NCBI RefSeq assembly: GCF_009728465.1
Contig: NZ_WOCD01000005.1
Coordinates: 806,001-870,000 of the forward strand
DNA length: 64,000 nt
Direction of reading: 5' to 3'
From: Psychrosphaera haliotis
GTDB taxonomy: Bacteria; Pseudomonadota; Gammaproteobacteria; Enterobacterales; Alteromonadaceae
In this document: piece by piece, positions 1 to 64,000 of the stretch
Layout of the letters: each line of letters begins with the position of its first letter
How positions within the stretch are numbered: position 1 is the first letter of the stretch
The notes under the pieces: model-generated
Databases searched by the model: none
Seen by the model: the letters and a program-made list of their open reading frames with translations, nothing else
What the model was told of the DNA's origin: nothing
Translations under genes and position numbers: made by a program

Positions 1-852
1 AAATACATTGTTGCGCTAATTCAAATTCCATTAGGGCTCGCTATTTTTGGTGCGCTCCTTGGCAAGATGGGTCAATCGGTTGGAAAGGTTTTGAGGCAAG
101 TTATGACGGGTGAAAAAGATTTTCGTTATTTAGATACACACATTTTAATTTTTGGTTGGCATGAACGCCGTACTGGAAAAATTATTGAGCACATCTTAGG
201 CGACGACAAGCGGCAACAGCGAAAAATATTGCTGTGTGTAACACAAGAGATGGAGCATCCGTTTTATGAAAATGGCATGGTGGAATTCGCTAGGTTACGT
301 TCGTTTACAGATAATGAAGAGCTAGAGCGAATTGCTGCTAAAAAGGCGGATAGAGTTATTGTGGACTGTGAAAACGACGACATGACTTTCACCACCGCAT
401 TAAAGTTGAGCAAAATCATTGCTGATGATTGCCATATTTCTGCGTATTTTGATGAAGACGAAAAAGTAGAAATGCTAAAAAACTACACGACCAATGTTGA
501 AGCAAACTCGTCTAGAACTGCAGAAATGCTAGTAAGATCAATGCAAGATCCAGGTAGCAGCAAGCTATTAGAAGAAATGATGTCTACACTTCGTGGTGTT
601 ACTCAGTTTTCTACTGAAATACCAAAGGGTGCGCCATCAAGTCAATTTGGGCAGTTGTTTTATTATTTAAAGCAAAACCACGATGCAATTCTGTTGGCGG
701 TTGCCAAAGATAGGATTGGTATGGAAATGAAGCTTAACCCGGGTAACGATTATGTGATCAAACCAGGGTGTGTCATCCACTATATTTCCAAACAACGCAT
801 CATAGCTAATGAAGTCAATTGGCAAGCAGTAAGCAAGTACGTGATTAAATAA
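1..852 (+). CDS. Potassium/ion channel with cytoplasmic RCK (TrkA-N-like) domain, 5' partial
   Basis: The reading frame is open from base 1, so the start lies upstream of the window. The first 22 residues (KYIVALIQIPLGLAIFGALLG) are a hydrophobic helix, most likely the last membrane segment of a two-helix K+ channel pore. The rest is cytoplasmic: a Rossmann-like start (THILIFGWHERRTGKIIEHIL, in place of the usual G-x-G-x-x-G nucleotide loop), then a regulatory region of about 200 residues. Family knowledge: such channels gate K+ flux in response to ligand bound by the RCK domain. The pore filter is not visible here, so ion specificity is inferred. It is followed after 8 bases by tesB on the same strand, perhaps co-transcribed. 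Confidence 0.7.
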   Translation, partial: KYIVALIQIPLGLAIFGALLGKMGQSVGKVLRQVMTGEKDFRYLDTHILIFGWHERRTGKIIEHILGDDKRQQRKILLCVTQEMEHPFYENGMVEFARLRSFTDNEELERIAAKKADRVIVDCENDDMTFTTALKLSKIIADDCHISAYFDEDEKVEMLKNYTTNVEANSSRTAEMLVRSMQDPGSSKLLEEMMSTLRGVTQFSTEIPKGAPSSQFGQLFYYLKQNHDAILLAVAKDRIGMEMKLNPGNDYVIKPGCVIHYISKQRIIANEVNWQAVSKYVIK

Positions 853-860
853 GGGTTGAA

Positions 861-1733
861 ATGAGTAAAGTTTTAGAAGATTTGTTGGGCCATTTGGCAT
901 TGGAAAAAATTGAAGAAGGTTTGTTCCGAGGTCAAAGTCAAAACTTAGGTTTTGGGCGTGTTTTTGGTGGTCAGGTTATTGGCCAAGCGCTAAGTGCAGC
1001 AAAAGAAACTGTTGAAGACCGTTTTGTTCACTCGTTCCATAGTTATTTTTTGCGCCCTGGTGACGATCAAAAACCAATTGTATATGACGTAGAAAATATT
1101 CGTGATGGTCGCTCTTTTAGTACTCGTCGTGTAAGAGCATTGCAGTATGGTAAGCCAGTTTTTTATATGACGGCGTCGTTTCAAACGGAAGAAGTAGGTT
1201 ACGAACATAGCCCAGAAATGCCAAATGTTGTTGGCCCTGAAGGCTTAAAGTCTGAGCATGAGTTTTTCCAAGAAAACATTGATAAAATACCGGGCACGCT
1301 GCGTTCTATTATTGCCGGTGAAAAACCAATAGAAATTCGTCACGTACAAGTTAATGACCCTTTCGCACCTGAAAAAATGCCAGGTCGTCGTCAAGTGTGG
1401 ATAAAGTCGAATGGGAGCCTTCCTGACGATGAGCGTATCCATCGTTATTTGTTGGCATATGCATCGGATTTTAACTTTTTACCAACGGCATTGTTTCCAC
1501 ATGGCCGCAGCCACATCCTAAGAGACATGCAAGTGGCGACGCTTGACCACTCTATGTGGTTCCATCGCCCATTTAGAATGGATGAGTGGATATTGTTTGA
1601 TATGGACAGCACAAGCGCAAGCGGAGGCCGTGGATTGGTTAAAGGGCAGTTCTTTAACCAGCAAGGTGAGTTAGTTGCGTCGGCAATGCAAGAAGGCGTG
1701 ATTCGAGACTACAAGGCGTTTCCAAAATCGTAG
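861..1733 (+). CDS. tesB: Acyl-CoA thioesterase II
   Basis: This 290-residue protein matches TesB in length (about 286 in E. coli). It has the double hot-dog layout: the first half carries the GQSQNLGFGRVFGGQVIGQAL region and HSFHSYFLRPGD, the second half LATLDHSMWFHRPFRMDEW and SGGRGLVKGQFF. TesB hydrolyses medium and long acyl-CoA thioesters to free fatty acid and CoA in the cytosol. The ATG follows a GGGTTG ribosome-binding-like sequence. The gene sits 8 bases after the channel gene and is followed by a bidirectional terminator. Identification is by family resemblance and is firm. Confidence 0.93.
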   Translation: MSKVLEDLLGHLALEKIEEGLFRGQSQNLGFGRVFGGQVIGQALSAAKETVEDRFVHSFHSYFLRPGDDQKPIVYDVENIRDGRSFSTRRVRALQYGKPVFYMTASFQTEEVGYEHSPEMPNVVGPEGLKSEHEFFQENIDKIPGTLRSIIAGEKPIEIRHVQVNDPFAPEKMPGRRQVWIKSNGSLPDDERIHRYLLAYASDFNFLPTALFPHGRSHILRDMQVATLDHSMWFHRPFRMDEWILFDMDSTSASGGRGLVKGQFFNQQGELVASAMQEGVIRDYKAFPKS

Positions 1734-1763
1734 TACCGCATAATTTGTATACACTGATTTCTT

Positions 1764-1795
1764 AAAAAAACCTTGTTTTTCAACAAGGTTTTTTT
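1764..1795. terminator. Bidirectional rho-independent terminator between tesB and plsB
   Basis: An A-run plus CCTTGTT pairs with AACAAGG plus a T-run across a four-base loop (TTTC). Both strands end in a poly-U tract, which suits the convergent tesB (+) and plsB (-) genes. Confidence 0.88.
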
Positions 1796-1804
1796 ATGCT
1801 TTTC

Positions 1805-1852
1805 TGAACCTGAACCTGAACCTGAACCTGAACCTGAACCTGAACCTGAACC
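1805..1852. repeat. Hexanucleotide tandem repeat (TGAACC) x8
   Basis: Eight perfect head-to-tail copies of TGAACC (48 bp) lie between the tesB/plsB terminator and the plsB stop codon. The last base of the array is the first base of the plsB stop codon on the minus strand. It is outside both coding regions. Confidence 0.97.
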
Positions 1853-4287
1853 TAGCCCAGTGATTGCAATGACTGCAAAATATCTGACTCTAGCAGAGAG
1901 TTAATATCTTCAGCAGTGGCTTTACCCGCGTCCGTTAAGTGCATCAAGCCAGCTTCGTCCGTCTCAACATACTTTTGTTCTTTGATACAAGATACAAAGC
2001 TTGAGGTGATCTTCTTGTCAAAATACTCTGGCGCTTTAATGTCGTGCAAAGTAAGAAGACGCTTGGCTAATTTTAAGCAGTCGCTTTCTAATTCACTGCG
2101 CTGTATGCCGTGAACTTGTTGTATACGATTAAACGCCAATGCATAACGTTGCAATGTGTCTTTCATTATTTTCGCCAGTAGGCTTAATTGTAGGCTGCCT
2201 AACGAAGAGCGATTACGAATAGACAAGGTGTCATCGCTTACTTCAATAATATCGTTTTGAGCAAAGTAACCTATTATTTTATCAACATAACCGTCTACAT
2301 CTTCTGTGGTAATAAACATTTCGTTTTTAAGTAGCGGTAAAATGTTTGTCACTTTTTGTTTAATTTTATCTGACGATGTTTTACTAGAGTGTGTTAACTC
2401 AGCTGCAACAATAGCGGCAATAGCAAACAAATGAACCACGTTGTTTCGGTAGTAACTCATCAAAATAGCATTTTTGTCATCAAGCTTAATAATCGTGCCG
2501 TATTCGTCACTATCAGAGTCTACTTTCTCTAGTAAAATGGCTTCATCAATAATGGCAGAGGCTGACTCTGTTGGCGTTTTCACTAAGTTTGAATAAGGGA
2601 CCGAAGTCTGTAAGCCAATATAAAACTCAATTAACGCTTCCATTTCTACTCGTGGTAAAGCATGGCTGTCAGAGGTTAGTAGCGCCAATGCCGACAAGTT
2701 AACCGTGTTTAAAACCGCGGCATCATTAATAGAGCCCATGACTTTATTGGCTGTATGATTAACAACTGGCGTTAACCAATTTGGTTTCACCACATCCACC
2801 GGATTAATTAACGAACGCCAATCTGGTGCTTGTTCGTTCATTATTTCGTTTAGGCTAATTGGCTCGCCAAAATTCACGTCACCGTGGCCATAGTTTTTAA
2901 GATTCTTGATTGCCTTAAAAATACCAAAAATCGATTCACTTTCTTTGCTTTTGCCTTTTAATTCACTTAGATAGGTATTTACTTCCATTACATGTTCGTA
3001 ACCAATGTAAACAGGCACAAGGGTAATTGGGCGATCTACGCCACGAAGCATTGACTGTATCGTCATGGCTAACATGCCAGTTTTAGGTGATAACAATCTA
3101 CCCGTTCTAGAACGGCCACCTTCGGTGTAATACTTAACTGGGTAACCTTTAATGAACAACTGCGAAAGGTACTCACGAAATACTGCAGAATACAACTTGT
3201 TGCCTTTGAAGCTTCGGCGTAAGAAAAATGCACCAGCTTTACGGAATACAGGACCCGCAGGCCAGAAGTTTAAATTAATACCGGCAGCAATATGTGGCGG
3301 CACTAAGCCTTCATGATAAATAACGTAGGTTAGTAAAAGATAATCCATGTGGCTGCGATGGCACGGCACATAAACAATCTCATGACCTTTTTGTGCTAAG
3401 TCTCTTAACTTGTCAGCATTGTGAACACGAATACCGTTATAAATTTTGTTCCATACCCAAGTCAGGATACGAGAGCCCATTCGAATGTAGTTTTCGTTGT
3501 AGTCGCCTGCAATTTCTTCAAGAAGCTTTTTAGCGTTTGCTTTTGCTTCTTCCAGGGAAATATCTTTAGATTCCATTTCTTCGTGCAGCGCTTTTTTAAG
3601 TGCGGGGCTGGCTAGCATACTATTGAAAAAAGCCTGACGTTCCATCACTTTAGGGCCAGTTGCAACTATGCGTTGGCGTTCAAAATGAATACGAGCAACA
3701 CGCACTAACTTGTGTGCTGTTTCTTCAGATGGGCCATAGTCATTAACCATTTTTTGCAATGAAACTGGCTTACTAATTCTGATAAAACTGCTGCGACCAT
3801 AAAGCAATACAATCATGAACTTACGAAACGGAGATGCTTGTAAAGTTTGTGTGATAATGTCCATTAAGCGAGTTTTGCGATTTGTGTCTTTTTCGACACC
3901 TGGGTTACGACCCCAGCAAATCATAACCGGTACAAACTGTATATCTTTGCCCGTACGCTCTACTAATTCCAGCATCGCTTGGCCCGTTTTTACGGTTTTT
4001 TTAGCGTGATGGTCTTTGTTCAAAAAGATAGAATCTACCGGCTTAACACCAATCGTTCTTTTAACTGAGTCGCTGTCTAAATCAATAGAGCCAAAAGGTG
4101 ATGGTAAGTTAAGACGCTTGGCCGCTTGCTTTAAAGCAAGCTTATCTGTGTATGAATCTGTCATCAATACGTAGGAAATTGGCTTAGACGAATCTATACC
4201 GCTTTCGCTATTTTTCTCGTCAGTAACTAGTTGAGTGCGAATGAAAGGACGAGTTAACCAATACATTAAAACATTTAAAATGGACAT
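1852..4287 (-). CDS. plsB: Glycerol-3-phosphate 1-O-acyltransferase PlsB
   Basis: The 811-residue protein is close to E. coli PlsB (807). The acyltransferase block contains the HX4D motif (VPCHRSHMDYLLL) followed by the family's INLNFWPAGPVFRKAGAFFLRR region and the EGGRSRTGRLLSPK motif. It acylates sn-glycerol-3-phosphate at position 1 using acyl-ACP or acyl-CoA, the first committed step of phospholipid synthesis, as a peripheral inner-membrane enzyme. The ATG start (MSILNVLMYW) matches the family N-terminus. It is divergent from lexA, with about 140 bp between them, as in many gammaproteobacteria where plsB and lexA are neighbours. Confidence 0.96.
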   Translation of the reverse strand: MSILNVLMYWLTRPFIRTQLVTDEKNSESGIDSSKPISYVLMTDSYTDKLALKQAAKRLNLPSPFGSIDLDSDSVKRTIGVKPVDSIFLNKDHHAKKTVKTGQAMLELVERTGKDIQFVPVMICWGRNPGVEKDTNRKTRLMDIITQTLQASPFRKFMIVLLYGRSSFIRISKPVSLQKMVNDYGPSEETAHKLVRVARIHFERQRIVATGPKVMERQAFFNSMLASPALKKALHEEMESKDISLEEAKANAKKLLEEIAGDYNENYIRMGSRILTWVWNKIYNGIRVHNADKLRDLAQKGHEIVYVPCHRSHMDYLLLTYVIYHEGLVPPHIAAGINLNFWPAGPVFRKAGAFFLRRSFKGNKLYSAVFREYLSQLFIKGYPVKYYTEGGRSRTGRLLSPKTGMLAMTIQSMLRGVDRPITLVPVYIGYEHVMEVNTYLSELKGKSKESESIFGIFKAIKNLKNYGHGDVNFGEPISLNEIMNEQAPDWRSLINPVDVVKPNWLTPVVNHTANKVMGSINDAAVLNTVNLSALALLTSDSHALPRVEMEALIEFYIGLQTSVPYSNLVKTPTESASAIIDEAILLEKVDSDSDEYGTIIKLDDKNAILMSYYRNNVVHLFAIAAIVAAELTHSSKTSSDKIKQKVTNILPLLKNEMFITTEDVDGYVDKIIGYFAQNDIIEVSDDTLSIRNRSSLGSLQLSLLAKIMKDTLQRYALAFNRIQQVHGIQRSELESDCLKLAKRLLTLHDIKAPEYFDKKITSSFVSCIKEQKYVETDEAGLMHLTDAGKATAEDINSLLESDILQSLQSLG

Positions 4288-4370
4288 AAAAACCTTAATA
4301 CAAAAATGAATGCAGCAGGGGATTTTAACAAAGGTTAGCTAAAAACCCATCATTCTTATTAAATTTTATG

Positions 4371-4398
4371 TTGCACAACCTCGACGCCTGTATATACT
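4371..4398 (+). promoter_or_regulatory. lexA promoter (-35 TTGCAC, -10 TATACT)
   Basis: TTGCAC at 4371-4376 and TATACT at 4393-4398 are separated by 16 bp, a good sigma-70 arrangement. The -10 element lies inside the first LexA box, so repressor binding would block the polymerase. Confidence 0.7.
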
Positions 4399-4427
4399 GA
4401 CAGTTATGTTACTGTATGGAAAAACAG
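4388..4427 (+). promoter_or_regulatory. Two LexA (SOS) boxes
   Basis: Two CTG-N10-CAG palindromes are present: 4388-4403 (CTGTATATACTGACAG) and 4412-4427 (CTGTATGGAAAAACAG). The E. coli lexA gene also has two boxes in this position and is autoregulated. The second box ends one base before the proposed lexA start codon and contains the GGA ribosome-binding sequence. Confidence 0.9.
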
Positions 4428-5048
4428 ATGATGCGACCACTTACTGCTAGACAATCAGAAATATTAGATCTAATTAGAGATTCAATTACCTCAACAGGTA
4501 TGCCACCAACTCGAGCTGAAATTGCTAAAACGTTGGGCTTTAGGTCGGCTAATGCCGCTGAAGATCACTTAAAAGCACTGGCTAAAAAAGGTTTCATAGA
4601 AATGTTACCTGGCACCTCTAGAGGCATTCGTCTAACAGAAGAAGTCGCTAACGACGATCCAGGTTTACCGCTTGTTGGTAAAGTTGCAGCCGGCTCGCCA
4701 ATATTAGCAATGGAGCACGTTGACCGTCATGTAAATATTGATCCAGCTATGTTTTCACCAATGGCCGACTTTTTGTTGAAAGTTGAAGGTGAAAGTATGA
4801 AGGATATTGGTATTTTAGACGGCGATTTATTAGCTGTTCATAAAACTCAAACCGCCAGAGATGGTCAGGTTGTAGTTGCAAGAGTGGAAGAAGACGTTAC
4901 GGTTAAAAGACTTGAGCGTAAAGGTAGCAAGGTTATATTGCATGCTGAAAACCCTGAGTTCTCACCAATTAACGTAGACCTAAACTACCAAGACTTTGCC
5001 ATTGAAGGATTAGCGGTAGGCGTTATTCGTAATTCGTCGTTAATGTAA
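4428..5048 (+). CDS. lexA: LexA repressor (SOS response)
   Basis: LexA has an N-terminal winged helix-turn-helix ([15 protein letters not shown], with [23 protein letters not shown] as recognition region) and a C-terminal self-cleaving serine protease domain. Numbered from MRPLTARQ, the cleavage site is Ala87-Gly88 and the catalytic pair is Ser122 and Lys159, equivalent to E. coli 84/85, 119 and 156. Family N-termini begin at M(R/K)-LT-RQ, so the start is ATG 4428 or 4431. An upstream in-frame ATG at 4416 lies inside the second SOS box and is unlikely to be used. It represses SOS genes until RecA filaments stimulate cleavage. Confidence 0.96.
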
Positions 5049-5080
5049 CGAATATCCAAGTCGGCTTTTCTTTGTTTGCA

Positions 5081-5500
5081 TTAACGAATCGTCGAAAACT
5101 CTTTTAAAAGCTTCACGGGCGGTGACATGCCGTCCACAAGCTTATCTTCATCAATGGCATCAATAATGTCTTTAATGGTTTGAATGTTTTTAGGCTTATC
5201 GCATTCTAAATTCACCATATTCATAGACCAGCGGCTAAACAGTCTATATTCAGCTGGCTCAAAATAGATATTTCGTACTTTAGTGTGCCTGCTGTCTAGC
5301 GCTATTTTGTCATAAAGTGCCTGAACACTTTTTTTATCACCTTCCAGTACCTGTAAAAACATTCCACCGTTGTAAATCAAATTGCCGGTAATATCTTGGC
5401 TTGAGTTATTGTTCTTAGCGTTCACTAATAAGTCAGTTAACTCTTCATTGGAAAAAGGCTGAGTAGCACGGCTAATATAAACAAGTTGATAGAGTGACAT
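5081..5500 (-). CDS. Short BLUF-domain blue-light receptor
   Basis: The 139-residue protein is a stand-alone BLUF domain (FAD-binding blue-light sensor) with a short C-terminal helical cap. The key residues fall at the same numbers as in cyanobacterial Slr1694: Tyr8, Asn31/Asn32, Gln50 (MFLQVLEG) and Trp91 (RWSM). Light rearranges hydrogen bonding between Tyr, Gln and the flavin. No output domain is attached, so it must act through a partner protein that is not identified here. It lies 91 bp downstream of the TonB/TPR operon on the same strand. A perfect 13-bp inverted repeat sits directly before its start. Confidence 0.92.
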   Translation of the reverse strand: MSLYQLVYISRATQPFSNEELTDLLVNAKNNNSSQDITGNLIYNGGMFLQVLEGDKKSVQALYDKIALDSRHTKVRNIYFEPAEYRLFSRWSMNMVNLECDKPKNIQTIKDIIDAIDEDKLVDGMSPPVKLLKEFSTIR

Positions 5501-5506
5501 AGATAA

Positions 5507-5542
5507 AACCTATACTGAAAAATTAAATATTCAGTATAGGTT
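5507..5542 (-). promoter_or_regulatory. 13-bp inverted repeat overlapping the BLUF gene leader
   Basis: AACCTATACTGAA (5507-5519) is a perfect inverted repeat of 5530-5542, with a 10-base AT-rich spacer. In the transcript the 3' arm contains the only Shine-Dalgarno-like AGG before the ATG at 5500. It could be a protein operator or an RNA hairpin that masks the ribosome-binding site. There is no T-run directly after it, so a terminator is unlikely. Confidence 0.6.
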
Positions 5543-5591
5543 AGAATGAAATTTTAGTGAGTAACGCTTGGTAAATTACCGGTTTTTAGGG

Positions 5592-6884
5592 CTAGTAATT
5601 GAAGGCCAGCTGTTCCATTGTTGATTTTTCTTTCTCAACAAACTTTAACCATTGCGTTGCCATTCGTTGTACGTTTTTGTATTCACTGGCCATGTTCAAT
5701 GCTTCAATGGCAGCTTCAAACTCTTTTAAGTTAAAGTGCGCCATACCCAAAGCTAGATACAAATTACCAGGATTTGGTAAATCACCACGCTTTTCAGCCT
5801 CAAATGCAGCTTCGATCACATCTTTGTATTTACCCTGTTGAAGTCTGATTTCCGCTATTTGCTGGTGGGCGGTACCGTTATTTTCCAATGTAGAAAGCAC
5901 TTCCAACGTATCAACGGCCTTGTCGAGTTCTTTTGCGGTTATCCAGGCTTGCGATAAGAACTTAACGTTTTTAACGTTCTTTGTAAGTACTTTTTGATCA
6001 ATACCTTGCTCCATTACTGATGCAGCTTTATATGGAAGGCCGTTGAAGTAATATATTTGAGCAAGATTTCTAAAGTCCGATTGCTTAGAAATATAGCCCT
6101 GTTGATACGCAGCTTCTAATACCGCCAGTTGTTTATCTTCAGCGCCAATCTCACCATACATTCCAGCCAACTGTACCCAGTATTCAGGCTTGTTAAAACG
6201 GCGTACCATTTCTTCTAAAATTGAGGCTACTTTTTTCGGCTGTTTTAATTCGAAATATGCGGCGCGTTGCAGCACAAACCAGTTTTCTTTTGGCTCAACT
6301 TCCTGTTCTTTTGCTTCAGCTAATGCCAGGTCAATATATTGAGCTGCGTTTTGATAATCTTTGCCTTGATAACTTGCCTGCGCTTTAAGTACATTGTTCT
6401 TAACAGGGATGTCACCTTCGTTAATCCTTTCCCATCGTTCTAAAAATGAGATGGTTTTAGAGTACTCTTCGTTGGCCATGGCAAGTTGTGCTAACGAGAA
6501 TAGCGTACTTTTTTCTAATGACTCTGGAATTGGATCTTGCGCGACAACTTGTTCAAAAGCTGCCATTGCCTCGGTCATTTGTTCTGCGTTGTAATAGATA
6601 AACCCGTAAAAGTTATACATCATAGCGGTTTCGTAGCTATTCAAACTGCCGGATTTAGCTTTTACTGAGTCTAATACCTCTAATCCACCTTTGACGTCAC
6701 CACCATCAGCAAGTTGTTGTGCCCTTGCTAACTGACTATATACTCGTGAGTTCAATGATGGTGTGCGCTTTCGCTTTTGCTCGGCGTGCGCTTTGGCAAA
6801 ATCAACATTAGGTACAACACCAACAAATGAGCTGCCTAAAAGCAAACTAGTCGCGATGAGAGAGGACGTAATAAGTGTTTTCAC
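5592..6884 (-). CDS. Periplasmic TPR protein of the TonB2-type operon
   Basis: The 430-residue protein starts with a signal peptide (about residues 1-34, ending AKAHA) and then consists of tetratricopeptide-like helical repeats (for example MYNFYGFIYYNAEQMTEAMAAFEQV and LALGMAHFNLKEFEAAIEALN). It is the last gene of the DUF3450-exbB-exbB-exbD-tonB operon, 15 bp after tonB. Proteins of this type routinely close TonB2 clusters in Alteromonadales and Vibrionales; their exact job is not settled, but a periplasmic scaffold for TonB or receptor complexes is plausible. Confidence 0.8.
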   Translation of the reverse strand: MKTLITSSLIATSLLLGSSFVGVVPNVDFAKAHAEQKRKRTPSLNSRVYSQLARAQQLADGGDVKGGLEVLDSVKAKSGSLNSYETAMMYNFYGFIYYNAEQMTEAMAAFEQVVAQDPIPESLEKSTLFSLAQLAMANEEYSKTISFLERWERINEGDIPVKNNVLKAQASYQGKDYQNAAQYIDLALAEAKEQEVEPKENWFVLQRAAYFELKQPKKVASILEEMVRRFNKPEYWVQLAGMYGEIGAEDKQLAVLEAAYQQGYISKQSDFRNLAQIYYFNGLPYKAASVMEQGIDQKVLTKNVKNVKFLSQAWITAKELDKAVDTLEVLSTLENNGTAHQQIAEIRLQQGKYKDVIEAAFEAEKRGDLPNPGNLYLALGMAHFNLKEFEAAIEALNMASEYKNVQRMATQWLKFVEKEKSTMEQLAFNY

Positions 6885-6899
6885 AGTATCTGCTCCGAA

Positions 6900-7511
6900 T
6901 TATCCGTTAATTTCAAAAGTAATGCGGTTTTGTACGCCACTTACTTCAGTTGCTTCGCCATTTACTACACGAGGCTTATATTTAAACTTAAGGGCTGCGT
7001 CTAGTGCCGCTCGATTGAACAGGCCCTCTGGGTTTGCTTCTATCACAGTCGGTGACTTAACTGCGCCGGTTTTATCAACTACAAATTCAACAATAACGTA
7101 ACCTTCAATACCGCGCTGCAAAGCTCTGCGAGGGTATACAGGCGATACTTTAACAATTGGTAAATATTCACCGTCACCTGACTCAAGCGCTAATCCACTT
7201 TGTAAAGCCATGTCGCCACCAACATCTGCACTAAAATCAAAACCAGCATCGCCCGCATCGGCAATATCAGGAGACATTTGAGGTTGCTCCATTGGCGGTG
7301 GTGGCTCTTGCGGTTGAGGTGGCTTTTTCGGTTTACGATCTTTCTTTTGTACGGTTTCTTCAGGCTTTAATCGAATAAAGTCCAAAACGCTGCCTTGTGC
7401 TGGGTCGGTGATAGCCGAATCACCAGACTTAATAAGCGCCTGCATACCGTAAAATAAAGCGGTTGTAATAATTCCTGCAATCACAACGGCTGTTAATAAA
7501 CGAATGAACAT
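6900..7511 (-). CDS. tonB: TonB family energy-transducing protein
   Basis: The 203-residue protein has an N-terminal membrane anchor (about 5-25), a Pro-rich periplasmic linker (KKPPQPQEPPPPMEQPQ) and a C-terminal TonB domain (about 110-203) with the YPRRALQRGIEGYVIVEFVVDKTG signature. It lacks the long His/Pro spacer of TonB1 and matches the short TonB2 type. It carries proton-motive force from the ExbB/ExbD motor to outer-membrane receptors. It lies 11 bp from exbD and 15 bp from the TPR gene in one operon. Confidence 0.92.
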   Translation of the reverse strand: MFIRLLTAVVIAGIITTALFYGMQALIKSGDSAITDPAQGSVLDFIRLKPEETVQKKDRKPKKPPQPQEPPPPMEQPQMSPDIADAGDAGFDFSADVGGDMALQSGLALESGDGEYLPIVKVSPVYPRRALQRGIEGYVIVEFVVDKTGAVKSPTVIEANPEGLFNRAALDAALKFKYKPRVVNGEATEVSGVQNRITFEING

Positions 7512-7522
7512 AATACCTTTTC

Positions 7523-7934
7523 CTAGCTTTCTAATGCCGCGATAGAGACGTCATATGCGCCGGCAGCTCTAGAGGCATCCATAACCTTAATTAACGTTTC
7601 AGTAGTGGCCTTTTTATCCGCTTGAATTACCACCGAACCTTGTGGGTTTTCCGCTTTTAGGCGTTCAATGTTTGCTTGAACAGCACGAAACATCCACTTG
7701 TCGTTTGTTAATCCAAATTTCACCTTTGTCAGAAATGGCGACCAAAATACTGGCTCTTTCTTTCTTCACAGCTGTTGCGGCTTCAGGTCGGTTAACGTCA
7801 ATACCCGCTTCTTTTACAAAAGACGCGGTAACAATGAAGAAAATCAACATGATAAAAACCACATCTAGCATAGGTGTTAAATCAATGTTCTCTTGTTCTT
7901 CTTCTTGCATTAAGTTGGCTAATGGCGCTCTCAT
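7523..7934 (-). CDS. exbD: Biopolymer transporter ExbD, reading frame interrupted by one base
   Basis: Two overlapping frames together make one ExbD. The first has the N-terminal cytoplasmic part, the membrane helix with the proton-carrying Asp (DLTPMLDVVFIMLIFFIVTASF) and the periplasmic start (AISDKGEIWINKRQVDV). The second continues with RAVQANIERLKAENPQGSVVIQADKKATTETLIKVMDASRAAGAYDVSIAAL. The break is a GAAAC at 7687-7691; with GAAC the frame is continuous. The join falls exactly where family members continue, so I read this as one 137-residue protein and a probable sequence error. It works with ExbB to energise TonB. Confidence 0.88.
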
Positions 7935-7962
7935 TTTAATCTCCTAACAAATGCCTGGACCC

Positions 7963-8490
7963 TTAATGGTCCATCGGCAAATGGTCTTCTAATAGTTCAA
8001 TTTCACGTTTGGTTTTGCGTTGCACCCATGTGTTAGCAAAAACCCCTGATAATGCTCCAACCATGCCAGCCATTGTTGGAATCGTGGCCTTTGATACGCC
8101 ACTTGCCATTGAGCGTGCGTTGCCGCTGCCACTAATCGCCATTACATCAAATACTTCAATCATTCCGGTTACCGTGCCTAGCAAGCCCATTAGCGGACAC
8201 AGTGCAACTAGCGTTGCTATGAGTGGCAAGTTAACCGTTAATTTCTGTTTTGCTCTGGCAATGTAAGCTTGTCTAATTTGCTCAGCATTCCATGAGTCTC
8301 TTTCGCTTCGAGTTTTCCAGCGACGAACTAATTCGCCTTGATATTGTTTGTAACCGCTAAGCGTGTATAAAACGCGTTCTAAAATTAACAACCACATAAC
8401 AAAAATCATTGCTGCGATGGTGCTGAGAACAACGCCACCCGTGTCCATAAACTCTCTAATTGCTTCTAAGGTCTCTGTGAAAAACAACAC
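7963..8490 (-). CDS. exbB: ExbB/TolQ/MotA-family proton channel (second ExbB)
   Basis: This 175-residue protein has three membrane helices (about 18-40, 95-115 and 137-158) with the family segment LCPLMGLLGTVTGMIEVFDVMA and a Ser/Gly-rich last helix. It starts with GTG at 8490, preceded by a strong AAGGAG. It is a short ExbB2-type subunit that forms the proton-conducting motor with ExbD. It is flanked by TtpC (24 bp upstream) and exbD (28 bp downstream). Confidence 0.9.
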   Translation of the reverse strand: MLFFTETLEAIREFMDTGGVVLSTIAAMIFVMWLLILERVLYTLSGYKQYQGELVRRWKTRSERDSWNAEQIRQAYIARAKQKLTVNLPLIATLVALCPLMGLLGTVTGMIEVFDVMAISGSGNARSMASGVSKATIPTMAGMVGALSGVFANTWVQRKTKREIELLEDHLPMDH

Positions 8491-8514
8491 AGTGCACTCC
8501 TTGGTTGCGATACG

Positions 8515-9930
8515 TTACAGTTTGTCACTCGTCGATGAAGTAGACGGCTTAGACTCAGCGTTAGATTGCTTTTCAGAACGCTCAGCAATAATGCCAGCAC
8601 TCTGTTCTTGTAGTACAAACAAGATACTTTTACTGCGCGTATTCAACATGGTAGATAAAACAACCGTTGGGATAGCAACAACAAGGCCGAGTACAGTCGT
8701 CATAAGCGCTGTTGAGATACCGCCAGCCATTAATTTCGGGTCGCCAGTACCAAACAAAGTGATTGCTTGGAATGTTTTAATCATGCCGGTTACTGTACCT
8801 AGTAGACCTAACAACGGAGCAATAACTGAAACGATTTTTACCAAGGTAAGGTTACGAGTGATCTTTGGCATCTCGCGCAGAATAGCTTCGCTCAATTTAA
8901 GCTCTAAGGTATCGAATGAAACATGCGGATATTGATCTTTAACTTTTAAGATACGGCCCAGTGGATTGTCATCTTTAGGTGTATCGGTTTTCATTTGGCG
9001 TTTAACTTTTGCGCTGATTAGGCTAAGTGACACAAAACGCTCAAATGCAATTAAGAAAGCGATTAAACCAATACCAATAATGATATAACCAACGGTACCG
9101 CCTTGGTCTACACGTTCTTTAGTGCTAGGCGCTTGAACTAAAAGGTTTAGTATTGAACCACCGGTAGGGTCTAGTGCAAAAGGAACGACTTCGTTGTTTG
9201 AAGATTGCAGTTCAGCTGCGGTATCAGTAAAGCGTCCTGTTGGTTGGCGAACAAGCTCTGCAACTGTGCCTGTTGTTGGTGAAACCGTGAGGTATTTACC
9301 GTCAGCAACTAGAGCAAAAGCACCAACACGAACCACTTCTTTAGATACTTTAGCGCCGCCAGCTTCAACAACATCCGTTTCAAAGCGAACCACTTTGCCT
9401 TGTTCTGTCATTTCTTTTTGAAGTTCAAACCATACTTGTTCAATTTGCTCAATAGAGGCTAGCTTTGAAGAGCCACCCATGCTTTGAGCTAGCTCTTCAA
9501 AAAAGACATCTCTACCTGGGAATTGAGCAGAAACGTTAGAGCTCTTTAGTTTTCCTGCAGTATCGCCAGACACTTGCTGTAACACACCAAACAACTCTTT
9601 AAGAGAGCCCATGCGTTTATTCAGTGCTTCAGAAACATCAGCCAGCTTAAATTCATTTTGTTCAAATTCTGTTTCAAGCTTTTCAGACAATGCTAATGCA
9701 TCGTTTTTCTCTTTATTTGCTTGATTTAGTAAACCAGTTTGCGCCTCTTTTTCTGCATTAAAGCGCGCTTCGCGGTTTTTGTTTTCTTGAGTTTGGTTTA
9801 GCTTACCTTTCTCAAGTTGTTGTAATAGTTGATCTAAATTTAAAGCCGCTGGTGCAGCTTGAGCACTTACTGAAAAGGCTAATCCGGCGCCTAATATAGC
9901 CAACAAAGTTGGTTTAAATAAGTTAATCAT
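8515..9930 (-). CDS. TtpC-like MotA/TolQ/ExbB proton channel with long periplasmic N-terminus
   Basis: The 471-residue protein has a signal peptide (about 1-25, SVSAQA), a coiled-coil region (about 35-110, rich in Glu, Lys and Gln) and a globular periplasmic region. The C-terminal third is an ExbB-like membrane domain containing PLLGLLGTVTGMIKTFQAITLFGTGDPKLMAGGIS. This architecture is TtpC, known in Vibrio as an extra component essential for TonB2-dependent uptake. It lies 32 bp after the DUF3450 gene and 24 bp before exbB, so the order is that of the classical TonB2 cluster. Confidence 0.88.
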   Translation of the reverse strand: MINLFKPTLLAILGAGLAFSVSAQAAPAALNLDQLLQQLEKGKLNQTQENKNREARFNAEKEAQTGLLNQANKEKNDALALSEKLETEFEQNEFKLADVSEALNKRMGSLKELFGVLQQVSGDTAGKLKSSNVSAQFPGRDVFFEELAQSMGGSSKLASIEQIEQVWFELQKEMTEQGKVVRFETDVVEAGGAKVSKEVVRVGAFALVADGKYLTVSPTTGTVAELVRQPTGRFTDTAAELQSSNNEVVPFALDPTGGSILNLLVQAPSTKERVDQGGTVGYIIIGIGLIAFLIAFERFVSLSLISAKVKRQMKTDTPKDDNPLGRILKVKDQYPHVSFDTLELKLSEAILREMPKITRNLTLVKIVSVIAPLLGLLGTVTGMIKTFQAITLFGTGDPKLMAGGISTALMTTVLGLVVAIPTVVLSTMLNTRSKSILFVLQEQSAGIIAERSEKQSNAESKPSTSSTSDKL

Positions 9931-9962
9931 TTTGTATAAACCTTTCTAATTTTACTATGTGG

Positions 9963-10721
9963 TTATGGCGCTGCTTTTATTGGCATAACCAATAAATCAG
10001 GAGCTAGTTGTTTTTTAGCCATTCTTAGGCCTTTAGTGATGTGCATACGAAACTCATCTTCAGCTGGTTGCCAGTTTTTTGCTTCGTTGTCCCATACACC
10101 AGCAACTGAACCGTCACGAGTGATGTACATAAGTGCTACACGACCAATTCGTAAGAAGTCGACATCACGTTCCTGGCCTTCAACGTTAATTAAGCCTGAG
10201 TACGCTTCTATACTACGGCCGTATCCCATTTCAACTTGGTAGGCTTCTAATACACGACGAAACTTTTCTGAAACCGCAACATCGGCTCTGTCCATCATGT
10301 TTTTTAAATTAGCAACACGCTCAGCGCGTTCGGTTGGAAGGAAAGGCACATCAAGTTCTACAAACTGTTGTAAGCCATCAATCATACGAATCATGAGAGG
10401 TGTAATTTGGCGCTCAATAACAGAAACGCGGTCGATATCGGCATTCAGAGACTTCATTTCGTCATACTGACTTTGAAGCTGCTTTTGAAGCTGTGCGTTA
10501 TAAATGTTTAGGCCTTCAATTTCTTTATTGACCATTTGGTATTGCTGAAACTTTGTTTGAGTTTGCTCGGCAATGCCATTAATTTTTTGTTGAGAAGACA
10601 CTGCTAGCTTAGATATCTCTTTTCCAGCTTTTATTACCGGCTTAAGGTTGTCTGCTTGGGCAGCAAAGGCAGCGTTTAAGGCTAAAGCGCCTGTAATTAC
10701 TGCTAAAGTGAACCGTTTCAT
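9963..10721 (-). CDS. DUF3450 family periplasmic protein, first gene of the TonB2-type operon
   Basis: The 252-residue protein has a signal peptide (about 1-23, AFAAQA), then a long coiled coil (about 30-115) and an alpha/beta tail with GRVALMYITRDGSVAGVWD. DUF3450 proteins are found almost only as the first gene of DUF3450-ttpC-exbB-exbD-tonB-TPR clusters. A coiled-coil periplasmic accessory to the TonB motor is the natural reading; the function has not been shown for the family as far as I know. Confidence 0.87.
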   Translation of the reverse strand: MKRFTLAVITGALALNAAFAAQADNLKPVIKAGKEISKLAVSSQQKINGIAEQTQTKFQQYQMVNKEIEGLNIYNAQLQKQLQSQYDEMKSLNADIDRVSVIERQITPLMIRMIDGLQQFVELDVPFLPTERAERVANLKNMMDRADVAVSEKFRRVLEAYQVEMGYGRSIEAYSGLINVEGQERDVDFLRIGRVALMYITRDGSVAGVWDNEAKNWQPAEDEFRMHITKGLRMAKKQLAPDLLVMPIKAAP

Positions 10722-10833
10722 TAAACTACTCCATCAAATCAAGATGCAGCAATTCTATTGAGAGTAAATGTCAGTTAGACGACAGGAGTGTTAAAGTTTT
10801 ATGTCAGGTGTAATGTGGTTGTAACAAAAATGT

Positions 10834-10859
10834 AAAAAGCGACCCAAGGGCCGCTTTTT
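10834..10859 (-). terminator. Rho-independent terminator after mscS
   Basis: AAAAGCGACCC pairs with GGGCCGCTTTT across two bases with one mismatch, flanked by T-runs on both strands. On the minus strand it ends the mscS transcript before the TonB2-type operon begins. Confidence 0.8.
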
Positions 10860-10930
10860 GTCTAGTTATTAGTGGGTTAATGCGTTACTAATGTTAACCT
10901 CTACTTGTCTATACAAGAACCTAGATTTAA

Positions 10931-11752
10931 CTACGCATCTGTTTTATGAACGTGTACATCCATTTGTGGAAATGGAATGTTAAGGTTTTCTTTAGGGAAG
11001 GTTTTATAAACGCTTTCGTTCATCGCGAAGTATACAGGCCAGTAATTTGCAGCATCTACCCATGCACGTACAACAAAGTTAACTGAGCTATCAGCTAGTG
11101 TATGAAGTGCGATGAAAACTTCAGGATCTTTTAAAATACGATCATCAGCGTCACATAATTCTTTTAATACACGTTTTGCAACGTCAGCATCATCGCCATA
11201 GGCAATACCAAACGTCCAATCTACACGTCTACGAGGCTCTTTTGAGTAGTTAATCATTGACGAGTTGTTTAGTGAACCATTTGGGATAATGATTGTTTTG
11301 AAATCGCCCGTTCTTAAAATCGTGTTGAAAATTTGAATTTGAGAAACAGTACCTGTGTAACCTTGAGCTTCAATGAAGTCGCCTACTTTGTATGGCTTGA
11401 AAATTAAAATCATTACGCCGCCTGCAAAGTTTTGCAGAGTACCGGACAACGCCATACCAACAGCTAAACCAACCGCACCTAAAATAGCGATAAAGGACGT
11501 CATCTCGATGCCAATCATGCCAAGCACAGTAATAAACAGCATCACTTTGAGTAGCATGTTTACGATGCCACATAAGAATGGTTTTAGTGACGCATCGGTA
11601 TTGCCTTTATTAAGCATGCTTTCAAAGCCCTTGCTCAATAGTTTAACGACAAACAGGCCAATGATTAAAACTAAAATAGCTGAACCTAGTTTTGGGGCAT
11701 ATTCAAAGCCCATATCGATCGCTTTATTTACAAGCTCGGTATTAAGTTGCAT
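10931..11752 (-). CDS. mscS: Small-conductance mechanosensitive channel MscS
   Basis: The 273-residue protein is the size of E. coli MscS (286). It has three membrane helices; the pore-lining third helix is the Gly/Ala-rich AILGAVGLAVGMALSGTLQNFAGGVMILIFKPYKVGDFIE. The beta domain and C-terminal alpha/beta domain follow. It opens under membrane tension to release solutes during hypo-osmotic shock. It stands alone, with its own terminator downstream. Confidence 0.94.
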   Translation of the reverse strand: MQLNTELVNKAIDMGFEYAPKLGSAILVLIIGLFVVKLLSKGFESMLNKGNTDASLKPFLCGIVNMLLKVMLFITVLGMIGIEMTSFIAILGAVGLAVGMALSGTLQNFAGGVMILIFKPYKVGDFIEAQGYTGTVSQIQIFNTILRTGDFKTIIIPNGSLNNSSMINYSKEPRRRVDWTFGIAYGDDADVAKRVLKELCDADDRILKDPEVFIALHTLADSSVNFVVRAWVDAANYWPVYFAMNESVYKTFPKENLNIPFPQMDVHVHKTDA

Positions 11753-11855
11753 GGTGTTTTTCCTAAGTTATTGTTATTAAATGAGATGCTAACAACTTTA
11801 CCGCCAAAAGCGAACTGCAAAGGTTTAGATCGCTGTTAACCCTAGCAATGCTAGA

Positions 11856-13160
11856 TTATTTTGTCATCATATTTAATAACAAGCGCTTATAAATTTTAGT
11901 TAAGCTCAATAGGTCTTGTTTATGAATGTGTTCATTAGTTTTATGGATACTATGATTTGGCAATCCAAGTTCAACCACCTGTGCGCCTTTATTCGAAATA
12001 AACCGGCCATCGGAAGTACCACCCGAAACTGACAGTCTAGGAAATATGCTCACTTCACTGAAGATAGCTTTTTCCGCTTCCACAATTAAGTCAAAACCTT
12101 GCAGTAATTTGGTCGACTCAATGTCGTTGGAAAAGTGATGCGACTCAATATTTTCTGCGCTAGTTAAGTAAGGCAAACATGGTCTGGACCATTCGATATT
12201 GATATCGCTAGTGAGTTGTTTTAATTGCATTAAGCCATCGTTTATACGTTTCACAATGTCTTCTTGGCTGACTTTATGACTATAACGAACATTAAACTGC
12301 AATGTACATCGACCAGGGATTATATTGTCTGTCCATTCGCCGGTATTAATGGCGGTAATTTGTAGATGAGTGCCAGGAAAATCCTTAGTGCCTTCATCCC
12401 ATGACAAACTGCTTAACCAGCTACCTAACGTCATTGCCTTGTGAGCTGCGTTATTCGCATTGGTTGGATACGCAACATGACCTTGCTGGCCATGAATGGT
12501 AATTTCCCCAGATAATGAACCTCGACGCCCTATTTTTAATACATCGCCAACCACCGTTTGACTGCTTGGCTCTCCAACAATACATAAATGCGGTAACTCG
12601 CCACGGTTTTCTAATTTGTCGATGATTTCTTGAGTGCCGAACTCCGCTTCGCCTTCTTCATCACTTGTTATTAAAAAATAAAAAGTAAATTGGTCAAAGT
12701 CTAAGTGTGCAACCACCATTTCAAAGGCGGCTAGCATTGCTGCAACTCCGCCTTTCATGTCTGCTACGCCGCGACCTGTGATTTTTTCACCATCAATTGC
12801 TAATGTGAAAGGATCAGACGACCAGTTTTCTGGGTAAGGTGCTGGCACAACGTCGGTATGGCCAGAAAACGCTACTCTTATCGGGCCACTACCTATTTTA
12901 GCTATGAGATTGCTAACACCTTGTTTCTCAAATGATTCAATCGAAAAGCCAATTTGTTGCAATATTCTAGTTATGTATTGTTGGCAACCGGCATCATTAG
13001 GTGTCACAGAAGGTCGGTGGACCAACTGCGTCAAATGTGTGAGTGCTTGTTGAAGTTCAACAGATTGATCAGAATGCAAAGCGGCATCGACGGCCACCTT
13101 AGGTTCAATATTAGAACGAGCTGGTGCGTTAGTTGCGCGGGTCTGAGAAGAAGTCTGCAT
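11856..13160 (-). CDS. dapE: Succinyl-diaminopimelate desuccinylase
   Basis: M20-family metallopeptidase fold with DapE hallmarks: the first metal site SGHTDVVP, GRGVADMKGG, the catalytic Glu pair in TSDEEGEAEFGT, GRRGSLSGEITIHGQQGHVAYP, and SGGTSDGRF with the C-terminal HSIHKTNEH. It cleaves N-succinyl-LL-diaminopimelate in lysine and peptidoglycan precursor synthesis, binding two Zn ions. At 434 residues it is about 50 longer than usual; the first 40 or so residues (Ser, Thr, Ala-rich) have no match to the family. A non-ATG start further in, for instance the TTG codon of LHSDQSVELQ, is possible. Confidence 0.87.
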   Translation of the reverse strand: MQTSSQTRATNAPARSNIEPKVAVDAALHSDQSVELQQALTHLTQLVHRPSVTPNDAGCQQYITRILQQIGFSIESFEKQGVSNLIAKIGSGPIRVAFSGHTDVVPAPYPENWSSDPFTLAIDGEKITGRGVADMKGGVAAMLAAFEMVVAHLDFDQFTFYFLITSDEEGEAEFGTQEIIDKLENRGELPHLCIVGEPSSQTVVGDVLKIGRRGSLSGEITIHGQQGHVAYPTNANNAAHKAMTLGSWLSSLSWDEGTKDFPGTHLQITAINTGEWTDNIIPGRCTLQFNVRYSHKVSQEDIVKRINDGLMQLKQLTSDINIEWSRPCLPYLTSAENIESHHFSNDIESTKLLQGFDLIVEAEKAIFSEVSIFPRLSVSGGTSDGRFISNKGAQVVELGLPNHSIHKTNEHIHKQDLLSLTKIYKRLLLNMMTK

Positions 13161-13257
13161 GATCTACATATTATTAATTTAAAGTTAACTAATTAAAGCG
13201 GCTTAATGTGACATAAAGGTTACTGCTAAGTGAATGTATTATGACGATAATATGACA

Positions 13258-13284
13258 ACAAAAAAGCCACCGTAAGGTGGCTTT
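13258..13284 (-). terminator. Rho-independent terminator after the TonB-dependent receptor gene
   Basis: GAAAGCCACC-TTAC-GGTGGCTTTTTT on the minus strand: a 7-bp GC-rich stem with a tetraloop followed by a T-run, 33 bases after the receptor stop codon. Confidence 0.9.
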
Positions 13285-13316
13285 CATAACGTTAAAAGTT
13301 GAACTTCAAAGCGTCA

Positions 13317-16001
13317 TTAATCAAATTCATAAGTATAAGAAATACTGATGCCCATACCCACTTCCTTTTCACGGATCACAATGTCTGACTGCGTCACTTC
13401 TTGATCTTCGTTTAGTAAGTTTTTAACTTTAAATTTTATTTTAGAGTTAAAGTCTGGGTAGTAGGTATAGACCATATCTAGTGAATGGAATGGCTGCTCA
13501 TAAGCATCATCACGGCCCGCCACACCTGCTGCCAAGATTCGCTCACCAAACACGTTATATACTAATGAACCACTGTGGTTGCCGTCAGAAGAGTCATAGT
13601 TTAACTGCAAGTTAACAACATACTCTGAATGACCTGTCATGCGCTTAACGGGATTTGTTAAGTTGCCAGCAAAGGCAGGATCAATTTCAGCTTCAGAATC
13701 TGACAAAGTAACGTTACCAGAGGTAAATAAACCGTCAGACAATGACGTTAAGTCGTATAACCATTCTGCTTCAATACCATAAACCTCGGCAGTTTCACCG
13801 TTTGTGAACGTTGCTGAATAGTCGTCATCACCAATTCTTAACACGGTTTCAATTGGCGCTTCTATGTCTTTATAAAAAGCAGCAATTGAGAAGTTATCAC
13901 CGGCATCGCCATAGTATTCATAACGTAAATCTAGGTTTTTGATTGGGCTGCTTTGCAAGCCAACTCGACCAAAAGTTCGGATATCCGTTAATGGGTCAAA
14001 GTAAGACACGGGTACAACTTCACGTAAGTCTGGACGAACAATAGTTTCGCCATAACCTAAGCGAACTTGGTAGTTTTGACCGCCCATGTAAGTAAATGAA
14101 AGTGCAGGGAATATGTCATCTTCTTGAATAGTACCATCGGCAATTTTCTGATCTTCATAAAAGATATTTAAGTCTTCTTGAGTGAAAATTAGAGATGAAG
14201 TACCAATTGAACTTTGTTTGAATTCTTCCCAGCGTAATCCACCACTAACACGCCACGCATTTTGATAAATCATATCAAAAGCGCCATAACCAGCATCAAT
14301 CTTTTGAGCTGCTAAGTAATCATCGGCATCAGGCGCGGTTGGCTCATTAAAGGACAGTAAAATGCTTTGTCCATCAAGAAAGTCATCCGTTAGGTATTCG
14401 CTGTTAGTTAATGGGTCTTGTGAACCGTCGTTAATTTCAATGGCAACACCAGAGTTGTTATTAACAGCAAAGCTAGAGGTTTCATAAATTCTAGCGCGGT
14501 CGCTGAAGTCGTAACCGGCCTTAAATTCAAGTTCAAAATCACCAGCATAAACAGGCAAGGTAAAGTTGCCGCCGTAAGACGTTACTCTGTCTTCCATATC
14601 AGTGTACGAATAAACGGCTCTGTTTTGGTCGCCAGTGATAATAGAGTTGGCATATTCGCCGCCTTCGTAGTTATCTCTATAGCGATACGTCGCATTTACC
14701 GGAATATCTGTGGTGGCTTTTGAACGCGTATATTGCCAATCAAAACCTATTCCGCTCATATCTACAAATGTATGTTGGCCAACAAGCTGAGTTACTTTTA
14801 GTTCACGTTCTTCATACTTAAAGTCATGGCTTCGGTTTGCACGACCATCACCCGCAATAGAAAAGACTGAACTGCCGCCTGGGCTTTGCTGTATTGAAAC
14901 ATCAGTTTCATCTTCGCTGTCTGTTAACAGTAAATTAGACAATGACATACTATGCGCATCGTACTTGATACCAAAATTAAGAACCGCATTCATGCGCTCC
15001 GACTCAGTAGTTTCAACAGAGTCTTTCATCGTCTCAAAGCAAGAGTTTTGAGTGTCATCAGAGGTATTTAGTTCTTTAGCACAGTTATCAGCAAAATCTT
15101 TTGAAAGAACCGCTGTGCGTTTTTCCGATGCATCCCAAGTTGTGTCATAGGCAACTGAAGCTAGGAAGCCCAATTCAACGTCATAGTCTTCTAAAACAAA
15201 GCTATTACCAATATGACCTTTAATGTTGTAGGCAGGATCAAGCGAAGACTTAGTCAAGCCCATCTCTCTTGGTAGAGACTTTAATAGTTCCTGGTTAATC
15301 AAGTTGGCTTTTTGACCAGCAGAACTTGTATCGTCAGAAACCAAACCGTTTTTATTTACGATTGAAGCGGTATCAAAGTCACCACGGTAAAAAGAAATGG
15401 CTTCTTTTAGATTGCCAGATATACCTGATTCATCACGGTTGTAAGTAAATCCATTATCCGCTGATGAATCGTAGCTAGCACCAACTTCAATGCCGGCGGT
15501 AAATTCTTTTGGTACCGTTTTAGTTCTAATATTTATCGCACCACCACCAAATGCCGCTGGCATAGATGGCGAATAGGCTTTTTGAACCGAAAGGCTTTCA
15601 ATAATACTAGATGGGAAAATATCTAGTGGTACTACGTTTCTGGTTAAGTCTGGCGACGGAATAGTCGCGCCATTTAAACGTGCGTTTGAATAACGTTCAC
15701 CTAGTCCTCGAACATAAATAAATTTACCGTCTACGAGTGTAAGGCCTGTTACTCGGCGAAGAGCAGAAGCAGCGTCACTATCGCCAGTGCGAGATAATTG
15801 CTCCGCACCTAAAATATCGGCTACAAATGCTTGTCCACGTCGTTCTTCGATTACTGCTGCTGCACTGCCTTGTAGACGAGTACCAACGGCAACAACCTCT
15901 TCTATTTCATCCTCATCGGCTGCGATGGCTATATTGGCTTGTGCCAATAAACCAAGCGTGACCGCTGCACTGATGGTTTTGAGCTTGCGTCGATTTAACA
16001 T
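13317..16001 (-). CDS. TonB-dependent outer-membrane receptor
   Basis: The 894-residue protein has a signal peptide (about 1-27, ANIAIA), a TonB box-like EIEEVVAVG, a plug domain (about 45-170, with VDGKFIYVRGLGERYSNARLNG and AFGGGAINIRTKTVP) and a large beta-barrel up to YTYEFD. It lies just downstream of a lipoprotein gene and about 2.6 kb from the TonB2-type operon, all on the same strand, which suggests that this TonB system powers it. The substrate cannot be told from the sequence; it does not show typical haem (FRAP/NPNL) receptor motifs. Confidence 0.9.
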   Translation of the reverse strand: MLNRRKLKTISAAVTLGLLAQANIAIAADEDEIEEVVAVGTRLQGSAAAVIEERRGQAFVADILGAEQLSRTGDSDAASALRRVTGLTLVDGKFIYVRGLGERYSNARLNGATIPSPDLTRNVVPLDIFPSSIIESLSVQKAYSPSMPAAFGGGAINIRTKTVPKEFTAGIEVGASYDSSADNGFTYNRDESGISGNLKEAISFYRGDFDTASIVNKNGLVSDDTSSAGQKANLINQELLKSLPREMGLTKSSLDPAYNIKGHIGNSFVLEDYDVELGFLASVAYDTTWDASEKRTAVLSKDFADNCAKELNTSDDTQNSCFETMKDSVETTESERMNAVLNFGIKYDAHSMSLSNLLLTDSEDETDVSIQQSPGGSSVFSIAGDGRANRSHDFKYEERELKVTQLVGQHTFVDMSGIGFDWQYTRSKATTDIPVNATYRYRDNYEGGEYANSIITGDQNRAVYSYTDMEDRVTSYGGNFTLPVYAGDFELEFKAGYDFSDRARIYETSSFAVNNNSGVAIEINDGSQDPLTNSEYLTDDFLDGQSILLSFNEPTAPDADDYLAAQKIDAGYGAFDMIYQNAWRVSGGLRWEEFKQSSIGTSSLIFTQEDLNIFYEDQKIADGTIQEDDIFPALSFTYMGGQNYQVRLGYGETIVRPDLREVVPVSYFDPLTDIRTFGRVGLQSSPIKNLDLRYEYYGDAGDNFSIAAFYKDIEAPIETVLRIGDDDYSATFTNGETAEVYGIEAEWLYDLTSLSDGLFTSGNVTLSDSEAEIDPAFAGNLTNPVKRMTGHSEYVVNLQLNYDSSDGNHSGSLVYNVFGERILAAGVAGRDDAYEQPFHSLDMVYTYYPDFNSKIKFKVKNLLNEDQEVTQSDIVIREKEVGMGISISYTYEFD

Positions 16002-16027
16002 GTTTGAATCCTAATTGGGTCATCAAC

Positions 16028-16066
16028 AAAAAGGCGCCTGTAGAAGATTTCCGTTCCCAAGGCGCC
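16028..16066 (-). terminator. Hairpin with T-run between lipoprotein and receptor genes
   Basis: GGCGCC at 16033-16038 and again at 16061-16066 (self-complementary) forms a stem followed on the minus strand by TTTTT. It sits 27 bp before the receptor start, so it could attenuate read-through from the lipoprotein gene into the receptor gene. Confidence 0.65.
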
Positions 16067-16085
16067 CATTTAATTAATCAAGTGA

Positions 16086-17675
16086 TTAGTCGTTAGAAGC
16101 AGCGGTTACTGCCATTTCAACCCACTTGTACCAATTAGATGTTGTGTCTTGGTCTGATACCGCACCAATGAAGTTTGCTGCGCCAGTTGCATCCGCTGCT
16201 ACTGTAATAGCCGTTGAGCTCGTGTTTGTTGCAAAACCATCAGCCGCTAATACGTCTGAGCTTGCTGCGATACGTTGGTTAACACCACCGTTATCAAACC
16301 AAACTGTTTTAGCTGTGCCTTGCAGTGCTGCAGGTGCGCTTGCACCAAATGTTGCTTCACCCTCAAATTCAGACGCACAAGCCATTACAGAACCACTAAA
16401 TGTGATAGCATCGGCATTTTTCTCACCGTCAGCCTTGTGTTTAACACATGATGAATTCGCACCAACTTCTTTAACGATTAATACATTTTTGTACATAGAT
16501 TTAATTGAATCATCGAATGTAAATGCTTGCGACGGGTCATCATCACGTACTGAGTTAGCGTCTGTTGTGATAATTGTCACGTTAGAAATAGTTGGGTTTG
16601 TTACTGGTGCTTCAGCCGACGTATCGCCTTTTTCGCCATCCGTTTCAAAACCGTTGTTACCCATATTTGCAACTTGTCCGTCACGAGTATTTACTGTGCC
16701 GTGTTTAACAAATAAGAATTCAGCAGAACCTTGCCAACCTGCATCAAAATCAAATGAATCATCCTGAGTATCTGTTACAGCAACGTGTGACAGTGTTGTT
16801 GCGCCACCAAAAATCTCGATGCCGTCATCAAAACCTTGGTGAATGTGAATGTAATCAAAAGAAGAGCCCGAACCAACCGCATTAAGTGTTAACGAGTTTA
16901 AGTCATCACCAGGGCCACCTACACGAGGACCTGAGCCGGCATACCAAACTTTTGCATACTTTATAGAGCCGCTTGAGTCAGTGTTGTCATTACCGCCAAA
17001 GTAAGAAGTAATGCCCTCTGAGGCTACATTACAAGTTACCGCAGCGCGCTCTGCATCAGTACATTGGTCAGTGATACCGTTACCGTTAATAATGATTCCG
17101 CCCCAGTCTGCAAACTGTGCGCCTTGGCCTGCATCGTCTAAGCGAGGGAAAGCATTAGCAGAAGTAAATACGATAGGCGCATCGATAGTACCAATTGCTT
17201 GGATTTTAGCACCACGAGCAATACGAATAATTGCTTCACCTGATTTGAACGCTAATGTGGCACCAGGTTTAACTGTCATTGTTGGGCCGTTTGCCGGAAC
17301 GCTGAAACCTGTTGTTGTATCGCCATCTTCACCAATTTGAAGTGCGTTATCAAATACGTGAACACCGTCATTTGGTAGTGCTTCAAAAGTAATGTTTGAA
17401 GTGATAGAAATATTTTTGCTTGCAAAAGAGTCGTTGTAAACACAGTCATCACCTGACTGAACACCTTCTACGGTGCCAACTGATGATTCGTAACTTGCAC
17501 ATTCTACTTCAACAACTGGCTCAGGAGCCGCAACATTATTTGAGTCATTTACGCTGTTGTCAGTTATTGTGCTGTTGTCGTTTACTGTAGGGGTAATGTT
17601 AATGTCGCCACCACAAGCGGTTAAAGAAACGGCTGCTGCTACTAGTGAAATGCGAAAGATGTTTTTAAGTTCCAT
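16086..17675 (-). CDS. Large lipoprotein partner of the TonB-dependent receptor
   Basis: The protein (529 residues from MELKNIF) has a lipoprotein signal ending VSLTACGG, with Cys as lipidation site. It then has a low-complexity Asn/Ser/Thr linker and a repetitive domain with many short beta strands (GDDLNSLTLNAVGSGSSFDYIHIHQGFDDGIEIFGGATTLSHVAV), suggestive of a right-handed beta-helix. The start is set at ATG 17675 because it follows GGAGAG and gives a proper signal peptide; a longer frame to 17750 lacks one. It is the gene upstream of the receptor. Surface capture of the same substrate is inference. Confidence 0.75.
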   Translation of the reverse strand: MELKNIFRISLVAAAVSLTACGGDINITPTVNDNSTITDNSVNDSNNVAAPEPVVEVECASYESSVGTVEGVQSGDDCVYNDSFASKNISITSNITFEALPNDGVHVFDNALQIGEDGDTTTGFSVPANGPTMTVKPGATLAFKSGEAIIRIARGAKIQAIGTIDAPIVFTSANAFPRLDDAGQGAQFADWGGIIINGNGITDQCTDAERAAVTCNVASEGITSYFGGNDNTDSSGSIKYAKVWYAGSGPRVGGPGDDLNSLTLNAVGSGSSFDYIHIHQGFDDGIEIFGGATTLSHVAVTDTQDDSFDFDAGWQGSAEFLFVKHGTVNTRDGQVANMGNNGFETDGEKGDTSAEAPVTNPTISNVTIITTDANSVRDDDPSQAFTFDDSIKSMYKNVLIVKEVGANSSCVKHKADGEKNADAITFSGSVMACASEFEGEATFGASAPAALQGTAKTVWFDNGGVNQRIAASSDVLAADGFATNTSSTAITVAADATGAANFIGAVSDQDTTSNWYKWVEMAVTAASND

Positions 17676-17892
17676 TTTGCTCTCCGAAAGTCGAACTGTA
17701 TTATTAAAATTAGGTTTTTTATGGGTTAATCTGTAATAACTGCGGCACAATCTACTGAAACAAAATGACAGATTTAAGAAAGCAAGATGACGCTTTGGTT
17801 ACAGAACTCAGGTTTTGGAGCATAAATGAGAGCTAAAAGTGGAGTTTTTAATCTTATTGGTAGAGCTTAATGTCGCATAAACACTGACTTGA

Positions 17893-20172
17893 TCAAATTA
17901 AGTCAATTTTGTTACAGACATCCTTGTAACTTCCTGAAGAATTTTTGGAATAAAGAAAAATACTGATTATTTTTATAATGCTGACAACGTCTTCCGAGCG
18001 ATGTGGATATAAACTTTGGAGTAAAGCTTGGTGTTGAGCCAGCGTTAAGTTTTGGTTGGCATACCAATTTCTATAATTATCTTTAGTATTGGCATTTTTG
18101 TTAAAAGCTGTCCGAGACTCTGAACGAGCCAAGCGCAGGTAAAGGCGTTTTAATAGTTTTTGTGAGGTGGGCAGTTTGGGTTTGTTTTTAATGGTAATGA
18201 ATAAGTACCAACTACCTAATAAAACGCCGATTGTGACGACGAGTATTGCTACTTTCATAAAGGAAAGTTTAGCCACTAGAGATGAAATTAAATTGTCACG
18301 CTTCTGTTGGTCAAAGTCCAAAACAAATACGGTCCAATAGTAATCTAACGACTGCAGATGTTGCCTTAGCGTATTTAACCAAGGCGTTTGTTTAACAATA
18401 TTCATATTGGAATCAGTGGTTTCATCAAAAACGTTGAGCGCTTGTTCTAAACCTTCACTGATCCTCAGCGGCGATACCACAGACGTGGGATCCGCGTGTT
18501 GCCACTGTTTATTGTCCGATGAAAACTCTACCCAAGCGTGCGCACTACTGTCATAAATATTAAAATAGTTACCATTCGGATTGTATTCGCCACCATGGTA
18601 GCCAGTGACGATTCGAGCAGGAATGTTTTTTAACCTTAACAATACGGCATGTGCGCTAGCAAAATGAGCACAAAAACCGACTTTTACATCAAATAAAAAG
18701 TTATCAATATGATCGCCGGATAAAGTTGGTGGACTAAGTGAATACTGAAAACCAGATGTGGCCAAATACTCAAGAATAACGCGGTTATAACGTTCCGCAT
18801 CGCCATTGGCTTGTTGCCAAAGCTCATCAGACAATACTTGTGTTCGGCTTAGGCCAAAAGATGGAAGCTTAATATTGTTGGCAATATCTGTTTGTGTCAG
18901 AGCTAAAGCATTTTTATTGTATTGTGAATATTGAGTGGCTGAGTATTTAATGCGCTGAGTGACTTTGGTATTTCTAATTAGTCGATTATCACGAGTAAGG
19001 TATATGTTGGAGTCATCACTAGTACTTGTTCCAAGGCTATATAACCATGGTTGTTGGTTAGGCTCCGCTACAATAGAGTAGTTGCCTAGAGTTGCTTTTT
19101 CGCTCCAAGCTTGTGTACGGGTATTAACTAAAAAGCTGTTAAGAGTCTTAGCCTGTTTATTTTGAGTCCACTTTTTAGAGTCACTTTGCCGCCAAGTTTT
19201 ACCGTTAAACTCTTCCATGGTTAATACGCGCCAATATAATTCTGCGTGAGGAGGTTTTTTGGCTTCGCTAAATTCTTTGTTTAGTTCTTTATTTAGCCCT
19301 TTGTTCAGTTCTTCGTCAGACTGTTCTTTTAATACTGGGCTAAACTCGGCTCTAAAAGCGAGTCTTGACGACTTAGCAACATTAGCAATATCGCCGGGCG
19401 TCATGGAGTCACTAATACCGGTTGGCGTGACTTTCTGTTGTGGTAATTTCCAGAATGGACTTAACGAAGGCATAACAACAAACATCACTGTAGCGCCAAG
19501 TAAACAAGCTACTATCATAGTGAAAAAGTGTGGCGGCAAGTAAGCGTTCTCCTGCTTGCTCGTATTACTAGACGAGCCGCTGGTGGAAATACCTGCATCG
19601 TTTTTTTCGAAGCTGTTTGCTGAGTAGTTTATTGGGTGGCTTGTTTGGCTATTTGCTGGGTTGTTTATTACGTGATTTGGTGAATTATTTATTGAGCGAT
19701 ATTCAAATTGCTGAATTTGATACAAGCCAACAATACTGGCTGAAATCGTTATAAAAACCAGCAGCGCATATTCTAGTGACTGTTGGTAAATTAGTGATAC
19801 GGAAGCCAGAAGGGTTATTCCAACAAGTAACTGAGTGCCCCAAGCTGTGCGGTGATGGTTGGCGGTAAACCACCACATCACTGCACCAGAAAACAATAAA
19901 TTTACCATGCTGTTGAGTAGGCCTGCCGAGCCTAGTTCGGGCAAAACCACCAGTGCCAATAATATTGCGCCAATGTTTTTAATCCAATTTGAGTGAAGGC
20001 TCTCTACTTTAGAAGGCGCATAACTAAGGAATACGGTTTTAACTACTAACAATAAACCGGCAAGTGAAATGGTTTGCCACAGTAACGCTTCATTTAATAA
20101 CACAATACAAAGAATTAAATTACAGCCGAATATGGCCAGTGCTAATGTTGGAAAGCGATAAAAGCGACTCAT
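17893..20172 (-). CDS. tgpA: TgpA-like transglutaminase-domain membrane protein (DUF3488)
   Basis: The 759-residue protein has six or seven N-terminal membrane helices (about 7-160 plus one near 215), a periplasmic transglutaminase-like domain and a last helix near 645. The catalytic Cys-His-Asp triad is visible as VGFCAHFASAHA, DSSAHAWVEF and WQHADPTS. The ATG overlaps the stop of the DUF58 gene (ATGA), so translation is coupled. MoxR-DUF58-TgpA operons are widespread; TgpA is essential in Pseudomonas aeruginosa, but its substrate is not clear. The low-complexity Asn/Ser linker (about 165-205) is unusual. Confidence 0.85.
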   Translation of the reverse strand: MSRFYRFPTLALAIFGCNLILCIVLLNEALLWQTISLAGLLLVVKTVFLSYAPSKVESLHSNWIKNIGAILLALVVLPELGSAGLLNSMVNLLFSGAVMWWFTANHHRTAWGTQLLVGITLLASVSLIYQQSLEYALLVFITISASIVGLYQIQQFEYRSINNSPNHVINNPANSQTSHPINYSANSFEKNDAGISTSGSSSNTSKQENAYLPPHFFTMIVACLLGATVMFVVMPSLSPFWKLPQQKVTPTGISDSMTPGDIANVAKSSRLAFRAEFSPVLKEQSDEELNKGLNKELNKEFSEAKKPPHAELYWRVLTMEEFNGKTWRQSDSKKWTQNKQAKTLNSFLVNTRTQAWSEKATLGNYSIVAEPNQQPWLYSLGTSTSDDSNIYLTRDNRLIRNTKVTQRIKYSATQYSQYNKNALALTQTDIANNIKLPSFGLSRTQVLSDELWQQANGDAERYNRVILEYLATSGFQYSLSPPTLSGDHIDNFLFDVKVGFCAHFASAHAVLLRLKNIPARIVTGYHGGEYNPNGNYFNIYDSSAHAWVEFSSDNKQWQHADPTSVVSPLRISEGLEQALNVFDETTDSNMNIVKQTPWLNTLRQHLQSLDYYWTVFVLDFDQQKRDNLISSLVAKLSFMKVAILVVTIGVLLGSWYLFITIKNKPKLPTSQKLLKRLYLRLARSESRTAFNKNANTKDNYRNWYANQNLTLAQHQALLQSLYPHRSEDVVSIIKIISIFLYSKNSSGSYKDVCNKIDLI

Positions 20173-21241
20173 TTGCAGGTAGCCAAAGCTTCAAGGCAAA
20201 GTTTTAGGTGCTCTTTACCAGAGCCAACGTCAATACGAGAAGAAATATGACTGCCACGAGACAAATCTAAGCCAAATGGCCTACTGTCATCATGCAGTTC
20301 TAGGCACGCCGAGGTTAGCTGACTAATCGCGGTTTCTGCTATTTGTGCTGGTACAGAATCAAAAGACAAACTGACGGGTACGGTGACAGGCGTTTCAAAA
20401 GACTTGAGCAGTAAAGGGGAATCTGGTTGTTTGGCAACTTGTTTCCAGGCTACGTTTGAAAGTGGCGCACCTGGCACATAAGGCTTAATTCCATCAAAGT
20501 TTCGCTCACCTAACGTTGGACTACTACTTTCGATCTCTGCATCGCCAGTGTCGTTAACTTCTTTTTGTTCTAATTGCCAGTTTGAGGCAATGGGGTTTGG
20601 GTACACCAAATAAGAGCGCTCGGCTCTAAAATAACTCCAAGCTTTAATAAGGCCAAATGGATATTCTGATCTTAATTGAATCAAAGGCAATGTATATCGC
20701 CCTCGCTGCTCAGGCTTTAAGGCAAGGATCCAAATGTTACTGTTATTACTTTCTCTTTTTAGGCGATAAACTTTTTATCAATTACTGCGTTGAGGTGGTT
20801 ACCTTTGGCACTGGCACTGGCACTGGCACTGGCATTTGAATTAGAAGTAGCACTAGAAGTTGCGTTGATATTGCTTTTAGTACTGATACGGGTATTAGGA
20901 CTGGTATTGGTACTAGCGCTTTTGATTTCAAACCTAAGTAGCAGCTCCTGGTTTACATAAATATTAGAGACCGGCAGTAGCTTGATTGAAAGGCCATTTA
21001 AGTTATTAAAACCACTATGAATGATGTAAATAACAAAGCTCAGTAAAAAAAAGCAAAGCAGTAAAATGGGATTGTTTTGATAATTTGTGCCCAACACAAA
21101 TAAAATCAACAGGCACAGCAGTACCCAGATGCCAGCAATGTTTGGCAAGATAAAAATTTTTTTATGACCAAGCTTTAATGTGTTGGAGGGCTCAAACCGC
21201 CTTTGTATCCAAGCTTTTAGCCGATTCTCAAATATCGCCAT
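20169..21241 (-). CDS. DUF58 domain protein, reading frame interrupted by one base
   Basis: Two consecutive frames make one DUF58 protein. The N-terminal part has two membrane helices (about 28-47 and 52-70) and a beta domain. The C-terminal part begins KPEQRGRYTLPLIQLRSEYPFGL, the family's RG-Y...S-YP-GL signature. They join if one A is added to the run read as T5 at 20772-20776 on the plus strand. The combined protein would be about 360 residues. An insert rich in Ser, Ala, Asn and Thr (about 108-150) includes a (GGCACT) microsatellite. The ATG overlaps the moxR stop by 14 bp. Role inferred from operon: partner of MoxR and TgpA. Confidence 0.8.
20807..20834. repeat. In-frame hexanucleotide microsatellite (GGCACT) within the DUF58 gene
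   Basis: Four perfect GGCACT copies plus a partial fifth encode the Ser-Ala-Ser-Ala tract of the DUF58 protein. Length changes by whole units would keep the reading frame. Confidence 0.9.
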
Positions 21242-22160
21242 GTACAGCTACGGTCTCTAATATTTTCTGACTAAAGGTACTGTTTAACAATGTACCTCGT
21301 CCGGCTCTCAGTCTATGCTCGGCAACATAAGGGAATACAGCCTGCACGTCTTCTGGAGTCACAAAGTCTCGGTTGGAAACTAGTGCAAAAGCTTGTGCTG
21401 CTGTCATAAGCGCTACGCCTGCCCTAGGTGAAAGAGCATTAGGAAACTGTCCTTCAGAACGAGAATAGGCGAGTAACCTCATAACGTAGTGAATTACTTC
21501 ATCGGATTTATGGATATTGTGAACGGTTTTTTGCAGGTCGAGCAAATCGTCAATGGACAGCAATGGCTGTTGAATTTTTGTTTCTCGCGAGCTTGCTCCT
21601 TTCAGTAATTTATACTCAGCTTCTGCTGGTGGATATCCAATTTCTAAACACATTAAAAATCGATCTAACTGCGACTCTGGAAGCGGATAGGTACCGCTTT
21701 GATGCGTTGGATTTTGTGTCGCTATAACAAAATGGGGGCTAGGCAGCGGATATGTTGTTCCGTCTACGCTGACTTGGCGTTCTTCCATTGCTTCTAACAA
21801 GGCACTTTGGGTTTTAGGGTTGGCTCTGTTTATCTCATCGGCCAATAATAGCTGTGAAAAAATAGGTCCCTGATGAAAAGTGAAGGACTGTTTAGACTGG
21901 TCAAAAATAGACACGCCAATGACGTCTGCTGGCAGCATGTCCGAAGTGAACTGGCTACGTTGATAATTTAATCCAAATACATCGGCCAGTGCGTGAGAAA
22001 GCGTTGTTTTTCCCATGCCAGGCAAATCCTCAATGAGTAAATGACCATTGGCTAATAAACAGGTAACCGCTAATTTAATTTTGTCTTGTTTGCCTAATAA
22101 AACCTGTTCAAGGTAATTAAACGCTTGGTCTAACTTTAATTGTGAATGTGATAACGTCAT
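21228..22160 (-). CDS. moxR: MoxR-family AAA+ ATPase
   Basis: The MoxR-type ATPase has Walker A (EDLPGMGKTTLSHALA), Walker B (LLLADEINRANPKTQSALLEAMEE), sensor 1 (HFVIATQNP) and the family segment GTYPLPESQLDRFLM. The start at ATG 22160 (MTLSHSQ) is chosen for its AAGGATCGCC ribosome-binding sequence and family fit; an open frame continues to 22226. It heads the moxR-DUF58-tgpA operon. MoxR ATPases are chaperone-like remodelers, often acting on von Willebrand or DUF58 partners. Confidence 0.92.
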   Translation of the reverse strand: MTLSHSQLKLDQAFNYLEQVLLGKQDKIKLAVTCLLANGHLLIEDLPGMGKTTLSHALADVFGLNYQRSQFTSDMLPADVIGVSIFDQSKQSFTFHQGPIFSQLLLADEINRANPKTQSALLEAMEERQVSVDGTTYPLPSPHFVIATQNPTHQSGTYPLPESQLDRFLMCLEIGYPPAEAEYKLLKGASSRETKIQQPLLSIDDLLDLQKTVHNIHKSDEVIHYVMRLLAYSRSEGQFPNALSPRAGVALMTAAQAFALVSNRDFVTPEDVQAVFPYVAEHRLRAGRGTLLNSTFSQKILETVAVHGDI

Positions 22161-22284
22161 GGCGATCCTTTTTTGTACCAAAACTAAGTGTCTGCGATGA
22201 AAGGCAAAAAGTAAACGTGCAAACACATTGTAATTCTTTTATTTATGATTAAGCTTATGTCATCGGACCACTAGAGTTTTTATT

Positions 22285-23196
22285 TTGCATTCAGCCAATA
22301 TTATTCAATCATCTCAGTTTGTTACCTGTAACGAACATCAATTACACGTTCGTCGAATCCATACGGAAGACGAGTCAAAAAAGCGCACTCCTATTCTAAT
22401 GTTGCATGGCTCCATAGAAAATGGACGAATTTTTTACACTAAGTCAGGTAAAGGGCTCGCGGGCTTTTTAGCGAAACAAGGGTTTGATGTATTTGTCGCA
22501 GATTATCGTGGCAGAGGTGAAAGCACACCTTCGGTAAAAGAAAAAAATGATCATGGATATCATTCAGTGACAACGGAAGATATTCCAACCTTAGTTGACT
22601 ATGTTTACCAACAAACAAATCAAGCCTGTCACGTAATCTGCCACTCTTGGGGCGGTGTTATGTTTGCAAGTGCTTACGTTCGTTTTCCAGAATTGCAAAG
22701 CAAAGTTAAGTCGATGGTTAAGTTTGGCACTAAAAGACAAGTGTCCGTGATGAATATTGAACGTTTGCTAAAAGTTGACCTATTTTGGAAGTGGTTTGCA
22801 CCTTGGTACACCAAAAAAGCCGGTTACTTAGACGCAAAAAAAATGAAAGTGGGGGCAGATTCTGAACCTCGCCAAGCATTATTAGAAAGCATTGAGTGGG
22901 TGAAAAAGAGCGTGTGGGTTGATCCCGTTGATGCGTTTGATTATGCAGAAAAGGCGAAAAGCACAGATTGGCCTCCTACTTGGCACTTAACGGGTGTAAG
23001 TGACTATTCATTAGGGCATCAAACTGACGTGAAGTTATTTATGGACGAATGTAGCAATGCAAAGGCAAAATTTAGTTTGTTATCAAAACAAAATGGCAAT
23101 GCACTCGATTACGATCATATTGATATTCTTACTGCGCCTGAAGCGGTAAACGACCACTTTCCTGAGGTCTTAGCGTTCTTAAATGAACATGACTAA
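22285..23196 (+). CDS. Alpha/beta hydrolase
   Basis: The 303-residue protein has the alpha/beta-hydrolase fold: an oxyanion-region LMLHGSIENGRIF, the strand VFVADYRGRGES, the nucleophile elbow CHSWGG (Ser nucleophile), and a late acid/His region around YDHIDILTAPEA. Substrate is unknown. The only start giving the full N-terminus is a TTG at 22285; no in-frame ATG occurs before the HG motif. It is divergent from moxR and converges on the LysE gene. Confidence 0.82.
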   Translation: MHSANIIQSSQFVTCNEHQLHVRRIHTEDESKKRTPILMLHGSIENGRIFYTKSGKGLAGFLAKQGFDVFVADYRGRGESTPSVKEKNDHGYHSVTTEDIPTLVDYVYQQTNQACHVICHSWGGVMFASAYVRFPELQSKVKSMVKFGTKRQVSVMNIERLLKVDLFWKWFAPWYTKKAGYLDAKKMKVGADSEPRQALLESIEWVKKSVWVDPVDAFDYAEKAKSTDWPPTWHLTGVSDYSLGHQTDVKLFMDECSNAKAKFSLLSKQNGNALDYDHIDILTAPEAVNDHFPEVLAFLNEHD

Positions 23197-23206
23197 TACC
23201 AAGCGA

Positions 23207-23833
23207 CTAATTTCCTAACGCGAGCCAAATCGCAACCATCATCATCAGCGTACCGGAGACTTTATTGAGTCTCTGTACGTTTTGACTTTTTGTTAATACG
23301 CGGCCAATGGTTTTTCCGCCCGTGGCGTATAACATCATACAAACAAACTCAGAACACATAATAATAAGCACTAGTACCGTTAACTGAATTGGGAGCTCTA
23401 AGTCTGGATTGATAAATGGCGGCAACAATGAAATTTGAAATGCCCAGCCTTTCGGGTTTGCCAAAGCGGTAACTAAACCTTGATTAAATAAGCCCGCATT
23501 TGAATGAATAACCGTTTGTTGAGGGTTATCAGATATTGCCATTTTTCCTTTGCTGCGCCACATTTGAATAGCTATCCAAGCTAGATAACCTGCGCCAACC
23601 AGTTTTAGAACGGTAAATACCGATGGAAATTTAAGCATCAATGCCGCAACGCCTAAAACCGCAGCAACCGCCACTATAGCTACGCCAATAACTTCGCCTA
23701 ACATCATCCATAACGTGCGCTTAACGCCAATTGTCATGCCAAGCGTCATTGCTAAGGTCATGCACATGCCTGGCGTAACACTGACGATAAAAAAGGTAGG
23801 AATAAAAACGGCGAGTAAGGTTAAGTCGACCAC
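23207..23833 (-). CDS. LysE/RhtB family amino-acid exporter
   Basis: The 208-residue membrane protein has the LysE-type signature near the N-terminus (TFFIVSVTPGMCMTLAMTLGMTIG), six predicted helices and the NPKGWAFQISLLPPF motif in the middle, which is typical of RhtB proteins. It exports amino acids or homoserine-lactone-like metabolites using proton-motive force. The exact substrate is not predictable. Confidence 0.9.
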   Translation of the reverse strand: MVDLTLLAVFIPTFFIVSVTPGMCMTLAMTLGMTIGVKRTLWMMLGEVIGVAIVAVAAVLGVAALMLKFPSVFTVLKLVGAGYLAWIAIQMWRSKGKMAISDNPQQTVIHSNAGLFNQGLVTALANPKGWAFQISLLPPFINPDLELPIQLTVLVLIIMCSEFVCMMLYATGGKTIGRVLTKSQNVQRLNKVSGTLMMMVAIWLALGN

Positions 23834-23911
23834 AAAAAAGCTCCGTGTGGGTTATTGTTTGGCTACAAATGAAAACGCTAGAGTAGTGAGTTCAAATCAA
23901 AATGGCAAATA

Positions 23912-23946
23912 AAAACCCCCTTGAGTATCAGGCTTCAAGGGGGTTC
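23912..23946 (-). terminator. Rho-independent terminator after the RND efflux genes
   Basis: AACCCCCTTGA pairs with TTCAAGGGGGTT around a short loop. On the minus strand the stem is followed by TTTTTATTTG, so it ends the RND pump transcript. Confidence 0.85.
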
Positions 23947-23996
23947 TAGGTTACAACCTAAGTTGTTCTATTTAGCGGTTAGGCTTTTTCAAAATG

Positions 23997-26900
23997 CTAA
24001 TCTGATGATCTAGCGGCACCGCCATAAGCATCAACATTGCCACCCGTTATATTAGATGAGTCATCTGAAGTTGCAGACGTTGTTTTATACTTTCTTTTAC
24101 GACGGAACATGCCTTTAAAGTCTTCTAAACCCATATACATACAAGGGACAAGAATTAGCGTAACCAAGGTCGCAAATAATACTGCAAAGCCTAATGCAAC
24201 CGCCATTGGCACTACAATTCGTGCCTGTAAGCTAGTTTCAAACATGATTGGTAGTACACCAACAAACGTAGTGATAGAGGTAAGCGTAATTGCTCTAAAT
24301 CTTACACAACCTGCATCTGTCACGGCTTGAATAACCGACTGACCTTGTTTGCGTACTTGGTTAACATAATCTGTCATGACCAAGCTGTCATTGATAACAA
24401 CACCGGCTGCGGCAATCAGTCCAAAAGTAGACATCATGCTTAAGTCCATACCAAATAAGTAGTGACCCCAAACTGCACCAACAAAGCCGTATGGAATAAC
24501 CGACATGATGATTAAAGGTTGTGCATAACTCTTAAGGGGCACGGCTAACAAAATGTAAATCATTAGAAGGCCTGCAACAAAGAACATGATTTGTTCGTTT
24601 TGCTGAGCTTGCTCTTCTTCAATTGAGCCACCTAGTTGCGTTTTAACGCCAGGGAAGTTTTCCGTTAGTTGTGGCAGTAAGTCATCCTTAATGCGCTTAA
24701 CTACTTCGTTAGGTTGTACAACCACTTCGTCAATGGAGCCATAAATGTAAACACTACGGAATCCATTTTCGCGACGAATGTAACTGATACCAGGTTTTTC
24801 AGTTAGTGTAACAACATCACCTAACATTACTTCTTTACCAGAAGGTGTAGTAACAATTGCGTATTTCAATTCGCTAAACTGCTCTCGCGTCATTTGCGGG
24901 TAACGAACCATGACTCGAATTTCTTCGCCATCACGTAATACTCGTTGAGCTTCTCCACCAAAGAAACTCGCGCCAATTTGACCAGCGATAGATTGTAAAG
25001 ATAATCCAAGATCGTAAGCCACTGGTTTCAAATCAAGTTGGATCTCTTTACTCGCCGGGTCAATTGTCGAGCTGATGTCGAATAAACCAGGTTCTTGAGA
25101 CAACATTTTTATAAATTCACGGCCAGCAACGTTAAGTTGCTCTAAGCTTGGGCCATATAGCAAGTAACCAAAGTCACCACCACCTTGGCCGCCACCGCCA
25201 CCGCCCAACAATTGGTCTTGAACCGTAATGGATTTTACACCAGGTATAGTAGGCATTGCTTCACGCCAACGTCGAGCCACTTCAAATGTGTCGTATGGAC
25301 GTAACTCTTCATCAACAAGAGGAATAACTACACGGCCAGAGCTTCTATCTTGGTTAAACGCTAGAATATCACGGACCATTTTTTGACCAGTTTCTTGTTC
25401 AATTTCACGGTCAATACGTTGAACCATAGCTTCAATTTTTTGAATCGCATCAATAGTTTGCTGGTCAGAAACCGTTTGATTCATCTCAATTTGAATATCT
25501 GGGAAGTCGTGCGGCACTTTAGGCTGTGGCACAAAACGTACGTGGCTGCCTGCAATCATGGCAATACTGATTAAAAGCATACCAAAGAACGCGGCCATTA
25601 CCGCCCAACGCCATTCAACACATTTGCTCAAAAAGCCTTTGTATTTAACGTTAACAAAGTTATTAAAACGTTTGTTAAAACGAGCTCTTAAGCTGTTTTC
25701 TTTTACTGGACTAAATTTTGTGTGCGCTAAATGGGCTGGCAAAATAAGCTTAGATTCTACCAAGCTGAAAATTAAGCAAAACACGACCACTGTTGCAATG
25801 TTATAAAAGAATGAACCTTGTGGCCCACTAGAGGCTAAGAATGGTGCGAATACCGCAATGGTAGTCAGTACGCCAAAGGTCGCTGGTGTTGCCACTTTTT
25901 TAGCACCACGAACCACGTTTTCTATGCCGCCGCCGTGTTTTTCAATTTCGGTATAGGAACTTTCGCCAATGACAATGGCATCGTCCACCACAATCCCTAG
26001 CACCATAATAAATGCGAAAAGTGATAATACGTTAATGCTAACGCCAAATACTGGCATCATCATCACCGCTCCTAAAAAGCAAACCGGTAAACCGATCATT
26101 ACCCAGAAACGCTAATCTAAAGCGCAGGAATATGGTTAACATGAGTGCCACTAAAATCGAACCTTGGAATAGGTTTGATAACATCATGTTCAATCTGGCT
26201 TTAAGGTAATAAGTCATATCAACTAATACCTTTAATTCCATTCCCGCTGGCAACGTTGGGTTACGTTGTTCTAAATAGCTTTTAACTGAGTTAGAGACGG
26301 CAATAGAGTTTTGGTCTTTAGTGGCGTTAACTTGAATATAAACCGAGTTTTGGCCAGAAAATTTGTTATATCTGACACCTTCAGTGAATCCATCTTTTAT
26401 AATCGCCACATCTTCTAAAAGTACTCTAGAGCCGTTGTTACCAATTTTAATTGGAATAAGTTTAAACTCATCACCGTTGTAGTACTGGTTTTCTATTCTA
26501 ACGGCAATTAATCCAGCATCGGTGCGCAATTGACCAGCAGAGTAGTTAGCGGAATAACGGCTAATAGCCTGTGTGATATCCGCCAGCGTTAAATTGTATT
26601 TCCGTAATTGGTCGGGCTGAATTTCAATGGCAATTTCTTCAGCAGGTGCGTTAACCGTAACCAAGGACACGTTATTAAGCTGCAGTAGCTCGTCTTCAAT
26701 TTGTTTGGCAACAGGCTTTAGCTCTTCAACGGTCATGTCACCAACTAGCGACATTTCTATTACTTGCTGATTAAACTCTATTTGCCGAACATTAACGGGC
26801 TCCATGGCCGCGGGGAAGGTAGCGATACTATCAACTCGCATTTTGACCTTGTCTAATACTTCGGCCAAATCTTTGTCTGGATCTATTTCTAAGGTAACTC

Positions 26901-27195
26901 TACCTGAGTTTCGAAATGCATTGGTGTACATCTCTTCAATCTCAGTCACGTCTTTTAATGATTCTTCAATTTTTATCAATATGCTTTCTTCAATTTCTTG
27001 AGGAGAAGCACCACGATAAGCCGCACTCACCTGAATATAGTTAATCTCAATATTCGGGAACATTTGGCGCTGAATAGTAAAGTAGCTAATTAAACCCATG
27101 ACGATAATAAATATCATCATTAAATTAGCGGCCACTGAGTTATTCGCAAAAAACGCGATTAAACCCGTTTCTTTTTTTTGTTGAACGTCAGACAT
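23997..27195 (-). CDS. RND efflux permease, reading frame interrupted by one base
   Basis: Two overlapping frames (385 and 700 residues) form one HAE1-type RND transporter of about 1065 residues with 12 membrane helices. The first part has the N-terminal helix (NSVAANLMMIFIIVMGLIS) and porter domain and reaches FLRFRLAF; the second continues WVMIGLPVCFLGAVMMMP with the proton-relay Asp pair in GIVVDDAIVIGE. The break is GAAAC at 26106-26110 (plus strand); GAAC restores the frame. It exports hydrophobic compounds by proton antiport, with the adaptor encoded 5 bp upstream. No outer-membrane channel gene is adjacent. Confidence 0.88.
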
Positions 27196-27200
27196 GAGAG

Positions 27201-28405
27201 TTATGCGTCCTTATTGCTTTGAGCAACCGATGTGGAGATCACATTAGCGTCGTCCGATGATTTATCATCACCTTCTTTAGTATCGCTTGCCAATTTAATT
27301 TTCATGCCATCTTGAGCATACTCAGGAATTGTCTCTACTATCTTATCGTCGCTGTTTAAGCCGCCACCAATTAAGAATAGTTTGCCTTCTTCTTTAACCA
27401 CATCAACAACTTTTTGAGTAATGGTATTGTCGTCTCCTAATACCCAAACTTTGTTATTGGTTACTAGGTCTTGCGACAATTTAACTATGTTGTTTAAACC
27501 TTGGCCGTTAAAGCTAACTTCAACGTATGTGCCAAACATTAAACGTGGTAAGTCGTCTTTTAATCCGTAAGGGTCGTTAACTTCAACAACAATGTTACCC
27601 ATGCGAGTTGCTTGGTCAACGATGCCCGTGTCTCTAACAATAGTGCCTGAACGTACACTCGAGAACTTTTCACGAGTAGACACTTCAGCTGGAAGGTTTA
27701 ATAGAGTATTTGGAAGGAAGGTACGATCAAATCCTGCAATTGGGAATACGATTTCGGCTTTTTCAACGTTATATAACTCACCAACGTTAGTGCCCTTGTT
27801 AACAAATTGGCCGGTACCTAAATCACGTTTTACTATCAATGCATCGTAAGGGGCAACCACTTTACAGTTGTCTAAATCACGAGTGGCAAGCTTTACTGAT
27901 GCTTCCGCTGATTTTACCGATGCTTCCGCGCTCATTACTTGCGGCTTACGAAGGTACAGGTCGCTAACTCTAGCGTCTGGCATTGATTTCGCTTCACGTT
28001 TTGCAACTTCAGCTCGGCCACGCTCTTCAATAAGTTGTGCTTGTGCTGTTTTTAATAACGACTCTGCTTGCAATAGAGCAACTTCATAGTTGTCCGATTC
28101 TATTTCAAACAACACTTCGCCACGTTTAACTAATCCACCTTGCACAAAATTAGGATGCCATTTAACAACTTCGCCAGAAACTTGAGCCGATATCATGGTT
28201 TTTTCTAATGGCGTTACCGCGCCATAACCCTTGACTCTCACTTGGTGAAATTCTGGGTTAACTTGCTTAACTGTAATAGTAGGACGGGTATCAACTTCTT
28301 TTTTTCTGGTGGCTTAGGGCCGTTACTTTGTACTAGAACAAATGCACCAATTCCTGCTAACAATAAAACTACAGGGGCTGCAACTTTTAACCATTTTTTG
28401 CTCAT
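27201..28405 (-). CDS. RND efflux membrane-fusion (adaptor) protein, reading frame interrupted by one base
   Basis: The start is ATG 28405, giving a membrane anchor (KKWLKVAAPVVLLLAGIGAFV). The frame is lost in a run of seven A (plus-strand T7 at 28299-28305); adding one A gives PEKKEVDTRPTITVKQVNPEFHQVRVKGYG and runs on to the end. The rest has the beta-barrel and lipoyl halves (KTMISAQVSGEVVKWHPNFVQGGLVKRGEVLFEIE; VVAPYDALIVKRDLGTGQFVNKGT) and an alpha-hairpin of about 60 residues. It bridges the RND permease to an outer-membrane channel. The stop is 5 bp before the permease start, so the two form an operon. Confidence 0.86.
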
Positions 28406-28625
28406 GACTCAATCCATTTAATTTATGTGTTGGTTGTTATCAATTAAAAACCATACTTATGTAGTATATTAAAACATTACAAAGGCAATGTTGCCGTTTC
28501 TAATTGTAATAAAATGTGTGAAAATTTCCTTGTCTGTCAAGGAAAGTTATGACAAATCTTAAACTTAATTGATGTAATAATAACCTGCAAAGTTCAATAT
28601 TACCTATTACTAAAAACGAAACTTA

Positions 28626-30656
28626 ATGTATAAACTCCGTCAATATCAATCAGAAGCGGTTGAATCAACAGTTACACACTTTAGAAATACAAATGACCCT
28701 GCAGTTATTGTGTTGCCAACGGGCGCAGGTAAAAGTTTAGTAATAGCCGAAATAGCACGAATTGCTCGTCGGAAAATATTGGTATTAACGCACGTAAAAG
28801 AGCTAGTTGAACAAAATCACCAAAAATTTCATGACTACGCTGAACAAGCTGGAATCAAAAGTGGTGTATTTTCTGCCGGCCTCAATAGAAAAGAAACCGA
28901 ACACCAAGTCACTTTTGCCAGCGTACAGTCCGTCGCAAGAAATCTAGAGCAGTTTGCTCATGAATACTCACTTGTCGTGATTGATGAGTGTCATCGCGTC
29001 AGCCACTTTGAAGAGCAGTCAAAAACAAATGCAGAGTCAGCAAGTGAAAAGTCAGTTGATGAGAAACCAACTAGTGAAACGTTAGCTAATGAAACACCAG
29101 TTAAAGAAAAGTCAGGTAATCAATACAGTCAAATTGTGAGTCAATTGAAGTCATATAACCCCGAGCTTAAAATTCTAGGGTTAACCGCGACCCCTTTTCG
29201 TTTGGGACTTGGTTGGATTTATCAACATCATTACCACGGTTTTGTGAGATCTTCACAAGCAACGCCGTTTAAAAAATGCATTTACGAATTACCCTTGTCT
29301 TACATGATCAAAAATGGCTTTTTAACGCCACCTAAATTAATTGACGCCGCGGTTGAGCAATATGACTTTTCTGCATTGCAATCCAATAAGTTTGGCGAAT
29401 TTGATGACGCAGAGGTGAATGAGTTATTAGGTAAATACCCTCGAGTTACAGAAGGGATTGTGGAGCAAATTCAAATGCTGGCAGCGGGTAATGAAAACGA
29501 ATTAGAGCGTAAAGGCGTAATGATTTTTGCCGCCACAGTTAAACATGCCAAAGAAATTGTTGGATACCTTGAATCTAAAAACGAAACTGCTGGGCTAGCC
29601 AGTAGCAAAAGCAAAAAACAAATTAAAGAACAAACCGAAGAACAAATTCTCGATGATGTTTCAAAAGTTGCCTTGATCACTGCCAAAACAAAAAACGATG
29701 AACGAGCGCAATTGATCAGTGACTTTAAAGCCCAGAAAATAAAGTACTTAGTTAACGTATCGGTGTTAACAACGGGTTTTGATGCGCCACATGTAGACCT
29801 AATTGCGATTCTTAGGCCTACGCAGTCTGTGAGTTTATATCAGCAAATTGTAGGGCGAGGTTTGCGCTTAGCGGAAGGCAAACAAGACTGTTTAGTGATT
29901 GACTATGCTGGAAACGGAATAAACATTTTTCATCCTGAAGTGGGCGAGAAAAAACCGGACTCTAGAAGTGAGTTGGTTCAAGTTTTTTGTCCATCATGCG
30001 GTTTTGCCAATACATTTTGGGGCATAACAGACAACGACGGAAAAGTGCTTGAGCACTATGGCAGAGCTTGCCAAGGCATTCTTGAAATGCCAGAAGATGA
30101 AGTGCTAGATGACTCAATGTTGGAAGGATCAATGTCAGCAAACTTGCAAGACAATGAGGTTATGCCCTGTGACTACCGCTTCCGGTTTAAAGAATGTCCT
30201 ACGTGTAATGCTCAAAATGATATTGCTGCGCGTGAATGCCACGATTGCAAAAATCAGCTTGTCGATCCCGATGAAAAGCTTAAAGAAGCGTTAAAACTCA
30301 GTAATCGAATGGTGATTAGATGTAGTGGCATGACGTTTTCGGAACATAATGGTGCGTTAAAAATCGTTTACTATGATGAAGATGGCACAGAGCTAAAAGA
30401 GTTTTTTGATTTGAGTTCCGAAAAGCAACGGACTGTTTTCAATTTACAGTTTGGTAGACGATTTAGGAACTCTAGTGAGCCGCGAAATTTTTTGTCGCTG
30501 AATGAGGTCTTAAAAGAGTCACAGGGATTTATTATCCCAGATTTTGTTATTGCCAAAAAAGACCCAAAACGAAAGTCAAAGACGCATATAGTTTGGCAAG
30601 TTCAAGAGAAAATCTTTGATTACAAAGGTAAATACCGAACCGCTAATGAACTCTAA
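28626..30656 (+). CDS. radD: RadD-like superfamily 2 DNA helicase
   Basis: SF2 helicase: Q-like RQYQSEAVES, Walker A LPTGAGKSLV, DECH box VVIDECHRVS, motif III LGLTATPFR, motif V VSVLTTGFDAPHVD and motif VI QIVGRGLRL. The C-terminal part has Cys pairs (CPSCGF; CPTC...CHDC) for a zinc ribbon, as in E. coli RadD/YejH, which acts in double-strand-break and recombination repair with RecA. At 676 residues it is about 90 longer than RadD (586), partly from a Glu/Ser/Thr/Lys-rich insert (about 139-165) right after the DECH box and another near 320-345. It has its own promoter region. Confidence 0.88.
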   Translation: MYKLRQYQSEAVESTVTHFRNTNDPAVIVLPTGAGKSLVIAEIARIARRKILVLTHVKELVEQNHQKFHDYAEQAGIKSGVFSAGLNRKETEHQVTFASVQSVARNLEQFAHEYSLVVIDECHRVSHFEEQSKTNAESASEKSVDEKPTSETLANETPVKEKSGNQYSQIVSQLKSYNPELKILGLTATPFRLGLGWIYQHHYHGFVRSSQATPFKKCIYELPLSYMIKNGFLTPPKLIDAAVEQYDFSALQSNKFGEFDDAEVNELLGKYPRVTEGIVEQIQMLAAGNENELERKGVMIFAATVKHAKEIVGYLESKNETAGLASSKSKKQIKEQTEEQILDDVSKVALITAKTKNDERAQLISDFKAQKIKYLVNVSVLTTGFDAPHVDLIAILRPTQSVSLYQQIVGRGLRLAEGKQDCLVIDYAGNGINIFHPEVGEKKPDSRSELVQVFCPSCGFANTFWGITDNDGKVLEHYGRACQGILEMPEDEVLDDSMLEGSMSANLQDNEVMPCDYRFRFKECPTCNAQNDIAARECHDCKNQLVDPDEKLKEALKLSNRMVIRCSGMTFSEHNGALKIVYYDEDGTELKEFFDLSSEKQRTVFNLQFGRRFRNSSEPRNFLSLNEVLKESQGFIIPDFVIAKKDPKRKSKTHIVWQVQEKIFDYKGKYRTANEL

Positions 30657-30741
30657 CTTCAATACCATTACCATTACCAATGGCAATATAAACTTCACTA
30701 TCATTAAAGGGTGTTTAAAGAATGATTAAAGGGTTAGTAAA

Positions 30742-31253
30742 TTGAATAGTTCGAACGTGAGGCTTTTTATTTCAGCGCTGGTGGCCTTTAGCTTTTATTT
30801 TACGTGGGCGTATTGGGCTAATTTAAGTGACGCCATACCAATGAGTACCACTATTCAAGCTGCCTTTGTACAAGGTTCGTATAGTGGCTTAATGACACTA
30901 TTATTTACTTGGCTGCTAGAACATTCTGTATCTAAATTTCACGGTCACTGTTTTTCACTAGCGTTTATGATGCCAATACTTTGTAAATTTCATTCAACGT
31001 CAACGCAAAATCAAGCAATAAAAAAGCACTATCACACGGATTAAATGAATCAGCTCGATTTTTTGAAGGGCAAAAGCTTCCGGGGGCATTATTAGCACCT
31101 TTACTGCCGTTGTTAATTCAAAGTGGCTTAGTTACGCAGGTGAATGTCATAAACCAAACACCTAACCTTTGGCTAACCGTAGCACCCAGTATTATATTTT
31201 CTGGTATTTATGGATACAGTTATACCGCTGCTCTAATCCGAACTAAAAACTAA
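30742..31253 (+). CDS. Small membrane protein of unknown function, reading frame interrupted by one base
   Basis: A TTG start with an upstream AAAGGG opens a frame that stops after 100 residues; adding one A to the A6 run at 31020-31025 lets it continue to 31253, giving about 170 residues with four hydrophobic segments (FISALVAFSFYFTWAYW; SYSGLMTLLFTWLLE; FSLAFMMPILCKF; and WLTVAPSIIFSGIYGYSYTAAL near the end). The continuity of good membrane-protein sequence across the join supports one gene. I do not recognise the family. It lies 85 bp after radD on the same strand. Confidence 0.6.
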
Positions 31254-31270
31254 AAACTAAAAACTAAAAA
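31243..31270. repeat. Tandem repeat (CTAAAAA) x4
   Basis: Four perfect 7-bp copies begin inside the last codons of the membrane-protein gene (they encode its final Lys-Asn and stop) and run up to the following terminator. Confidence 0.92.
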
Positions 31271-31293
31271 GGCCCTAAATGAATTAGAGCCTT
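31268..31293. terminator. Bidirectional terminator between membrane-protein gene and ybiT
   Basis: AAAGGCCCTAA and TTAGAGCCTTT pair with one mismatch around ATGAA. Both sides have A/T runs, matching the two convergent genes. Confidence 0.75.
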
Positions 31294-31317
31294 TATCTGT
31301 CGAAGCGAGAGAGTGAC

Positions 31318-32914
31318 CTAGTGGTCAACACCTTTAGACTTCAAGTAGTCATCGTAGCTACCGCGGAAATCAATGATCTTGTTGCCTTTGATTTCTAGAA
31401 TACGGTTTGCCAATGAAGAAACAAACTGACGGTCGTGAGAAACAAAGATTAACGTGCCTTCGTAGTTCTCAAGTGCCATGTTTAAAGACTCAATAGATTC
31501 CATATCCATGTGGTTAGTTGGTTCATCGAGTAATAAAACGTTAGGTGTTGCCATCATCATTTTACCAAACAACATACGACCCTGCTCACCACCAGATAAA
31601 ACTGTTACCGACTTTTTAATATCGTCAGATGAGAACAACATACGACCTAAGAAGCTACGTATGCTTTGCTCATCGTCATTTGGACGACGCCATTGACTCA
31701 TCCAGTCAAATAAATTCATGTCAGTTTCAAAGTCAGCCGCGTGATCCTGTGCGTAATAACCCATTTTCACGTTTCTCTGACCATTTAACAAAACCAGCGT
31801 CAGGCTCAAGATCGCCTTGTAATGTACGTAACAGCGTTGTTTTACCCGCGCCGTTTTCACCAATAATGGCAATGCGCTCACCAACATCAACCATAAGGTT
31901 AAAGTTTTCAAATAAAGGACCTTCATCAAAACCTTTTGATAAACCTTCAATTTCAACAGCTTGACGATAAAGTTTTTTCTCTTGCTCAAAACGAATAAAT
32001 GGATTCACACGACTAGAAGCTTTTACTTCATCTAACTTGATCTTTTCCATTTGTTTTTGACGAGAGGTAGCTTGGCGCGCTTTTGAAGCGTTAGCAGAGA
32101 AACGTGCAACAAAGGATTTTAACTCATCAATTTGGGCTTTTTTCTTAGCGTTATCATTGATCATACGAGCACGAGCTTGTGTGGCCGCTAACATGTATTC
32201 GTCATAGTTACCTGGGTAAACGCGAAGCTCACCGTAGTCTAAGTCAGCCATGTGAGTACATACTGAGTTTAAGAAGTGACGGTCATGCGAAATGATGATC
32301 ATGGTTGAGTTACGTTGGTTAAGAATGTCTTCTAACCAGCGAATTGTGTCGATGTCCAAGTTGTTGGTTGGTTCGTCGAGCAATAAAAAGTCTGGTTCTG
32401 AAAACAGCGCCTGAGCAAGTAAAACACGTAATTTAAAGCCAGGCGCAACTTCGCTCATTAATCCGTAATGCAACTCAGTACCAATGCCAACACCTAGCAG
32501 TAATTCGCCTGCAGATGATTCAGCTTCATAACCGCCCATTTCTGCAAATTCAGTTTCTAAGTCCGCTACTTTCATGCCGTCTTCTTCAGACATTTCAGGT
32601 AAAGAGTAAATACGGTCACGTTCTTGTTTAACGTCCCATAACTCTTGGTGGCCCATGATAACGGTGTCTAGCACTGAATATTCTTCAAAACCAAACTGAT
32701 CCTGGCGAAGCTTACCTAAACGCTCACCTTCACCGTAACTTACATTACCACCTGAAGGCGCTAGTTCATCGCCAAGGATTTTCATAAACGTTGACTTACC
32801 ACATCCATTTGCGCCAATTAAACCGTAGCGGTTACCGTTACCAAATTTAACCGAGATATTTTCGAACAATGGCTTCGCGCCAAATTGCATTGTGATGTTT
32901 GCAGTAGTAATCAC
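31318..32914 (-). CDS. ybiT: ABC-F ATPase YbiT, reading frame interrupted by one base
   Basis: The N-terminal frame has the first ABC domain (Walker [13 protein letters not shown], Walker [14 protein letters not shown]), the linker ([16 protein letters not shown]) and the second Walker A ([13 protein letters not shown]), and continues to VKWSE. The other frame resumes [20 protein letters not shown] with the second signature ([13 protein letters not shown]) and [19 protein letters not shown]. The break is GTTTC at 31771-31775 on the plus strand; GAAC on the coding strand restores it. The joined protein matches YbiT, a ribosome-associated ABC-F protein without membrane helices, in sequence and length (about 532). 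Confidence 0.92.
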
Positions 32915-33267
32915 GTTATTGAGTTCCTCTTGGATCGTGCTTAATTGGTGCTTAAAAAGCGCCGTAAAATAATTATTAATACATGGCTGTTACATTAGTA
33001 TTAATTTAGGGGCGCGATTTAAACAAAATTTCGTCAATTTTTCCAGTCTAGCGTGCGAATAACCAAGATTTACGGGCTTATTTTATTTGTACGGTGAAGA
33101 TAAATAATACTGGTGAACTTTTAAACAATTGATTAGTCTATTCAAAGTTAGTTATTCACATTGTAGCGTTAATTTATACACCTATAAGTTTGCTCCGCAC
33201 ATGTGTATAAACAGATTAACAATCTAAAACCACTTCAAATCTATTAGTTAAGCCAGCAAGGAAGACC
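32915..33267. other. 353-bp intergenic region between divergent ybiT and lipoprotein genes
   Basis: Very AT-rich leader sequence holding the two divergent promoters. I see no ORF with a ribosome-binding site, no strong hairpin and no repeat. AAGGAAG at about 33258 precedes the lipoprotein ATG. Confidence 0.5.
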
Positions 33268-33897
33268 ATGAAAAACCCAGTTTCAAAAAAAGCGCTATTA
33301 GCCTTTTCACTATCAATCAGCGTGTTATTAGGTGGCTGTATGAGCATGCCTATTTCTACTATGTATAAAATGTCCCAATTTTCACTAGCCGACATGAAAC
33401 CAGCAGCAATGCGAGTAGCCATAAGGACAAACGAAGCAATAGAAGTAAAAAATGGCGCCGCTAAAGTAAACATGAGTTATGTTTCTGAGGGCAGTGACAC
33501 AATGGAAACCGGTCAACATTGATTATAAAATAAACGTGATTGCGCTACATGATATCAAAGCTGACTTTGCACCTATTTTATTAGATGGAATTGAGGACCG
33601 TGAACGGGTAACTATTTTAAAGTTGTCTAATGAGGACGCCAAAAATATGCAAGATCTGTTAGACCTTGCAAAAAATATAAAGCCAATGATGTAAAAGGCA
33701 CAGGTTCTTTTGGAATATCTCTTGATAACAATTGTTTTGGTAATTTAGATAAATTTTCAGAGCTAGAAGTGGATTTGTTTTTACAAACAGATGAGTCTGA
33801 AGGCTTTATGATGTTTTTAGAAGACATTGATATTATAGAGCAGGCTGCAGACAACAATATAAACTTAAAACAAGTTAATAAATGCGAAGCTGAATAA
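33268..33897 (+). CDS. Putative lipoprotein, frame interrupted twice (compensating single-base changes)
   Basis: The start has a lipoprotein signal (ALLAFSLSISVLLGGCMS, Cys about residue 24). The frame is lost at a GAAAC (33505-33509; GAAC restores it, giving TMEPVNIDYKINVIALHD) and again at an A6 run (33670-33675; one more A gives LAKKYKANDVKGTGSFGISLDNNCF). The +1 and -1 changes cancel, so start and stop are in the same frame and the corrected protein has about 209 residues. I do not recognise a domain; the Cys pair in the C-terminal half (NNCF, NKCE) could form a disulfide. Confidence 0.62.
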
Positions 33898-33909
33898 AGT
33901 TAAACAATG

Positions 33910-33947
33910 ACTCGCACTTTAGTTGGGGTAAACCGACCAGTGCGAGT
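33910..33947. terminator. Hairpin terminator between convergent lipoprotein and Hpt genes
   Basis: ACTCGCACT (33910-33918) pairs perfectly with AGTGCGAGT (33939-33947) around a 20-base loop. It is followed by TATTTATT on the plus strand. Confidence 0.7.
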
Positions 33948-33965
33948 TATTTATTGGTTGCCATC

Positions 33966-34595
33966 CTAATCTAAGTCAATGAGTGATTGATACGCTTTTG
34001 AGTACTCAAATTCTTTTACTAGATCCACAATCTGATCGTACTTACGGCAATTTTTTTCATTCAAAATAGAAATAAGCAAATTAATAAAGGGTTGAGTAAT
34101 GAGTTCATGGTTATGCAATTTAGCTCTCAAAGAAACCAGCATTTCAGACAAATCTCCATCCACAGTTGCAGGCACTTCATTTTGCTTTTTTTGATTCAAG
34201 CTTAAAACCTGAATACAATCCGTAATACTCGAGCTTACACATTTATATAGAGGTTCAAACGACAGAGTTTCAATGTCTATTCTTTGGGTGATTTGCAAAT
34301 CAAGTTCAGTGCTAATCTCGTTTAAACGTTGTAACCCAAGTGCGCCAGAGGATCCTTTTAACGTATGGATTAACGCATGAACCTCAGGGCCGTTATTGAT
34401 TTTGATGGCTGTTTTTAATTCGTCGTTAAAAGACTCATATTGTTGAACAAACATTTCCAAAATTAGTAGATATGTCTCTGGCTGACCAAGTTCATTAATG
34501 CTTGCTAAACCAGGTTGAAGAACGTTTAAAAGATCTGGGTAAATAATAGGCGCGACATTATTGGCGCCAATATTAGAAGTTTGGTGTGTGTTCAT
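33966..34595 (-). CDS. Histidine phosphotransfer (Hpt) domain protein
   Basis: The 209-residue protein has an Hpt four-helix bundle with the phosphorylatable His77 in HALIHTLKGSSGALG. The C-terminal 80 residues resemble a second helical unit without a His motif. It lies 59 bp downstream of a response regulator-GGDEF gene on the same strand and close to the divergent hybrid kinase, which lacks its own Hpt domain. The natural inference is a phosphorelay from the kinase receiver through this Hpt to the regulator. Confidence 0.85.
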   Translation of the reverse strand: MNTHQTSNIGANNVAPIIYPDLLNVLQPGLASINELGQPETYLLILEMFVQQYESFNDELKTAIKINNGPEVHALIHTLKGSSGALGLQRLNEISTELDLQITQRIDIETLSFEPLYKCVSSSITDCIQVLSLNQKKQNEVPATVDGDLSEMLVSLRAKLHNHELITQPFINLLISILNEKNCRKYDQIVDLVKEFEYSKAYQSLIDLD

Positions 34596-34654
34596 GGGTA
34601 GAAACCTAAAAAGAAACCTATAATAGAAACTAATCTAATTGTAGCAGTATTTTT

Positions 34655-35581
34655 CTAAATCGCCGCGAACCAATCATTAGACATCGCGTTATTGCGACCA
34701 CTTTGTTTAGCTTTGTAAAGCATGTCGTCTGCGCTCGCTATCAGCTCTACTATATTGTACGAGCCACTTAAAGTGTCGCTAATGCCAACGCTCATCGTGA
34801 CTAAGTTAGACACTTCTGAGTACTCATGTGGAATTGCCTTATCGATTAAAGCGACACGTAGTTTATCGGCAAACAATAACGCACCGCTAGCCGGCGTATT
34901 ATATAAAATGATGGAAAACTCTTCACCGCCCACTCTAAATGCAAAATCAGATGGACGTCGACACTCCGACTTTATTGCTGCCGCTACATCACGTAAACAG
35001 GTGTCCCCTTGAGGGTGGCCATAATTGTCGTTATATGCTTTAAAGAAGTCGATATCTAAGGTGAGCAATGAAACAGGTACGCCTTCTCGTTCTCCACGTT
35101 TTAACTCAAGCTGCAGTTGGTTATCAAATGCGCGTCGATTGCCAAGTTCTGTTAAGGCGTCTACATTTGCGTAATGAGAAAGAAGTTTTGTTTTACGAAG
35201 TTGTTGCAATTGAACGTTAATTCTAGCCGCTAATACATCGGCATTCACCGGCTTATAAATGTAGTCGTTGGCACCTATAGATAAACCTTTTGCCTCTTGT
35301 TCATTTGAGTGATGGCTGGTCATAAAGACAATACTTAAATTGTCGTTAAACTCATGGTTAGAACGAATTTCACGGCAAAGATCGATACCGTTGCCATCGG
35401 GTAGATTTATATCAAGAAGCACCAAATCAATATGTTGGTTGGCTAATACCTTACAGGTATCAGCGCTGTTTTTAGCAATAAAAAGCTCGTAATCAAAGTG
35501 CTGTAAATGACTAATAACCACCTGAATTTGATTTGGATCGTCATCAACAATAAGTATTTTTGCACTATTTTTATTTATCAT
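34655..35581 (-). CDS. Response regulator-diguanylate cyclase (REC-GGDEF)
   Basis: The 308-residue protein has an N-terminal receiver (acidic pocket DDD at 13-15, phosphoacceptor Asp57 in LVLLDINLPDG, Thr88 and Lys110) and a C-terminal GGDEF domain with an intact GGEEF (218-222). An RxxD inhibitory site (209-212) lies exactly five residues upstream. It should make cyclic di-GMP from two GTP when phosphorylated, with product feedback. It is divergent from the binding-protein/kinase operon (about 208 bp between the starts) and followed by the Hpt gene. Confidence 0.94.
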   Translation of the reverse strand: MINKNSAKILIVDDDPNQIQVVISHLQHFDYELFIAKNSADTCKVLANQHIDLVLLDINLPDGNGIDLCREIRSNHEFNDNLSIVFMTSHHSNEQEAKGLSIGANDYIYKPVNADVLAARINVQLQQLRKTKLLSHYANVDALTELGNRRAFDNQLQLELKRGEREGVPVSLLTLDIDFFKAYNDNYGHPQGDTCLRDVAAAIKSECRRPSDFAFRVGGEEFSIILYNTPASGALLFADKLRVALIDKAIPHEYSEVSNLVTMSVGISDTLSGSYNIVELIASADDMLYKAKQSGRNNAMSNDWFAAI

Positions 35582-35789
35582 TTTTATTTGCTTTGGGCTA
35601 CGACTTTTAGTCAGAATACGGTTTGTTCAATTGTATTGCAACAGTATAAAACAAAGTAAAGTTATGATATTTAATGTTAGTTAGTAATATCTCGAAACGT
35701 AATAAGGTATTAAGATAGTCGGGAGTTAAAGCTAACGTTAATTTTGCGTCTGCGCAATTTCAATTTAAGAAAATAAACTAGGGCCTTGT

Positions 35790-36977
35790 ATGCGATTTTT
35801 ATTCATAACGCTTATTTCGTATTTATTACTGATAATTAGCCCTCATTCCTACGCGAAAGATCCCTACATTATTGGTTTAGATGCTGACCTTTCAGCGGTT
35901 GCAAAAGATGGCGGTATTGCAATTCAAAGAGGAGCGCAAATAGCGATAGAAGAAATTAACGCGCAAGGCGGCGTGCTGGGTAGACCATTAAAATTAGTGA
36001 GCAAAGACCACAGAGGTAATCCTGCTCGCGGTAAACACAATATAAAAGCATTTGCGGCGACGCCTAATCTAATTGCCATACTCGGTGGCGTGCACACGCC
36101 TGTAGTTCTACAAGAACTAGAATTAATCAATCAATACAAAATCCCATTTTTAATTCCATGGGCTGCAGGAACGCCAATTATAGACAATGGTTTTGAGCCT
36201 AATTATGTATTTCGACTTTCTATTCGCGATGAACAAGCTGGTTCTGTATTAGTAAAGGAAGCGAAAGCGGAAGGTCACCAGAAAGTGGCATTGCTTTTAG
36301 AGCAAACTGGTTGGGGACGTTCAAATCAAGACTCCATTTTAAAAGCGAGCCTTGAACAAGGGATAAACGTAACGCATGTTTCCTGGTTTAATTGGCGTCA
36401 GAAATCCATGAAAAATGAGCTTACCAGAATTAAAGAAAGTGGTGCTACAGCTATTATGCTCGTGGCTAACGCACCAGAGGGCGCAACAATTGTTAAAGAG
36501 ATTCTTAAGTCGCCTGAATTTAAAGCGCTGACAGTTTACTCGCACTGGGGCATTGCTAGTGGTCAATTTACCGAAAGCTTTAAGCCTGAAGAGTTACTAA
36601 CGGTGAATTTGTCGGTATTACAAACTTATAGTTTTATTACGCCCACAAACCCATTATTAAATAATAAAGTGTTGCGCAGTTATGCCAAAAAATTTGATAA
36701 AAGCGTGACCGCCGAAAGCATAATTAGCGCGCCTGGTGTAGCGCATTCCTATGATTTAATTCATTTATTGGCAGCAGCAGTAGAGCTAGGCAATTCAGTT
36801 GAATCTGCTAACATACAAACAAGTTTAGAAAACATTAAATCATTTAAAGGTTTAGTGAAGGAATATAAGCCGCCATTTTCTCCAGCTAATCACGACGCGC
36901 TCATGTCACATGATTATTTTATGGCTAAATATAACGAGTCAGGATTTTTAGTACCAAAAACTCATGAAGAGAAATAA
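35790..36977 (+). CDS. Periplasmic ligand-binding protein (Leu/Ile/Val-type type I fold)
   Basis: The 395-residue protein has a signal peptide (about 1-22, SPHSYA) and the type I periplasmic binding fold of the branched-chain amino acid and amide family (IGLDADLSAVAKDGGIAIQRGAQIAIEEINAQGGVLGRPLKLVSKDHRG). No ABC permease or ATPase genes are nearby. It overlaps the next gene, a hybrid kinase, by 14 bp, so it is more likely a receptor subunit that presents ligand to the kinase's periplasmic domain than an uptake component. Ligand unknown. Confidence 0.88.
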   Translation: MRFLFITLISYLLLIISPHSYAKDPYIIGLDADLSAVAKDGGIAIQRGAQIAIEEINAQGGVLGRPLKLVSKDHRGNPARGKHNIKAFAATPNLIAILGGVHTPVVLQELELINQYKIPFLIPWAAGTPIIDNGFEPNYVFRLSIRDEQAGSVLVKEAKAEGHQKVALLLEQTGWGRSNQDSILKASLEQGINVTHVSWFNWRQKSMKNELTRIKESGATAIMLVANAPEGATIVKEILKSPEFKALTVYSHWGIASGQFTESFKPEELLTVNLSVLQTYSFITPTNPLLNNKVLRSYAKKFDKSVTAESIISAPGVAHSYDLIHLLAAAVELGNSVESANIQTSLENIKSFKGLVKEYKPPFSPANHDALMSHDYFMAKYNESGFLVPKTHEEK

Positions 36978-39852
36978 GCCGCTTTATAAAATATTAGTAA
37001 AACAGGCAATGCCCAAAGTCATGTCAATGGCTCTATTGGTAAGCGTTGTTTTGTTTGTTAGTTTCTTTCTATTTATTCAAGATCAGGTGAACAACAAGCA
37101 CCGGGCTCAGTTGGAGCAAATAGAAAAAATTGCCGTCAATAATATCGACAACATTACGGTTCAAGTAGAAAATCTCGCAAAAAACGATCTCATCATAAAT
37201 AGCTTAATTGACTATGAGCAACGTGAAAGCTATCTATCTGTTTTTTTTCAGTCACTCAAAATTACCGACAGTTCCGATATCGCCATTGGTTTTCTAAATT
37301 TTAATGCTGAACCAATCGTAGTTAAAAACTGGACCTTATTTGAAATAAATAGTGACGCATTTAGTTGGAAGCCAGAAGTCTTTGAGCAAGGCAAAACAAA
37401 TGTTGATGTTACCAAGCAGGGTATTTTAATCGCTGCGCCAGTTATGTATGGCGATATGGCTGAAGGTGCCATCGTAGTTTATGTAAAGTCTTTGCAAGAT
37501 GTCATCTCCTACTCATCTAGTTTAGGCGTTCAGGTATTGGTAAATGATGAATATGAAGTTATGTTCAGTTCTCAGCCAGAACAACTCCCTGTTGGCACTT
37601 ATATTAGTGAAAAAAAATTATCGGGCACTTTTTCTGTAAAGTCAGATGGCCGCTGGTGGCGAGCGTTTAGCGTAGAGTCATTAACAACGGCTTATCAAGA
37701 TGTTTTACAGCTGTTTGTTATGGTGTTTTTTTTACTTATGGTTGTTATTTTTGCGACTAACTATAGTGCGAGAATATCAGCCAAAATTGCCAGCCAAGCT
37801 TTAAAAGCACTTCGTGACAGCATCAGTGAAGCCAGTAAGGGTCGTAGCCCAATTAATCAGCCAGTATCAAAAAGAGAACCCAGTGAAGTAGTTGCGATTA
37901 AAGCGTCAGTGAACTTCTTACTACATGATCTCTTAAGCACATCTTTATCACGAGATCGCTTTGAGAGTGTAATTGATTCAATGTCTGAACCTTTATTGGT
38001 ACTTGATCACAACTTTAATGCGGTACTTCAAAATAAATCCATGACTAACTTTGCAAAAGAGTATCGCGTTAGCATGCCTGACGATATTAACCTTATTTTT
38101 CCTCAAGAAACCTGGCAAGACTTAGCTGCGCACAATAAAGTTGAAATAGATTACTCAATGTACGGTACGCTTACTGTCAAACCATTAATATTGGAATGGT
38201 TGTTAAATAAATATATCAGTGATGGCCAGGAAATTGGCTATGTATTAGTGGCGTCAGACTTAACCAAACAAAAAGACTTATTGTTTGAATTAAAAATGAA
38301 AAACAAAGCCATTGATGAAGCTAGTACCGCTATCATTATTAGTGACATGCTAAATGGTGATCAGCCTATTGTTTATGCAAATAGAGCGTTTTTTAGGTTA
38401 ACGGGTTATGACTCAGAAGAAGTGATGGGGCAAAACTGTCGCTTTTTACAAGGCCCAAAAACAAGCCCCGTCAAAGTAGACTTGATGCGTAAAGCAATCT
38501 CCAATAGAGAATCATTGGAAATAACGTTAATTAATTACCGCAAAGACAAAACGCCTTTCTCAAATAGTTTAACTCTCAGTCCTATCGTTAACGACGCCGG
38601 GTTAGTGACGCATTATATTGGGTTTTTACATGATGTTACTGAATTACAGCGAGCTGCGAGTTATTTAAAGCAGGCAAAAAACAAAGCGGTGCAGTCTGCA
38701 CAAATGAAATCTGAATTTTTGGCTAGTATGAGCCACGAAATTAGAACGCCAATGAATGGCGTAATAGGCACTCTAAGCTTAATGTTAAATGAAGAGCTAG
38801 GTGAGCAACAACGCGAGTATGCAACTGTCGCAAAAGATAGTGCGCAGTCACTATTGTCTCTTATTAACGACATCCTCGACTTCTCTAAAATTGAAGCCGG
38901 TAAATTAGGAATTGAAAAGCACGAGCTGGATATTGAATCACTTACGCGGTCGGTCTACCGAGCGTTTAAATCTGAAGCAGAAGCGAAAAAGTTGACGTTT
39001 AACATTGACCTGTCAGGTGTCAAAGAAGCCTTTTTAATAGGTGATGGTGGTCGATTAAGACAAGTCATGAACAACATCATTGGTAACGCACTTAAATTCA
39101 CCACAGAAGGCGAAGTGAGCGTTGCAGTTGAAACTGAATCAAGTAACAGCGATGGCATTGTTATTTGTACTTGGCATGTTACCGATACCGGTATTGGTAT
39201 TAAGAAAAGCCGCCTTAAGTCTATTTTTGAGTCTTTTACGCAAGCTGACTCGTCAACAACAAGAGAGTTTGGTGGTACAGGTTTAGGTTTGTCTATTTCT
39301 AAGCAACTGTGCCAGCTAATGGGTGGTGATATAACAATTCAAAGTGATCTTGGTAAGGGCAGTACCTTCTCATTTTCAGCTCAGCTAGGCTTGAGTGACA
39401 ATGCGCATAATATTTTATTTACTAAATTGGAAGAGCCTAAACCGTTTGAGCGAGTCAACATGCGAGCTTTGCTTGTTGAAGACAATATGATTAATCAAAT
39501 GGTCGCTAAAAAGATGCTATCCGAAAGTGGCGTTGAAATAGAAGTTGCCATTAATGGAGCGAAAGCATTAGAGCGCTTGATAGCGAATACAGATAAAGAA
39601 TTTGATGTGATTTTCATGGATTGCCATATGCCAATATTAGACGGATATGACGCAACTCAAGCTATTCGTAATGGTGACGGTGGTAATCAATATTTGGATA
39701 TCCCTATCATTGCGATGACAGCAAATGCCATGAAAGGAGACAAAGAAAAGTGTTTTGCCGCTGGAATGGATGACTATATGTCAAAACCAATTGATTTGAG
39801 TCTACTGCAAAATTTGCTTACAAAATGGCAACATAAAATTAAACCTGAGTGA
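36964..39852 (+). CDS. Hybrid sensor histidine kinase with periplasmic domain, LOV domain and receiver
   Basis: Domains in order (962 residues): membrane helix about 20-40; periplasmic sensor about 41-247; helix about 248-266; HAMP-like linker; a degenerate PAS about 330-435; a LOV domain about 446-562; HisKA with His591 (MSHEIRTPMNG); HATPase (NIIGNALKFT, DTGIGI, GGTGLGLS); and a receiver with Asp886 (VIFMDCHMPILDGYDA). The LOV domain has the photoactive Cys492 in GQNCRFLQG and the flavin-contacting Asn524 and Asn534, but Leu555 where the signalling Gln belongs. It overlaps the binding-protein gene. Expected inputs: a periplasmic ligand and possibly blue light; output through Hpt. Confidence 0.92.
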   Translation: MKRNKPLYKILVKQAMPKVMSMALLVSVVLFVSFFLFIQDQVNNKHRAQLEQIEKIAVNNIDNITVQVENLAKNDLIINSLIDYEQRESYLSVFFQSLKITDSSDIAIGFLNFNAEPIVVKNWTLFEINSDAFSWKPEVFEQGKTNVDVTKQGILIAAPVMYGDMAEGAIVVYVKSLQDVISYSSSLGVQVLVNDEYEVMFSSQPEQLPVGTYISEKKLSGTFSVKSDGRWWRAFSVESLTTAYQDVLQLFVMVFFLLMVVIFATNYSARISAKIASQALKALRDSISEASKGRSPINQPVSKREPSEVVAIKASVNFLLHDLLSTSLSRDRFESVIDSMSEPLLVLDHNFNAVLQNKSMTNFAKEYRVSMPDDINLIFPQETWQDLAAHNKVEIDYSMYGTLTVKPLILEWLLNKYISDGQEIGYVLVASDLTKQKDLLFELKMKNKAIDEASTAIIISDMLNGDQPIVYANRAFFRLTGYDSEEVMGQNCRFLQGPKTSPVKVDLMRKAISNRESLEITLINYRKDKTPFSNSLTLSPIVNDAGLVTHYIGFLHDVTELQRAASYLKQAKNKAVQSAQMKSEFLASMSHEIRTPMNGVIGTLSLMLNEELGEQQREYATVAKDSAQSLLSLINDILDFSKIEAGKLGIEKHELDIESLTRSVYRAFKSEAEAKKLTFNIDLSGVKEAFLIGDGGRLRQVMNNIIGNALKFTTEGEVSVAVETESSNSDGIVICTWHVTDTGIGIKKSRLKSIFESFTQADSSTTREFGGTGLGLSISKQLCQLMGGDITIQSDLGKGSTFSFSAQLGLSDNAHNILFTKLEEPKPFERVNMRALLVEDNMINQMVAKKMLSESGVEIEVAINGAKALERLIANTDKEFDVIFMDCHMPILDGYDATQAIRNGDGGNQYLDIPIIAMTANAMKGDKEKCFAAGMDDYMSKPIDLSLLQNLLTKWQHKIKPE

Positions 39853-39908
39853 TTGATTAACAAACAATAAAGTTCATACTTGCCACAATAGTTTAAAAGG
39901 AATTTATT

Positions 39909-41393
39909 GTGAACAAAACAAAACTTAGTATTGCCTGTTTATTAACGCTGTCAGTATTGACCGGCTGCTCTAAAAGCTCAAAAAGTTCAGATGAGCAAAT
40001 AGTTATTGTTACGGAAGACAAGTCTGTCGCGGTAAGCGGTAAGGCAATTGATGGATATATCGTAGGCGGCACCGTATTTTTAGATATTAATGGCAATGGG
40101 ATCGCAGATGCTAGCGAGCCACAAAAAATTACCGAAGAAGGTGGGGATTACCTTTTTGACGTACCAGAAAAAGATGCGGCTTGCTTAGCGTATTCAGCCA
40201 TCATTGTTGACGTACCCGTTGGTGCGATAGATGAAGGCTCGGAAGAAGAAGGCGTTGCTCGACATGAAGTTACAGACCCTTATCAAATTGTATTACAACC
40301 TACCTTTGAGCCTATAACTGAAGCTGACTTTACCAATGGCTTAGTTCGTAACATTTCTCCTTTAACTACTGTTATATGGCAAGCAATAGAGCAAAACTAC
40401 CCTCGTGAAATTGAAGAAAAACACTGTGATTATCTTAAAGAGCACAATGAAGCCGTTACAGAACTAAAAACTGAAATAGAAGATACGCTCAGAGGGTTAG
40501 TTTCGTATTACAATTTATCTGCAGAGCAGATGTACGCTGACTTTATCGCTGACAAAGACTCCGATGCGTTTCATATTGCGCAGGATATTGTTAAGGGCTT
40601 AAAGGCTGCTTATAAACTTAAAACTGAGCTTAGGGCTGAATACCCAGAAGGTGAAGTTCGAGTTTTTGTATCTAGAGACCAAGAGAAAGATGAATACTTT
40701 AATGTAGAAGATGGTTGGTACAGAGACGTAGTGGTATTTCATGATACGGGTTACTTTTCAGAAGACGTTAAGTTAGTTAGTGACGAGCAACTGAATGAAG
40801 TGGATTATGTTCTGACACACTTAGACCGAACAGACAAAGCTTGGAACGACCAGGCCTTAAACGGTGAGCTTTCTGTCCGTAAAGACGTATATCGAGACCC
40901 AAATGGCGAATATAGATGCAGCAATATTGAGCGAATAGAGTTTAAAGAGAATGACATAAGATACGAACTTTCAAACTCATTTGGTAGCTTAACTTTTGAT
41001 ACATTTGAAGAGTGTGTGAATGATAGTCTTGATGATCCATATGAAAGAAGTTTTAGAATTTCTTATGACATCGACTCTACTTATTATTTTGGCGTTTTCT
41101 TTTTCAGAGAAGCACAAAGCCGATTTACCGAATTAGCAGAGTGGGTTGATGTGGAAAACAAAACCGACTTGGACTCGTCTGAGATGATTGATGTATTAAA
41201 GCTTATGCCTTATCGATGGGATGATGAAGTATCAATAGACACCTCATTGTGGCGCAAGCGTAAAGACCAAGGCAACGTACAGCTTGATGTTGAAAACGGC
41301 ACAGACTGGACTCGCGCCACCACACAGAGCGATGGCACAACAGTTTATGAGTGTAGCGCTGACGGTGAAAACTGGACAAGCTGTGAAGGCTAA
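39909..41393 (+). CDS. Exported lipoprotein of unknown function
   Basis: The 494-residue protein has a lipoprotein signal (LLTLSVLTGCS, Cys20), a Ser/Lys linker, and an SdrD-like beta module (IDGYIVGGTVFLDINGNGIADASEPQ), a motif often seen in calcium-binding exported proteins. The rest is acidic, without recognised repeats. GTG at 39909 follows AAAGGAA. It stands 57 bp after the kinase gene and converges on hupE. Confidence 0.6.
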   Translation: MNKTKLSIACLLTLSVLTGCSKSSKSSDEQIVIVTEDKSVAVSGKAIDGYIVGGTVFLDINGNGIADASEPQKITEEGGDYLFDVPEKDAACLAYSAIIVDVPVGAIDEGSEEEGVARHEVTDPYQIVLQPTFEPITEADFTNGLVRNISPLTTVIWQAIEQNYPREIEEKHCDYLKEHNEAVTELKTEIEDTLRGLVSYYNLSAEQMYADFIADKDSDAFHIAQDIVKGLKAAYKLKTELRAEYPEGEVRVFVSRDQEKDEYFNVEDGWYRDVVVFHDTGYFSEDVKLVSDEQLNEVDYVLTHLDRTDKAWNDQALNGELSVRKDVYRDPNGEYRCSNIERIEFKENDIRYELSNSFGSLTFDTFEECVNDSLDDPYERSFRISYDIDSTYYFGVFFFREAQSRFTELAEWVDVENKTDLDSSEMIDVLKLMPYRWDDEVSIDTSLWRKRKDQGNVQLDVENGTDWTRATTQSDGTTVYECSADGENWTSCEG

Positions 41394-41423
41394 TAATAAT
41401 TATTAGATAGACCTTAAGCACGA

Positions 41424-41450
41424 AGCGCCTTTTACAAACTTAAAGGCGCT
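41424..41450. terminator. Terminator overlapping the hupE 3' end
   Basis: AGCGCCTTT (41424-41432) pairs perfectly with AAAGGCGCT (41442-41450). The stem covers the hupE stop codon, and it separates the convergent lipoprotein and hupE genes. Confidence 0.75.
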
Positions 41451-42546
41451 CAAACGTCCACTGCATTGCAATAACAGCAATGGCCAACGAGCCAGTGGGC
41501 ATTATCCACTTTTGATACCAAGCGTAATTTCTGATCATTATTAACAATGGTAATGCCACCGCTAAAATAGCCAACTGACCAATTTCCACACCGAGGTTAA
41601 ATGTCAGCACGCTTAATAATTGAAATTGATTTGATAAGCCCAGCTCGCCAAGTACACCGGCAAAGCCCATTCCATGCAATAACCCAAAGCCAAATGTAAC
41701 CCAGCCGAGTCTTATAACCACAGGCCAAATATTATTGAGTGCCGCAAAAACTACAGATATGGCAATACCTATTTCTACCCACTTGCTACTTGGTGCAATA
41801 ACACCCATAGCAGTAGCGGTTAGTGTTATAGAGTGAGCAATAGTAAACGCGGTAACAATCCAGGCTGTTTGTTTTAAAATTTGTACTTTTGATGGACTCG
41901 CTTGCCATTTCCTTTGTTCACGTATCAACACACAAGTTAGCAATAGTGCAATTAAAAATAGAATATGATCAAGACCCATCCAAATATGCAAAACACCTTG
42001 ATATAAATATTCAACAGCTGTCGAAAATGCAGTAATTTGATCTAGCTTTATCGTTTTATTACGATCAGACGCGCTGTACACAAGACTCGTACCGTTTATA
42101 GAGATTAAAGCCTTGTGGTTTGAATCAAAGTCAAAAAAGCCATCGTACTGGATTTCCATTGTACCTGGGCTAGAGCATTGAACTGCAATGGGGATGTTTA
42201 AATACGGTTGGTTAAAGTGGCTATCTAACTTAAGTGAGCCTTGGCTTGAAACGATGCATTGCCGTTCGTTTTGACTAAAAAATACGGTACTTTTCACGAA
42301 CTGTGAAATGGCAGATTGCTGAAACGTGATTTCTTGCCAAGTAATGTTGCCATCTTTGTTTATATCGAAGTCGATGACTTGTTCTAAGTCTTTTATTTCA
42401 ACTTGCCATTCGCCCAATAAGTTTTGTGTCGCCTCAGATTCTGACGTTACCGTGAGATAACTGGTGCTAAGCTGGTGGCCAAAAGATGAAAAGGTAGCAA
42501 ATAGAAGAACGAATATTAAGGTAAACGTGCTTTTTAAGTTACTCAT
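41440..42546 (-). CDS. HupE/UreJ-family membrane protein with exported N-terminal domain
   Basis: The 368-residue protein has a signal peptide (about 1-23), an exported N-terminal domain of about 150 residues, then six or seven membrane helices with the HupE_UreJ_2 signature (HIWMGLDHILFLIALLLTCV) and a second GLLHGMGFAGVLGELG. Family members are linked to nickel or cobalt handling. The exported part contains an EF-hand-like loop (DINKDGNITWQE), so a divalent-metal role is plausible. It overlaps the upstream TPR gene by 8 bp, as last gene of the DUF4331 operon. Confidence 0.82.
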   Translation of the reverse strand: MSNLKSTFTLIFVLLFATFSSFGHQLSTSYLTVTSESEATQNLLGEWQVEIKDLEQVIDFDINKDGNITWQEITFQQSAISQFVKSTVFFSQNERQCIVSSQGSLKLDSHFNQPYLNIPIAVQCSSPGTMEIQYDGFFDFDSNHKALISINGTSLVYSASDRNKTIKLDQITAFSTAVEYLYQGVLHIWMGLDHILFLIALLLTCVLIREQRKWQASPSKVQILKQTAWIVTAFTIAHSITLTATAMGVIAPSSKWVEIGIAISVVFAALNNIWPVVIRLGWVTFGFGLLHGMGFAGVLGELGLSNQFQLLSVLTFNLGVEIGQLAILAVALPLLIMIRNYAWYQKWIMPTGSLAIAVIAMQWTFERL

Positions 42547-43558
42547 TTTCTAACTCCTTGAACCTTGCGCTTGCTTTAGCAAGTAGCGTTTTGTCAGACT
42601 CAAGTTTTGCTTGTTGCCAATTAATTGTGGCCCAATACAAGGCTTTATCACTGTTGTCTTCAACCGTTAAATAGTACAAGGCGAGGTCAGCTGCGTGAAA
42701 GTTATCTTGGCGACGTTCTCTTAGCTCAATGCGTTTTGACAATAAGTTTTGCCAGCGAGTATCTCGGGTCTGTTTATCTTGTTTTTCGGCTTGAGCAAGT
42801 CGAAGTAGTAAAGCATCTTCAAGATTATTAGCTTCTGAGACTAAGTTTCCAATAGTGTCTATAACCGGCTTGTAATTTGTTAACTCAAGTTGTGCATCAG
42901 ACCATAAAACCAAAATACTCACAGGCGCTTCATCTAAGTTAACTTGAGACAGGTGCTTAAGAGTTTGTTGTGGTTGGTTTAGTCTAAAAGCCATTTCAGC
43001 CAAAACATGTTGTGTGGCTTGGCTTGTTGGTTTGTCACTTGAGATGGATAACAAGCTCTTATAACTGGCTTCCAGTTTACCGTTTTGACTTTCCGCATCA
43101 AGAGCACAGGTACTTACTGTTTCTACACTAGCTAAACCTAATAATCTCAAACACTCCGCCTTCGCCGAGTCAAACTTACCTTTTACTTGTAACATGTTCG
43201 CCTTTAATAACCGTGAGTTAACATCGTTGGGAGTAGTTTCTAAAACGTTATCAATAACGTTGATTGCATCGTCAAATAGGTGCTCTCTTTGTAATACTCG
43301 TGCATACAAATAACCTACTTTTGCGGTGGGTTTGTCTTGATATCGTTTGGCTAACTCGGTTTTAAGAAACCCTTGGTTAACTTCTGTTTCGCCAGCGTTT
43401 TGACTGCGTAAAACTAACTTCTCTAACTCAAAAATAGATAGATTTTTGTCATAATGAATTGTCGTTTTTGAAACCACATAGTCCGGTTTTGGAATATGAG
43501 ACTCGGCACTAGCAGAAACGCTAATTGTCAGCAAAAGAGCCGTCGCTAATGTCTTCAT
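42539..43558 (-). CDS. Exported TPR-repeat protein
   Basis: The 339-residue protein has a signal peptide (about 1-18, SVSASA) followed by degenerate tetratricopeptide helices (for example AKVGYLYARVLQREHLFDDAINVIDNVLETTPNDVNSRLLKANML). It lies between a cadherin-like protein and hupE and overlaps the latter, so it probably works with them at the membrane. No enzymatic motif is visible. Confidence 0.75.
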   Translation of the reverse strand: MKTLATALLLTISVSASAESHIPKPDYVVSKTTIHYDKNLSIFELEKLVLRSQNAGETEVNQGFLKTELAKRYQDKPTAKVGYLYARVLQREHLFDDAINVIDNVLETTPNDVNSRLLKANMLQVKGKFDSAKAECLRLLGLASVETVSTCALDAESQNGKLEASYKSLLSISSDKPTSQATQHVLAEMAFRLNQPQQTLKHLSQVNLDEAPVSILVLWSDAQLELTNYKPVIDTIGNLVSEANNLEDALLLRLAQAEKQDKQTRDTRWQNLLSKRIELRERRQDNFHAADLALYYLTVEDNSDKALYWATINWQQAKLESDKTLLAKASARFKELENE

Positions 43559-43642
43559 AATTTGTCCTTTGTTTAAACTGTGTTGATTAAAAAGAGCCGT
43601 CCTTGGCTATGTAAAGTGAACTCGATTTTTTAAATAAATAAC

Positions 43643-44143
43643 TTAAAAATCGACAAGCAACTCATCAAAATCCGTTTCAACTTCAGTGTTAAGGTAATGT
43701 CGGCCATTAACACTAAGTGGCATGTCCGAAGGACTTTGACTAAAGGCTTTGTTAACTTGAGTCGAAAAATCAACGTTCAGCGCTTCAATGGTGATATTCA
43801 CCATGCCAACAACAGACGTGTTCACGCCATCGGAAACGGTAAACTCAAAGCTGTCTTCACCGGTAGCTTCAAGCTTGGGCGTATAAACATAGTTGCCGTT
43901 CGTTTCAATTGTCACATTACCCAGCTTGGGTTCAGTGATTAATGAGAAAGTTAGCGGGTCATTTTCTTTGTCACTTGCTACCAACATATCAGTAACTGCA
44001 ACTTCGGTTTGAGTGACCACGGTTGCGTTACTAACTTGCGGCTTGTAGTTAATTTTAGGCTTGTCATTTTTACTGTTGTTACAAGCTGAAATGACCAATA
44101 CCGATGCCAATACACTGATTCGGAGTAAGTTCATGTTATTCAT
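43643..44143 (-). CDS. Small lipoprotein with cadherin/Ig-like module
   Basis: The 166-residue protein has a lipoprotein signal (LASVLVISACNN, Cys21) and one beta module with the sequence pattern of bacterial cadherin-like repeats (VTDMLVASDKENDPLTFSLITEPKLGNVTIETNGNYVYTP and GEDSFEFTVSDGVNTS). It starts 10 bp after the DUF4331 gene. The Asp-rich motif suggests calcium binding. Confidence 0.75.
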   Translation of the reverse strand: MNNMNLLRISVLASVLVISACNNSKNDKPKINYKPQVSNATVVTQTEVAVTDMLVASDKENDPLTFSLITEPKLGNVTIETNGNYVYTPKLEATGEDSFEFTVSDGVNTSVVGMVNITIEALNVDFSTQVNKAFSQSPSDMPLSVNGRHYLNTEVETDFDELLVDF

Positions 44144-44153
44144 GCTAATGCTC

Positions 44154-45746
44154 CTATTTTGAACCCGCTAAAGGGGTTGCTAAATATGGAAACGATGCGT
44201 CCATCATAGTTGCATCTAGAGGCGCGCCATCAGTAAATGGTACTAAACCTGTATTAGCATCTTCTGGAGCACATAAGCCTAAGTCTGTATCAGTGCCATT
44301 AACTGGAACTGGGTGACATAAGCGACCCATAACAACACGAAGTGCGATATCTACAACGTCATCACCAGGTCTACGGCCATTTGGGAATCCCGCTAAGTCA
44401 TTGCCCGCAACACCAAATGCAGATTGATCTGCTTGAGCTGTGGCAGCGATACCTGTATTTAAACGAAGCATTTCTGCACCTGTTACGGTTGCTTGCTGGT
44501 TCACACCAGGGAAGCCAGTTAAAAAGGCAGTAACTAAGTCGTTACGTGGGAAGTTAGTTGGTGCTAACGTTTCCATGTTTGTGCCTAACGTTGTGTTTAC
44601 TGCGTCTTTAAACAGAATGTTTAGAAGCTCTGGTAATGATGGGTGAGTAACGTAGTCGATGAACTGGCCGTCATTTTGTGGGTGAGATGAAGAAAACGAA
44701 TCTTTGTCTTTTAAACCAATAACTAACTCGTTTACTAGAGGGTTACCCAAACGTGACACTTGAGTTAATGCGCCACCACTTACACTTGGTTTTTCAAAAG
44801 TCGCGTTTGGATTTAAAATACGTGCCTGAGGTAGACTCGCCGTTGTCCATGTGCCAATAGTGCCATTGCCTTCGCCTGTTATGCAGGCTTTTGGAACTTC
44901 AACTGCAATAGAGGTTACGTTTTTATCCGCTAAGTCATCATTGCTATCATCTTGCGTAATCCCACCAGGAAAACCTTCGCCATCACCGGCGCCTGGAGCG
45001 CTGTCACCTTCAACAGGCACATAGTTAACCAAATCAAAAGTTTTACCAAGGTTTACAACAAATGGGTCTTTACGTTGACCAACAAATACTTTTGCCATGC
45101 TGTCACAGCCAGGAATAGACACTTGATAGACAAATTGGTCGGCGTAGGCTTGGTAGTTCGCCATTGATGAGAATGTTTTATTACCTACGTAGTCCAATGG
45201 CTTACCAAACTCATTAGTATTGGTCATTGGATTTGTTAGCATAGTTTTTGTACCAGTGCGCTGTGGGCCCGCAATAACAGACATTGAGTAGCTTTCGCTA
45301 AAATTAACTGCGGCGTTGTTGCCTGGCGCGATTCCACCAATGTTCTTTAAAGGTACTGCGACGGTTCTTTGATTACCTTCAGGACCAACGGTCAGAGCAA
45401 TGCCTTCATTGTCTTGCGCTAGCATGCTTTTAAAATTAAATGCGAAGGTCATATCTTCAATGGCGTCGCCATCGCTGTCTATATGTATGCTGTATGTTGC
45501 ATCGGGATCCATCGCAAAATAATTTGGGCCGCCGTAAGCGTCTTGAAGAGGGATATAGTTTGCGATTAGTGTGACATATTCACCACGGCCTTCTTCGTAA
45601 CTATTAAATGCGTAAAAATCTGTTGAGTCTAATGCTGCAAATCGAGCAATGTTTGGTGCTTCTCTATGACTCGAGGCATCACTTGCCGTGCTGAAAAGAG
45701 TACTGCATACAGCCAGAGCGACTAAAGATGGAGTTAACAATTTCAT
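44154..45746 (-). CDS. DUF4331 domain exported protein
   Basis: The 530-residue protein has a signal peptide (about 1-25) and the DUF4331 hallmark start SSHREAPNIARFAALDSTDFYAF. The family has no established function that I know of; members often occur next to ECF sigma factors. Here it leads an operon (DUF4331, cadherin-like, TPR, HupE) next to a sigma/anti-sigma pair and has the same promoter-like motif as the sigma gene 38 bp before its start, so it is a likely target of that sigma factor. Confidence 0.87.
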   Translation of the reverse strand: MKLLTPSLVALAVCSTLFSTASDASSHREAPNIARFAALDSTDFYAFNSYEEGRGEYVTLIANYIPLQDAYGGPNYFAMDPDATYSIHIDSDGDAIEDMTFAFNFKSMLAQDNEGIALTVGPEGNQRTVAVPLKNIGGIAPGNNAAVNFSESYSMSVIAGPQRTGTKTMLTNPMTNTNEFGKPLDYVGNKTFSSMANYQAYADQFVYQVSIPGCDSMAKVFVGQRKDPFVVNLGKTFDLVNYVPVEGDSAPGAGDGEGFPGGITQDDSNDDLADKNVTSIAVEVPKACITGEGNGTIGTWTTASLPQARILNPNATFEKPSVSGGALTQVSRLGNPLVNELVIGLKDKDSFSSSHPQNDGQFIDYVTHPSLPELLNILFKDAVNTTLGTNMETLAPTNFPRNDLVTAFLTGFPGVNQQATVTGAEMLRLNTGIAATAQADQSAFGVAGNDLAGFPNGRRPGDDVVDIALRVVMGRLCHPVPVNGTDTDLGLCAPEDANTGLVPFTDGAPLDATMMDASFPYLATPLAGSK

Positions 45747-45783
45747 GACTTTATCCTTTGTTTTATTAAGAAGTCATGAAGAA

Positions 45784-45809
45784 AACGCGTAAGGTTTCAA
45801 ACTGGATGC
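45784..45809 (-). promoter_or_regulatory. Candidate ECF sigma promoter of the DUF4331 operon
   Basis: On the minus strand GCATCCA (45803-45809) is followed after exactly 15 bases by CGTT (45784-45787). The same pair with the same spacing stands before the sigma gene. It is 38 bp from the start codon. Confidence 0.65.
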
Positions 45810-45847
45810 AGAATAGTGAAAAATAAATGAAACTAATTTTTAGGCAT

Positions 45848-45881
45848 AAAAAAACCAGACTCTATTTCAAGCCTGGTTTTG
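45848..45881 (-). terminator. Terminator of the sigma/anti-sigma operon
   Basis: AAAACCAGACT pairs with AGCCTGGTTTT with one mismatch, and on the minus strand is followed by a T-run. It separates the sigma/anti-sigma operon from the DUF4331 operon. Confidence 0.8.
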
Positions 45882-45914
45882 TAACACGGACCTTGTTTAA
45901 TTAACCATTAACCA

Positions 45915-46684
45915 TTAACCAACGTAGGTAAATGGTCTATGCTTTAAAGCACAATTAGGTCGGTTGTATAAAGAAACTTCAGTAGGTGAACCAGTCGGTG
46001 AGCCACCTAAAGGCTCCAAACTGACCGCTAATAACGCAATCTCTTGCGCATTAAACTGGCTGTTTTTCAACAATGTTTTCATACCATCTTTAGGTAATAA
46101 ACCTAATGAAATTGGCGCGTCTTGGCCTTTCAATATCATCCATAATTCGTAATCTTTGTCCGTTCTAGCTTCAAGTGACGAACTCGCCCTAACAATTAAG
46201 TTTTGGTCTTGAACATCCACTAACCACAATGGCGCTTTAGATTCATTTTAAAGACCGCTAACTGACTACTTTCAAATGTATCAATAGGCAATGGCGTTTT
46301 AGATTGCCAAACAATAGCAGCAAGGGCAATACAGGCAACCGTGGCAGCCAATGACCAAGCTTGCAAAAGTCTGCTTTTCGGCTTTTTCACTGCATCTTCA
46401 GGCTTATTATCTTCATCATTACTGGCGCGGGTTTGGATATTCAGAGCAACAACATTGTTATCGATACGCTGACTAATTTTTTCCCAGACTTGTTGATCTG
46501 GTGCAACGGCTTCAATTGAGCTCGCTAGCCGATTTAAATGCTGCTCCCATTTCCAAGTTGCTTCACGAGCTCGGTTTGACGTTAACATAAGTCTCGAATA
46601 GCGATCTCGCGCTGAACCCACTAACGTTCCCAACACATACTCTGCTGCCAACATGTCTATGAGTTTTTGATTTTCATAATTCAT
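45915..46684 (-). CDS. Membrane anti-sigma factor (RskA-type), reading frame interrupted by one base
   Basis: The start ATG 46684 overlaps the sigma stop (ATGA). The first frame has an N-terminal sigma-binding region (AAEYVLGTLVGSARDRYSRLM... WEQHLNRLA) and one membrane helix (about 113-131, WSLAATVACIALAAIVW). It is lost at a plus-strand T4 run (46246-46249); one more A on the coding strand gives AVFKNESKAPLWLVDVQDQNLIVRASSSLE and the C-terminal RskA domain (YELWMILKGQDAPISLGLLPKDG). The corrected protein has about 256 residues. It would hold the ECF sigma factor at the membrane until a signal in the periplasm releases it. The stop lies in a short (TTAACCA) repeat. Confidence 0.85.
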
Positions 46685-47238
46685 AACGTTAAACACCTTT
46701 GTAATTGTTGTAAGCCACGTCTAATCCAACTTTTTACAGTACCTAGAGGTGATGACACATGATCAACTAACTCGTAATGGGTTAGACCTTTGTAATAAGC
46801 TAAATGAATAGCTTGGCGCTGCTGCTGATCTAATTGTTCAATACAGTCTACTAACTTATTGTCGTTGCCCGATTCATACTCAATGGTTAAATCAGTTTCA
46901 TCATTAACTTCAACACTTTCTAAATCAGCGCTATGCTCATTAGTAAACTCTTGCTCTTTTCTTACTTTATTGTGTCTAATTAAATCTAAACTACGATACC
47001 GAACAATGCTGATCATCCATGAGATAACCACGCCTTTGTTTGACTGATAATCACTGGCGTTATGCCAAATTTTAATAAAAGCATCTTGCAAAGCTTCTTC
47101 TGCTTGAGCGGTATTTTTTAGCATTTTCAGGCTGATAGCATATAACTTTCCACTGGTTGCACTATACAACTCAGCAAACGCCTTTTTGTCACCTTTCGCA
47201 GTTGCACTGAGAAGAGGTAATAACTCATCATGTTCCAT
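46681..47238 (-). CDS. ECF-type RNA polymerase sigma factor
   Basis: The 185-residue protein has sigma region 2 (AFAELYSATSGKLYAISLKMLKNTAQAEEALQDAFIKIWHNA, with SWMISIVRYRSLDLIRHNKV) and region 4 (QQRQAIHLAYYKGLTHYELVDHVSSPLGTVKSWIRRGLQQL), and no regions 1 or 3, as in ECF sigma factors. It is translationally coupled to a membrane anti-sigma. The candidate autoregulatory promoter GCATCCA-N15-CGTT is 31 bp upstream of the start and is repeated before the DUF4331 operon. Confidence 0.93.
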   Translation of the reverse strand: MEHDELLPLLSATAKGDKKAFAELYSATSGKLYAISLKMLKNTAQAEEALQDAFIKIWHNASDYQSNKGVVISWMISIVRYRSLDLIRHNKVRKEQEFTNEHSADLESVEVNDETDLTIEYESGNDNKLVDCIEQLDQQQRQAIHLAYYKGLTHYELVDHVSSPLGTVKSWIRRGLQQLQRCLTL

Positions 47239-47268
47239 ATTTGACCTACTGTTATGTGGTATATCCGT

Positions 47269-47294
47269 AACGTATCTAATTGTGAATTGGATGC
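47269..47294 (-). promoter_or_regulatory. Candidate autoregulatory ECF promoter of the sigma gene
   Basis: On the minus strand GCATCCA (47288-47294) is followed after 15 bases by CGTT (47269-47272), the same motif and spacing as before the DUF4331 operon. The start codon is 31 bp further on. The other part of this 320-bp intergenic stretch, up to 47559, holds no gene that I can support; it should contain the promoter of the 60-residue protein gene. Confidence 0.65.
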
Positions 47295-47559
47295 AAAAAC
47301 GGGAAACTTTTTTCTACCCTAACAGGGACAGGCTCAAAACACGTAGTAATAAATTACAATTTGGTGCCATAACAGTGCATCACAGATCAAATTGGTGCAA
47401 AAACAAACGATTCCAAAACCAACTAAAAACAACAACTCTTTGTAAAACAGAGCACTACAAATTTTAAACAAACTGGTATGTTTCTTTCTTAGTTTATTAG
47501 TAGAAGTATCACTTAAGTTGTAACTATTAACTTGATAAGCAAAGCCCGAGGAGAAAGCC

Positions 47560-47742
47560 ATGCGTGGTCTTTTTGATATAGTGAACGATGCGTATACCGA
47601 AGTATATAAACTGACTCATCTAGGATTTAGCCAGTTTGACATGGATGCAAAACAATTTAATAGGGAAATGGACAAAGACTTGTTTGAAGGAAGTCCTAAC
47701 TTTTTTACTGACGAGAAAAGTAACTTAAATGATCGTCGTTAA
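47560..47742 (+). CDS. Small protein (60 residues) of unknown function
   Basis: A 60-residue, charged, soluble protein (MRGLFDIVNDAYTEVYKL...). A strong GAGGAGAAAG ribosome-binding site lies directly before the ATG and a good terminator directly after the stop, so it is a complete single-gene unit rather than a chance frame. No homologue is recognised and there is no signal peptide or membrane segment. Confidence 0.7.
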   Translation: MRGLFDIVNDAYTEVYKLTHLGFSQFDMDAKQFNREMDKDLFEGSPNFFTDEKSNLNDRR

Positions 47743-47747
47743 ACAAA

Positions 47748-47777
47748 AAAACACCAACGCTGATGGTTGGTGTTTTT
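47748..47777 (+). terminator. Rho-independent terminator after the small protein gene
   Basis: AAACACCAAC pairs with GTTGGTGTTT around GCTGATG, followed by a T-run. Confidence 0.9.
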
Positions 47778-47822
47778 TTAATTTAAATTAACGCCGAGCA
47801 TTAATTAAGGAAGCAGTTTTAA

Positions 47823-48338
47823 TTACGCCTGCTTTTTAAATCTGCGTGATGCTAATCCTAAGATACTAAGACCAAATAATGCTAATGTTGATGGCTCTGA
47901 AACAGCATTTACGTTGCTACTGACATTGTTGGTGCGCACTAGCATAGTCTCAGCATATGAAAAATCAATTTCGCTTACTCGGGTGTCGGAAAAGTCACAA
48001 TGGGTATGTCTTATATCAAATGCTGATGACGCACATTTCTCAGGGTTCTGAAATAAAGCAGGCGCAGGAACCATAGCCCACTCAAATTGGTTCGCAAAAC
48101 GCCAGATTGATACGTCCAACTGAGTATTTAATGTATCTGTGTACAATCCGCCCGCGTATTCCCAATTACTTACCAATTGAGAACAGCCACCTGCACATGG
48201 TGATGCCCAAACCCAGTCTAAATTATTGACCGTTACAATCTTATCTTCAAGTGGGTCTGTAATTACACTTGCGTTAGTAACAGTAGTAAAAAGTAAAATC
48301 AGTGAAGTAAGTCCGATTTTTATAAACTTTGATGACAT
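47823..48338 (-). CDS. PEP-CTERM sorting domain protein
   Basis: The 171-residue protein has a signal peptide (about 1-23, TVTNA) and a C-terminal PEP-CTERM tail: SEPSTLALFGLSILGLASRRFKKQA, that is, the motif, a membrane helix and a basic end. Exosortase recognises this tail for processing and export in extracellular-polysaccharide-producing Gram-negatives. No exosortase gene is in the window. The mature part (about 120 residues with four Cys) is of unknown function. Confidence 0.85.
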   Translation of the reverse strand: MSSKFIKIGLTSLILLFTTVTNASVITDPLEDKIVTVNNLDWVWASPCAGGCSQLVSNWEYAGGLYTDTLNTQLDVSIWRFANQFEWAMVPAPALFQNPEKCASSAFDIRHTHCDFSDTRVSEIDFSYAETMLVRTNNVSSNVNAVSEPSTLALFGLSILGLASRRFKKQA

Positions 48339-48614
48339 GTCGTTATCCTAGGATATTGTTATTATTATTTAGTATATATTTGAAAAATATACAAAAAGCG
48401 TGCCTATTGATAAAATCTATATAATACAATGAGTTGGATTTTTATCAGGCGTATCGAGGTATTTTATGTAAAAAATGCTGACAGTGTTAATGAGATGGCC
48501 TGTAACCATCTCATTAAGCTAAATTCGCGGTTTAAAATTTACGTGCGCAATTTGCACACCAAATCGGCAGACTTGAGGTATAATAAAAGCATTATTCGTC
48601 AACAATTGAGCATC

Positions 48615-49895
48615 ATGGCATCTTTCGCAAAACTCGGACTTAACAAAACCCTTCAAAAAAACACTAAAACATTAGGATATAGTAAGCCTACTTATATCCA
48701 AGAAAAAGCTATTGGCGCTGTTCTATCAGGTACAGACACCTATGCGATTGCACCAACAGGAACGGGCAAAACGGCGGCTTATTTATTGCCGATTTTACAA
48801 GAGTTAAGTCAGGTTGATTACAGCGCAGAGCAAGTCAGACCTATCCGAGCATTGTTCTTGGTGCCAACTCGTGAGCTGGCCTTGCAAGTAGAAGAGTCGA
48901 TTGGCTTATATGGTAAAGATCTTGGCCTTCGTACTATTAGTATTTTTGGCGGCGTTAGAATGCAATCGCAAGCTAATCGTTTTAAGCGCGGAACCGACAT
49001 TTTAGTTGCGACCCCAAAACGCTTAATGGACATGCTAAAAGTAAAAACCATCTCACTTGAAAAAATTCAGTTTTTCGTAATGGATGAAGCAGACCGTTTA
49101 GTTAGCATGGGCATTCATAGCGAACTTAAACATATGATGGCGTTAATGCCTGCTAAGGCGCAAAAAGTTCTGTTTTCGGCTACGGATTCAAAAGCACTTA
49201 ACAAATTTAGTAAAGAGTACCAAAATCGCGTGAAACTGATTAAAGGCGGTGACATTCAACCTGCTCTCGATCAGATTGTTCATACTATGTATCGCGTACG
49301 TCGTGAAGAGAAACACGAGCATTTATATGCATTGTTAAAACGCCTAGACAGCGCGCGCGTATTGATTTTTGCTCATAGCAAACACGAAGTGAATTACCTC
49401 AATAAGTTACTTAATGAGCAAGGTTTTGTAACAACGGGTATCCATAACGATATTTCACAGAAAAAACGTCAGCAACGACTAGAAGGTTTTAAAACAGGCG
49501 AGTTTAACTACCTAGTGGCAACCGACATTGTTTCGCGTGGTATCGATATTGACGACTTGTATTATGTGGTTAACTTCGATTTACCAGTTAACAATAACGA
49601 CTATCTTCACAGAGTAGGTCGTACGGCAAGAACCAAAACTAATAAGCTAGCTACGAAAAAAGCGATGGCAACCAAAGAAATGCAACAAACGTTGTCTAAG
49701 CAAATTGTTGATGAAAACAAGTCTAACTTTAGCTCGGCGCCTGAAGAGCAAAATGTCATTAGTCGAAACGATATCAATGGTCATGTTTTCTCACTCGTTG
49801 GCCCAGATCAAGAACGCCTAGTGCCTTTGATCATCAAAGCGGTTGGTAAAGACATCAAGCTTGAACGTCCAACGTGGCGATTAGAGCGTAAATAA
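48615..49895 (+). CDS. DEAD-box RNA helicase (RhlE-like)
   Basis: The protein has all DEAD-box motifs: Q motif (GYSKPTYIQEKAI), I (APTGTGKTAA), Ia (PTRELALQ), II (VMDEADRL), III (SAT), V (ATDIVSRGIDI) and VI (HRVGRTAR). The start is set at ATG 48615 (MASFAKLGL), where the Q-motif region begins at normal distance; the open frame to 48429 upstream has no family match. The length of 426 residues and absence of a basic tail suggest an RhlE-type or cold-adaptation helicase that remodels RNA. The exact paralogue is uncertain. Confidence 0.9.
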   Translation: MASFAKLGLNKTLQKNTKTLGYSKPTYIQEKAIGAVLSGTDTYAIAPTGTGKTAAYLLPILQELSQVDYSAEQVRPIRALFLVPTRELALQVEESIGLYGKDLGLRTISIFGGVRMQSQANRFKRGTDILVATPKRLMDMLKVKTISLEKIQFFVMDEADRLVSMGIHSELKHMMALMPAKAQKVLFSATDSKALNKFSKEYQNRVKLIKGGDIQPALDQIVHTMYRVRREEKHEHLYALLKRLDSARVLIFAHSKHEVNYLNKLLNEQGFVTTGIHNDISQKKRQQRLEGFKTGEFNYLVATDIVSRGIDIDDLYYVVNFDLPVNNNDYLHRVGRTARTKTNKLATKKAMATKEMQQTLSKQIVDENKSNFSSAPEEQNVISRNDINGHVFSLVGPDQERLVPLIIKAVGKDIKLERPTWRLERK

Positions 49896-49986
49896 AGTTA
49901 CACAATACTGTGAGAGTTATATTTTCAGATTGAAATACTAACTTTCAACACAGAGCGAAGCTAAAAACATTGCTTAGCGACTGCAA

Positions 49987-50027
49987 AGGCCTGCCTTTTG
50001 ATAATCTATCGGAAGCAGGTCTTTTTA
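49987..50027 (+). terminator. Terminator downstream of the DEAD-box helicase gene
   Basis: AGGCCTGC (49987-49994) pairs with GCAGGTCT (50015-50022, one G-T pair) around a 20-base loop, followed by a T-run. Confidence 0.6.
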
Positions 50028-50334
50028 ATTTAGGCTTTACTAAATACCTCAAAACATATCCTCAACTAGCCATTCTTCTTACAGTTTTTAATTACTCTCT
50101 GCTTACACAAGTACGAGGCTTTTACACGGTTTTTACAATACGACTACTAATTGTGCATTGTCTTGGTTCTGAAAGGCAGTGTATTGGCGCTTTGGCGAAA
50201 GTAGGTTTTGGGAGTAAGCTTCAGAGCTTGATCAGGTATTCAATACGCCGAATCTAAATAGATTGCTATACATCTGCTACAAATACAGAGCTTAATACTT
50301 TTTAGTGGATTTTACTGGACGTTACTAGAGGAAG
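50028..50334. other. Gene-poor stretch left of the island with an element-end-like sequence
   Basis: I see no convincing gene here (an 80-odd residue frame lacks a ribosome-binding site and composition support). Its last 61 bp, from CTGCTACAAATACAG at 50274 to the att site, resemble the 60 bp that precede the right att site, including AGTGGAT and TTACTGG in the same order. That suggests the end of an earlier or tandem element. Confidence 0.5.
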
Positions 50335-50382
50335 AAATGGTGCCCCCTCCCTGACTTGAACAGGGGACCTGCCGATTATGAG
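50335..50382. repeat. Left attachment site (48-bp copy of tRNA 3' end)
   Basis: Identical to 58930-58977. It carries the T arm, variable loop and 3' half of the anticodon arm of the tRNA, then diverges (AAAAATTC in place of TCGGATGC), so it is a tRNA fragment and not a gene. Confidence 0.93.
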
Positions 50383-50534
50383 AAAAATTCAAACCCTGTT
50401 TTTCAGTGTTTTTTGATGAGTTTCAGTAAACAATAATGAACAGGTTTTGTTTGTAAGTTGTTGTATTTATTGATTTGTTAGTTGTGCTGCTTTTGTTCTT
50501 TGAAATCTTTGCTTTTTCATTGAGGTTCATTTAA

Positions 50535-50556
50535 CCTGCTACAAATATGCTACATA
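50535..50556. repeat. Integrase arm-site-like repeats upstream of int
   Basis: CCTGCTACAAATATGCTACATA holds two GCTACA units in direct orientation. Similar units occur at 50274-50288 and twice at 58861-58884, each near an attachment site. Confidence 0.55.
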
Positions 50557-50574
50557 TTTTATTTGGTGCTAAAA

Positions 50575-51823
50575 ATGACTCAACGGAACTCGATTAAAGA
50601 AAGAATCAATAACGTTTGCATCAAGGACCTCGATCCAGAAATTCGGAGGGTCAATGATTCAGTGATATCGGGGTTCCATTTTAGAGTTTCTCCAAAAGGG
50701 AAAATTGCTTATTACGTGTTTTATCGACTAGATGGAAGGCAGGTAAATTTTAAACTTGGTTCTCATCCACAAATCACACCGCAACAAGCCAGAGACTTAG
50801 CAAAACAAAAGTTGGGTGAGGTGGCGAAACGGTGTTGACGTTCAAGCGGAGAAAAAAGAAAAGCGTGAACAAACTGAGCGTAATAAATTAACTAAACTTT
50901 CTATATTTTTAGAAAAAACGTATTTACCTTATCAAGAAGCCCGCAACCCCAAAACAGCCGAACGAATTATTAAATCGATAAAAGCCGGATTTCCTCACTT
51001 ATTAGAAAAGCAGTTAGCTGATATTTCAGCAAGCCAAATTGAAGTTTGGCGAAATGAAAAACGAAAGTCGGGCATGAAAGAAGCAACAATTAATGGATAT
51101 GTTTCGACTCTTAAAGCTCTACTAAATCGGGCAGTCGAATGGGGCTTTATTGAAAAGAACAATTTAGAAAACATTAAAAAACTAAGAAGCGACAATAAAC
51201 GTATTCGCTTTTTAAATGATGACGAACAAGTACGATTAAAAACAGCTTTAGAAGAACGTACAGCCAGAATTAAAAAAGAACGTGATAATGCGAACCTTCA
51301 TCGTGTTATGCGAAACAAACCCACGTTGCCTGAATTAAAAAAACGTACTTATGTTGATCACCTAACACCAATTGTTCATTTGGCTATGTATACCGGAATG
51401 CGAAAAGGCGAAATTTTAAGTCTTAAGTGGAACGATGTAGACCTTAAAAACAAAACGATTACCGTCCAGCCAGAAAACGCCAAGTCAGGGAAGCGCAGAC
51501 ATATACCAACAAACGCGATTGTTTTAAAAATGTTAAAAACATGGAAAAAAGAAGGCGACACCGTTGAATTCGTATTTGAGAATGAGCCTAATAGACCATT
51601 GGCCGACTTCAAAAAGGCTTGGATGAACCTGTTAAAAGATGCAGACATAAACAATTTTAGGTTTCACGATTTACGCCATCACTTTGCAAGTATGCTTGTG
51701 ATGAAAAGCGTCGACTTGAATACTGTTCGAGAACTGTTAGGTCACTCGACAATTGAAATGACTTTACGATATGCTCATTTGGCACCTGATCATAAAGCGG
51801 CAGCTATTGACTTATTGGATTAA
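50575..51823 (+). CDS. int: Tyrosine recombinase (integrase) of the island, reading frame interrupted by one base
   Basis: The N-terminal frame has a DUF4102-like arm-binding domain (FHFRVSPKGKIAYYVFYRLDGRQVNFKLGSHPQITPQQARDLAKQKLGEVA). The second frame resumes NGVDVQAEKKEKREQ with the core-binding SAM-like domain and the catalytic domain: Arg in MYTGMRKGEIL, HxxR in FHDLRHHFAS, and His plus Tyr in LGHSTIEMTLRYAHL. The break is GAAAC at 50826-50830; GAAC restores the frame. The start is set at ATG 50575; TTG 50563 is in frame. It should integrate and excise the island at the tRNA att sites. If the frameshift were real, the enzyme would be inactive. Confidence 0.9.
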
Positions 51824-51867
51824 AATGTTCATTTTTCGAAGATACAACAAGGAAGTGGAATAAAGTA

Positions 51868-52782
51868 ATGAAAAATAAAACACGGATTAACAAACTTAAA
51901 ACGTTTTGGGAAATCAACCGAAACAAACCGCTCCATAAACATTATATATTTTGGGCACCAATTTTACTGTTTGTTCCTTGGGCTTTAATTTTAAGCTTTC
52001 CAACATGGTGTTTATGTTGGCCAAATACTGCTAATTATGATGAAATTTTAAAAACACAAGGTTTTCCAATTTTCATCGCATCTTTAGCTGTTCCATTTAC
52101 TGTAGTCATAAATAGATTTCATAGCTCTTACCAACGAGCGGAATCAAACCGGTTAATGCTACAAAATATGACTTTTAACCAATATTTTGAGCATCGCATG
52201 CATTTCTTTACTTACTTAGAATCACTTAAGTTTAGACACCCCTACAATACGTTTGTTAGCATTAATGACCCAGATCGTCTATACAAAATTGTATTTCCAC
52301 TTAATAAAATTGATTATCAAGATATGTCAGCGCCAAATGATATTGTAACTGAAAAAATCCGTAATAATGTCAAAGAGGTTCATAATTATGTGGTCGGTTT
52401 TATTAATGAAATGGATAAAGGGGTAGACCCTTTTAGTGAAGTACTGCCTTTAGAGTTTTTGTCGAAGGTAGGAGAGTCTTTTGGCGTGCATATAGATCAA
52501 GACATTCTTATACATGTTAACAGAGAGGGTAAAAAGGAAGTTAAATCTATTTTTCATTTAGTATTTTATTCTTTTCTTGAGGTTATGCAGAGTGCAGGGC
52601 AATTTTCACATAAGAACTTTGGTGGTTGGACTCCTGTAATGGCTTTGGATCCGCTATTGAAAAGTTTACCGGATAAAAAGCTTGAAGAGTTTGAAAAATA
52701 TCTAGTAGACAGAATAATTGCAGATTTAGGAGATGATGAAATTGAAAACAAATTTAAAAGCAAAATAATCAATCCATCTTAA
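51868..52782 (+). CDS. Two-helix membrane protein of unknown function (island cargo)
   Basis: The 304-residue protein begins with two membrane helices (about 27-50, ending CLCW, and 65-85, FPIFIASLAVPFTVVI) followed by a long soluble, charged, mostly helical domain (RFHSSYQRAESNRLMLQNMTFNQYFEHRMHFFTYLES ...). There is an AAGGAAG ribosome-binding site before ATG. It lies 44 bp after int. I do not recognise the family; two helices plus a soluble domain is an architecture often used by membrane-acting defence effectors, but this is only a suggestion. Confidence 0.7.
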   Translation: MKNKTRINKLKTFWEINRNKPLHKHYIFWAPILLFVPWALILSFPTWCLCWPNTANYDEILKTQGFPIFIASLAVPFTVVINRFHSSYQRAESNRLMLQNMTFNQYFEHRMHFFTYLESLKFRHPYNTFVSINDPDRLYKIVFPLNKIDYQDMSAPNDIVTEKIRNNVKEVHNYVVGFINEMDKGVDPFSEVLPLEFLSKVGESFGVHIDQDILIHVNREGKKEVKSIFHLVFYSFLEVMQSAGQFSHKNFGGWTPVMALDPLLKSLPDKKLEEFEKYLVDRIIADLGDDEIENKFKSKIINPS

Positions 52783-53008
52783 TCGTTAGATTACTCATAA
52801 AGTTTAACTTGTTTAATCATCTGTTAAAAATAAAAAACCTAGTGAAATCATCGTGAAATTAAAACTGTAAGTTTAAAGCACTTAAAGTTGTAATTCTTTG
52901 AACACGAGTTAAAACGCGTTTTAACTTTAACTTATTTAAAGTTTTCACAACCACATAAATTTAAACTCAGAAAATTACAATGGCAGTCAAATAAAGAATG
53001 GAAAGAAA

Positions 53009-53911
53009 ATGTTAAACAAGGAATATTACAAATTAAGCGAATTAAAAAAGTTAGGGACATTAACGGACGAGGACGTTCATTACTTTCTTGAAAGAAGAGA
53101 ATTACCACTTATATTTTTTAGATTAGACAGTTTATTTATCCTTGGTAAAGGAGATCCCTTCTCATTCACAGGACATTGTTATGCATTTTATTCTGGTTTA
53201 GTTGAGCTTGATCATACACTCGATGAATGCTTCATAGAAAATAACTTCCTAGAATTTGGCTACTGTTCGTTATTAGAATTAGATCGATTAGATATTGTTG
53301 AAAGTGAATGCCCTACAGCCTTAGTTCCCCCAAATATGTTTTTTAAAAATTGGGAGTCTAAATTCGAAATTGACATAAATATAGATAGTTATTTCGCAAT
53401 GGAAAACCTGACAAAAACAAGGATTGAAACTGATGAAACATTACCGAAAGATGAGTTTGTAAGTGGACACGAATGTAAAAATACTAAATTACACTTTTCT
53501 CAAACCTTATATAAATATGATTTAAACGATTTGATCATTTACAACAAAGATTTAATGCGTTTAGGCATCATCGAAAAACAAAAGACTTCAAGACCACCAT
53601 CAGCGGCTTCTCTAAATGTTCGTTCTAAATATACTGAGAAAATTAGCTTAATGACAGATAATCTCGATAGAGTGCTTGCTCGAATTATTACCACAAAAAA
53701 CAACCCTTCTTTAGAAGTTATTTTTCGCTATTTGATTACCGACTTTGAAAAAGAAGATCGAGAATTTGATACTGAAAATATTCTAACGGATGTCACCAAC
53801 AACGAGCTAGTTTATATAAAACATAACGGCGAACCAAAAACAATAGGAAAATCAACAGTCGGGCAACACAATAGTAGGATTAGGAAAGTACTAGGTTTAA
53901 ATAAAAAGTGA
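53009..53911 (+). CDS. Uncharacterised island protein upstream of AlpA
   Basis: A 300-residue soluble acidic protein beginning MLNKEYYKLSELKKLGTLTDEDVHYFLERRELPLIF, which looks like a helix-turn-helix or MerR-like segment; the end (KTIGKSTVGQHNSRIRKVLGL) is basic and might also contact DNA. Context (between integrase and AlpA/primase) suggests a regulatory or replication-linked role. A 226-bp AT-rich gap upstream (52783-53008) may hold its promoter. Family not recognised. Confidence 0.68.
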   Translation: MLNKEYYKLSELKKLGTLTDEDVHYFLERRELPLIFFRLDSLFILGKGDPFSFTGHCYAFYSGLVELDHTLDECFIENNFLEFGYCSLLELDRLDIVESECPTALVPPNMFFKNWESKFEIDINIDSYFAMENLTKTRIETDETLPKDEFVSGHECKNTKLHFSQTLYKYDLNDLIIYNKDLMRLGIIEKQKTSRPPSAASLNVRSKYTEKISLMTDNLDRVLARIITTKNNPSLEVIFRYLITDFEKEDREFDTENILTDVTNNELVYIKHNGEPKTIGKSTVGQHNSRIRKVLGLNKK

Positions 53912-54058
53912 AATTATGAACACTATCATGAACAGTTGAACACTTTGCATAAACTATTGAACCAAAAACCGAAATTGGCATTTTCATAGTTGTACTTTGA
54001 GCATTCCCTTTGAGCAATACCGCTCATAAGGGGCAAACTTATACAAGGTACATCCAAC

Positions 54059-54277
54059 ATGAATAAACGCTCTTATACAGAAAAAGAGGTATCCGAATAC
54101 ATCGGTATGTCTCGTTCCTTCCTCCGTCAATCTCGTATGGACGGCAACCGTGATAACAGAACTCCGGCACCTCCGTTTATTAAAGTTGGTCGTGCGGTTC
54201 GCTATTTAAAAGAAGACCTAGACAACTGGCTTAACAGTTTTGCTAAACAAACTCATGGTTTGGAGGGTATGAAATGA
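54059..54277 (+). CDS. AlpA/excisionase-type helix-turn-helix regulator
   Basis: The 72-residue protein is a winged-helix DNA-binding protein: YTEKEVSEYIGMSRSFLRQSR, then PPFIKVGRAVRYLKEDLDNWLNS, the hallmark of AlpA/MerR-type excisionases. In satellites and islands such proteins regulate int or direct excision. Its stop overlaps the next ORF's ATG (ATGA). Confidence 0.88.
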   Translation: MNKRSYTEKEVSEYIGMSRSFLRQSRMDGNRDNRTPAPPFIKVGRAVRYLKEDLDNWLNSFAKQTHGLEGMK

Positions 54278-54447
54278 ACCTAACTAGCAAAAATAGCAAA
54301 ATCAAAGCGAACACAAGCGAAACCACTGCCGAAAGTAAGCGAAATGGTAGCAAAACAATAAGCAAAATTTCGCTTCCTATAGCAAAACCAATAGGCAAAC
54401 TGCTATGCGAATTCGCTAGCCGTTTCGCTCTAAAGGAGGGACTGTAA
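54274..54447 (+). CDS. 57-residue ORF, translationally coupled to alpA
   Basis: ATG at 54274 overlaps the alpA stop in an ATGA. The frame encodes a basic, Ser/Lys/Asn-rich peptide (MNLTSKNSKIKANTSETTAES...) ending one base before the primase ATG, with that gene's AAAGGAGGG ribosome-binding site inside its last codons. It could be a real small protein, a coupling leader, or a by-product of the repeat array it spans. Confidence 0.55.
   Translation: MNLTSKNSKIKANTSETTAESKRNGSKTISKISLPIAKPIGKLLCEFASRFALKEGL
54285..54430. repeat. Iteron-like array of AGC(A/G)AAA motifs
   Basis: About eleven copies of AGCAAAA or GCGAAA(A/C/T) occur in about 145 bp, in both orientations (for example AGCAAAAAT, AGCGAAACC, AGCGAAATGG, AGCAAAACAA, AAGCAAAATTTCGCTT, TTTCGCTC), with a GCGAATTCGC palindrome. 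The array stands directly before the primase-helicase gene, where P4-like elements and plasmids keep replication origins. It is a candidate origin. Confidence 0.55.
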
Positions 54448-54448
54448 T

Positions 54449-56056
54449 ATGGAACAACATTTCTATGATACGCCGCCGTTAGACGCATATGAAGATGCAA
54501 TATTTTCAGAGACTGAAATCGAAAATCCGAGTTATGTTGAAATAAATCGGGATGATTTGTGCCATTCCGATAACGGAACAGATCGAAATGAAGTGGACAA
54601 AAACGGAAATAATGAACTCGTTAACGGTGCAATTGGCAACATTACAAAGACGGACGAAAATTTACAGTTTATTAACGAATGCATCCGGACAGGTGCGGGT
54701 GTTAAAGACGTTAACGGAACAAGACGAATCGATGCGAATAAAAACGGGTCAATTAACCAAAATGAGGCGGAGTACTCTATTAAGGGTAAGCCACTTAAAA
54801 AAGACGACCTACAAAGATTAGAAAAGCTAAATGAAAAATACACGCACGTTAATGTTGCTGGAAAACATAAGGTCGTTAGCTATGTTCCTTGCCCTGTTGA
54901 TGGAAATAGCTTAAATCTTGAAAGTCTACACGAATTTAAGAACAACTTTTTAGATGAAGATCTAATAAATGGGCTAAATGTGGGCGATGCTTGGTTATCG
55001 TGGAAAGGAAAAAATTATAAACCAGATGGTATAAACTTTTATCCTAACCCTAAGTTATGCCCCAAAACCGTTTTTAATACTTTTAGAGGATTCAAATCTG
55101 AACCGAACGCCGGTGATGTGAGTCCTTTCTTAGATCACATAGAAAAAGTGCTTTGTAACGGTGATATAAAAGCAGCCAAATACGTAATAGGGTTTTTAGC
55201 GCATCTTTTACAACGCCCAGAAGAAAAGCCAAGTGTAGCAATTTTACTTAAGTCAGTTGAAGGCACAGGTAAAGGAACATTTTTTGAGCCAATAAAAAGA
55301 ATACTAGGGACGTTGGCTGTGCAGGTTAATGGTGGTTATCAACTTACTGGTCGATTTAACGGAATAGTAGACTCCAAACTGTTAGTGTTTGCGGATGAAG
55401 TGGATTTAAGAGATCCACGAACGGCAGATAAAATGAAAGGCTTGATAAGTGAACCAAGAGCGACATTAGAAAGAAAAGGCATCGATCCAATTCAAGTTCA
55501 AAATAGCGCACGTTTTATATTTGCTAGTAATCACGACTTTGTACTCAAAGCAGGTTCTAAAGAACGGCGTTATTTGGTTTTGGAACCAGACTCTTCGATA
55601 GCACAAGATAAAGGCTATTTTGATGTGTTATGGCAATGGATCAACAACGATGGGTCTGCACATTTGATGCACTACTTATTAAATTATGATCTAAAAGACT
55701 TCGATCCACGTCGGGCACCATTAACTCAAGCTTTGGTAGAAGAAAAACTCTCGAGCTTATCACCAGTTCAGCAATGGATGTATGAGGAGTTAAACTTATC
55801 TAATCCATTTGAAGGAGCCGTAAGGGTTGATTGTTCAGAATTTACAAAAGCTTGTTTTGATTGGTGTGAAAAGAATGGTTACCCAATGGCTTTGCCATCT
55901 ATACGAAGTTCACTAGGAAAACTTCTAAAGAACATGAAGGTAAAACGACTGGGCCGATCAGATCGAGGTGGTTATTACGAGCTAGATACACCGAAAGAAT
56001 TAAAGCTGAAGTTTGCTAATTTATTGGGGTGCAAATTGGAGGAAGTATTTGATTAA
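54449..56056 (+). CDS. Primase/helicase D5-type replication protein (DUF5906)
   Basis: The 535-residue protein has a superfamily-3-like AAA+ helicase domain: Walker A EGTGKGT (271-277), Walker B LLVFADE (311-317), and FIFASNHDF with Lys/Arg-rich KERRYLVLEPD as sensor and arginine region. The N-terminal 200 residues contain no recognised primase motif. A winged-helix-like tail ends the protein. It very likely initiates replication of the excised island, and the iteron-like array precedes it. The strong AAAGGAGGG is 8 bases from the ATG. Confidence 0.87.
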   Translation: MEQHFYDTPPLDAYEDAIFSETEIENPSYVEINRDDLCHSDNGTDRNEVDKNGNNELVNGAIGNITKTDENLQFINECIRTGAGVKDVNGTRRIDANKNGSINQNEAEYSIKGKPLKKDDLQRLEKLNEKYTHVNVAGKHKVVSYVPCPVDGNSLNLESLHEFKNNFLDEDLINGLNVGDAWLSWKGKNYKPDGINFYPNPKLCPKTVFNTFRGFKSEPNAGDVSPFLDHIEKVLCNGDIKAAKYVIGFLAHLLQRPEEKPSVAILLKSVEGTGKGTFFEPIKRILGTLAVQVNGGYQLTGRFNGIVDSKLLVFADEVDLRDPRTADKMKGLISEPRATLERKGIDPIQVQNSARFIFASNHDFVLKAGSKERRYLVLEPDSSIAQDKGYFDVLWQWINNDGSAHLMHYLLNYDLKDFDPRRAPLTQALVEEKLSSLSPVQQWMYEELNLSNPFEGAVRVDCSEFTKACFDWCEKNGYPMALPSIRSSLGKLLKNMKVKRLGRSDRGGYYELDTPKELKLKFANLLGCKLEEVFD

Positions 56057-56066
56057 ACCTAAACTA

Positions 56067-56106
56067 CCTATACCACCTAATCAATAATTGGGTGAGGTGG
56101 TATAGG
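56067..56106. terminator. Hairpin terminator after the primase-helicase gene
   Basis: CCTATACCACCT (56067-56078) pairs perfectly with AGGTGGTATAGG (56095-56106). It is followed on the plus strand by TTTGATAGGTTTTT. Confidence 0.8.
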
Positions 56107-56165
56107 TTTGATAGGTTTTTAGTGTTTGCTTTATCATGGACCTCTGTAAATAACGGTACTTAGAT

Positions 56166-57002
56166 TTATTTTAGGTTATCAATAAAGTCTCTATGAATAT
56201 AGCCAACTTTAGATTGATTATTAATGAGAATACGTACTTTAATCCAAGTTGTGCCATCGTCGAGTAATACTTGGATTCTCTGTCCATTTTGAATTATTGC
56301 TCTAATTGCTGAGTTTTGTGAGTTTCCTTCCCTAAGCCTGACATTATTACCGGATACAAAATATACCTCTGGTACATTACCTGAGTGAAGAAATTTATTT
56401 GAAGGATTTTGGGTAGCTTGAGGTTCAATAAAAGCACTTAAAAGACCCGCTAAAATCATAAGCATAATAAGCCATCGATAGAAAATTGCATGTCTTGTAG
56501 AACTGTCAACATTTTTGGCTTTAAATAACCAATTTAGACGAATTTTTATAAACATTTCTTTATAGCCAATTGGCAAATGTATAAGGCCTAAAAGTGAAAT
56601 TACTTGAACACTTTGACTTGCTTTACTTATCCCATCAGATAATTTTTCTATCTTTAATAAGGGCTTAATTTTGTTTTCAATTTTCAGAGTTTCATCTACA
56701 GCCGACTTCAAAAATATGTGGTACCAGTATGTGTCCATAAAATGAATTAATTGAGTAACAAAAGCTCCAGCAAACGCAAACAAAACTGCCGCACTTATTT
56801 CAAAACTAAATATTTGTAGAAAAACACTTTTGTGAATAGATAGGCCGATACCGGTTAGAACGGCAGAAAATATTACAATTGCAAACTTTCGCACTTTCAT
56901 GGATACATCATTAAAGTGTTGCTGAACTTGAGTTGATTGTTTCCAAATTTCCACAAGCAAAGTTGCTCTTTCATGTGGCTGTATACTTGACGGTACTCTC
57001 AT
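56166..57002 (-). CDS. Membrane protein with C-terminal SH3-like domain (island cargo)
   Basis: The 278-residue protein has an N-terminal helical stretch, two membrane helices (about 39-58 and 65-87), a charged region including the aromatic run FMDTYWYHIFLKSAV, a third helix (about 173-190), and a C-terminal bacterial SH3 domain (about 208-276; VRLREGNSQNSAIRAIIQNGQRIQVL...WIKVRI). With the helix order it would place the SH3 domain on the opposite side of the membrane from the loop. Helices of this kind recall SLATT-type effectors of defence systems; I cannot confirm membership. It is 46 bp downstream of the HAD gene, same strand. Confidence 0.68.
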   Translation of the reverse strand: MRVPSSIQPHERATLLVEIWKQSTQVQQHFNDVSMKVRKFAIVIFSAVLTGIGLSIHKSVFLQIFSFEISAAVLFAFAGAFVTQLIHFMDTYWYHIFLKSAVDETLKIENKIKPLLKIEKLSDGISKASQSVQVISLLGLIHLPIGYKEMFIKIRLNWLFKAKNVDSSTRHAIFYRWLIMLMILAGLLSAFIEPQATQNPSNKFLHSGNVPEVYFVSGNNVRLREGNSQNSAIRAIIQNGQRIQVLLDDGTTWIKVRILINNQSKVGYIHRDFIDNLK

Positions 57003-57048
57003 TTAAGCTTCCTTGACTAAATTACCGATTGTTCGAGTAAGGTAAGGT

Positions 57049-57919
57049 TCAACGTCTAAAGTCAAATAGGTCAATTAACTGGCTAAATTCGTCAATTTCA
57101 AAATCTGCTTTATGGTGGGCTGCATTTTCTTTCAATTGTTTTTCTCGAGCTACGTCTTTATCTGTCCAATGAGTTACTGACCTTAATAGGTTGTAGTCTT
57201 CTGGTCTAGTGTCAAAATGTAAATTACCATACTTTGCAAATACTGAAGTTACCCCTGCCTCGCGGGCCATATCAATATCTTTTATTTCAGAGTCACCAAT
57301 ATAGACACAATCTGCAGGCATAACATTTGCGTTATCGATAATGTCTAATAAAATTTTGGGATTAGGTTTAAGTTCACCTTCTGGCGTATGTAAAAATTTT
57401 GTATTATTAAAAGTAATATCAGTTCGTTCACTCTCATCAATTGGTAGCGTAGAGTGATCGCTGGGTGAATAGACAGCTTCGATGAAGTAGTCTAACCCTA
57501 ATCTCTGTAATCGATACTTAGTATACCATTGTTTGGATTCGGTATAGGCAATCACCCTAACCCTTTTAGTTTCTCAATGTAGACAGGGTGTCATAAACGC
57601 CTTTATACAATTTCAAATGATTCATTCTATTACTACGCGCTGCATGAATAGCTTCATTTAATGCATGATTGATTCCTTTTGCTGTCCCATACTTGTCTAA
57701 TAGACTAGGTATTTCTTCTAATACAAAAGCATACTCGGCTGTACCGTGCTTTTGATGAATAGGTCTAATTTCACTGATAAGCTGCTTTAGAGGAATCCCA
57801 CTTATCTCTGAAGTTTTATGCAGTAGTGTTTTAAAAGTTGCACACCAAATTTCAAACCAATCGAATAGTGTATTATCAATATCTGTAATTAACACGGATT
57901 TCTTAGTACGTTTTTCCAA
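57049..57919 (-). CDS. HAD-superfamily hydrolase, reading frame interrupted by one base (island cargo)
   Basis: The N-terminal frame has HAD motif I (VLITDIDNTLFDW, nucleophile Asp) and a helical cap. The second frame resumes RVIAYTESKQWYTKYRLQRLGLDYFIEAVYSP (motif II, Thr/Ser) and has Lys in LKPNPKILLD (motif III) and YIGDSEIKDIDMAREAG (motif IV). The break is GTTTC at 57569-57573 on the plus strand; GAAC on the coding strand joins them as LRTKRVRVIAYTES, making about 290 residues. The start is set at TTG 57919, five bases after GGAGG; TTG 57931 is in frame. A phosphatase of unknown substrate, likely co-transcribed with the membrane-SH3 gene. Confidence 0.8.
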
Positions 57920-58068
57920 AGTGTCCTCCAAGATTAAAGCTGATTATATCATTACACATTACACTCTTATGGTTTGAATATAAGTATAGTTTTAACATTG
58001 AGTTAGATATTTTTTAGTGCGACATTATAAATTAGTTAATAGTAAATAAACAATAATAGGTGGTTTTA

Positions 58069-58830
58069 ATGGATTTAAATGAGCTATTCAATCAAGTTTC
58101 TCAACGTATGTTAGTCGATTTTGAGTCTACAAAAACGAGCCTAAAACACTCAGGCTCCAAAGGAGCATCAAACGAGGAAATAGTTAAAAATTTTCTAATT
58201 CAATACTTGCCAAAAGGTCTAGGTATTACGAGTGGCCAAGCAATAGACTCAAATGGAGCAAGCTCTAAGCAGTTGGATATAATTATTTATGATGAATTAA
58301 AAACCCCTGTTTTTTTTCAAACTGCGGATCTGAAAGTTTTACCAATAGAGTGCATTTATGCAGTAATAGAAGTTAAGTCAATGTTAAATAAAAGTGAGCT
58401 AAAAAAATCATATGAAAATATGTTGAGCGTTAAAAAGTTAGAAAAAACTGCTTATTTTAATTCAAATAGTGAAATCCAATCTACTCACAATTTATATGGT
58501 CGTTGTTGGGAAAATTGGCCAGTTGCTCATTTTGTTTTCGCTTTTGATTCAATTGGATTGGAATCATTGGAAGAGTCGTTTCTGGAGCTGCACTCCAATA
58601 GTCAAATCCATCAAAGAATTGATAGTATTTGCATTTTAAAGAAGGGTGTGTTTTTAAATCAAGACATAGATGGGCAACTATCAGCGTTACCTGGACCGAG
58701 TACAATTCTGGCTGTGTCTCATACTAAAAAACCACTATTTCTATTCTATTCGATTATTAGTGTCATATTAAATCAAGCTCAAATGAAACCTTTAAACTTT
58801 CAAAGATACCTGTCTCAAGTAAGATTTTAA
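58069..58830 (+). CDS. DUF6602 nuclease-like protein (island cargo)
   Basis: From ATG 58069 (AGGTGG ribosome-binding site five bases upstream) the protein has 253 residues. It matches the DUF6602 pattern: GASNEEIVKNFLIQYLPKGLGITSGQAIDSNG, QLDIIIYDELKTPVFF, then ECIYAVIEVKSML. The spaced Glu, Asp (QLDIIIYD) and E-x-K (VIEVKS) resemble a PD-(D/E)XK nuclease core. Such proteins are common in genomic islands and defence neighbourhoods. It is divergent from the HAD gene and last before the right att site. Confidence 0.78.
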   Translation: MDLNELFNQVSQRMLVDFESTKTSLKHSGSKGASNEEIVKNFLIQYLPKGLGITSGQAIDSNGASSKQLDIIIYDELKTPVFFQTADLKVLPIECIYAVIEVKSMLNKSELKKSYENMLSVKKLEKTAYFNSNSEIQSTHNLYGRCWENWPVAHFVFAFDSIGLESLEESFLELHSNSQIHQRIDSICILKKGVFLNQDIDGQLSALPGPSTILAVSHTKKPLFLFYSIISVILNQAQMKPLNFQRYLSQVRF

Positions 58831-58860
58831 ATTAATAGAAATAAAATGTATGAATAAAAT

Positions 58861-58884
58861 GCTACAAACCTGCTACAAATACAG
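58861..58884. repeat. Arm-site-like repeats next to the right attachment site
   Basis: GCTACAAAC at 58861 and CTGCTACAAATACAG at 58870-58884. The latter is identical to 50274-50288 and stands at the same distance (60 bp) from its att core. Confidence 0.6.
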
Positions 58885-58929
58885 TTTTTGATATCTTTGT
58901 AAGTGGATACTTACTGGGAGAGTCTTGTA

Positions 58930-58977
58930 AAATGGTGCCCCCTCCCTGACTTGAACAGGGGACCTGCCGATTATGAG
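58930..58977. repeat. Right attachment site (within the intact tRNA gene)
   Basis: 48-bp repeat identical to 50335-50382, covering the tRNA from the anticodon loop to its 3' end and three bases beyond. Confidence 0.93.
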
Positions 58978-59009
58978 TCGGATGCTCTAACCAACTGAGC
59001 TAAGGGGGC
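58933..59009 (-). tRNA. tRNA with CAU anticodon (Met or lysidine-modified Ile2)
   Basis: A 77-nt tRNA on the minus strand: acceptor GCCCCCT with AGGGGGC, D arm GCTC/GAGC, anticodon loop CTCATAA with CAU, T arm CCCTG-TTCAAGT-CAGGG, discriminator A, and an encoded CCA. The anticodon stem has one mismatch at its top pair. CAU can be elongator Met, initiator Met or Ile2; there is no initiator-type mismatch at the acceptor end, so Met elongator or Ile2. It is the island's insertion target, kept intact by the element's own copy. Confidence 0.92.
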
Positions 59010-59084
59010 TTAATGAAGCTCAGGAAGTATAAGCAAAGTTAAATTGCTTGTCACTCCCTGATTTACCTCATTTTAATTGATTGC

Positions 59085-61826
59085 TTAATGTTTAATCAGG
59101 TTTTGACGTGTTCGGCGTATAAATACCAGGCCTAGCACGAGTGTTAACAGACTTGCAGACACGGTACCGCTAACGGTTCCATTATCTGTGGCCTGTGCCA
59201 CGACGTTTAATTTCAGGATTTTTGATGTTGATAAGCCAAAAATGTCAGTGACAGTGAGTCTAACTTCATAGCTACCTACTTCGTCAGCATTGAATAAGGC
59301 TTGCAGTATATTCTCAGACCTTAGGTAAGCTGAGCTTGGCCCTGATAGAATTTCCCATCGGTATGACAGTCTATTTGATTGTTCATCTGTCAGGTTTTTA
59401 ATGCGTGCAGCCATGTTATACATTGAAAAGAGCTCGGCAGAAAATTCAACAGTATCAAAGTTAGGAGCTTGGTTTGATTCATCGTCAAAAACCGTGATTG
59501 TCATTTTTGTATCAGCAATTAAGTCGCTAGGTGTATATGACTCAATTGATAAAACAACTTCTTTTATAGACTCAGAGTCGTTGTCGTCTGCAAGTGAGAT
59601 GGTTATAAACTTATCGCCAAGTTCCCCATCTTCCCAGGTAACGGTATCTTCAATGAGTATTATCTCGTTTTGTGCATTTTCTGCTGTTGACGAGTCTATG
59701 CCAATGGTAATTGAAACTGGCCCAGAGTCCTGTAGCGAACGTGTTAATTTAATTTGCTTTTCAGTTTGCCCATTTACTGCATCAATACCTTCATAAAGCT
59801 CTAGTGTTGAGCTCTCAAAGGCAAATGAACCAACATAAGCCGAACCATCTATAACCCCTTCTGATGAACGATGCTGACCTAATGTTAAGCCACCTTGAAC
59901 ATTAAATAACGTCATCATAAAGCTCTCTTTAGTTTCTAGCTCTGTATCTAATGTTGTTAATACTGAAATTTCTTTAGGCTCTGAATTCCCAGCTTCCCAA
60001 GTTAAGGTACCAGTAGACTCTGTGAAGTCGGAACCATTGGCAGACATTTGTAAACTTCTATAATCTACACTGACGTTGCCGGTAGAGCCATCAACTCGTT
60101 CCACAACAAATGTAACTGATTCACCTTCTTCAGCACCGTACGAAGCTTCGGCAAACTGTACTTTTCCTTGACTCACGTTACGAGTGTCGTCGGTTAAAAT
60201 GTATAACCCTGAGTTAATATCACTTGCTAATATTAGTCCGCTAGGTAAAAACGGATAAACACCCCAAGCGCCATTAAAACTAGTATTGTTACGAATTGGG
60301 AAAGTATCAAAGAAGCCTATCTGCACAGGCTCTTCCGGGTCCGTAATATCTAATACAGTGATGCCTTTTTCATAGTTAGACATGTAATAACGGTTACCAC
60401 GAACATACCCATTATGGTCTATTGCTCCGGTAGGGCCTGTCCATCGACCGACAAGTTTTGGGGTTCTCACATCTTTAACATTAAACACGTACAAGGTTGT
60501 GTTGATGCCATTGTATTGTTCGTCCTGCTCATCGTGCAGGAAAATGTACTGTTTGTCTTCACTCCACCATCCTGAATGCACATACTGTGCATCGGTATAA
60601 GTTGCATGGCCTAATTCTTTGGTTTCGCTAGGTACAGTTTGGTCCCATAAGCGTAATTCATTTTCATTAAAGTCGATAAAAACATCACAGAATGCACCGG
60701 AACGATCACATTGATCTTGCACGCGGTCTCCGGTAATTATCATAGAGGTGCCGTCATGAGAATAGTCAGAACGCGTTTTGTCTCTAGGGATATATTCAGG
60801 GTTTAGTGCAAGAACATTTTCTAATGAATGGCTTCGGTGTGCGCCACCGTAATCAGACGATCCTAATACATGTAACCTTGGAATATAGTCATTAATAGGT
60901 ACGCCCGTAGAATAATCTACGTTTGAAATATATATATTATGTGCACTGCTATTTGTGTAATTTTTTTCAATAAGCTCAGCAGATTCAGGTAACTTGTTTA
61001 AATCAATAATCGCAATACCATCGTTAGCACCGTCAGTAGAAACAAATGCATAGGCAAACCATCTATTGGCGCCCTCGTCGTAGTATTGATAAACCTTAAT
61101 ATCACGCCATGAAGCTAATTGACTGACAATATAACCAACTTCAACAGGCTCAGAAGGCTCAGATATATCAAAAACGACAGTGCCATTTTTAACTCCAATA
61201 ATGGCGTATTCCTTGTTGGTGTTTAAATCTACGTGACCCCATACATCATTTGCAGAAGTTGGTTTTTCAGACATGTTTTCTAGTGGAACATGTGAAACTA
61301 AACTCATGTTATTACATTCAAAGTCACCAGCTACGCCATCAATACAGGTTAAGTTTTGCTGTTGTTTGGTTAATGCTGAAGCGGCTGAAATTTGTGAATT
61401 GAGCTCAGCTTGTTTCTCTTTACTCATGGCTTTAGAATCAGCGTTTGGAACTAAGCCTTTTTCGACAAAAACTTGATGATATTTAGGTGCTACGCCGTGC
61501 ACAAGTGTGACGTTTACCTTAGTGTTTTGAGACTTAAAGCCGTCGGAAGTGGAATAACCACCTTTCACCTTAACAAGTGAGCTAGTGATATAAAAAATAT
61601 CCGATGCGGATTCAATGTAATAGTCACCTGAAGCAACATAAACAACGTCACCTTTATTGGATTGCTCGGCAGCATAACCAATGGTTTTACATGGCGTGGT
61701 GACTTTATCGCATCGCCCCTGGTCTACGCCACTATTTGCAACATATCTAGGTTTGTCGTGTTCTGCATGAGAAAACACAACAAAGCTAATGAAAATGAGT
61801 ATTGTGGCCGATATAAGTTTCAACAT
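59085..61826 (-). CDS. Exported choice-of-anchor-B-type protein with calx-beta modules and C-terminal anchor signal
   Basis: The protein (913 residues from MLKLISA) has a signal peptide (about 1-22), an N-terminal part (RYVANSGVDQGRC...) like a pectate-lyase-type start, then LVIVD-type propeller repeats (IIGVKNGTVVFDISEPSEPVEVGYI, ITVLDITDPEEPVQIGFF) with conserved histidines, two calx-beta-like modules (about 555-780) and a PKD/cadherin-like one. It ends in a short Gly/Ser/Thr motif, a membrane helix and a basic tail (SLLTLVLGLVFIRRTRQ), the layout of a GlyGly-CTERM-like sorting signal, though the glycine pair is not clear. The start is chosen for AAGGAG eight bases upstream of ATG 61826. 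Surface or calcium-bound role is inferred. Confidence 0.82.
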   Translation of the reverse strand: MLKLISATILIFISFVVFSHAEHDKPRYVANSGVDQGRCDKVTTPCKTIGYAAEQSNKGDVVYVASGDYYIESASDIFYITSSLVKVKGGYSTSDGFKSQNTKVNVTLVHGVAPKYHQVFVEKGLVPNADSKAMSKEKQAELNSQISAASALTKQQQNLTCIDGVAGDFECNNMSLVSHVPLENMSEKPTSANDVWGHVDLNTNKEYAIIGVKNGTVVFDISEPSEPVEVGYIVSQLASWRDIKVYQYYDEGANRWFAYAFVSTDGANDGIAIIDLNKLPESAELIEKNYTNSSAHNIYISNVDYSTGVPINDYIPRLHVLGSSDYGGAHRSHSLENVLALNPEYIPRDKTRSDYSHDGTSMIITGDRVQDQCDRSGAFCDVFIDFNENELRLWDQTVPSETKELGHATYTDAQYVHSGWWSEDKQYIFLHDEQDEQYNGINTTLYVFNVKDVRTPKLVGRWTGPTGAIDHNGYVRGNRYYMSNYEKGITVLDITDPEEPVQIGFFDTFPIRNNTSFNGAWGVYPFLPSGLILASDINSGLYILTDDTRNVSQGKVQFAEASYGAEEGESVTFVVERVDGSTGNVSVDYRSLQMSANGSDFTESTGTLTWEAGNSEPKEISVLTTLDTELETKESFMMTLFNVQGGLTLGQHRSSEGVIDGSAYVGSFAFESSTLELYEGIDAVNGQTEKQIKLTRSLQDSGPVSITIGIDSSTAENAQNEIILIEDTVTWEDGELGDKFITISLADDNDSESIKEVVLSIESYTPSDLIADTKMTITVFDDESNQAPNFDTVEFSAELFSMYNMAARIKNLTDEQSNRLSYRWEILSGPSSAYLRSENILQALFNADEVGSYEVRLTVTDIFGLSTSKILKLNVVAQATDNGTVSGTVSASLLTLVLGLVFIRRTRQNLIKH

Positions 61827-61977
61827 TGCAAAAGCTCCTTGTTTCAATATCTTATTATGGACTGCAAATGTTCAATTAATCCACAAATTTAGTATAAAAG
61901 ATAATGCATTTCGGCACGAAACTTGGGTACAATCAAATTCGGCAACAAAATGTATTTGAGCAGTAATAGGAAGTATT

Positions 61978-63624
61978 GTGAGTAATTTTAAATTTTCGCA
62001 GGAAGGCAAAGACACGTTTATCTCTCTCCATTGTGACAGAGATACTAAAGCTGTCCGCGAAAAAGACGTAATGGACGCCTTTTCAGAGTCGGCTGTTTAT
62101 GATGCTTACCTATTAACTGAAGAAGTTATTAATTTTACTGAGCTTGCTAACGAAAAAATTGAAAATATAGAGAAAGGCGAATACGAGACGGCAGACATTG
62201 GCCATCAAATTGCCGAAATTAGGGACGCAGAGCTGTTAGTGACGATTAGTCCTGACAAAATGACTGCAAAACTGAAAATTGTCAGTGCTTATGGCGGCGA
62301 AATGCCTTCATTAGACGATGTAAAAGAAACCTGCAAAGCCCAAGGCGTTCGATTTGGGCTCAAACGTTCAAAAATTGAAAAGCTATTAGAAAAGGGATTT
62401 GATGCCGCGCCGGGTGAAATTTTTGAGGGTGACATTGCTTTTGGTCTTGATCCTAAACATGGAAAAAATGCGCGATTTAAACCTCTAATTGAATTGTTTT
62501 CTGACAAGCTAAGAAAACCAGCAGAAAAAGAGGGCGGCAAAGTCGACCTTAGAGATTTGGGCGATATTGAAACGGTAAAACCCGGTCAAAAAATTTATCA
62601 AAAGATCCCACCAACGGACGGCAAGCCTGGTCGTAATGTTTTAGGCGATGATTTGCCTCCCACTCCAGGAAAAGACGCAAACTTAGAATTATCACAAGGC
62701 ACGATTGTTGATGATTCAGATCCAAATGTTTTAGTGGCGAGTCGTGAAGGATTAGCGCGAGTTATAGACGACCGTATGGAAGTAGATAATGTATATACCG
62801 TGAGTGAGCTTACGCCTAAGCAAGGCCATATCAAATTTAATGGTACTGTGATCATTAGCGGTGATGTTTCACCTGATATGCGAGTGGTAGCAACGGGTGA
62901 CGTAGTGGTTGGAGGTTTTGTTGAGTCAGCCTCAATTCGTTGCCAAGGTGAAATCACGGTAATCGCAGGAGCGTCCGGAAAACTACTAGAGCCTGAAGTA
63001 GAAGGTCGTCAGTACAATTGTCTTTTAGAGGCTGGAAACCGAGTAAACATCGCCTTTGCTAATCAAATTGATATTCGCTCAAAGCGAGATGTATTTGTGC
63101 ATAAACAACTATCGCACTGTAACTTAATTGCAGCGTCGCTAAGAGTTGGCCAAGGCATTAAAGCTAACGGTAAGTTAATTGGCGGTAACATTGAAGTGAG
63201 CAAAGGTATTGAAGTTGGACATATGGGCGCTCCAGCGGGTGCCGATACAAAAATTTCAATGAATCGCACATTTAAGGTATTTAAGCAAAAAGAAAATCAA
63301 ATTTGGGAAAAGCTCCAACCTATTATGGAAGAGCAAGAAACGCTTAAAGACAAACTAAAAATGCTGATGTCTGAAGAGCAAAAACAAGATCTCAAACGCA
63401 ACATTGCCAAAACATCAAAACTAGCGGACAAGCTAAGTTACCAACGAAAAAGAATTATTCAGCGTCGTCGAGATTACATGGATGTGATTGAAATTCATGT
63501 AAACCATACCTTATACGCCGGCACGGTTGTCGAATTTGGCGGTAAAAACAAAGTGAATGACCGTCAGCGCGGCCCATCAATTATTCGTCTTAATGAGCAA
63601 CAAATTGAAATTGAACCTAAATAA
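61978..63624 (+). CDS. FapA family protein (DUF342)
   Basis: The 548-residue protein has the FapA pattern: an N-terminal domain, then the family segments PGQKIYQKIPPTDGKPGRNVLGDDLPPTPGKD and GHIKFNGTVIISGDVSPDMRVVATGDVVVGGFVESASI, a right-handed beta-helix of repeated bacterial-polymer-like turns, and a C-terminal coiled coil (about 425-510). Cytoplasmic; its role is not established, with links to polar or envelope assemblies in some bacteria. GTG start 61978 with AGGAAG just upstream. Confidence 0.85.
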   Translation: MSNFKFSQEGKDTFISLHCDRDTKAVREKDVMDAFSESAVYDAYLLTEEVINFTELANEKIENIEKGEYETADIGHQIAEIRDAELLVTISPDKMTAKLKIVSAYGGEMPSLDDVKETCKAQGVRFGLKRSKIEKLLEKGFDAAPGEIFEGDIAFGLDPKHGKNARFKPLIELFSDKLRKPAEKEGGKVDLRDLGDIETVKPGQKIYQKIPPTDGKPGRNVLGDDLPPTPGKDANLELSQGTIVDDSDPNVLVASREGLARVIDDRMEVDNVYTVSELTPKQGHIKFNGTVIISGDVSPDMRVVATGDVVVGGFVESASIRCQGEITVIAGASGKLLEPEVEGRQYNCLLEAGNRVNIAFANQIDIRSKRDVFVHKQLSHCNLIAASLRVGQGIKANGKLIGGNIEVSKGIEVGHMGAPAGADTKISMNRTFKVFKQKENQIWEKLQPIMEEQETLKDKLKMLMSEEQKQDLKRNIAKTSKLADKLSYQRKRIIQRRRDYMDVIEIHVNHTLYAGTVVEFGGKNKVNDRQRGPSIIRLNEQQIEIEPK

Positions 63625-63633
63625 CGCCTGTAA

Positions 63634-64000
63634 ATGCCAGTAGTGCAAATGCCTGAAGTAACAATGCCAGAAGCGCAAAATATGGAGCCTGAGGCTCAAA
63701 CAGCAATTCGCTACTTAGTGGTATTTAATCCGGTTCAAAGTGCTAAAAGACAAAAGCTATTGGCTCTGTTAATTAGCGAACTTAAACATCGATCGCTTAA
63801 TTACACCTTATATCCTACAGAAGCTAATTTAACGGCTAATCAGTACTACTTTAGAGCACACTTGAAAGAGTATACCGACGTGGTGATATTAGGCGGTGAT
63901 GGCACATTCAATGTGGTGGTCAATTGTATAGTTGACGCCCAGTTGCACCAAAATATAAGTCATAAAATAAATGTTGGGTTGTTACCAGCCGGCACAGGCA
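63634..64000 (+). CDS. Diacylglycerol/lipid kinase family protein, 3' partial
   Basis: The frame runs to the end of the window (122 residues). After a Met/Pro/Glu-rich start of about 25 residues it has a DAGK catalytic-domain start (IRYLVVFNPVQSAKRQKL) and the nucleotide-binding signature VVILGGDGTFNVVV, then VGLLPAGTG. Such kinases phosphorylate lipids such as diacylglycerol or sphingosine-like substrates. The start is uncertain; ATG 63682 is an alternative. It lies 9 bp after the FapA gene. Confidence 0.8.
   Translation, partial: MPVVQMPEVTMPEAQNMEPEAQTAIRYLVVFNPVQSAKRQKLLALLISELKHRSLNYTLYPTEANLTANQYYFRAHLKEYTDVVILGGDGTFNVVVNCIVDAQLHQNISHKINVGLLPAGTG

Follow-up and report, generated by a model that had tools for sequence, protein, structure and literature searches.

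The active-site glutamine of LOV photoreceptors is generally dispensable according to Dietler et al. (2022; PMC9098866), who report about 350 natural receptors that lack it and chiefly carry Leu or Ile instead. In the same report, the engineered LOV–histidine kinase YF1 Q123L remained under light control, although its amplitude in vitro was about halved and its recovery was 10-fold slower, and recovery of AsLOV2 Q513L was about 22-fold slower. The V28I change also slowed recovery about 10-fold in the YF1 system, and combining it with Q123L did not raise sensitivity any further (PMC9098866). Natural Gln-less light receptors are a rare kind that has already been described. Given this published set, the claim of an earlier note on this DNA that a natural Q-to-L kinase would be a new case is outdated.

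Here, we analysed a hybrid histidine kinase of 962 residues from Psychrosphaera haliotis, encoded with an ATG start and an intact frame at 36964..39852 on the + strand of the window (the whole 64,000-nucleotide stretch of DNA under analysis). With the natural LOV-delta-Q receptors, among which Leu and Ile predominate, it shares a complete signature and a replaced Gln; the tested natural example in that report (PMC9098866) is a Mesorhizobium loti LOV-GGDEF-EAL protein, a diguanylate cyclase with Met, whereas the present protein carries Leu and belongs to the membrane-bound hybrid histidine kinases. With YF1 Q123L it has in common a LOV domain on a histidine kinase and the exchange of Gln for Leu, but YF1 Q123L is engineered and lacks transmembrane segments, whereas here the Leu is natural, the hybrid kinase is membrane-bound and a binding-protein gene adjoins it. 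Brucella LOV-HK and Caulobacter LovK resemble it in feeding a LOV input to a histidine kinase, and Brucella LOV-HK is among its top fold matches. PMC6798134 describes photoreceptor histidine kinases as mostly soluble and cytosolic, whereas in this kinase a presumed periplasmic domain lies between two hydrophobic segments. Among the literature matches listed, which include a c-di-GMP review that contains the relevant terms (PMC8846402), no binding-protein-coupled LOV kinase is described in titles or abstract openings.

Domain order and gene neighbourhood

Hydropathy of the window protein only placed the hydrophobic segments at about residues 14–43 and 240–272, on either side of the presumed periplasmic domain. 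The second segment is followed by a linker region (residues 281–440) and then by LOV (445–562), HisKA, HATPase and REC domains. The HisKA domain (38704..38901) carries the phospho-acceptor motif SHEIRTP at residues 590–596, the HATPase_c domain (39040..39384) carries NIIGNALKF, DTGIGI and GTGLGL, which we take to be its N, G1 and G2 boxes, and the C-terminal receiver domain, REC (39469..39816), carries IFMDCHMP at residues 883–890, all on the + strand. The motifs of all three domains are intact, as in a hybrid histidine kinase. A Pfam search of the periplasmic stretch gave no match, a PDB profile search gave only a weak match to 3by9 (E 0.25), and a single-sequence model of this domain had a pLDDT of 48, too low for use.

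LuxP–LuxQ and TorT–TorS are binding-protein-coupled hybrid kinase pairs, and the present locus is like them in that the gene for a periplasmic solute-binding protein adjoins that of a membrane hybrid kinase. This gene (Peripla_BP_6; 35790..36977, + strand) shares 14 bases with the kinase gene, and a binding-protein gene adjoins the kinase gene in all 34 other orthologues (23 + 11). The kinase thus shares with the LuxPQ/TorTS kind both the adjacent gene and a domain between two hydrophobic segments. The NCBIfam TorS and LuxQ models matched its kinase half far under their curated cut-offs (360/676.5 and 339.6/1200 bits, respectively) and left the periplasmic domain uncovered, because the best stretches begin at residues 569 and 537. 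To our knowledge, neither LuxQ nor TorS has a photoactive LOV domain. The closest solved relatives of the solute-binding protein are amino-acid-type binding proteins, and a search for its specific ligand through solved relatives returned only relatives of this general type.

Divergent from the binding protein–kinase pair lies a gene for a REC-GGDEF diguanylate cyclase (motif GGEEF; 34655..35581, − strand), accompanied by a gene for an Hpt phosphotransfer protein that may act as a relay (HTLKG, His77; 33966..34595, − strand). Both are arranged in the same way in two other species of the genus (G005 and G007), and the presence of these genes alongside makes a c-di-GMP output plausible. In favour of a light input, other light-related genes are present: the window contains a BLUF protein gene and the genome has three photolyase-family matches; a rhodopsin search of 8 genomes gave no match, but its controls gave none either, making it uninformative.

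Active site of the LOV domain

The LOV domain (residues 445–562; 38296..38649, + strand) matched PAS_9/PAS and LOV sequences in the PDB, with E values down to 7e-29 that exclude chance resemblance. The AF2 model of residues 430–579 had a mean pLDDT of 93.2 and a predicted PAS/LOV fold, and the best 50 PDB matches listed for it by Foldseek were LOV proteins or LOV fusions, led by 9vf7, YF1 (4gcz) and Brucella LOV-HK; YF1 was the second-best entry both by sequence and by fold. The listed match to AsLOV2 chains was of equal length on both sides (query 17–126, chain 14–123), corresponding to kinase residues 456–565.

The adduct-forming cysteine is Cys492 (TGT, 38437..38439), and the flavin-binding asparagines are Asn524 (AAT, 38533..38535; AsLOV2 N482) and Asn534 (AAT, 38563..38565; AsLOV2 N492). 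The signalling-glutamine position holds Leu555 (TTA, 38626..38628; all + strand). Counted from Cys492, the two asparagines and Leu555 fall at +32, +42 and +63, the spacing of C450/N482/N492/Q513 in the AsLOV2 reference numbering (PMC9098866). The codons bear out the complete core and the natural Q-to-L exchange that the earlier note had described, and its spacings agree with AsLOV2. Dietler et al. (2022; PMC9098866) define a LOV signature of nine residues and count as LOV-delta-Q a domain that has at least eight of them and no Gln; the present domain has all nine together with Leu, so that Gln alone is missing. The adduct Cys stands in GxNCRFLQ and both asparagines, Arg493 and Arg509 are retained, whereas the active-site Gln of the last strand is absent; a domain of this kind is still admissible as LOV because the Gln is reported to be dispensable (PMC9098866).

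The earlier note had also suggested a redox or constitutive module, which is not our default reading. A flavin pocket turned to such a use would explain why the flavin contacts are retained while the light-relay residue is gone, and it would fit the suggestion of Dietler et al. (PMC9098866) that redox flavoproteins were the ancestors of LOV receptors. The adduct Cys is kept here, though, for which a redox sensor would have no use, and most of the Gln-less LOV proteins that others have tested remained functional with light (PMC9098866). We regard this explanation as improbable.

Leu555 among orthologues

The family and class searches covered 395 and 369 genomes, respectively, evenly sampled from a larger group. 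One genome (G060), with a match at profile positions 222–442 only and no LOV match, was left out of the set, so that 35 remain; partial matches from an order-level search (G578 and G596, positions 246–441), in which a LOV match was looked for and none was found, were not counted. Because of stops, two members were represented only by their longest open frame, of 523 aa in G238 and 863 aa in G123.

The Cys is kept in 26 of the 35 orthologues, and the other 25 of these all carry Gln, including the 80%-identical sister; the Gln-bearing orthologues include members 65% and 80% identical to the kinase. An alignment of homologues, proposed in the earlier note as a check for conservation of Leu, instead found it private to this genome, with none of the other 34 orthologues sharing it. 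We therefore rejected Leu as a clade feature, and we rejected displacement of the Gln by an indel because the alignments have no gap near the site. Since Leu555 is unique in this set, no conservation argues for its selection.

The earlier note had allowed for a Leu that is both unique and the product of a sequencing error. The uniqueness stands among the 35 orthologues, whereas an error is hard to reconcile with the codon: TTA is three bases away from CAG and two away from CAA, as judged from Gln codons in four orthologues only, and the frame and both flanks are intact. Two window genes, for an ABC-F ATPase and an RND transporter, read as split frames and indicate that the assembly, with an estimated completeness of 88.9%, may contain errors, but the suspected faults are frame breaks rather than clustered substitutions. 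The distance of two or three bases from the orthologues' Gln codons makes a read or assembly error at Leu555 very unlikely.

Across residues 445–574, the 25 other orthologues that keep the Cys all agree at 21 positions, and the window kinase differs at two of these (G529K and Q555L). Ile458 (38335..38337, + strand) occupies the site of YtvA V28, an equivalence read from the ungapped part of the YF1 alignment. Both same-genus orthologues have Val there, making V458I a change relative to them, yet Ile is the commonest residue at the site in the family (12/25). In G005, His replaces Arg493, and in G007, Cys replaces Asn534, a residue retained by all the rest of the 26 orthologues with Cys; the flavin pocket is thus altered in all three species.

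These changes bear on the possibility that light sensing is decaying, in which case Leu555 would be an early step of loss, the solute-binding protein would now drive the kinase and the LOV domain would remain only as a structural linker. Nine of the 35 orthologues lack the Cys and eight of these nine also lack the Gln (Phe 4, Cys 3, Ile 1), which suggests that this kinase can do without light sensing; the tree, which was midpoint-rooted and has long rows (G261, G186 and G255) and one row only 37% filled (G238), requires at least two such changes. The altered pockets of G005 and G007 point the same way, as does the number of private changes in the whole kinase (69 here versus 34 in the sister, p 0.001) and in residues 281–440 (13 versus 2, p 0.007), both from six uncorrected tests. 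The genes for the solute-binding protein, Hpt and REC-GGDEF have no such excess (30/30, 11/12 and 12/22, here/sister), and the extra changes in the kinase would fit relaxed constraint and retuning equally well. The LOV domain itself, by contrast, had no clear excess of private changes (11 versus 8, p 0.65, with low power), and it retains Cys492, both Asn, Arg493, Arg509 and GxNCRFLQ more fully than G005 or G007. Gln loss is also uncoupled from Cys loss in a wider class sample, in which 16 of 32 Cys-less LOV-like domains retain Gln. We consider decay the main alternative, but a less likely reading. Synonymous sites were saturated in nearly all comparisons, and dN/dS was of no use.

Rates from the wider sample need to be read with its composition in mind. 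The rate of 2/61 is biased, as both samples were collected by similarity to this kinase, and a set of 29 loci among them had been seeded with peptides of the kinase itself, such as NYRKDKTP and HYIGFLHD; the Gln site could be read in 24 loci of that set, and Leu occurs there in none. L135 (G031), which counts among the 40 class domains, doubles as one of the 35 orthologues.

Proposed light input and its meaning for the family

Sequence, domain order, intact catalytic motifs, the predicted LOV fold, gene neighbourhood and substitution history were established directly; binding of flavin, the photocycle and its kinetics, the partner proteins and the output are inferred. The explanation that we favour, by somewhat more than an even chance, is a natural LOV-delta-Q blue-light input, weakened and slow-cycling, in a membrane-spanning hybrid histidine kinase that has a periplasmic solute-binding protein as its partner. 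The LOV domain probably still senses light, although with less strength and a longer memory. It would hold FMN, and blue light would produce the Cys492–flavin adduct and protonate N5. Leu555 would be inert, and the change would be relayed to the beta sheet not by a Gln flip but by water that enters the pocket, a route proposed for AsLOV2 Q513L; from the sheet it would pass to the coiled coil leading to HisKA. Compared with Gln-bearing relatives, the response would be weaker, blue-shifted by about 8 nm and slow to recover; Ile458 counts towards slow cycling because it matches V28I, a recovery-slowing change in the YF1 system (PMC9098866). A slow, weak response of this kind would integrate light and suit dim conditions, modulating a kinase that the solute-binding protein drives as well; phosphate would pass from REC through Hpt to REC-GGDEF and change c-di-GMP.

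The broader find is a LOV domain in a membrane kinase beside a solute-binding protein gene in every orthologue examined, with the photochemical Cys changed at least twice. More speculatively, and with a low probability, the orthologue family may form a natural series (a full LOV with Gln, one with Leu, and Cys-less, usually Gln-less forms) within one receptor that takes two inputs, the solute-binding protein on the outside and LOV on the inside. In this lineage Q555L, perhaps with V458I, would then have adaptively retuned the light input, making it slow and photon-counting, and this input would gate the passage of a chemical signal into c-di-GMP. If so, a single kinase would allow one to measure in what order the photochemical residues are lost and what each loss costs. 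If light control is kept, this natural Leu-bearing LOV histidine kinase and its Gln-bearing orthologues would make a clean set for determining what the Gln is worth in nature.

Leucine at the glutamine site of a LOV histidine kinase

The kinase gene (36964–39852, + strand) encodes 962 residues. Two hydrophobic segments around a presumed periplasmic stretch come first, followed through a linker by a PAS/LOV domain and then by HisKA, HATPase_c and a receiver domain; the phospho-acceptor, ATP-binding and receiver motifs are intact. Reading the LOV domain from the DNA confirmed Cys492, Asn524, Asn534 and Leu555 at the spacings given in the earlier note, and all nine of nine residues of the LOV-receptor signature of Dietler et al. 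(PMC9098866) are present; Gln alone is missing. The domain matched solved LOV domains in sequence down to E 7e-29 (PDB), among them the AsLOV2 Q513L structure 7pgz (E 4e-22). A model of residues 430–579, built with 16 relatives from LOV loci found using peptides of the kinase itself as seeds, was confident (mean pLDDT 93.2), and the solved folds nearest to this predicted structure were LOV domains.

Leu555 is encoded by TTA, and the Gln codons in the four orthologues checked are CAG (G005, G007 and G031) or CAA (G026); two or three bases thus differ, making a read error very unlikely, though two other genes in the window are split between frames. An ABC-F ATPase gene (31318–32914, − strand), at 97–98% identity to the 523-aa protein of the sister genome G005, is divided into a 393-aa ORF and a downstream 223-aa ORF and is probably an assembly frame break or a recent pseudogene. 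An RND (ACR_tran) transporter (23997–27195, − strand) consists of two overlapping ORFs that jointly cover most of one family model, again a probable frame break.

Origin and rarity of the substitution

Of 395 genomes sampled from the family, 36, counting the window's own, gave a match to a profile of kinase residues 1–440; leaving out G060, with partial profile coverage and no LOV domain, gave 35 orthologues. The adduct Cys was present in 26, with Gln in 25 and Leu in the window's kinase only, and eight of the nine Cys-less orthologues were without Gln (Phe in four, Cys in three, Ile in one; Fisher p 3e-6 for the Cys/Gln association, relatedness ignored), the ninth having it. A tree built without the LOV domain paired the window's kinase with that of G005 (support 97/97) amid sequences that have Gln, and Leu555 would therefore most simply have arisen on the window's terminal branch; the Cys-less state required at least two changes. 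Orthologous kinases in G123 (L130) and G238 (L131) carried stop codons within the sensor match and are pseudogenes or assembly errors.

In a class sample (a search of 369 genomes, with 72 listed stretches read, all from genomes other than the window's), 40 Cys-bearing stretches had Gln in 39 and Ile in one, and 32 Cys-less stretches were evenly divided, 16 with Gln and 16 without. Among the 29 peptide-seeded loci, 21 had Cys (Gln in 20, Thr in one), and the eight without it had Glu in two, Gln in one and an unreadable site in five. Pooled, Gln was absent from 2/61 Cys-bearing domains, a rough rate only, since both samples were collected through their similarity to the window's kinase. The two Cys-bearing domains without Gln occurred in a Methylococcaceae genome (L048 6001–6396, Thr) and in a genome of the class (L148, Ile). 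Two further LOV-like PAS domains in the window's own genome, G000:C2:67025-67390 (L002) and G000:C3:1181301-1181651 (L003), carry Pro in place of the adduct Cys and Glu in place of the glutamine.

Probable light sensing and possible relaxation

Although the Leu itself stood, its reading in the earlier note as a challenge to the textbook Gln step was already answered by a paper published in 2022: LOV receptors without Gln have been known since then, and the window's kinase joins them. According to that paper (PMC9098866), Gln is generally dispensable in LOV receptors; ~350 natural receptors lack it, chiefly with Leu or Ile, and one, Met-bearing, was shown to be light-regulated. In YF1, an engineered histidine kinase, the response survives most Gln replacements and is abolished by Pro, His, Trp, Tyr or Arg. 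YF1 Q123L, a LOV-histidine kinase with the same Gln-to-Leu change as the window's, kept about half of the amplitude in vitro and recovered 10-fold more slowly; for AsLOV2 Q513L, recovery was ~22-fold slower, with a similar light-induced structural change. By analogy with these variants, blue-light sensing is most likely retained in the window's kinase, as a weak response with a long-lived lit state. V458I corresponds in position to V28 of YtvA, and the V28I change slows recovery (PMC9098866); Ile is the most frequent residue at this site in the family (12/25).

Relaxation of light input in the genus is a serious rival, because the pocket is altered in other members too and changes are in excess over the kinase as a whole. 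Arg493 is His in G005, and 6/26 Cys-bearing members have a change at this site; G007, of the same genus, has Cys at Asn534, the sole change of this residue among the 26. Counting private changes with G007 as outgroup (six tests, uncorrected), we found 69 in the window's kinase versus 34 in that of G005 (p 0.001), with no comparable excess in the neighboring solute-binding protein (SBP), Hpt and REC-GGDEF genes. The largest regional excess was in linker 281–440 (window 37804–38283; 13 versus 2, p 0.007); the LOV domain had 11 versus 8 (p 0.65). The 25 other orthologues with the adduct Cys share 21 invariant positions within residues 445–574, and the window's kinase deviates at two of them, G529K and Q555L; Lys at 529 is common in the peptide-seeded domains, a sample partly found with a Lys-containing seed.

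Gene neighborhood and the kinase family

The periplasmic SBP gene (35790–36977, + strand) lies directly upstream of the kinase with a 14-base overlap; the closest relatives of its product with solved structures are binding proteins of the amino-acid type. A homologue adjoins the kinase in 34/34 other orthologues (sets of 23 and 11). Divergent from this pair are genes for a REC-GGDEF cyclase (34655–35581, − strand) and an Hpt protein (33966–34595, − strand), and G005 and G007 share the whole block. Judging from this neighborhood, phosphoryl groups may pass from the kinase via Hpt to the cyclase. In the 21 wide loci besides G005 and G007, no Hpt match was found at E 1e-5; L127 had a REC-GGDEF match ~6 kb away from its kinase, and matches to GGDEF alone occurred in L125, L129 and, near the kinase, L124. 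Between the kinase and a HupE/UreJ-like gene lies a lipoprotein-like ORF (39909–41393, + strand; 494 aa), without a Pfam match and absent from the corresponding place in G005.

The window also encodes a second kind of blue-light receptor, a 139-aa BLUF-domain protein (5081–5500, − strand), adjoining a gene that we take to be LexA-like (4416–5048); the genome has three photolyase-family matches.

Photoreceptor kinases are described as mostly soluble in a review (PMC6798134), whereas the window's is a membrane kinase, and the titles and abstract openings of the matches listed in a literature search included no described family of membrane LOV kinases beside an SBP. Less expected is the setting of the LOV domain: it is part of a membrane kinase whose gene has an SBP gene beside it in all orthologues examined, and the photochemical Cys has undergone at least two changes within this family.
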